Below, one piece after another: positions 1 to 32,286 of a DNA stretch of 32,286 nt (position 1 is its first letter; each line of letters opens with the position of its first letter). Source of the DNA: Eubacteriales Family XIII. Incertae Sedis bacterium (lineage in GTDB: Bacteria; Bacillota; Clostridia; Peptostreptococcales; Anaerovoracaceae); NCBI GenBank assembly GCA_031290135.1, contig JAITOE010000080.1:1-32286 (forward strand), written 5' to 3'. A model generated the notes under the pieces. It searched no databases and was not told the DNA's origin. It saw nothing but the letters and a program-made list of their open reading frames with translations. A program made the position numbers and the translations under genes.

Positions 1-175
1 ATATTCGGGCATCCGGGAAAATGACATGGCGCGGGGCATAAAGTGAAACTGCATATATTATGCGGTCTATTCAGTGGCTCGTTTCTTGTTACGCCTAAAG
101 TGGCTGTGAATAGTAACTTAGGCTGACATATGAAATTGCCAAGCAAAGATAAAAATTGCGCGCGCAGCACGAAGA

Positions 176-430
176 GACGGCGAAAACGAGCCTATCGGTT
201 TGATTTTGTGTGCCGAGGGTAGTCGCGAGCAGATAGAACTTCTCGAAATGGATAAAGCCGAGATAATGGTCGCTCAATACTGGACGACACTACTGCCGAA
301 AGCCGAGTTCGAGCAAAAAATACACACTATACTCGCCGAAGCCCGCGAGCGGTTAGAACGTCGCAAGTTGCTGCTTGCCGACATGGTAGTATTGCAAGAA
401 CCAAATACAGACATTCAGCCGGAGGTATAG
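176..430 (+). pseudogene. C-terminal remnant of a DUF1016/YhcG-family PDDEXK nuclease
   Basis: Frame reads DGENEPIGLILCAEGSREQIELLEMDKAEIMVAQYWTTLLPKAEFEQKIHTILAEARERLERRK, typical of the DUF1016 C-terminus; the sequence further upstream in this frame (ARAARR...) no longer resembles the family and no N-terminal nuclease body is present. Confidence 0.7.
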
Positions 431-3400
431 ATGAATATGAATATTCAACAAAAAAATTGGTTTGATGCATTATCAGTCAATCGCGCCGAAGATGCAAAAG
501 CACTTGAGGGGTTTGCGCTACGCGGTGTAAAAAATAGCGTGGTTGAGAAATATTCCGACCAGGCTCACTTTATCTATGAATTGCTTCAAAACGCCGATGA
601 CGCAAGAGCAACCTCAGCTCGTTTTGAGTTGTTCAAGGACAAGCTCGTGTTTGTGCATAACGGAACACGACGCTTTTCTGTATCTAACCCGGTTACGGAA
701 TCGGAAGACCTCGAACACGGCACACTTGGAGATATAAATGCAATTACGACGGTTGGCAGTTCAAATAAAAACGATGAAGCCACAATCGGAAAATTCGGTG
801 TTGGGTTTAAGGCAGTATTTCAATACACCGCGACACCGCATATCTATGACCCGGACGTATTTTTCAATATTGAAAGATTTATTGTGCCTGTACTGCTTGA
901 TTCCGATTATCCGGGCAGAAACAGTAATGAAACCTTATTTATGTTTCCTTTCGACCACGACAAACGTAATCAAAGCGAAGCGTATGACGACATCTCCGAA
1001 AAGCTTCGTTCGTTAGATTACCCGCTACTATTCCTTTCCCATCTCAAAGACATTGAGTTTGAAATTGCGGGAACACTTGGTCTTTACGGTAAAGCGATTG
1101 AGGAAACACGCGATTTTAACGGAACAAAAGCTGAACTCGTTAAGCTGACCCAAAACAACGACGAGAACCGTGATGAGCTTTACGATAATACGTTGTGGCT
1201 GTTTACTCGAACCAACGGAAATGGTCATACATATTCTGTCGGATTTTTCATAGATGAAAACGGACACCTAACCCCTAAGACCCATAGTGCTTTTTGTTTC
1301 TTCCCAACAAAAGAAAATACGGGACTCAGCTTTATTATTCACGCTCCGTTTCTGCTCACAGACAGCCGTGAAGGAATCCGTGCAGGCGTACAGCATAACA
1401 TAGATATGGTTTCGGCATTATCGAAATTAGCGGCGAATAGCCTTGTCTATCTGCGGGATATAGGAATACAAAAAGGCTCACCGCTCATAGACGATAATAT
1501 TTTTGATATTGTGCCCTATGACGAGAGCACTTTCGGCGATGTGGACAGCAAGAAAGCTATATCTTTCAAGCCGTTCTACACGGAAATTAAAAAGACTTTT
1601 GAAAGTGAGGCAATTATACCGACTTCAAACGGCGGTTATGTCAATACAGATAGCGCGTATTGGGCATTTGTTCCTCGTATAGCTGAATTGTTTTCAAACG
1701 AACAACTTGCCGCATTAGCTAAAAACGAAAGTGCTAAATGGGTATTCATTACTTTTGGCAGGCAAGATACTCAGCGTAAAAATAAAGAACTCACAGAGTA
1801 TATTGACAATATTACTGCTGTTTGGCTTGACGAAGATGATATGCTTAAAGGATGGTCTACCGAAGATGATGAATCATATGAGGGAATAACGGCTGAATTT
1901 ATTGAGGAACAACCTGTTGAGTGGCTGCATAGCTTTTACAAGTGGATATCTGAAACTAAAGGCAGAACAGAACTAATCAGAACAAAGCAAATATTCCTGA
2001 ATCAAGATGACAAAGCTGTCGCCGCTTTCGATTCGCAGAATCAAGCAATTTTGTTTCTTCCCACAGAAGGAGGTAGTGGCTACACTACGGTCAATGAATC
2101 CTTGTTGAGAAATGAAGACACAAATGAGTTTATAAAGCAACTTGGAATTAGTGAGCCATCTTTGAAAGACGAGATTTACAATGTCATCTTTCCGCAGTAT
2201 CAAAATCATGCAGATATTGACACCCGCCCGCATTTCAAAAAGTTTTTCAAATATTATCAAGATTGCTCACAAACAGAAGCAAAGTCGTTGCTTTCATTAC
2301 TAACAGATTATGATTTTGTTCTATATGAATCGGCGGCAGACGAAACGAAATACAGAGGCAAACCGGGAAAACTATATTTTCCGTTCGAGCCTTTGACAAA
2401 ATGGTTTGCGGCGAAACCTGAAACAGAATTTGTGCGCTTCGATGAATACCTCGAACTTGTGGGAGAAGATAACAAAGAAGACTTGGTTTCTTTTCTGACA
2501 GAACTTGGGGTTAAGGATGAACCGAGGATTATTACTCGGGAATTAACCGCGCAAGAAGCTAATCAGATTCAGATTTCTTGGGCACATTCGAGTCGCATTC
2601 AAACTTGGATTGAAAAAGCGATAGACGGCTGTGCCGAATTGGTTGATGCTATTACTGAAACGCAAGACAATAATCGTTCTGTCATTCTTTGGTCGTATTT
2701 GCTCAATTTTATTGAAACTGGATATCAGGCAGATGTACTCTGGGGACGATATGATTATTTTTACTATAGTCCGCAGCATGAATTTTTCGAGTCCACCGAA
2801 GCGAAACGGCTTCGTACGCAATCATGGCTTGTTAATTCTAATGGCGAGCTTGTGTCGACAAGCGAACTTACTGTGCAAACGCTCAACTCACAGTACGATA
2901 CATCGAGCGATGAAGCACTTGAACTGTTTCGCATTTTAGGCATAAAAGAAGAGGTTAACGCGGTTATTGACGAGGACTTAATAGATATTACGACACTCGG
3001 AGAGCAACTTGGCTTGTCAGATGATGAACAACGGCAAGCCTTGTTGGAGTATGCAAAAAAGAAAAAAGCTGAAGAAGCCGAGGACGATTTTGATTCAGAC
3101 CTTGACAATGATATGAGCTATACATCTGAGGTTTCGCCTATATCCGATAGTGCGGACGATATACCGCCTATAAACAAACCTTCTATTAAACGCGTTGGTA
3201 AAGAAATTACAAAACGGGCAACGTTCTCTGCTCCGAAAGAATCATCCAAAATGGACGAGTCTGGTGATGTGCCTGCCGATGAGGACGATTACTCCAAGCC
3301 GTCCGTTGACATAAGCAAGAAGATTGAAAAAGTCAAGGAGCAGGCAGAGCGAGACATACAAGAAATCGCTCGCCTTGAAGATTTGAAGCAAAAAGCACAG

Positions 3401-5257
3401 GATACCGACATCTATTCATATGGGTGGTTCAACGCTTTGCTTGAGCTTGAATCGCTGAACAGCGGCGAAGCCAACTCTTCAACCCGCGAAATCTCAATAT
3501 CATTTGTCAAGGTCGAGCGTGAGAAAGGTACGTCCCGAACCTTGATACTGAAGCACCCCAACCGTTACATTCCGCAATCAATGGAAGACCTCGCCGACAT
3601 TCCGCTTGAATTGCACTTTGCTCATCAACCGATGGTGAAAGTCGCAATAGAAGTCGTGAATGTCAAATCGTATACACTCCGCGCGAAACTTCGCATGAAT
3701 GCCAGTATTGACGGTATAGACCTTTCAACTGTCACGGAAGCTCGAATTGAAACTCGTAATCCTGTATTTTTGATAGAGGAATTGCGTAAGGCTTTTATCA
3801 GGCTTGGGAATGAGAACGAGTATGATGATAGCTTCAATATGCAGGATAATCTTTGCGAGAACATCGAGTTTGTTTTTGGTCCGCCCGGAACTGGCAAAAC
3901 TACGCATCTTGCGAAAAATATTATACTCCCGATGATGAAGTCCGCGGAAGACGTAAAGGTTCTCGTCTTAACGCCGACAAACAAATCTGCGGACGTTCTT
4001 GTTTGCCGGATAATGGAGAGTATGGGTGCTGACCAAAGCTATAAAAATTGGTTAGTCCGATTCGGTGCGACAAACGATACGCTCGTAGAACAAAGCGGCG
4101 TGTTTCGCGATAAGACTCTCGATATTCGCACTTTTCCGAGAAATGTAACCGTCACGACCATTGCTCGTTTCCCATATGATTATTTTCTGCCAGATGAGAA
4201 CACTCGGTTGCACATCAACGCATTGAAGTGGGATTATATTATCATTGATGAAGCCTCTATGATTCCGCTTGCCAATATCGTCTATCCGCTGTATAAGAAA
4301 ACTCCCAAAAAGTTTATTATAGCGGGAGACCCGTTCCAGATTGAGCCGATTACGAGTGTGAACGAGTGGAAAAATGAAAATATTTATACTATGGTCGAAT
4401 TAAACTCGTTTACAGACCCGACGACTATTCCGCATTATTGCGTTGAATTACTGACAACTCAATACAGAAGTATTCCGCAAATCGGAGAAGTGTTCAGTCG
4501 ATTTGCATATGATGGAGTCTTGAAACACGCCCGCTCTGCCGATAATCAGCGGTCTTTGCCAATAAGCGATTTTATTAACCTCAAGTCTTTGAACATCATT
4601 AAGTTTCCGGTAAAAAAGTTTGAGAGCATTTTCAGGGCAAAACGCTTGCAGAGTAAAAGCACATATCAGGTGTACTCGGCACTATTCGCTTTTGAGTATA
4701 TAAAATACCTATCATCAACCATAGAATTGGTCAAGGGTGACGAAAAATTTCGCATTGGATTGATTGCTCCATATCGTGCGCAAGCTGACTTGATAGACAA
4801 GCTGATGACCTCGACAGCATTACCAAAGAATGTTGATGTCCAAGTCGGAACGATTCACGGATTTCAAGGAGATGAGTGCGATATTATTGTTGCCTTGTTC
4901 AATCCTCCACCATCCATAACGACTAACAAGGAGATGTTCCTAAATAAACTGAATATCGTCAATGTTTCAATCAGCCGCGCAAGAGATTATTTGATTATCC
5001 TTATGCCCGATGACGAAACGGAAAACGTGGGAAATCTGTTTCAAATCAAGAGAGTTGAGAGGCACTGTAAAGAGCAGTCTGGGTGTACTGAACAGCTTTC
5101 CACGGATATAGAGGAAGTAATGTTTGGTAGTAAAACACATCTTGAAGACAACTCATTTTCAACAAGTCATCAGTTGGTTAATGTATACGGTAAGCCCGAG
5201 AAGCGTTACGAAGTCCGTAGCGAGGATAACGCAGTTGACGTACAGGTTCACGAGTAG
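431..5257 (+). CDS. Large protein with N-terminal Bergerat (HSP90/sacsin-like) ATPase and C-terminal SF1 (UPF1-like) helicase
   Basis: 1608-aa ORF. N-box FIYELLQNADDA and G-box IGKFGVGFKAVF near the N-terminus; Walker A FGPPGTGKTT (~residue 1150), Walker B IIIDEASM (~1273), C-terminal GTIHGFQGDE and NVSISRARDYLIIL helicase motifs. SD GGAGG at 421-425. Confidence 0.88.
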   Translation: MNMNIQQKNWFDALSVNRAEDAKALEGFALRGVKNSVVEKYSDQAHFIYELLQNADDARATSARFELFKDKLVFVHNGTRRFSVSNPVTESEDLEHGTLGDINAITTVGSSNKNDEATIGKFGVGFKAVFQYTATPHIYDPDVFFNIERFIVPVLLDSDYPGRNSNETLFMFPFDHDKRNQSEAYDDISEKLRSLDYPLLFLSHLKDIEFEIAGTLGLYGKAIEETRDFNGTKAELVKLTQNNDENRDELYDNTLWLFTRTNGNGHTYSVGFFIDENGHLTPKTHSAFCFFPTKENTGLSFIIHAPFLLTDSREGIRAGVQHNIDMVSALSKLAANSLVYLRDIGIQKGSPLIDDNIFDIVPYDESTFGDVDSKKAISFKPFYTEIKKTFESEAIIPTSNGGYVNTDSAYWAFVPRIAELFSNEQLAALAKNESAKWVFITFGRQDTQRKNKELTEYIDNITAVWLDEDDMLKGWSTEDDESYEGITAEFIEEQPVEWLHSFYKWISETKGRTELIRTKQIFLNQDDKAVAAFDSQNQAILFLPTEGGSGYTTVNESLLRNEDTNEFIKQLGISEPSLKDEIYNVIFPQYQNHADIDTRPHFKKFFKYYQDCSQTEAKSLLSLLTDYDFVLYESAADETKYRGKPGKLYFPFEPLTKWFAAKPETEFVRFDEYLELVGEDNKEDLVSFLTELGVKDEPRIITRELTAQEANQIQISWAHSSRIQTWIEKAIDGCAELVDAITETQDNNRSVILWSYLLNFIETGYQADVLWGRYDYFYYSPQHEFFESTEAKRLRTQSWLVNSNGELVSTSELTVQTLNSQYDTSSDEALELFRILGIKEEVNAVIDEDLIDITTLGEQLGLSDDEQRQALLEYAKKKKAEEAEDDFDSDLDNDMSYTSEVSPISDSADDIPPINKPSIKRVGKEITKRATFSAPKESSKMDESGDVPADEDDYSKPSVDISKKIEKVKEQAERDIQEIARLEDLKQKAQDTDIYSYGWFNALLELESLNSGEANSSTREISISFVKVEREKGTSRTLILKHPNRYIPQSMEDLADIPLELHFAHQPMVKVAIEVVNVKSYTLRAKLRMNASIDGIDLSTVTEARIETRNPVFLIEELRKAFIRLGNENEYDDSFNMQDNLCENIEFVFGPPGTGKTTHLAKNIILPMMKSAEDVKVLVLTPTNKSADVLVCRIMESMGADQSYKNWLVRFGATNDTLVEQSGVFRDKTLDIRTFPRNVTVTTIARFPYDYFLPDENTRLHINALKWDYIIIDEASMIPLANIVYPLYKKTPKKFIIAGDPFQIEPITSVNEWKNENIYTMVELNSFTDPTTIPHYCVELLTTQYRSIPQIGEVFSRFAYDGVLKHARSADNQRSLPISDFINLKSLNIIKFPVKKFESIFRAKRLQSKSTYQVYSALFAFEYIKYLSSTIELVKGDEKFRIGLIAPYRAQADLIDKLMTSTALPKNVDVQVGTIHGFQGDECDIIVALFNPPPSITTNKEMFLNKLNIVNVSISRARDYLIILMPDDETENVGNLFQIKRVERHCKEQSGCTEQLSTDIEEVMFGSKTHLEDNSFSTSHQLVNVYGKPEKRYEVRSEDNAVDVQVHE

Positions 5258-5295
5258 CTCGGTATAGCGGATTTCGTTTTTAGTTATGCACGTCT

Positions 5296-5334
5296 GGACA
5301 AAAGGGTGGACAAAAGGGGACGGTTCATTTGTCC
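5296..5334 (+). repeat. REP-like palindromic repeat, copy A
   Basis: ggacaaaagggtGGACAAAaggggacggttcaTTTGTCC; 7-bp terminal inverted arms; same core recurs three more times in opposite orientation (6145, 7019, 7768). Confidence 0.85.
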
Positions 5335-6095
5335 TGCTTGCCTTTCCGCGCCCATCGTTCGACAACCCCTTTGCTCAGGCCTGTTATCCGCGCCAGCTGG
5401 CGTACCGGCACCTGCTTTTCCGTCAGCAGCCCTATCGCGCGGCGCTGCGCGTCCTTGCCCAGCGCCTGAAACGCCGAGGCATTCGACGCCCCGCACGCCT
5501 CACGCATGGACGCGGCGGCCTCATTGTCGAAAAAACGCGGCCTGCGGCCGCGGGCCTCCGGCATCAGTTCCACGTCCATTATTTCATCGGCCCGTTTTCG
5601 GATCGCGTCAACCGGCGCGACGGCCGCCAGGCTTTCCTCGTCCACCAGCCCCTTGCCCGTCCCAAGCAGGCGCCGGCTGCTCCATTCGTAGTCCTTCGTC
5701 TTTTCGCAAAGCCCGGCTTTGACAGGGTTTTGATAAATATAACGCAGCACGGCCAGAAAATACGCGTCGTCCGCCACCGGCTCGCTCTTGAACCGGTCCT
5801 GGAACAAATGCCCGACTCGTCTGTACTTCGCGTTGAACCAAAACACATACCGCGCCCCGAGGCGCTTGATGATCTGCGCCAGCGGCTCTTTCCCTTCTTT
5901 GAGCAACAAATGAACGTGGTTCCCCATCAGGCAATACGCGTACAGCTCAAACCGCGAAAGCTCTTTCACTGCGGCAAGATGGCGCAAAAACTGTTCGCAG
6001 TCTTTGTCTTCCTCAAAGATAAGCTGCCGGTTTATGCCCCGCAACAATACATGGAAGATTCCCGTGCTGCTGGCGATTCGCTGTGCTCTTGGCAT
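5325..6095 (-). CDS. REP-associated tyrosine transposase (IS200-like Y1/HUH; RAYT)
   Basis: GIFHVLLRGINRQLIF, HUH motif YCLMGNHVHLLL, catalytic-Tyr region LRYIYQNPVKAGL, C-terminal HTH (VRQLARITGLSKGVVERWARKG). Confidence 0.9.
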   Translation of the reverse strand: MPRAQRIASSTGIFHVLLRGINRQLIFEEDKDCEQFLRHLAAVKELSRFELYAYCLMGNHVHLLLKEGKEPLAQIIKRLGARYVFWFNAKYRRVGHLFQDRFKSEPVADDAYFLAVLRYIYQNPVKAGLCEKTKDYEWSSRRLLGTGKGLVDEESLAAVAPVDAIRKRADEIMDVELMPEARGRRPRFFDNEAAASMREACGASNASAFQALGKDAQRRAIGLLTEKQVPVRQLARITGLSKGVVERWARKGKQDK

Positions 6096-6144
6096 ATTTC
6101 ATATCCTCCTATGCCCATTATACCGGTATATACGCGCAGAATCA

Positions 6145-6183
6145 AGACAGATGAACCGTCCCCTTTTGTCTGCCTTTTGTCTG
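6145..6183 (-). repeat. REP-like palindromic repeat, copy B
   Basis: agacagatgaaccgtccccttttgtctgccttttgtctg; reverse complement of the copy A core with covarying ends (AGAC...GTCT versus GGAC...GTCC). Confidence 0.85.
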
Positions 6184-6191
6184 CCCGACAA

Positions 6192-7001
6192 TCATATCAC
6201 AAATTCATTCCGGCGATCCAAGAAGAACCGCGCATACGCGCGAACGTTTTCGAGTTCATACCAAGCACGAGGGATGATCTCGGCGCAATTCAAGTCGAAA
6301 ATCGTTCCATCCAAAGACCCGAGGACAAACGGAGAATGCGTCGAGATGACGAACTGCGCGGCGTGAAATCGCGCGGCTTCTTCTATCATCTTTGCGACGC
6401 GGAGCTGGTTGCCCGGAGAAAGCGAAACTTCCGGTTCGTCCAACAGAAACAAACCCGCCGCCTGAATATGGTCCTCAAATACATGCAGCGCCGTTTCTCC
6501 GTTTGAGTATTTCTCCTGCGCGAAGGCAATGCGTTCCAATTGCTTTCCCATTTCATCGCCGGTCTTGTAAGCGGCCGCTTCCTCCCTTGTCATTCCAAAT
6601 TTCATCCGGTCATATACATGGCCTTCCATGAGTACGGCTTCCTGCTGCACTTTTTTTATTTCGTACAGGATGTCTTCGCTTTTGATCAGCCTGCTCGCCT
6701 TTGGGATCACTCGGCGTAAGTCGTCGTCCTCGAAATCGCGCCCGGTTTTGCATTCGCTCACATATTCCGCGAAAAAATCCCTTGTCCCAAACGTTTTTGG
6801 ATGTTCTGCCCCTATGATGCCGAGCGCATACGCAATAATGTTGAGAATCGTTGACTTCCCGGATCCGTTGTCGCCATACAACATCGTGACGCGGTCAAGC
6901 GGAATCGTCTGTCCCGCCTTTGGGTTGAATACGTTGTACGGATAGACATTGGTGTTCCGAATTGTTTTCGGAGAAAATGTGAAACTGCTTATGTATCGCA
7001 T
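6192..7001 (-). CDS. AAA family ATPase (AAA_21-type, ABC-like ATPase)
   Basis: MRYISSFTFSPKTIRNTNVYPYNVFNPKAG..., Walker A LYGDNGSGKST, LLDEPEVSLSPGNQ, VISTHSPFVL. Start assigned to the ATG at 7001 because the ORF-track extension to 7136 is translated repeat DNA. Confidence 0.82.
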   Translation of the reverse strand: MRYISSFTFSPKTIRNTNVYPYNVFNPKAGQTIPLDRVTMLYGDNGSGKSTILNIIAYALGIIGAEHPKTFGTRDFFAEYVSECKTGRDFEDDDLRRVIPKASRLIKSEDILYEIKKVQQEAVLMEGHVYDRMKFGMTREEAAAYKTGDEMGKQLERIAFAQEKYSNGETALHVFEDHIQAAGLFLLDEPEVSLSPGNQLRVAKMIEEAARFHAAQFVISTHSPFVLGSLDGTIFDLNCAEIIPRAWYELENVRAYARFFLDRRNEFVI

Positions 7002-7018
7002 CCCGGCCTGCTCTTTCT

Positions 7019-7112
7019 GGACAAAAGAACCGTCCCCTTTTGTCCTGCCCTTTTGTCCTGCCCTTTTGTCCTGCTTTTGTCCCCTTTTTGTCCCCCCCTT
7101 ACTTTGTCCCAT
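7019..7112 (-). repeat. REP-like repeat, copy C, with tandem GGACAAAA array
   Basis: Minus strand GGGACAAAGTAAGGGGGGACAAAAAGGGGACAAAAGCAGGACAAAAGGGCAGGACAAAAGGGCAGGACAAAAGGGGACGGTTCTTTTGTCC: six GGACAAA units ending in the palindromic core. Confidence 0.85.
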
Positions 7113-7728
7113 AAATTCTATCGCCTGCGTCTCCAAGTCCCGGCAGGATATACGCGTGGCTGTTCAGTTCGCGGTCCAGGCGGGCCGCTATGATGTCCAC
7201 GTCCGGATGCTCCTTTTGCAGCAGTTCGACGCCTTCAGGAGCAGCGATGATGCAGACGAATTTGATGTCTTTCGCGCCTTTGTCCTTGACGAACTGAATC
7301 GCCGCCGAAGCCGAGCCTCCGGTCGCGAGCATCGGATCGAGAACGACGACCTGACGTTTGTCTATGTCATCGGGCAATTTACAGTAGTATTCGACGGGCT
7401 TGTGTGTTTCGGGGTCGCGGTAGAGCCCGACGAAACCGACCTTTGCGTTCGGCACGAGGCTCAAAAATCCATCGACCATGCCGAGGCCGGCGCGCAGGAT
7501 CGGCACAATCGCGAGATCCGCATCGGGAAGAACGTTCACCTTCATCTTCTCAAGCGGCGTCTCTATCTCCGTCTCGACAAGCGGCAGGTCGCGCGTGACT
7601 TCATAGCCTAAGAGTATGGCGATCTCTTTTACCAATTCGCGAAAATCTTTCACGTTCGTGTCTTTGTCGCGCATCATCGCGGCCTTGTGCTGTACCAGCG
7701 GATGGTCGATTACTTTCAACTCACTCAT
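7099..7728 (-). CDS. upp: Uracil phosphoribosyltransferase
   Basis: [24 protein letters not shown]..., PRPP-binding [16 protein letters not shown]-terminal [13 protein letters not shown]. Confidence 0.95.
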
Positions 7729-7766
7729 CTTTCCCTCCTGACACATTCCTAATTACATTTCATTCA

Positions 7767-7820
7767 AGACAAATGAACCGTCCCTTTTTGTCCCCTTCTT
7801 TTGTCCCCCTCTTTTGTCTG
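7767..7820 (-). repeat. REP-like repeat, copy D, with tandem GGACAAAA units
   Basis: agacaaatgaaccgtccctttttgtccccttcttttgtccccctcttttgtctgat; same GAACCGTCCC core and TTTTGTCC units as copies A-C. Confidence 0.82.
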
Positions 7821-7824
7821 ATCC

Positions 7825-8892
7825 TCATCTCAGCAGCATGATGTCACGCGGCGCAAGCCGGATCCGCAATTTTTCAGGGCTGTTTAGCGAATTCCATGTT
7901 TCTTTTTGCATTTCCGCGCGCAAAAGCGAATAACCTGTGTCGCCGCCCGCCGTTTTCAGCATGATCACCGTTCCGAACACGTCGTCCACCACGCGTTCCA
8001 CCTCACAGTCGAACACGTTTTCGCCCTCCGCTTCCGCAGGACGCACAAAATGCGCCCGCACGCCGACATAGCGCAGGCCGTCCGGTATCTTGTCCGCAAC
8101 CGTAAGTTCGGCGCCCCAGTCCGGCGCATAGATTTTGCCGCTTGGCAGCGCCTCCGCGCGGGAGTAGTTCTTGCAGCCGGAGATCAGTGCCGCCGACAGC
8201 GTTTCCGGCGCGTGGAACAGGCTACGCACGTCGCGCGCGGCCTCGCCGCGGCCGCGGTCAAGGACGCAGACCTTGTCCGACAGGCGGTACACCTCGTCCC
8301 GTGAGTGGGACACGAACACGGACGGCAGGCCGAGCTTCCGCAGCGTGTCCGACAATTCGAGTTCAAGCTGCCAGCGAAGATAATCATCCAGCGCCGAAAA
8401 AGGCTCGTCCAATAAAATCGCCTTCGGCTCCGACGCGAGCATGCGCGCGAGCGCGACGCGCTGCCGTTCCCCGCCAGACAGTTCCAAGGGGCGGCGGTTT
8501 TCGAGCCCGCCTGCGCGAACCGTTTCAATCCAGCACTTCGCCGCCGCGATTTTTTCATCCCGTGACGGCGCGCGCACGCCCGCGGCCACGTTTTGCAAGA
8601 CCGTCATGTTCGGAAACAGCGCATAATTTTGGAACATATATCCGACGCGCCGGCGCTGGGGCGAAAGGTTGATGCCTTTCTCCGAATCAAACAACACCTG
8701 CGCGCCCAAGGTGATGCTGCCCGAATCCGGGCGAAGGATCCCAGCGATGCATTGCAGCGTCAGGCTTTTGCCGCAGCCGGAGGCGCCGAGGAGCGCCAGC
8801 GTTTCCTGTGGACTGGCGGTGAAAGCGACGTCCAGCGTGAAACCCGGCAGGCGTTTCCGGATTGACACGGAGAGCGCGGCGTTGTCATGCAT
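7825..8892 (-). CDS. modC: Molybdate-type ABC transporter ATP-binding protein
   Basis: Walker A LLGASGCGKSLTLQ, signature LELSGGERQRVALARML, LLDEPFSAL; C-terminal TOBE-like region; adjacent ModB/ModA-like genes. Confidence 0.85.
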   Translation of the reverse strand: MHDNAALSVSIRKRLPGFTLDVAFTASPQETLALLGASGCGKSLTLQCIAGILRPDSGSITLGAQVLFDSEKGINLSPQRRRVGYMFQNYALFPNMTVLQNVAAGVRAPSRDEKIAAAKCWIETVRAGGLENRRPLELSGGERQRVALARMLASEPKAILLDEPFSALDDYLRWQLELELSDTLRKLGLPSVFVSHSRDEVYRLSDKVCVLDRGRGEAARDVRSLFHAPETLSAALISGCKNYSRAEALPSGKIYAPDWGAELTVADKIPDGLRYVGVRAHFVRPAEAEGENVFDCEVERVVDDVFGTVIMLKTAGGDTGYSLLRAEMQKETWNSLNSPEKLRIRLAPRDIMLLR

Positions 8893-9565
8893 TGCGGCGC
8901 CTCCCTTCGGCGAAGTTTAAGAACAGCAGCACGATAACGGAAATCGCGATGTTCACGGCGACCCATCTGTAAGCCAGACCGTCGTCGCCGGTGCGCCAGA
9001 GCTGGTAGACCGTCGTGGAGATGATTGCCGTCCGTCCGGGCGTGTAGCCCGCAAGCATGCTCGTCGCGCCGTATTCGCCCAGCGCGCGTGCGAACGCGAG
9101 TATCGTGCCCGCCAGGATTCCGGCGCGGCAGTTGGGCAGGGTGATGCGCCAGAAGATATAGGTGTTGGACAGACCCAGCGTCTGCCCCGAATGACGCAGC
9201 GTGTGGTCAAAGGAGGCAAACGCGCCCCGCGCCGTCCTGTACATGAGGGGAAAGGCGACGGCAATGGACGCAAACACCGCGGAATACCAGACCATCGCCA
9301 TCTTCCACCCGGTGAGCATGCCAAAAAAGCCTTTCGGACCGAGCATTTTCAGCAGGAAGAAGCCGACGACCGTCGGCGGAAGCACCAGCGGCAGGGTCAG
9401 TATCACGTCGATCACGCCGCGCACGGCACGCGGCAGACGTTCGATATAATACGCGGCGAAGATGCCGGCGAAGAACGTGACTGCCGTCGAGATCGCCGCG
9501 ACGCGCAGCGAATTAAACAGCGGAAACAGATCCATTTGCGCCTCCCGTATTACCCTGTTTGCCAT
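8885..9565 (-). CDS. modB: Molybdate-type ABC transporter permease
   Basis: Hydrophobic BPD-permease: VILTLPLVLPPTVVGFFLL..., EYGATSMLAGYTPGRT; overlaps modC by 8 nt. True start may be MDLFPLF (about 9535). Confidence 0.88.
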   Translation of the reverse strand: MANRVIREAQMDLFPLFNSLRVAAISTAVTFFAGIFAAYYIERLPRAVRGVIDVILTLPLVLPPTVVGFFLLKMLGPKGFFGMLTGWKMAMVWYSAVFASIAVAFPLMYRTARGAFASFDHTLRHSGQTLGLSNTYIFWRITLPNCRAGILAGTILAFARALGEYGATSMLAGYTPGRTAIISTTVYQLWRTGDDGLAYRWVAVNIAISVIVLLFLNFAEGRRRNA

Positions 9566-9636
9566 AAAAGAGCGGCTGCCAATCAGTCCGATTCACACGC
9601 TCCGGGGATTGATATACTCGTGTTTATTACAAAATT

Positions 9637-9657
9637 CCGCCCGCAATCAGCGGGCGG
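9637..9657 (-). terminator. Candidate hairpin (terminator or processing stem) downstream of modA
   Basis: ccgcccgc-aatca-gcgggcgg 8-bp perfect stem, followed on the minus strand by AATTTTGTAAT (weak T-tract). Confidence 0.45.
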
Positions 9658-9674
9658 GTTGCGGAAACGAGTAT

Positions 9675-9714
9675 TACCGGTTCGCATAGCGGTAAATGTT
9701 TTCGCGAACCGGTA
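9675..9714. repeat. Inverted repeat between modA and modB
   Basis: taccggttcgc (9675-9685) and gcgaaccggta (9704-9714), perfect 11-bp arms, 18-nt loop; GTATTACCG motif occurs on both sides. Confidence 0.8.
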
Positions 9715-9754
9715 TTACCGCTCCTGTTGTAAGCAACGAAAAACAAACGCCGGC

Positions 9755-10969
9755 TTAGTCGGCGATGGTGAATCCGACCTCTTTGAACACCTCGGACGCC
9801 TTCGGCGTGCGGAGGAATGCCAGATAGCTGGCGGCGGCGGCCTGGTTCTTGGACGCGGCCAGGACGGCCGCCGGGTAAACGACCGGGGTCACCAACGAAC
9901 CTGCGGGCGGATTTGCCACGATTTCAAGTTTCGCGGAGTACGCGTCGGTGCCGTAGACGACGCCGCAGTCCACGACGCTTTCCTGAACCCAGGACGTGAC
10001 TTCCTTGACGTTGCTGCCGAAAGTCACGTTCTTCTGGAACGCGTCGTTCCACAGCCCCATTGAGGTGAAGATTTCCTTTGCGTATGCGCCGACGGGCACA
10101 TCATCGTTGCCGAGGGCGATCAGCTTCGCTTTTGACACGTCGCTGAACGCGTGGATGTCCGCTGGGTTGCCTTCCGGCACGACGAGGACGACTTTGTTTT
10201 CGACGAGATCGAAGCGCGTGCTTTCCGTGACCGCTTTTTCGTCCGAAAGCGTGTTCATCTGCTTCTGGGCGGCGGAAATGAACACGTCGGCCTCGGCGCC
10301 TTCCTGAATCTGGGTGAGGAGCGTCCCCGATGAATCAAAGGTCGCGACAAGCTTGGCGTTGGGCGCCGCGGCTTTGTACAGCTCGGTGATTTCATTGATG
10401 GTTTCGGTCATGGAAGCGGCGGCGAAGATGTTCAGCGTGACCGGCGCCATGGCGTAATCGCTCGCGCTGTAAATGAACACCTCTTTGGTCGCTTCGGTAT
10501 AATCCACGCCGAAATCAAGCGCCTCCGCGATGTCGCGGAGCTTGAAGTAATTGTTGCCTTCGATGTTGTACGCCGTGAGGCTGAGGGCTTTGCCGTCAAG
10601 GGTGATTTTCGCGGCGGTCGCCGTCGCGGGATAGGACTTTGTTCCGCGGCTGGCAAGTTCGCCGCCCACAGATGTATACGCGGAGCCGCCGGTGATGGCG
10701 ATGGTGTTCGCCTTGCTGTCCCATGACACTTCAAACTGCGCCGCAGTGCTGCTGAGCGCGGCGGCAAGGTCGCGGAGCTTGAAATAATTGCTGCCGCCGA
10801 TGTTGTACGCGTCAAACGCGACCGCGCCGCCATCGACGGATACCTTGTAGGCGGTGGGCGCCGCCGTGATGTCCGCCGCGCCGGCAAGGGCCGGGAATCC
10901 CATGACGGCTGCAAGGACAACCGTGAGGATCATTGTGATGATTTTTGTGTTATACCGTGACTTTACCAT
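9755..10969 (-). CDS. modA: Molybdate-type solute-binding protein fused to N-terminal copper-amine-oxidase-like stalk domain
   Basis: Signal peptide, then AYKVSVDGGAVAFDAYNIGGSNYFKLRDLAAAL...DSKANTIAI (Cu_amine_oxidN1-like), then ModA core LNIFAAASMTETINEITELYKAAAPNAKLVATFDSSGTLLTQIQEGAEADVFISA. ORF-track start is 10984; MVKSRYNTKI (about 10969) is a likely alternative. Confidence 0.85.
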   Translation of the reverse strand: MVKSRYNTKIITMILTVVLAAVMGFPALAGAADITAAPTAYKVSVDGGAVAFDAYNIGGSNYFKLRDLAAALSSTAAQFEVSWDSKANTIAITGGSAYTSVGGELASRGTKSYPATATAAKITLDGKALSLTAYNIEGNNYFKLRDIAEALDFGVDYTEATKEVFIYSASDYAMAPVTLNIFAAASMTETINEITELYKAAAPNAKLVATFDSSGTLLTQIQEGAEADVFISAAQKQMNTLSDEKAVTESTRFDLVENKVVLVVPEGNPADIHAFSDVSKAKLIALGNDDVPVGAYAKEIFTSMGLWNDAFQKNVTFGSNVKEVTSWVQESVVDCGVVYGTDAYSAKLEIVANPPAGSLVTPVVYPAAVLAASKNQAAAASYLAFLRTPKASEVFKEVGFTIAD

Positions 10970-11023
10970 GTGCGTTCCTCCCATTCATGAATGTGCTCTG
11001 TCGGTTATAGCGCCAATGTCTTC

Positions 11024-11052
11024 AACATATCATACTTGAAACGTAAAGTCAA
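11024..11052 (-). promoter_or_regulatory. Putative sigma70-type promoter for modA
   Basis: Minus strand TTGACT (11047-11052), 17-nt spacer, TATGTT (11024-11029). Confidence 0.5.
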
Positions 11053-11092
11053 TATAAAATGTCTTTATGTGCCATTTTATGCGTTAATTCGT

Positions 11093-12427
11093 TTATTTAT
11101 CGAGTCTTTGCGCGGCATCCATCAGAACCGCGTGTTCGTTCTCCAGCTCCCCTTCTATTACAAGATCCAGCAGACGATCCAGCGTCTGCCCGATCCCGCG
11201 TCCTTCCGGCATGCCCGCCGCGATCAGGTCTCGGCCGCTGACTGCCAGATCCCGCAGCGAAAAGCACTGGTTTTCCAGAAAAATCCGCTCCAGCACGAAG
11301 GGGATCTCCGCAAGCTGGCGCATCCGTTTTTTCCGCGTCCTTGCGCTCTGTGCCAGCGCGTCCGCGCGCCGTACCTCCAGCAATCGCCTGAACTGCGTTT
11401 CGCCCAGACGGTTCAGCCGGCGCTTCACCTTAGAAATGTCCGGCGCCAGCTCCGAATCATGGAAATAGACCAGCTCCTTCACGTCCGCAGTCAGATCGTT
11501 CGGAAACCGCAGGCGGCGCAAAATACGTTCCGTCATTTCCGCGCCGCGCGCCGGGTGGCCGTAGAAATGATCGAATCCGTCCTTGCCCACGCAATGGGAG
11601 CCGGGTTTCCCTATGTCGTGCAGCAGCAGGGCCAGCCGCAGGGTCAGGTCGGCCGGCGCGGCTTCCACCGCGTGCAAGGTGTGTTCCCAGACATCCAGAT
11701 AATGATAGGGATTTGCCTGCGGAAAAGCACACATCGGCGCGATTTCCGGCAAAACCACGGCGATCACGTCCGCAAATTCCCGCAGCGCCGCCGTCGCGCC
11801 CGCGCCTGTCAGCAGCTTGCCAAGCTCCGCGCTCACGCGTTCAGGCGCGATGGCAAGCAGCTGTTTTTTATTTTTGTGCAGGCTGTCCCGCGTAGCCGGG
11901 TCGATGGAGAAGTTCAGGCGCGCGGCAAAACGCAGGGCGCGCATCATCCGCAGCGCGTCTTCCCGGAAGCGCAGGTCCGCTTCGCCCACGGCACGTATCC
12001 GTTTCGCTTCCAGATCTTCCCTGCCGCCAAAATAGTCGATAAGGCCGGCATCCGGGCGATACGCCATCGCGTTGACCGTAAAATCACGGCGCGCCAGGTC
12101 TTCCCGCAGACTTTTTACGAATTTCACCTGATCCGGGCGGCGGCAGTCGCTGTACGCCCCGTCGAAGCGGTAGGTGGCGACGTCAAAATTCCCGTCCTCC
12201 GTCACGACGGTCACTGCGCCGAACCGAAGCCCCGTTTCCAGGATCCGGTAGCCCGCAAGGCAGGCTGCCGCTTCGTCCGGCGTGGCGGCGGTACAGATAT
12301 CCCAGTCTGCGGGCGTCAAGCCAAGGAGGCTGTCACGTACACAGCCTCCCACGACGCAGGTTTCAAACCCGTTTTCCTCCAAAATTCTTATGATTTTTTC
12401 GGCCTCGGCCGGAAGCGCGATTTTCAT
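11093..12427 (-). CDS. cca: CCA tRNA nucleotidyltransferase / polyA polymerase family with HD domain
   Basis: CVVGGCVRDSLLGLTPADWDICTAATPDE, RDFTVNAMAYRPDAGLIDYFGGREDL, HD region LLLHDIGKP. Confidence 0.9.
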   Translation of the reverse strand: MKIALPAEAEKIIRILEENGFETCVVGGCVRDSLLGLTPADWDICTAATPDEAAACLAGYRILETGLRFGAVTVVTEDGNFDVATYRFDGAYSDCRRPDQVKFVKSLREDLARRDFTVNAMAYRPDAGLIDYFGGREDLEAKRIRAVGEADLRFREDALRMMRALRFAARLNFSIDPATRDSLHKNKKQLLAIAPERVSAELGKLLTGAGATAALREFADVIAVVLPEIAPMCAFPQANPYHYLDVWEHTLHAVEAAPADLTLRLALLLHDIGKPGSHCVGKDGFDHFYGHPARGAEMTERILRRLRFPNDLTADVKELVYFHDSELAPDISKVKRRLNRLGETQFRRLLEVRRADALAQSARTRKKRMRQLAEIPFVLERIFLENQCFSLRDLAVSGRDLIAAGMPEGRGIGQTLDRLLDLVIEGELENEHAVLMDAAQRLDK

Positions 12428-12467
12428 GTTTCCAGTATACATCACAAACCAAGGTCTTTCAAGGGTT

Positions 12468-13454
12468 TTACGCTTCGCCCGCCTCGCCTTCGCTTACGTG
12501 TTCGCTTACGAACTTCGTGCGCGACCTTTTTTTGAAGCGCACGCCGTTCTTGTGCGCGCAGGATTGCCGGAATTTCATCGGGGATATCCCCAGTTCTTTC
12601 TTGAACATCCTGCAAAAGTAAGAACCGTCCGTGAACCCCATCGCTTTCGCTATGTCGCCCATGCTCATCTCCGTGTTCACGATCAGGCGCTTCGCCTCCG
12701 CGATTTCCACCTTTTTGATGAATTCGCCGGGAGTAAGGCCCGTCTGCCGCTTGACCTGCACATTCAGGCAGCCCATGGACACATTGAGCCTGTCTGCGAA
12801 GTACCGGACGGACTGCCGCTGCGCCACATGCTTATGCACAAGTTTCTGGAAATTTTCGTACAGCGTCGAATATCTCTGCTGCGGCGCATTGTTCGCATTC
12901 TTCCGCTGGAAACTGCGGAAAAGCTGGATCAGGAAGATGTTCAGGTATGCGCGTATGATGGCTGCGTATTCCGGTCCCTTGGCGCGGTGTTCCTTGTCCA
13001 TCATTCCGATCAGTTCCTCCATCTGCCGCATTTCGTAAGCGTTCAGCGGCACGCCGAGCCCGCCCATCTCCCTGAAAAGATTCAGTTCCCATACGGCGTT
13101 CACACTGAGGGTCGTGTCGATCAGGAAATCCTCGTTGAAATAAATCATCGTTCCATCGATGTCCGTCACGCCTTCCCAATAATGCACCTGGCCTGGGCAG
13201 ATCAGAAACACCATGTCCGAAATGTTTTCGTGGGACGTGTAGTCCAGAACGTGATGCCCGTCCGACTTTTTCACGAACAAAATTTCATAGAACGGATGGC
13301 GGTGCGGCTTGCTTGCCCCGTCTTCCGTGGCAGAATCTGCGATGTCGCTTGTGATTTCAAAAGCCACGCCGTCGTAGGGGTTCACCTCAAAACAGTCATG
13401 TACCGGGATATTGATCTTCAGAACTTCTCTTTTGCTGTCATTTCTTTTTTTCAT
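12468..13454 (-). CDS. AraC family transcriptional regulator
   Basis: C-terminal double HTH: VRYFADRLNVSMGCLNVQVKRQTGLTPGEFIKKVEIAEAKRLI...MGDIAKAMGFTDGSYFCRMFKKELGISPMKFR. Confidence 0.9.
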   Translation of the reverse strand: MKKRNDSKREVLKINIPVHDCFEVNPYDGVAFEITSDIADSATEDGASKPHRHPFYEILFVKKSDGHHVLDYTSHENISDMVFLICPGQVHYWEGVTDIDGTMIYFNEDFLIDTTLSVNAVWELNLFREMGGLGVPLNAYEMRQMEELIGMMDKEHRAKGPEYAAIIRAYLNIFLIQLFRSFQRKNANNAPQQRYSTLYENFQKLVHKHVAQRQSVRYFADRLNVSMGCLNVQVKRQTGLTPGEFIKKVEIAEAKRLIVNTEMSMGDIAKAMGFTDGSYFCRMFKKELGISPMKFRQSCAHKNGVRFKKRSRTKFVSEHVSEGEAGEA

Positions 13455-13891
13455 GAATAACGCTCCTCTCTACTACCTTTTTTCTTCCATTCGTTCATTC
13501 ATTCTTGTTCCTGCCCGTTTCCCGTCTGACGCGCCGTCGAGGGGTTTTCGGCGAATTTGCGCGTAAGGAAATACGCCTGTGAAAACGCAGGTGTCAAACG
13601 CAATTGACGTATCAGGAAATGAATGCCGCATCGCCCGAACAGAGCGAAGACTTCTTATGAAAGAACTGATATCCCCCGATGTTGGGACTTTTTTAGGAAT
13701 TTTTTATATTGCTTATGTCTATAATATACCTTAAAAATTGCATATTAAACATGAATTGGTTTAATTTTATTATTTTTTTTAATAATTCACACAGTTATTT
13801 TTTAGTTTTTGAACGAAAATTCGAAATAAAGTGTGATATTTCAATGTTTTGCGACCCGATCGACGGAGTAATGGCGGCGCCTTTCATACAT

Positions 13892-14755
13892 TCATAATCC
13901 GAGCGCTTCCCCCGCGTGGTAGGAGCTTCTGACAAACGGCGCGGAAGCGACGAACGAAAAGCCTTTCTCTTTTGCCATCTCGGCATATTCCGCGAATTGA
14001 TCCGGGTGGACATAGGCGCAGACGGGGTGGTGCGCCCGCGACGGGGCCAGATACTGCCCTATGGTAAGAAATTCACAGCCGGCCGCGCGCAGATCGTCAA
14101 ACAATGCCGTGACCTGGTTTTTTGTTTCTCCGAGCCCCAGCATGATGCCGCTTTTGCTGCGGATGTCCGGGTTCATCTGCTTGATGCCGCGAATCAGGTC
14201 CAGCGAACGCCTGTAATCGGCCTGCGGCCTGACTGCCGGATAGAGGGCGGCCACCGTTTCCATATTGTGGCTGATCACGGAAGGTTTTGCGTCCGCGACG
14301 CGCGCGAGGGCATCTTCGCTCCCTTTGAAATCCGGAACCAGCACCTCCGTGGCGGTGTCCGGGCTGTGGCGGCGTATCGCCTCGACGACGTCCGCAAACT
14401 GGGAAGCGCCGCCGTCCGGCAGGTCGTCCCTTGTCACGGACGTGATCACGGCATAGCGCAAACCGAGCCGCTTCACCGCTTCCGCCGTGCGTTCCGGCTC
14501 CTGCGGGTCCAGCGGCTGCGGCACGCCTGCGCGGACGTTGCAGAAACGGCAGTTGCGCGTGCAATTCGTGCCGAGTATCATGAAGGTGGCCGTTTTGGAA
14601 GCGAAACATTCCATGTAATTCGGGCAATGCGCTTCCCGGCAAACGGTGTTCAGGTTCAATTCTTCCAGCAGGGCCTCCACCGCGTCCCTGTTTGGATCGG
14701 CGGCATAGGTTTTACGCAGCCATTCCGGTTTTCTGTCCATTTGATTTTCACTCAT
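13892..14755 (-). CDS. lipA: Lipoyl synthase
   Basis: CREAHCPNYMECF and radical-SAM motif CTRNCRFCNV, both cysteine clusters characteristic of LipA. Confidence 0.95.
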   Translation of the reverse strand: MSENQMDRKPEWLRKTYAADPNRDAVEALLEELNLNTVCREAHCPNYMECFASKTATFMILGTNCTRNCRFCNVRAGVPQPLDPQEPERTAEAVKRLGLRYAVITSVTRDDLPDGGASQFADVVEAIRRHSPDTATEVLVPDFKGSEDALARVADAKPSVISHNMETVAALYPAVRPQADYRRSLDLIRGIKQMNPDIRSKSGIMLGLGETKNQVTALFDDLRAAGCEFLTIGQYLAPSRAHHPVCAYVHPDQFAEYAEMAKEKGFSFVASAPFVRSSYHAGEALGL

Positions 14756-14796
14756 CACGTGGCCGCAGGGTTACGCCCGCCCTGCGGCGGCGGAAC

Positions 14797-15810
14797 CTAC
14801 GTAACTATATTAAACATGCAGGCTATCAGTTCCTCTGCGGTAATCGATCCCAGACAGGGGCGCAAATCCGTCGTTTCCAGTGTCCGGCGGACGTCTTCCA
14901 CGCGGTACGTCCTGCCTTTTAGCTGTTCTTCCAGCGAACGCACGGAAACCAGCGACAAAAAATCGCCATGGATCCTGCATTCGGATATGCGCCCCTTTTC
15001 GATTTCAAGATACGTCTCGATTTTTCCGCCGGGAAAACGTTTCGCGTTGGCAAAGGAAAACTTCGGCGCTTTCCCGAACGTCCATTCAGGGTTCGCGTAT
15101 TTTTCGGCGCGGATGGCTTCGATTTCCCGGATGTCCTGTTCCGTCAGATGGTATTCCCGGATATCCAGGTCTTCAAACAGATGCTGCTTGAGCCTGTCCC
15201 AAAAGATACGCGGCGGACAGGGCGATTCCAGATATTCAATCAGGTTTGTGACACGGCTCCGCATGGAGCGCAGGGCTTTGGATTTGATTTTTCCCTCATC
15301 TGTTTTCAGAAACCGCGTAAGCTCTTCCAGATCCGTGTCAAAAAGCAGGGAGCCGTGGCTGCACAGCTTTCCTTTCGCGATGAACTGCGCCAGGCCGGAA
15401 ACCTTTTTGCCGTCCACCAGGATGTCGTTGCGGCCTTCCAGGCGCGCGGGGATCCCCATCTGGTACAAGGCACGGATCACGGGCTCCGCCGCGGCACACA
15501 TGGCCATCTGCTTCGCGTCGTCGTTTTCGCCATAGGGCAGGATGACCGTAAAAAGCAAGGCGCCCAAATCGGTGAAGATTGTCCCGCCTCCGCTGGAACG
15601 TCTCACGATTTGGACACCCGATTTCTCCGCCTCCGCGAGATCGATCTCGGCGGCGGCGATTTGGTTCCTGCCAAGCATCGCGCATTTTTCTGTCTGCCAT
15701 ATCATCCAAATCGGTTCTTTGCCTTGAAAATGCCGCATGCAATATTCTTCGGCGGCGAAATGGAACGCCGCTTCGGTTGAACGTGGTTCAATATAGATCA
15801 ATTCGCTCAT
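14797..15810 (-). CDS. lplA: Lipoate-protein ligase
   Basis: VQIVRRSSGGGTIFTDLGALLFTVI and CMLGRNQ motifs; adjacent to lipA. Confidence 0.92.
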   Translation of the reverse strand: MSELIYIEPRSTEAAFHFAAEEYCMRHFQGKEPIWMIWQTEKCAMLGRNQIAAAEIDLAEAEKSGVQIVRRSSGGGTIFTDLGALLFTVILPYGENDDAKQMAMCAAAEPVIRALYQMGIPARLEGRNDILVDGKKVSGLAQFIAKGKLCSHGSLLFDTDLEELTRFLKTDEGKIKSKALRSMRSRVTNLIEYLESPCPPRIFWDRLKQHLFEDLDIREYHLTEQDIREIEAIRAEKYANPEWTFGKAPKFSFANAKRFPGGKIETYLEIEKGRISECRIHGDFLSLVSVRSLEEQLKGRTYRVEDVRRTLETTDLRPCLGSITAEELIACMFNIVT

Positions 15811-16244
15811 TTTTCCTCTAAGCCGGCCTCTTCTTCCGCGCTTTTTTTCTTCAGGCGTTTGGGCAGCGACGTATTGGCGCCGTCCCCTTCGTCTGTTGTT
15901 TCTTCTACGTCAATCCCGTCCGCTTCATCCGCAGGTTCTTCTTTTTCGGTTTTCTGCGGTTTCTTTGCGGCGGAGGCAGGGCTTTCCGTCACAACCTTTG
16001 AAACCGCCCAGCGCATGATTTCGAATTTTGTTTTATCGGCGCCCACTTGAATGGTCAGCACTTCATCTTTTGTCTTGACGATTTTCCCGCAAATTCCGCC
16101 AATCGTAATGACTTCATCGCCGACTTTTATGGCGTTGCGCATGGTGTTGACATCTTTTTCGCGTTTTTTTTGTGGCCGGATCAACAAGAAGTACATAATC
16201 GCAATCAGCAAAATCAGCGGTAAAATGGTTGTAAAGTTGCCCAT
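15807..16244 (-). CDS. yajC: Preprotein translocase subunit YajC
   Basis: Single N-terminal TM followed by FLLIRPQKKREKDVNTMRNAIKVGDEVITIGGICGKIV; stop overlaps the lplA start (ATGA). Confidence 0.92.
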   Translation of the reverse strand: MGNFTTILPLILLIAIMYFLLIRPQKKREKDVNTMRNAIKVGDEVITIGGICGKIVKTKDEVLTIQVGADKTKFEIMRWAVSKVVTESPASAAKKPQKTEKEEPADEADGIDVEETTDEGDGANTSLPKRLKKKSAEEEAGLEEK

Positions 16245-16347
16245 CGTGTTCCTCCAATACATCAGTCAGTCCTAATAAAGTGCTCTCACCTTTCCATTAT
16301 ACCTTAGCCAGATTAAATTGCAACCGTTTTTTCTTTTTTTACGGCGC

Positions 16348-16371
16348 GTGTGCGGGTGCGTGTGCGGGTGC
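16348..16371. repeat. Two tandem copies of GTGTGCGGGTGC
   Basis: 16348-16359 and 16360-16371 are identical; a third identical copy lies at 17316-17327. Confidence 0.9.
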
Positions 16372-16383
16372 GCGTGAATAAGC

Positions 16384-16620
16384 TTAAATCCCGTATAAAA
16401 CAGCAAAGTTCATATGTTTATAAACGCAGTCCGCAACAGAGAAACCCGCATTCTTAAACCAATTCAATTGCTCTTCTACCATCGATGGTGTATCAAGTGC
16501 CATGCTTTGCTGCATTCTTGCCATCTCCGCATCTGTCAACCCGCTGGATTTGACGATAGACGATAGACATCCATGTTTCTTCATACCGCTTCTGTAAATC
16601 CGAATCAGGACTGATGATTT
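16384..16620 (-). pseudogene. C-terminal remnant of a SAM-dependent methyltransferase, frameshifted
   Basis: DLQKRYEETWMS + KSSGLTDAEMARMQQSMALDTPSMVEEQLNWFKNAGFSVADCVYKHMNFAVLYGI across two frames, split at a 7-bp tandem duplication (16553-16566). Confidence 0.65.
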
Positions 16621-16870
16621 GGTCACTTTCGCGTACGGTGTAATATCGAAGGGAGCCGTCGTCAAGCATCAGCATATTCTCCCCTCCTGGAACCCCATGC
16701 GCCCCGGCCTTGATGGTTTTGGACGGTTCGTCCAAAACGCTGCCGGAATGTCCGTCATAGGGGCGGGCACCGCCTTTAAACTCGTGGTTCGCATATCTGC
16801 TTGCCTCATTGTTTCTCGGATCGGGCAAACCATTCACTGCGTCACGGACGGTCTGCCAACGTTCACCGAA
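16621..16870 (-). pseudogene. C-terminal remnant of a DNA (cytosine-5) methyltransferase
   Basis: GERWQTVRDAVNGLPDPRNN...NHEFKGGARPYDGHSGSVLDEPSKTIKAGAHGVPGGENMLMLDDGSLRYYTVRES, typical of the target-recognition/motif IX-X region. Confidence 0.78.
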
Positions 16871-17073
16871 CAATCTGAATAGCGGACAAGCTGTACATCC
16901 GTCTGGACAACATTCCAGTCTTCAATCCCCGAGAATCCGTTTGCAATGTTCGCCTTGATGTTGTCGCAGGAATCCTTGTCCCACTCCAACAGCGCGGCAG
17001 GTTCAAATCCCGCTTGATGCAACCCCAACGCAAGCCCGCCGGTGCCACAAAACATTTCTAAAGAACGAATCAC
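16871..17073 (-). pseudogene. N-terminal remnant of a DNA (cytosine-5) methyltransferase
   Basis: MIRSLEMFCGTGGLALGLHQAGFEPAALLEWDKDSCDNIKANI...VVQTDVQLVRYSD: C5-MTase motif I-III; PCQ catalytic motif missing through internal deletion. Confidence 0.82.
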
Positions 17074-17203
17074 AATCCATCGTGATATTCTCGCCTTTGC
17101 CGAGCTTCGCGATGGAAGTCGTGCTGACGCCGGACAACTCCTTCAGATCCTGCTTGTTCATGTTCTTGTCTATCAACAGTTTCCAGAGTTTGTTATAGCT
17201 TAT
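17074..17203 (-). pseudogene. Truncated XRE-family HTH regulator (R-M controller-like)
   Basis: Minus-strand frame reads ISYNKLWKLLIDKNMNKQDLKELSGVSTTSIAKLGKGENITMD, preceded by an in-frame TAG and running directly into the methyltransferase start. Confidence 0.72.
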
Positions 17204-17315
17204 CTACACAGTAAACACCTCAATCGGAATGCCGCCTCTCATCCTACTTACAGTATATCATCATGTCCGAGAATTTCAATGGAATCTTTGTGAACTCAAA
17301 GGCTATTTTTATTTT

Positions 17316-17327
17316 GTGTGCGGGTGC
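17316..17327. repeat. Third copy of GTGTGCGGGTGC
   Basis: Exact match to the 16348-16371 units, same orientation, at the other edge of the methyltransferase relic. Confidence 0.85.
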
Positions 17328-17348
17328 GGGTCGGGCTGAATTTCCCGC

Positions 17349-18716
17349 CTATGCCGTCCGGAGCAGCCCGGTCGCGTTGAGCAGGATCAGGACGATGGCG
17401 ACGGGCACTATGAATTTTATCGCGGCGGGATACAGCCTCGCTATGAAAGAATGTTGATTTTTCGCGCCCAGCAGGAATTCCCGTTTAGACGCGGAGGCGC
17501 CGAAGCCGAAAAAGATGAACAAGGCGCCCAGCAGCCCCGTGACCGGCAGAAGGATGTTGTTCGCAAGCCTGTCAAGGAAAGTGAAATAGTCGAGCCCCAG
17601 GATCGTAAAATCACGCAGGGGTCCGAACGCCAGCGCGGACGGCGTTCCGAAAAACACCACTGCCGCGCAGATGATCCAGATCCCTTTTTTCTTCGGCAAG
17701 TGCAGTTCGTCCTCCAGAAAGGCCAGCGGCACCTGCAGGATGCTCATCATGGAGGTCAGCGCGGCGATGAACAAAAGCAGGAAGAACAGCGCGGAAAACA
17801 GCCAGCCCGCAGGCATCTGCGCGAAAGCGCCGGGCAGGGTCACAAAAGCCAGGCCTGCCCCTTGGCCGGGATCCAGGCCCAGTGCGAAAACTGCCGGAAA
17901 TATGGCAAGCCCCGCAAGTACGGCAATCCCCGTGTCCAAGGCAAGGATGGAAACGGCGGCCTGCACGAGATCCGCGTTTTTCTTCATGTAGCTGGCATAG
18001 GTGATCATGATGCCCATGCCCAGACTCAGGGAATAAAAGGAGTGTCCCAGGGCATCCAGAACCCCGCCGACGCCCAAGCTGGAAAAATCCGGCTCAAAAA
18101 GGAAACGCACCCCTGCCATCGCGTTCGGCAAGGTGACGGAACGCAGCACCAAGATGATCAAAATCCCGCCCAGAAGCGGCATCAGCAGCTTGCTCCATTT
18201 TTCAATGCCCGCGGAAATGCCGCCCAGCAGGATGACCGCCGTGACGCATAACGCGATGCCCGCGAAGAGGAAGGATTTCCAGCCGGAAGTGAAAGCGTCG
18301 AATGCGGCGCCGGTATCGCCGGCAACCGCGCCCCAGTTGAAGAGGCTCTCAAACACATAGCCCAGCGACCACCCGGCAACCACCGGATAGTAGAACGCGA
18401 TGACCGTCGCCGCCAGTACGCCGACCGCCCCCGTAAGCCACCATGCCGTACCGGGCGCCAGCTTCCGGAACGCACTGACGGCGCTGAGCCCGCTGTGCCT
18501 GCCAATGCTCAGTTCTGAAATGAGGATGGGCAAGCCCACCAGCAGCACGCACAGAATGTATATGACTAAAAAAGCGCCGCCGCCGTTGATGCCTAAAATG
18601 TAGCTGAATCTCCAAATGTTCCCAAGTCCGACCGCGCTCCCGACCGCAGCCATGGTCAGCCCGAACTGCGAAGCGAACGCATCCCGTCCGCCGCCGTCAA
18701 TTCCCCCCTGTGACAT
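17349..18716 (-). CDS. Sodium-dependent transporter, NSS/SNF family
   Basis: FGLTMAAVGSAVGLGNIWRFSYILGINGGGAFLVIYILCVLLVGLPILISELSIGR signature and multiple TM segments. Confidence 0.93.
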   Translation of the reverse strand: MSQGGIDGGGRDAFASQFGLTMAAVGSAVGLGNIWRFSYILGINGGGAFLVIYILCVLLVGLPILISELSIGRHSGLSAVSAFRKLAPGTAWWLTGAVGVLAATVIAFYYPVVAGWSLGYVFESLFNWGAVAGDTGAAFDAFTSGWKSFLFAGIALCVTAVILLGGISAGIEKWSKLLMPLLGGILIILVLRSVTLPNAMAGVRFLFEPDFSSLGVGGVLDALGHSFYSLSLGMGIMITYASYMKKNADLVQAAVSILALDTGIAVLAGLAIFPAVFALGLDPGQGAGLAFVTLPGAFAQMPAGWLFSALFFLLLFIAALTSMMSILQVPLAFLEDELHLPKKKGIWIICAAVVFFGTPSALAFGPLRDFTILGLDYFTFLDRLANNILLPVTGLLGALFIFFGFGASASKREFLLGAKNQHSFIARLYPAAIKFIVPVAIVLILLNATGLLRTA

Positions 18717-18779
18717 ATATTCATCCCCTTTTTATGCCCTGCTCTTCGTACACCATGTCAGCGATTTCCTGATGAATAA

Positions 18780-18808
18780 AATATGACATAACTATGTCTG
18801 AAAGTCAA
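18780..18808 (-). promoter_or_regulatory. Putative NSS-transporter promoter with a spacer palindrome
   Basis: Minus strand TTGACT (18803-18808), 17-nt spacer, CATATT (18780-18785); GACATA-AC-TATGTC at 18785-18798. Confidence 0.5.
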
Positions 18809-18953
18809 TAATAATAGCAAATGTTTTTGCTCATAAGTATAACAACTAACAACAACCAGAATGATCATGTAGCGGTCCCTCCTAAGTTACATGACGAAAT
18901 AACGAAGCTGTGCGACTCTGCTCCGCCTTTCTCGCCTGAAAATGTTTTCCAAA

Positions 18954-19874
18954 CTAGCTTTTTTGTATGATCCCGTCCGTGTATTCGCACATGGTTGATT
19001 TCAGATACTCGATAAAATCCGGTAAAATCGGATTCCGGTTCGGTTTCCGCCATGCGATCACCATATCGATTTCGGTATCCGCGCCTTCCAGCTCGATGGC
19101 TTTCAGGCTTGCGTAATGCTCTATCCGGCTCGTGCTGGGCAAGATCGTCATCCCCGTCCCGGCTTCAGTCAGCATCAAAACGGTTTCAAGCGACGTCGGC
19201 ATGCAGACGATGTTTGGTTTGAACCCCCGTGATCGGCATATTTTTATAACCATATTAAAATAGCCGGTTGATTCGCGCTCCGAAAGCATGACAAACGGCT
19301 CATCGGTAATTTCCTGAAAACTCAGCGACTCTCTCGCGGCGAGCGGATGGTCAACCCTTACGATTAAAAAGATCCGATCTTTCATAAAGGTGTAGGTTTC
19401 AAACTCTGCGGAATCTATCGCGTCGCACGAAATCGTGAAGCCGATATCCAAGTCTTTGTGCTTCAAAGCTTCATATAATACACCACTATTGTATTGTGTG
19501 ATATTGAGCCGGGTGTCCTTATGCGCCGCGCTGAATTCGGCAATCCGTTTCGGCAAAAAGTGCTTATAGAACGGGACGGGCAAAAAGCCGATATTCAAAT
19601 CCCATTTGTATCCGAATTCGACTTGACGGGCTTTTTGAATGGCCTCTTCAGAAAGGGCAATGATTCGTTTTGCGTCTTCGAGAAAATATATGCCCGGTTT
19701 CGTCAAACAGACATTATGTTGATTGCGTTCAAAGAGCTTGACGTTCATTTCCAGTTCAAGGTTTGCGACACTGTGGCTCAAAGCAGGTTGCGCGACATAG
19801 AGGTATTTGGCAGCTTTTGTAAAACTAAGATGTTCCGCAATTGTAACAAAATAGCGAAGTTGCCGTAATTCCAT
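18954..19874 (-). CDS. LysR family transcriptional regulator
   Basis: MELRQLRYFVTIAEHLSFTKAAKYLYVAQPALSHSVANLELEMNVKLFERN; substrate-binding domain follows. Confidence 0.93.
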   Translation of the reverse strand: MELRQLRYFVTIAEHLSFTKAAKYLYVAQPALSHSVANLELEMNVKLFERNQHNVCLTKPGIYFLEDAKRIIALSEEAIQKARQVEFGYKWDLNIGFLPVPFYKHFLPKRIAEFSAAHKDTRLNITQYNSGVLYEALKHKDLDIGFTISCDAIDSAEFETYTFMKDRIFLIVRVDHPLAARESLSFQEITDEPFVMLSERESTGYFNMVIKICRSRGFKPNIVCMPTSLETVLMLTEAGTGMTILPSTSRIEHYASLKAIELEGADTEIDMVIAWRKPNRNPILPDFIEYLKSTMCEYTDGIIQKS

Positions 19875-20033
19875 ATTTTGCCCCATTTCGCTGCGTGCGA
19901 AAAATTTTCCACGCCTCTCATCTTTCTCTGCGTTATGGAAAGGACTTCAAAATCTATCTCAATCATACAGCATTCATCTATAAAAATCACGTGCTTTTTT
20001 CACGCCGCATAAATGCTATCATTTAAAGGCAGA

Positions 20034-20049
20034 GGGGCAAATCTGCCCC
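20034..20049 (-). terminator. Candidate terminator-like hairpin after the symporter operon
   Basis: GGGGCA-aatc-TGCCCC, 6-bp GC-rich stem between the last small ORF and LysR; no strong T-run. Confidence 0.3.
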
Positions 20050-20115
20050 CTTGCCAACGTTATATCGCCGGATGTCCGAATTTGTCACCATTTCAATTGC
20101 TGTCGCATTTGCACG

Positions 20116-20265
20116 TTATTCGTCTTCCGGCGGCGCGGGCGGTATGACTACTGCATCCTCCACTACGCCTTTATAATTCTTAAACCAGCCGACCGCACAA
20201 ATAACAAGCATGATTACGAGGAATGTAATCAGATATAACGCTATTGCATTATCCACATTCAGCAT
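20116..20265 (-). CDS. 49-aa single-TM small membrane protein (not in ORF track)
   Basis: MLNVDNAIALYLITFLVIMLVICAVGWFKNYKGVVEDAVVIPPAPPEDE; SD GGAG upstream; N-terminal TM segment and acidic Pro-rich tail. Confidence 0.72.
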   Translation of the reverse strand: MLNVDNAIALYLITFLVIMLVICAVGWFKNYKGVVEDAVVIPPAPPEDE

Positions 20266-20298
20266 CGCAAGTCTCCTTTCTTATCGCGGCGCACCGCA

Positions 20299-20409
20299 TC
20301 AACCCCACAAGCCCGATTTGCGCGCCAGGAACTTCCACAACATATGCGTGACGAAAACGGCAAGTACGCCTACGACAAACTGTAAGACTATGAACTGTAC
20401 CAACCACAT
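20299..20409 (-). CDS. 36-aa single-TM small membrane protein (not in ORF track)
   Basis: MWLVQFIVLQFVVGVLAVFVTHMLWKFLARKSGLWG; strong SD (GGAAAGGAGGAGAAGGTTATG) and one TM segment with basic C-terminal flank. Confidence 0.72.
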   Translation of the reverse strand: MWLVQFIVLQFVVGVLAVFVTHMLWKFLARKSGLWG

Positions 20410-20433
20410 AACCTTCTCCTCCTTTCCTGTGCG

Positions 20434-21963
20434 CTAATTCGCGAGGCGGGATTCGGCAGCGCCGCTTGTGCGCGCTTCGTTGATGATCTGCCTGAACGAC
20501 TTTTTCCCTTGCGTCTTTCCTATGATAGCGGGGATGATCATTCCAAAAACAAGCGACACCAACGCGACCGGGTAGGTGATGGTCCCCCACGGCCACGGGA
20601 CATCGGGCGGCGCGAACGTCCAAACAAACGCTACGACATAGCCGATAACAACGGTGATCCAACACCATGTTTTGCTGACTGAAAAGTACATGCCGGACAC
20701 GTACACAAACCAAATCGGGATGCTGAGCATGAAACACCACATGAACACGGGCATGATCAGCGGCAGATTCAAAGCCGGGACGAGGCAGACGCACGCAACG
20801 ACCACGATGCAAATCCTGGTAAGGATCAGCTCGTTTTTGTCGCTCATCTTCGGGAAGAGTGCTCCCTTGATGATCTCCCGTGCGAGCAAGGTCCCGTTCC
20901 CCATGCAAAGCGCACCGGCTGTGGACAAGGTTGCCGACAGCAGGGAAATCATCAGCAGGCCGGTGATGGGTTTCGGAAGCATGAGCAGCGCGGCTTGCGG
21001 AACGATCAGTTTCCCCACCTCTTCCGGCGAAATCGCGCTTACGACCGCCGGGACGGCAAACGCGATAAGGCCAAGCAGGATCCATGGGATGCAGGACATG
21101 AAATTGATCGCGCTGGCCAGATAAACGCCTTTGCGGCAATCCTTGGTGGATTTCGCCGAGAAGAAAGCCAGATTATGGCCCTGGCATACGCCGGTAGCCG
21201 TAATATGCAAAATCGCGACAGGGATGATCAGATCAAACCAAATCCCAGAGCCCCCAAGATGGGAAAACTGCGAAAGTCTATCGGACATCCCCCCGCTGTC
21301 GTAAAACGCCTGCACTGCGGCGAGTCCCGCATCGCCGGCAAAAACGAAATTCTTGGCAAGCCATACCGCAGCCGCGATGACCGCGACAAAAGAACCGCCG
21401 ATCAGCATGATCGCGTTTACCACATTGACCCAGGCCATCTGAAGTACGCCGCCAAAGAAAACGTAGCAGATCGTCAGCACGAACGCGATCAAAATCCCAT
21501 ATGGGTTCATCGGGAGCGCACCGCCTGACAAGGTAAAAATCGCGACCCCGGTCGCGATCAATTCCCCGACTACGATCCCGCTAAAAGACGCGACCGTTAC
21601 AGAAGCGTGAAACCAGGAAAAGACCCGCCCATACATCGCCTTCGTTATCGCGGGAAAGGTATTGAAACCGGTCCACCGTGCGAGCGGGCCCGACCACAAC
21701 ATCATGAGCGGGACGATCACCGCACCAACTGCGAGTCCCCACCAGGCCACCGATCCGCCCATGGGTCCGATCGACTGTTCCCACAACGACATGGAATGCC
21801 CGGACCCCAACGGTATGACCGCATAGGTGGTCGCAACCATAGGCCAAGCCAGGCTTCTGCTTGCGGACGTAAAGTCGTTGGTGGTTTTAATCCGTCGCCT
21901 GACGAAAAGCCCTGCGCCAACAATAAGAACGACAAAATAAATTAGTGCAATTGTCAATATCAT
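20434..21963 (-). CDS. Sodium:solute symporter family (SSS) transporter
   Basis: MILTIALIYFVVLIVGAGLFVRRRIKTTNDFTSASRSLAWPMVATTYAVIPLGSGHSMSLWEQ; many TM segments; SD AGGAGGAGAAAGG before the ATG at 21963. Confidence 0.9.
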   Translation of the reverse strand: MILTIALIYFVVLIVGAGLFVRRRIKTTNDFTSASRSLAWPMVATTYAVIPLGSGHSMSLWEQSIGPMGGSVAWWGLAVGAVIVPLMMLWSGPLARWTGFNTFPAITKAMYGRVFSWFHASVTVASFSGIVVGELIATGVAIFTLSGGALPMNPYGILIAFVLTICYVFFGGVLQMAWVNVVNAIMLIGGSFVAVIAAAVWLAKNFVFAGDAGLAAVQAFYDSGGMSDRLSQFSHLGGSGIWFDLIIPVAILHITATGVCQGHNLAFFSAKSTKDCRKGVYLASAINFMSCIPWILLGLIAFAVPAVVSAISPEEVGKLIVPQAALLMLPKPITGLLMISLLSATLSTAGALCMGNGTLLAREIIKGALFPKMSDKNELILTRICIVVVACVCLVPALNLPLIMPVFMWCFMLSIPIWFVYVSGMYFSVSKTWCWITVVIGYVVAFVWTFAPPDVPWPWGTITYPVALVSLVFGMIIPAIIGKTQGKKSFRQIINEARTSGAAESRLAN

Positions 21964-22066
21964 CCTTTCTCCTCCTTTTCGTCCTCTACACTGAATCAAA
22001 TAGACTATTGCTTAGATTTCGGGTAAGATTTGCAGGTTTCCCACCTCCTTTCCTCTATACGCGTCT

Positions 22067-22828
22067 TCAGAAATCCCCTAAGTCCGGCATCGCTTTTTTC
22101 GCGCGGGCGACCCAGTACTTCCAGCAGCGCCCCAGCGAGATGTCGCTATACTGCGTTTTTTCCGTCCCCCTCCCCTCTTCCTCTGACAGATACCTTATTT
22201 CTGCGGAAGGGGCAGGCAGTAACATCAGTTGCATTTTTGTATTGTCTCTGAGAAAAATCGAATTCATGACCATTTGTTGAACACTGTTTCCTGTCATCGT
22301 GAACCCGTGTCCTCGCATGACGATCCCATAGGCGTCCCCGAGCGCCCGGGCAAGCTCCGCGCCGTCTTCCGGCGTAGAAAGCAACATCCCTGATCCAGAT
22401 CTGTAGGCGTCGAAAACCGGCAACGGATTCCAAAACATCCCGCAGAACTGCCCGAGAGAGCGAAAAGGCATCCCCGTCGTCGAAAATGCGACGACCTCAT
22501 GGGGATGCCCGTGAAACACCGCGAAGACATCCTGTCTCGCTTTTAATACCGCAGCATGAATCACCCGTTCGCCATATGCGCGAAAATCAGTTTTGGTAAC
22601 AATGTTTGCCTGAAGATCGACTTCGAGCATATCGTCGTATGTCACGAATTCAGGCGCGACGACGCGTGCCTGAAAAAATGTATTGCCTGTTTCCGGATTT
22701 CTGACGCTTACGTGCCCATATCCATCAAGCACATGTTCATTCGCCAAGATCCTGTTCGCCAAAACGCATTGTTTTTTGGCCTCGTCCGCTGTTTCAGGCA
22801 GACCCGCGTAAGGGGTATAGTCAAACAT
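22067..22828 (-). CDS. Class II aldolase/adducin family protein
   Basis: ILANEHVLDGYGHVSVRNPETG, VFHGHPHEVVAFSTTG, GIVMRGHGFTMTG. Confidence 0.88.
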   Translation of the reverse strand: MFDYTPYAGLPETADEAKKQCVLANRILANEHVLDGYGHVSVRNPETGNTFFQARVVAPEFVTYDDMLEVDLQANIVTKTDFRAYGERVIHAAVLKARQDVFAVFHGHPHEVVAFSTTGMPFRSLGQFCGMFWNPLPVFDAYRSGSGMLLSTPEDGAELARALGDAYGIVMRGHGFTMTGNSVQQMVMNSIFLRDNTKMQLMLLPAPSAEIRYLSEEEGRGTEKTQYSDISLGRCWKYWVARAKKAMPDLGDF

Positions 22829-22847
22829 ATCGGTTCATCCGCTCCTC

Positions 22848-24086
22848 TCAGCCAAGAAAACCATCGGCAATGCGGTATAGTTTTTTCACATTGCCGCGCA
22901 AAATCAAGGTCGCAAAATTCACCGCCTGCCCTTCGTCCACAAAGCCTTCCGCAATCAACTCATCGAGCGCAAGTGTCAACACATGTCTGGCGTTGACCGC
23001 CGACATCCACATCCCGAGGACACTGTTTCCGTCGCTGCCGTACAACAGTTTGTCCGCGAGCCCGTATTCGATCCACTCTTTGAGGATATTTTTGATCGAA
23101 TCAGGCGAACCTGGGAGGAAAAAGGTCATCATCGAAAAATCCAGATAACAACTTGGAACATCGCCCGCGCGACCCGCCATAAAACCGGCTTCCCTGCAGA
23201 AAGGATATCCGCCGTGCAGCAAAACGATCTTTGCCGCTTTGATATCGGGGAGCCACAGGAACGGATCTAAAACGGCAGGGTTTGCCGATCCGATCGGCCG
23301 GGTGATCCCCAGCGAACCCGTGTGGATGTGAATCGGCAAGTCAAGCTCTGCCGCTTTCGCAATCAGATGCCGCATGAGGTAGTCTTGCAATCTTTTATAT
23401 CGGTGCGGCGTCGTGTCTTTCTTGTTCCAGACATCCTCCGCCTCGTCGCGATCCACGACGTCAACGACCAAATCCCGCCAGTACGCAGTATTCATTTTAA
23501 GTGCTACGACATCCTGTTTCACCAGATCTTCCAACGCGTTCGAAATGAAACCGAGATAGGCGTCGAACGTCTTCGGATCGCTTTTTTGACGGAGGATTTT
23601 CGGATACACCTCAACCATCGTCACGAATTCTTTCACACGTTTGTTACCTTCGATCCCGCCATTGTCGAGCGGGATCAGGAAGCCGTCAACAAGTTGCGCT
23701 TTCGCAAAACGCGACGCGTCGATACCCGGCGGAAGCACCGGTTCGCTCAAACACATCTCCAACGCGCCCTCAATGCCCGCGATATCCATTGCCTTCATGA
23801 AATACCGTGCTTCGTCTTCGTCTTTTTGGCTGTCCGCGTAGATACGCTCCATTTCAGGAAGGTTTTCCTGCGTCAGTTCCTGATGCGGGAAGTCGAAGAT
23901 TTCCTGAAAACCCCGCAACGTCGTTTTCTTTTTATTCAACAGTTGCATCGGGCCGAGCGGCGGAAGCTTCGAAGCAACGTCGGCAAACGGGAATGAGCCT
24001 ACATACTGAAGCCAATACCATGGATCCACCGCGTGGACATGCCCGTCAATGATCTGGATCGAATCGATCTGTTCTTTTATGCTCAT
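22848..24086 (-). CDS. Amidohydrolase family protein (TIM barrel)
   Basis: IQIIDGHVHAVDPW, LPIHIHTGSLG, IVLLHGGYPF, KLLYGSDGNSV motifs. Confidence 0.85.
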   Translation of the reverse strand: MSIKEQIDSIQIIDGHVHAVDPWYWLQYVGSFPFADVASKLPPLGPMQLLNKKKTTLRGFQEIFDFPHQELTQENLPEMERIYADSQKDEDEARYFMKAMDIAGIEGALEMCLSEPVLPPGIDASRFAKAQLVDGFLIPLDNGGIEGNKRVKEFVTMVEVYPKILRQKSDPKTFDAYLGFISNALEDLVKQDVVALKMNTAYWRDLVVDVVDRDEAEDVWNKKDTTPHRYKRLQDYLMRHLIAKAAELDLPIHIHTGSLGITRPIGSANPAVLDPFLWLPDIKAAKIVLLHGGYPFCREAGFMAGRAGDVPSCYLDFSMMTFFLPGSPDSIKNILKEWIEYGLADKLLYGSDGNSVLGMWMSAVNARHVLTLALDELIAEGFVDEGQAVNFATLILRGNVKKLYRIADGFLG

Positions 24087-24152
24087 CGAGAACCTCCTTT
24101 TTCCGTTTGTCGTAAGCCGATGCAAGATTGCTGTGCGCAACTGCATACGGCA

Positions 24153-24914
24153 TTACGGCAGGAAAATCATGCCGCCGTCCACGACGACGGTCTGACCCGT
24201 CATGAAAGCCGCTTCCTCCGAAGCCATGAACAACGCGATCCCGACTAGATCCTCCGGCACTTGCGTCCGCTGGACGCAACGGTTGGCCATCACCTTCTTT
24301 TTCCATTCCTCGTTGACGGTTTCCCTTGGTACCTCGGTCACCGTGGCGCCTGGCGCGATTGCGTTCGAGGTGACGTTGAAACCACCGAGTTCTCTGGCCA
24401 CGGCTCGGGTGATGCCGATGACACCCGCCTTCGAGGAAACATAGTGGACATAGCCGCCACGCCCTTCGAAAAACGAACAGGATGTCAAATTGATGACCCG
24501 CCCCCATTTTTGTTCCATCATGTAAGGTGCCGCCGCTTTGCACGCGATCAGTGTCCCTGTCATATTGACATCGATCACCTGACGATATTCTTCGATCGAC
24601 ATTTCATAAAATGGCTTCATCTTTATCGTCGAAAAGATCGCCGCGCTGTTGATCAGGATATCAAAGCTGCCAAACGTCTCTTTTGTTTTTTTCGCCATCG
24701 CTTCCGCAGCCGGCAGATCCGTGATGTCCAGTCGATGCGCGAACGCTTCGCCGCCGGCATCTTTGATTTCTTTCGCCACGCGCTCGGCCTTTTCGCCGTT
24801 AATGTCCGTCACGACGATCTTGGAACCCTCCTTTGCAAAAGCGAGCGCAAATTCCCTGCCGATCCCCTGGGCCGCGCCCGTAATAACCGTTGTCTTCCCG
24901 CTGACACCAAACAT
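24153..24914 (-). CDS. SDR family NAD(P)-dependent oxidoreductase
   Basis: TGAAQGIGREFALAFAKEG, ILINSAA, YVHYVSSKAGVIGITRAVARELG, C-terminal GQTVVVDGGM. Confidence 0.93.
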   Translation of the reverse strand: MFGVSGKTTVITGAAQGIGREFALAFAKEGSKIVVTDINGEKAERVAKEIKDAGGEAFAHRLDITDLPAAEAMAKKTKETFGSFDILINSAAIFSTIKMKPFYEMSIEEYRQVIDVNMTGTLIACKAAAPYMMEQKWGRVINLTSCSFFEGRGGYVHYVSSKAGVIGITRAVARELGGFNVTSNAIAPGATVTEVPRETVNEEWKKKVMANRCVQRTQVPEDLVGIALFMASEEAAFMTGQTVVVDGGMIFLP

Positions 24915-24935
24915 TTCCCATCCTCCTTCTTTGTT

Positions 24936-26378
24936 TTAATCCAAGATCACATTAATTGTTTTCGCTTCGGTATAGCTTAGAATCTCATCCACGCCTTCTT
25001 CCTTGCCGATGCCGCTGTTTTTGTACCCGCCGAACGGCGCCGCTTTGTAATGGTGCGATACCGCGTTGACCCAAATATAGCCGGATTCGATTTTCTGTGC
25101 CGTCCTGAGCGCACGATTCAAATCGCTGGACCAGACAGAACCCGTCAAGCCAAGGTTCAGCTTATTGGCCAATGCGATGACTTCGTCCTCTTCGGACCAC
25201 CGAATGATGGACAAAATCGGCCCGAAAACCTCTTCGTTGAAAAGCCGCATGTCCTGCGTGACATCCGCGTATGCCGTAGGTCGTACCCAGTACCCCTTTT
25301 CAAACGCCTTCCCTTCCGGTCGTATGCCGCCGGCGACCAAACGGGCGCCGTCTTCTTTGCCAGCCTGAACGTAATGCAAAACTTTCTCGTATTGCCTTTT
25401 GTGGACAATCGGCCCCATATCCGAGGCCTCATCCAACGGATCGCCGACTTTCAGCGCGTTGATCAGGGCGGCTATCGTTTCCACCCCTTTGTCATAGATG
25501 TCTTTGTGCAAGAAAAGCCTGCTGAGCGAACCGCAGGATTGCCCGGACCAGGCAAAGCTCATCCCGCCGATGATGCTCGAAAACGCTTTGTTGACATCTG
25601 CGTCCGGAAAAACGATCATCGGGTTTTTACCGCCCAATTCAAGCGTCAAATGCTTTATGACGCCGGCGCGCGCCGCTGTTTCCTGGATATTCAAACCCGT
25701 TTGCTCGGATCCGATAAAACCAATCCGCTTGATTTTGGGATGTCTGACAATCGCGTCGCCGGCCTCGGTGCCCGTCCCCGTTATGATATTAACGATGCCC
25801 GGCGGGAACACTTCCGCACAAATTTCGGCGAATTTCAATATGGAAAGAGATGCTTCGCGCGGTGCCTTCATGATGACGGCATTCCCGGCGATCAGCGGCG
25901 CCGCCAGCCTCGATGTGAACATGACGGGGTGGTTGAACGGCACGATCTTCGCTGCGACCCCATACGGCTGCCGGATCGTAAGATGATATCCGGTTGGCGT
26001 CGCGGGGATCGTTTCTCCCTTCACCATCCATCCCAATCCGCTATAATACCGCAAAAACCAAGAAGCCGACGAAATGTCGCCGCGTACTCTGCGAATCGTA
26101 TGACCCGTGTCTGTCGCTTCGAGTTCGGCAAGCTCCGGCGCGATCGCGTCCAAGCGCTTCGCGGCCTCCAGTATATAGGAGGCCCTGCCGTCGACATCCA
26201 AAGCCTGCCATGCGGGCAACGCGCTCTCCGCCGCCCGCACCGCATTGTCGACGTCTTTTTCAGATGCCTGTGGAATTGTCCCTATCACTTCTTCGTTTGA
26301 GGGGTTGATGACGTCAATTCGGCGGCTGCTTTCACCGTCGACCATCTTCCCCCCAATCAGCATTTTGGCTTCAATCAT
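24936..26378 (-). CDS. Aldehyde dehydrogenase family protein
   Basis: VPFNHPVMFTSRLAAPLIAGNAVIMKAP, LTLELGGKNPMIVFPDADVNKA, catalytic FAWSGQSCGSLSRLFL. Confidence 0.95.
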   Translation of the reverse strand: MIEAKMLIGGKMVDGESSRRIDVINPSNEEVIGTIPQASEKDVDNAVRAAESALPAWQALDVDGRASYILEAAKRLDAIAPELAELEATDTGHTIRRVRGDISSASWFLRYYSGLGWMVKGETIPATPTGYHLTIRQPYGVAAKIVPFNHPVMFTSRLAAPLIAGNAVIMKAPREASLSILKFAEICAEVFPPGIVNIITGTGTEAGDAIVRHPKIKRIGFIGSEQTGLNIQETAARAGVIKHLTLELGGKNPMIVFPDADVNKAFSSIIGGMSFAWSGQSCGSLSRLFLHKDIYDKGVETIAALINALKVGDPLDEASDMGPIVHKRQYEKVLHYVQAGKEDGARLVAGGIRPEGKAFEKGYWVRPTAYADVTQDMRLFNEEVFGPILSIIRWSEEDEVIALANKLNLGLTGSVWSSDLNRALRTAQKIESGYIWVNAVSHHYKAAPFGGYKNSGIGKEEGVDEILSYTEAKTINVILD

Positions 26379-26415
26379 GAAATTCGAACCTCCTTTTCAT
26401 TAGGAAAACAACCTG

Positions 26416-26460
26416 AAAGTATAAAATCATACGCCTGTCCCAACGCCATGATAGTATCAT
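26416..26460 (-). promoter_or_regulatory. Putative promoter plus operator-like palindrome for the aldehyde dehydrogenase operon
   Basis: Minus strand TTGGGA (26438-26443), 16-nt spacer, TACTTT (26416-26421); perfect palindrome ATGATA-g-TATCAT (26448-26460) just upstream of the -35. Confidence 0.4.
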
Positions 26461-26633
26461 ACTCCGGTTTTATGATTCATGGTGATAGTGCTTTTTTATC
26501 ATCTCATAACCATAAATAATCGCCACAGGCATAATAAAAAGCACCGGAACGATGTCCGGCGCGGCCAGTTTGACGCAAAGTTGACATTGGCTTACAAAGC
26601 GAAGAACGCGTTACGCGTTATGTGCAGATTGGC

Positions 26634-26733
26634 GCGTTGTATAATCATACTAACGTCTCAGTTGAACGAATGTGGAAATTCATGAAGTCAAAGCTCCGGT
26701 CGAGGCGCCATAAAGAGTTCACCGCCCGACGTG
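26634..26733 (+). pseudogene. IS630-like transposase C-terminal fragment
   Basis: Frame reads ALYNHTNVSVERMWKFMKSKLRSRRHKEFTAR, resembling the N-x-x-E-R-x-W-K-x-x-K C-terminal DDE region of IS630 transposases. Confidence 0.5.
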
Positions 26734-26764
26734 CCACCCCTCCGTGACCGGAGTACGAACAATC

Positions 26765-27910
26765 TCAAACAAACTTAACAAAAACGCGGTTTGACACGTC
26801 AATGCCTTTCGGCGTGAGCCGCAGCATCCCCCCGCTAAGCTCCACGAGCCCGTCCCGCTGCATGTCCGTTATCTCGCCTTCGAAACGGTCAAAGATATCT
26901 TCCTGAAACTCCAGAAAAAACTCTTCCAAGGAAATGCCTTCCATTTTCCGCAGCCCCAAAAAAATAAACTCCGAAATTTCTTCTTCCAAAGAGTTGGCGT
27001 GTTCCCAGACGGTGATCGTCTCTCCCTCTCCCTCTTCCACGGCCTGGATGTAGCCGTCCAGATCCTCCTGATTGGAAAAACGGTTCCCGTCCACATAGGA
27101 GTGGGCGCCCAGGCCCAGGCCCAGATATTCAGCCAAAGACCAGTATTTCAGGTTGTGGCAGCATTGAAATCCCGGTTTTGCGGCATTGGAAATTTCATAA
27201 TGCGTATAGCCGGCGTCTTTTAAGAACCGGACGGCGTGATGGTACATGGCCCGGTCGGTCTCTTCGTCCACGACCGTATGGGCGCCGCTGTGTACGGCAT
27301 CCCAAAGCGGCGTCCCTTCTTCCAGCTGAAGGCTGTAAAACGAGATATGCTCCGGACGCAGGCTGACGGCCTCCGCCAGCGTGTCGCGCCACCCCGCCAG
27401 CGTCTGGCCGGGGAATGCGAACATCAGGTCGAGGTTGATGTTGTCAAAGCCCGTGTTCCGGGCAAGCTGGTAATTTTCCAGAAACATCTCCTTGGTATGG
27501 ATGCGCCCGAGCGTCTTGAGATGCGCGTTGTCTAAAGACTGCAGTCCGATGCTCAGACGGTTCGCGCCATAAAACAGGCACGTTTCCAGCTTGCCTTTGT
27601 CCAAGGTTCCGGGATTGGCCTCTATGGTGATTTCACAGCCCCTGAGCATGCGAAAAGAACGCGTCAGGCCTGTCAGGATACGCGCAAGCTGTTCCGCCGA
27701 AAGCGCGGTGGGCGTGCCGCCTCCGATAAAAATAGAGTTTACATAAAAAAAACCGCCGTAAAAATCCCCTTGCTCCTCTATTTCCTTGAGCAGCGCCGAA
27801 ACATAAGCTTCCATGGCTGCCTCTTCCTGTTTTTCAAAGGACCGGAAGTCACAGTAGGAGCATTTTTGGATGCAGAACGGGATGTGTATGTATAAACCGA
27901 TTGTTCTCAT
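26765..27910 (-). CDS. hemW: Radical SAM family heme chaperone HemW
   Basis: [48 protein letters not shown]. Confidence 0.93.
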
Positions 27911-29712
27911 TTGTTTTCGTCGTATTTAAGGACTGCCGTAAACGCTTCCTGGGGCACTTCGACCGAGCCGAATTGCCTCATGCGCTTCTTGCCTTCCTTT
28001 TGCTTCTCCAGCAGCTTTCTTTTGCGCGAGATGTCGCCGCCGTAGCATTTGGCGGTCACGTCCTTGCGGAACGCACCCACGGTCTCGCGAGCGATAACTT
28101 TTTGTCCGATCGTCGCCTGGATGGGAATCTCAAACTGGTGACGCGGTATGATTTCTTTCAGTTTTTCGCAGACGAAGCGCCCGCGGGCATAAGCTTTGGA
28201 CTCATGCACCATCATGGAAAACGCATCCACCAGATCTCGGTTCAGGAGGATGTCCATCTTCACGATGTTTGACCTTTCATAACGGATAAACTCATAATCC
28301 AAGGAGCCGTAGCCCCGCGTTCTGGACTTCAGGGCGTCGAAAAAATCGTATATCACCTCATTCAAGGGGATTTCGTAGTGCAGGTTCACGCGGATCTCCG
28401 TGATGTACTCCATATGCAGCATCTTCCCGCGCCGCTCCTGACAGAGTTCCATGATGGCGCCCACGTAATCTTTCGGTATGATGATATCCGCCTTTACGAT
28501 AGGCTCCTCTATGTAGGCGATGAAGGTCGGATCCGGCAGGTTGGACGGGTTTTGGATCATCTCTTCGGATCCTTCGTTCATAACCACCTTGTAAATGACG
28601 CTCGGCGAGGTGGTGATGACCGCCAGGTCGAATTCCCGTTCCAGCCGTTCCACGATGATCTCCATGTGGAGCAGGCCCAGAAAGCCGCAGCGGAATCCGA
28701 AGCCCAGGGCGGTGGAGGTTTCCGGCTCAAAATGGAACGCCGCGTCGTTCACCTGGAGCTTTTCCAGCGCGTCCTTGACGCTTTCATACTTCTCCCCGTC
28801 CGCCGGATAGATGCCACAGTACACCATGGGCTGCACCCGCTTGTAACCCGGCAGCGCCTCCTGCGCCGGCGCGCTGTCCAGCGTGATGGTGTCGCCCACC
28901 CGCGCGTCTGCGACCTGCTTGATGCTGGCGCAGATATAGCCCACTTCCCCGGCGGAAAGCTGTTCCCCCGGCATGGGACCCGGCGTGCAGACGCCTACCT
29001 CCGTGACCTCGTATTTCTTCTTCGTGCTCATAAGCCGGATGATGTCGCCCCTGCTGACAGATCCGTCGATCACCCGCGTATAGATGACCACGCCTTTGAA
29101 ATTGTCGTAATACGAGTCAAAAATCAAGGCTTTCAGCTGGCCGCCCGGCTTCCCGTCCGGCGGCGGCACGCGGGCGACCACGGCTTCCAGCACGTCTTCG
29201 ATGCCAATCCCTTCTTTCGCGGAGATCAGCGGCGCGTCCGCGGTGTCCAGCCCCAGCAGATCCTCTATCTCCGCCCGCGTCCCGTCCGGGTTGGCGCTGG
29301 GCAGGTCGATTTTGTTCAGCACCGGGATGATTTCCAGGTCTTCGTCGAGGGCCAGATAGACGTTCGCCAGGGTCTGCGCCTCCACGCCCTGGGTGGCGTC
29401 CACCACGAGGATCGCCCCCTCGCAGGCCGCCAGGCTTCTGGAAACCTCATAGGTGAAATCCACGTGTCCCGGCGTGTCGATGAGGTTCAGCACGTAGGTG
29501 CGGCCGTCCGCCGCCTCGTAAGAAAGCCTTGTGGTCTGCAGCTTGATGGTGATCCCGCGTTCCCGCTCCAGTTCCATGTTGTCTAAGAATTGTTCTTTCA
29601 TGTCGCGCCGCGCCACGAGGCCCGTTTTTTCTATGAGTCGGTCCGCCAAGGTTGACTTTCCGTGGTCAATGTGCGCGATAATGCAAAAATTTCTGATATA
29701 CCGTTGTTCCAT
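27907..29712 (-). CDS. lepA: Translation elongation factor 4
   Basis: [64 protein letters not shown]; LepA-specific C-terminus. Confidence 0.97.
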
Positions 29713-29715
29713 GCT

Positions 29716-32286
29716 TTAAAATACCCCGCAGAGGGTTTCCCCCGTTCTGATGTCGGTAACAATTTTGAGTCCTTTTTCCGTAACTTCATATACCCGGACG
29801 ATTTCCGCCAGTTCCTCCGCTTCCGGTTCGCCGCATATCCTGCGTGTCAGGTTCTCCGCGTCCCCGAAAAAATCCGGGTCGTAATATAACGTCGTATGCT
29901 TGTTTTCAAATATTGAAACGTAGAATATGTCCGTTTCCACGAGATCCTGGAAAAAGTGGCTGCCGAAGGAAAGCTCCGGCAAATAGCCCGCCCCCTCGTA
30001 TGCCACCTCGCAGGCGACGTTCATGTTGCTGATTTCCGCGAATTTCACGGGAACCCCCAGCTCCGGCGACGTGGTGCCGATCCGCCCCGGCGACAGCAGC
30101 ATGATCACCTTGCCCATGTCCCTGTAATATTGGTTGATTTCGCCTATCAGCCGCGCAACCGCCGGTTTTTTATGGTAGGGGTATTCATAATAGCTGCGGG
30201 GATCCACGCGGATCACCACGTCGATGGGCTGGAAATAAGCGCCGCCCATCGTCCCGCCGTTCAGATGGAAGAAGGTCTTTGCCGGGTCGATCCTGGGAAT
30301 CTCCGCCCGGATGCCGCTTCCCCCCACCTGGAGCGGGCGGCACTGGAGCAAATTGATGACAAAATCTCCATTTTTTGAAAAATTTACCGCAAATTCAACG
30401 TCCACGGGATAATTGTATTCTTCTTCGATGGCCGAAAGGATGCCCCGCATGCCGTTCACGAAATCTTCCCTTTTCAGCAGTTTATCGCAGGTCGTGAACA
30501 CGATCTTGCGTGTAAGCCCCAGTTCCTTGAGTTCCCGTTCCCGGGCGTAATCGTGTTCGATCATGAGCGTCCTGAACCATTCGCTCATCTTGTCCTGCAC
30601 CGCCTGTATCTCCAGCGTTGCCAATGAATTCGTCGCGAATTCCAGGACATCCACCTTGTGCTGCGCGAATTTCGAGATGCCCTCGCCGCTGTTGGGACGC
30701 AGCTCCGGCTTGTCCAAGGCGGCGATCCGCGGATAATCCCCGTCCGTCCGGTCAACCGCCCGCGTTCCCAGTCCCATGACGATGCGGATCATGCCCTGCT
30801 CCGGGTCGATGTCCTGGCTCCACCGGTAGGAGTTGTACGAATACGCCACGCCCGCCGCCGCCGGCATATAGAAATCTTTGAACAGGGAGCCTGAAACCCG
30901 CTGGACCAGAAGCGCCATCTGCTCTTCCCTGTCCGACAGGCCGCGCTGCAGCCTGTATTCCAGCACGGATTCGTCCATCGTGCTGGCGTACACGGTTCTT
31001 ACCGCGTCCTCAAAGGCGACGAGCCTCTCGTCCAGCGTCCCCACGTTGACGCAGAAAACCGATTCGTATTTTCCCGCGAAGGCATTGCCGAAACCGTCCT
31101 CCAGCAAGCTGCTGGAACGTACGATAATGGGGCTTTGGCCGTAGTATTCCAGCATTCTGCGAAACTGCTCCCGGATATTGTCGGAGAAATTTCCCTCCAT
31201 GATCTTTTCTTTCAGGATCTCCGCCACGGTGAAATAACCCCGTTTCGTCCGCTGTTTCAGTTTCAGTCCCCAGCAGTTATTTTTGACGAGGAAAGTGTAA
31301 TACAGGTTTGAGCAGATATAAAAGGAATCGTGCGGCTCCAGCAGGCGGGCGATCTCCGGCAGCCGCTTATCGACGATCATCCGGGACAGGATCATGCCGG
31401 TGGATTTTCCGCCGATGCTGCCGACGCCGATCATGCGCGCCTTGATGGCAAGGATGTCCTTCAGGTTTACATTTTTGGATGCGATGCCCAATATGCGCTC
31501 ATCGGCGCCGAAGACCAGGCGGCAGAGATCCCGGATGCCGCCGTCCGTCTGCGGCTGGCAGACGGAAACCCCGTCCGGATCCGCCCCGTCTTTTTCGGCC
31601 TTATACAGCTCCCGTTGTTTTTCCAGAAAAAAGCGTTCCCAGCTGTCTAAGCGCTGCTCGCTGTCCACATTGCCGCTCGCGCCCACGACGGAATAAAAAT
31701 TGCTGACCGCGATGCCGTTTGTCAGCGGTTCGATGCTGTCCGGGTCGTCGATGTCCACGCTATGGGGCAAAAACATGCTGAAATGATAGCGTTCCGTCAC
31801 GCGGAGGGGCAGCAGGTACATGTTTTTTTCCTGCTGGAACACGTCCAACAGGATTTGCGCGGACTCGCGGATCCGTGCCACCGCCTCAATCGAATGGAGG
31901 TTCCGGGTAAACGCGAAATACGCGACGCTCTTATGCTTCACGATGTCCGGCGCCAGGACGACAAAAAAATTGCTCATCATGAAATCCGCGATCCACGCCG
32001 ACTGCAGATCCGTCATGGAGTCGAAGATATAATGCGCCTCGCTTCCTTCTTTCTCTATGACGTCGTGGATCTGCATGACCACCATTTCAAAACCGTCGGC
32101 AAGGTTGATTTCAACGGTCTTCAGCCGGCTGTCCGGCGGAAGGACGGGGTCGTGCTTTCCATACCTGAAATATATGATATTCCTGCCGTCCTGCATGGAA
32201 CGCTGCGCGAACGGCTGCGCGAAAAAGGCGTATTCCCGGCTGTCGGAAACCTGCCACACGACGTTGTCGCTGTACCGGATGTCGTC
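29716..32286 (-). CDS. PEP/pyruvate-binding domain protein with N-terminal KaiC/RecA-like region, N-terminus beyond window
   Basis: PPDK-type PEP/pyruvate-binding motifs (GGKSTGMILSRMIV, IIVRSSSLLEDGFGNAFAGKYESVF, RIVMGLGTRAVDRTDGDYPR). In-frame codons continue to the window end (DDIRYSDNVVWQVSDS...), so 32259 is not the real start. Confidence 0.85.
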   Translation of the reverse strand, partial: DDIRYSDNVVWQVSDSREYAFFAQPFAQRSMQDGRNIIYFRYGKHDPVLPPDSRLKTVEINLADGFEMVVMQIHDVIEKEGSEAHYIFDSMTDLQSAWIADFMMSNFFVVLAPDIVKHKSVAYFAFTRNLHSIEAVARIRESAQILLDVFQQEKNMYLLPLRVTERYHFSMFLPHSVDIDDPDSIEPLTNGIAVSNFYSVVGASGNVDSEQRLDSWERFFLEKQRELYKAEKDGADPDGVSVCQPQTDGGIRDLCRLVFGADERILGIASKNVNLKDILAIKARMIGVGSIGGKSTGMILSRMIVDKRLPEIARLLEPHDSFYICSNLYYTFLVKNNCWGLKLKQRTKRGYFTVAEILKEKIMEGNFSDNIREQFRRMLEYYGQSPIIVRSSSLLEDGFGNAFAGKYESVFCVNVGTLDERLVAFEDAVRTVYASTMDESVLEYRLQRGLSDREEQMALLVQRVSGSLFKDFYMPAAAGVAYSYNSYRWSQDIDPEQGMIRIVMGLGTRAVDRTDGDYPRIAALDKPELRPNSGEGISKFAQHKVDVLEFATNSLATLEIQAVQDKMSEWFRTLMIEHDYARERELKELGLTRKIVFTTCDKLLKREDFVNGMRGILSAIEEEYNYPVDVEFAVNFSKNGDFVINLLQCRPLQVGGSGIRAEIPRIDPAKTFFHLNGGTMGGAYFQPIDVVIRVDPRSYYEYPYHKKPAVARLIGEINQYYRDMGKVIMLLSPGRIGTTSPELGVPVKFAEISNMNVACEVAYEGAGYLPELSFGSHFFQDLVETDIFYVSIFENKHTTLYYDPDFFGDAENLTRRICGEPEAEELAEIVRVYEVTEKGLKIVTDIRTGETLCGVF

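Follow-up and report, generated by a model that had tools for sequence, protein, structure and literature searches.

A fused Hsp90-type ATPase and UPF1-like helicase as a candidate sensor and motor subunit of mobile bacterial defence modules

We identified a gene near the start of the window (the whole 32,286-nucleotide stretch of DNA analysed here) that encodes, in one uninterrupted frame beginning with ATG, a sacsin/Hsp90-type ATPase fused to a UPF1-like SF1 helicase. The protein probably belongs to an anti-phage or anti-plasmid machine that is as yet uncharacterised, and we propose, with a probability of about 0.55, that it acts as sensor and motor subunit within a family of mobile defence modules. 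If so, one defence protein would combine two ATPase types that usually occur apart, the Hsp90 clamp and the UPF1 motor. The reading draws on the conservation of both catalytic sites and on the enrichment of defence genes beside homologues of the gene.

Domain architecture and conservation

The first-pass annotation had recognised an N-terminal sacsin/HSP90-like ATP site, and profile searches agree: Pfam PF25794 (sacsin) matches aa 36-139 (1.2e-14) and NCBIfam NF047352 matches aa 46-139 (6e-21). The features of Hsp90 and sacsin GHKL proteins are present, namely the N-box Glu/Asn, the GxxGxG segment and a middle-domain arginine. In an alignment of 69 full-length proteins that includes the window's own, E50, N54, D57 and the segment GKFGVGFK are invariant or nearly so, with E50, N54, G120, G123, G125 and R313 each conserved in 69/69 (Table 1).

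The region that follows had been described as lacking recognisable motifs. Instead, it contains an Hsp90-like middle domain with the invariant Arg313 and then a series of alpha/beta repeats. Arg313 (codon 1367-1369) lies within the loop LLTDSREGI, flanked in the predicted structure by a beta-strand and a long helix. The same strand-helix arrangement holds Hsp90 Arg380 and sacsin Arg474, which provide the precedent for a catalytic arginine (PMC9880540). We propose Arg313 as the equivalent of Hsp90 Arg380, by position and motif rather than from a solved structure. The alpha/beta repeat region (aa 380-840) has no Pfam family match and is common to the TmtA models of PADLOC; it is presumed to be a sensor or partner-binding part. 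The idea that the middle region conceals a nuclease was rejected, as no conserved acidic/lysine signature is apparent in the 69 sequences and Pfam gives no nuclease match there. Over the whole chain, too, Pfam and the alignment gave no sign of a nuclease or of any other evidently toxic domain.

The acidic linker noted previously is real and poorly conserved, with 6% mean identity over aa 881-920. The C-terminal UPF1-like helicase is complete, as had been claimed: PF13086 and PF13087 both match, the fold resembles Upf1 (1.9e-26), and helicase motifs I-VI and the accessory stalk/1B domain are all present. Across the 69 sequences, GPPGTGKT, DEAS, Q1344, R1346 and R1516 are invariant or nearly so.

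AlphaFold models of the two halves (62 rows each, two plasmid-collection rows left out) are confident, with pLDDT values of 89.9 (aa 1-880) and 87.5 (aa 961-1608). Foldseek comparisons revealed that the first resembles full-length Hsp90/TRAP1 (TRAP1 5.6e-9) and sacsin SR1. Besides Upf1, the second resembles Sen1, senataxin, IGHMBP2, Dna2 and ZNFX1, and its stalk/beta-barrel and helicase align end to end with Upf1, Sen1 and Dna2. None of the family models searched covers the full length of the protein. Motifs and models show that a single chain carries two conserved ATPase sites, and the UPF1-like (SF1B-type) translocase looks active.

Table 1. Features of the fusion gene and its surroundings in the window
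Feature	Position	Strand	Basis
C-terminal remnant of a YhcG (DUF1016) PDDEXK nuclease gene	158..430	+	PF06250 YhcG_C
Likely ribosome-binding site GGAGG	420..424	+	Direct reading; ATG six bases further on
Sacsin/Hsp90-type ATPase - UPF1-like SF1 helicase fusion, 1608 aa	431..5257	+	ORF call, Pfam, NCBIfam, 69-sequence alignment
GHKL (Bergerat) ATP-binding domain, aa 36-139	536..847	+	PF25794; invariant or near-invariant residues; sacsin SR1/Hsp90 folds
Hsp90-like middle domain, about aa 200-350	1028..1480	+	AlphaFold; Foldseek to full-length Hsp90/TRAP1
Alpha/beta repeat region, about aa 380-840	1568..2950	+	Confident AlphaFold model
Charged, low-conservation acidic linker, aa 881-960	3071..3310	+	Alignment
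Helical stalk and beta-barrel ahead of helicase core, aa 961-1130	3311..3820	+	AlphaFold
SF1 UPF1-like helicase core, aa 1141-1527	3851..5011	+	PF13086/PF13087
Walker A GPPGTGKT	3878-3901	+	Helicase core
Walker B DEAS	4247-4258	+	Helicase core
IS200/REP-type Y1 transposase, outside the system, marker of mobile surroundings	5325..6095	-	PF01797 4.2e-12

Distribution and genomic setting

We scanned 84,980 species genomes and obtained 80 genome loci (numbered with the prefix L); further relatives occur on two plasmids and on one contig from a viral collection, where a Type III methylase is also encoded. The same architecture is seen in 68 full-length homologues from about ten phyla. Because these homologues keep the architecture, a chance fusion is excluded, and we conclude that the fusion of ATPase and helicase is real and old. 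The distribution is patchy: phyla that are unrelated have the gene, at about one copy in each genome; no other copy was found in 197 further genomes of the order, so that the window's own is 1 in 198. Carriage by phages was considered and rejected: besides the viral-collection contig, annotated phages gave one partial match.

The gene has a GC content of 0.421 against 0.545 in the remainder of the window, and its GC3 is 0.42 compared with 0.66-0.79 in twelve neighbouring genes, which bears out the earlier impression that it is AT-richer. Together with the patchy spread over phyla and the absence from the 197 genomes of the same order, this anomalous composition supports the horizontal acquisition suggested in the first-pass annotation. 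The accompanying statement that the gene lies on the strand opposite to its neighbours holds for the annotated downstream genes, which are on the minus strand, but not for the YhcG-like tail upstream, which is on the same strand.

The TAG of that preceding frame directly abuts the ATG of the fusion gene. Its match to PF06250 YhcG_C (E 1.6e-5, profile positions 101-155 of 157) falls under the curated cut-off, and the frame is closed further upstream. The assembly consists of 274 contigs and is 89% complete, and the window begins at a contig end; the upstream context of the gene is missing because the contig ends at base 1. With the contig ending just upstream and the YhcG-nuclease tail as sole remnant, no intact partner can be seen for the window's copy, which may be an orphan. 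The partner appears to have been lost from this genome or not assembled. We rejected partnership with YhcG as a general rule, since the tail has no relative among the other loci.

An open reading frame at 5286-6506 (+) was considered as the next gene of an operon and discarded as spurious; it has no Pfam or PADLOC match, and the Y1 transposase and an AAA ATPase are encoded on the opposite strand. The latter, an AAA_21/AAA_15-type ATPase at 6192-7136 (-), lies between the transposase and the uracil phosphoribosyltransferase. By eye, similar short GGACAAAAGGGGACGG-type sequences flank the transposase and recur near 7020-7095, and the stretch 5286-7100 resembles a REP-type element next to the ATPase-helicase gene.

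Defence genes beside homologues

The defence or conflict context proposed for the gene from its sequence is supported by a survey of neighbourhoods, in which loci with flanks of at least 15 kb were compared with 40 controls taken from the same genomes. PDC-S68, a PADLOC phage-defence candidate, occurs in 12/34 of these well-flanked loci and in 0/40 controls (p=2.5e-5). A restriction-modification (R-M) seed panel was matched in 9/34 flanks versus 1/40 controls (p=0.004, seed loci excluded). The combined seed count reaches 20/34 when the neighbour loci themselves serve as seeds; we rely on the leave-out figure because such seeds inflate the combined count. The neighbour tallies showed no housekeeping gene that is conserved beside the homologues.

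PDC-S68 is the commonest neighbour, a protein of about 1220 aa with a RecD-like helicase. It is a frequent, operon-like partner of the ATPase-helicase family but a different protein. Nearly all of 22 aligned copies share the C-terminal pattern RSKSE..YE..PDFT..WEH, which on reading of the alignment appears to be of the PD-(D/E)XK type. Linkage was found in 18 of the 80 genome loci. Specifically, PDC-S68 lies close upstream on the same strand in 11 (overlapping, or with gaps of 11-182 nt); in L059 it lies further upstream, four copies are downstream, and one each is divergent and convergent. Intact pairs occur, for instance, in L012 (Lachnoanaerobaculum orale) and L047 (Bacillus massilionigeriensis). 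The background frequency is 4/399 genomes of the phylum, and of 50 homologue genomes that lack an adjacent copy, only 3 have an unlinked one. PDC-S68 is also found without the ATPase-helicase family. In the window's own genome (assembly 89% complete), a search for PDC-S68 elsewhere gave only RecD2-like matches.

The linkage requires 14 changes on the tree and was therefore gained or lost repeatedly. Distances between ATPase-helicases and between their PDC-S68 partners correlate (r=0.51, p=2e-4). Also, loci L017 and L056 have PDC-S68 proteins that are 94% identical beside much less similar ATPase-helicases, which suggests recent cassette exchange. These three lines of evidence indicate that the pair has been repeatedly assembled and is exchangeable. 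L006 (77-805) and L056 (19307-19837) share a small protein family (MLxIEEYIARRKKEDKLNEF); the two islands are related.

Other defence neighbours are more varied. A Type III Mod gene lies upstream in L002, L003, L020, L081 and L086, with a Res-type helicase directly before the ATPase-helicase gene in those loci where this was scanned. The order in L010 is PglX-PglZ-SNF2, then the ATPase-helicase, then PDC-S68. Apparent type I R-M genes precede PDC-S68 and the ATPase-helicase in L099, from Desulfosporosinus, with a methylase 9.7 kb away, and L008 has a C5 methylase and a Vsr-like ORF. By our count, an N6-methylase (PF02384) is found within 20 kb in 4/50 cases against about 1.4 expected; we dismissed a strong Type I R-M linkage, this proximity being only modestly above expectation. 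Some points weigh against the sensor and motor reading. PDC-S68 is itself no more than a PADLOC candidate, and about three quarters of the loci lack it; many of these are on short contigs, and in many of them none of the adjacent genes is a recognised defence gene.

Proposed role, rival readings and known systems

Given these analyses, we propose a working mechanism. ATP-driven closure of the Hsp90-type clamp would sense foreign nucleic acid or a phage-induced state, the clamp and the alpha/beta repeat region forming the sensing part. The UPF1-like helicase would then load onto single-stranded nucleic acid, remodel it and translocate, and a partner nuclease acting in trans would cut: PDC-S68, a Type III Res subunit or, formerly in the window, YhcG. 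In a more specific version, which we put forward tentatively and think somewhat less probable than otherwise, the ATPase-helicase and PDC-S68 constitute a new two-gene defence system. Its chaperone-type ATP clamp would license two SF1 motors from different families, one UPF1-like and the other RecD-like, for the unwinding and cutting of invading nucleic acid, and elsewhere other nuclease modules would have taken the place of the second gene. The orphan candidate PDC-S68 would thereby gain a partner. In animals, links to immunity have been described for sacsin-type ATPases as well as for UPF1-like helicases (ZNFX1, for example), and the bacterial fusion therefore offers a simple, testable system for an Hsp90-like module in immunity.

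Alternatively, the protein may be a stand-alone abortive-infection effector, as the first-pass annotation had entertained, its ATPase sensing infection and its helicase alone blocking phage or host nucleic-acid metabolism. The fusion is self-contained, many loci have no conserved partner, and the single-gene system Tiamat shares the N-terminal half. However, neither a nuclease signature nor any other evidently toxic domain was found in the chain. Genes that do have nuclease signatures often accompany the homologues, the recurrence of PDC-S68 and Type III Res suggesting partners in trans. We regard action alone as improbable, and a sensor and motor in a multi-gene module as likelier, because the protein lacks a nuclease signature. 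The variety of partners (Type I, II and III, BREX/DISARM-like and PDC-S68) would also fit an accessory that modulates various R-M systems or merely collects in defence islands, with the window's copy a decaying relic; only the YhcG tail is retained there, and L059 and L071 are broken copies. Two observations speak against such hitchhiking, which we think unlikely: the conservation of the catalytic residues across the family, and a PDC-S68 linkage that is specific, in many cases tight, and found in several gene orders. The closest folds of both halves are eukaryotic housekeeping proteins, as would be expected of an RNA or DNA quality-control factor that combines a chaperone with a UPF1/Dna2-like helicase. 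This role is very improbable for a gene that is so rare in its order, occurs about once per genome in unrelated phyla, has plasmid-borne relatives and an anomalous GC content, and keeps no conserved housekeeping neighbour.

The sensor and motor reading has parallels among described systems. The nearest conceptual precedent is the GHKL ATPases of R-M operons, in which MORC/paraMORC proteins with a GHKL plus S5/middle module co-occur with helicases, nucleases and methylases (Iyer 2008, PMC2292703). Those are separate MORC-type genes beside SF2 helicases, whereas here a sacsin-type ATPase is fused to an SF1 helicase; the paraMORC feature of a GHKL protein adjoining R-M genes is seen in a subset of homologue loci and not in the window. 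Hachiman HamAB (PMC12278908) and Gabija GajAB (PMC10781630, PMC10822852) work in a similar way in that an NTP-driven helicase is partnered with a nuclease, but neither is described as having an Hsp90-type clamp, and we claim homology only for generic helicase motifs. In the open-access literature we found no paper describing the ATPase-helicase architecture as a defence system, nor an experimental study of it.

It remains true, as noted earlier, that the protein cannot be assigned to a named system, although one half is Tiamat-like and the other Mokosh/UPF1-like. By sequence comparison, it is neither a full TmtA, whose C-terminus differs, nor a full MkoA or MkoC, with which it shares the helicase only. 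The similarity to Tiamat (TmtA, PADLOC PDLC03964-03972) covers the N-terminal GHKL ATPase and the middle region, aa 41-816 aligning to 38-807 of 1302 in PDLC03972 (1.7e-39), while an SF1 helicase replaces the DUF3883-like C-terminus of models PDLC03964 and 03971. The similarity to Mokosh (MkoA/MkoC; PDLC03920, 03921 and 03924) lies in the UPF1-like SF1 helicase core, the models matching aa 1259-1526 only (up to 1.6e-32). The definition of Mokosh includes a kinase (type I) or a PLD nuclease (type II) as associated domain, and Pfam detects neither in the window's protein; Mokosh is not known to have an Hsp90-like ATPase.

The TmtA C-terminal region that the window's protein lacks is matched by L065, an ATPase half without helicase that is 41% identical over aa 3-878 and ends in a DUF3883-like domain. 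L077 consists of the ATPase module alone. A modular rule is suggested, in which one ATPase half ends in either a helicase or a DUF3883-like domain. These two loci lend a little weight to the idea that the protein was formerly encoded by two genes, but no locus with two intact adjacent genes for ATPase and helicase was found among the homologue loci. We therefore discarded split gene pairs, the non-fusion copies being frame-broken, contig-truncated or ending in other domains. By reading of the sequences, L110 and L111 are more distant sacsin-type ATPases that also have a DUF3883-like tail, and L111 adjoins what look like type I R-M genes.

Several loci show further variation. In L071 (10001-13114), the ATPase module is followed by a truncated helicase in which Walker A and DEAS look lost, possibly a pseudo-helicase. 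L016 has a partial duplicate of the helicase half (6378-7391, 63% to the window's protein) just downstream of the full gene. A conserved C-terminal extension of roughly 110 aa (IPEELR..AIDLPVKG..GWCYLVPY) occurs in L012, where it has no Pfam match, and in L019, L025, L031, L044 and L055. A different short C-terminal tail, SH3/Tudor-like in appearance, is found in L035, L061 and L079.
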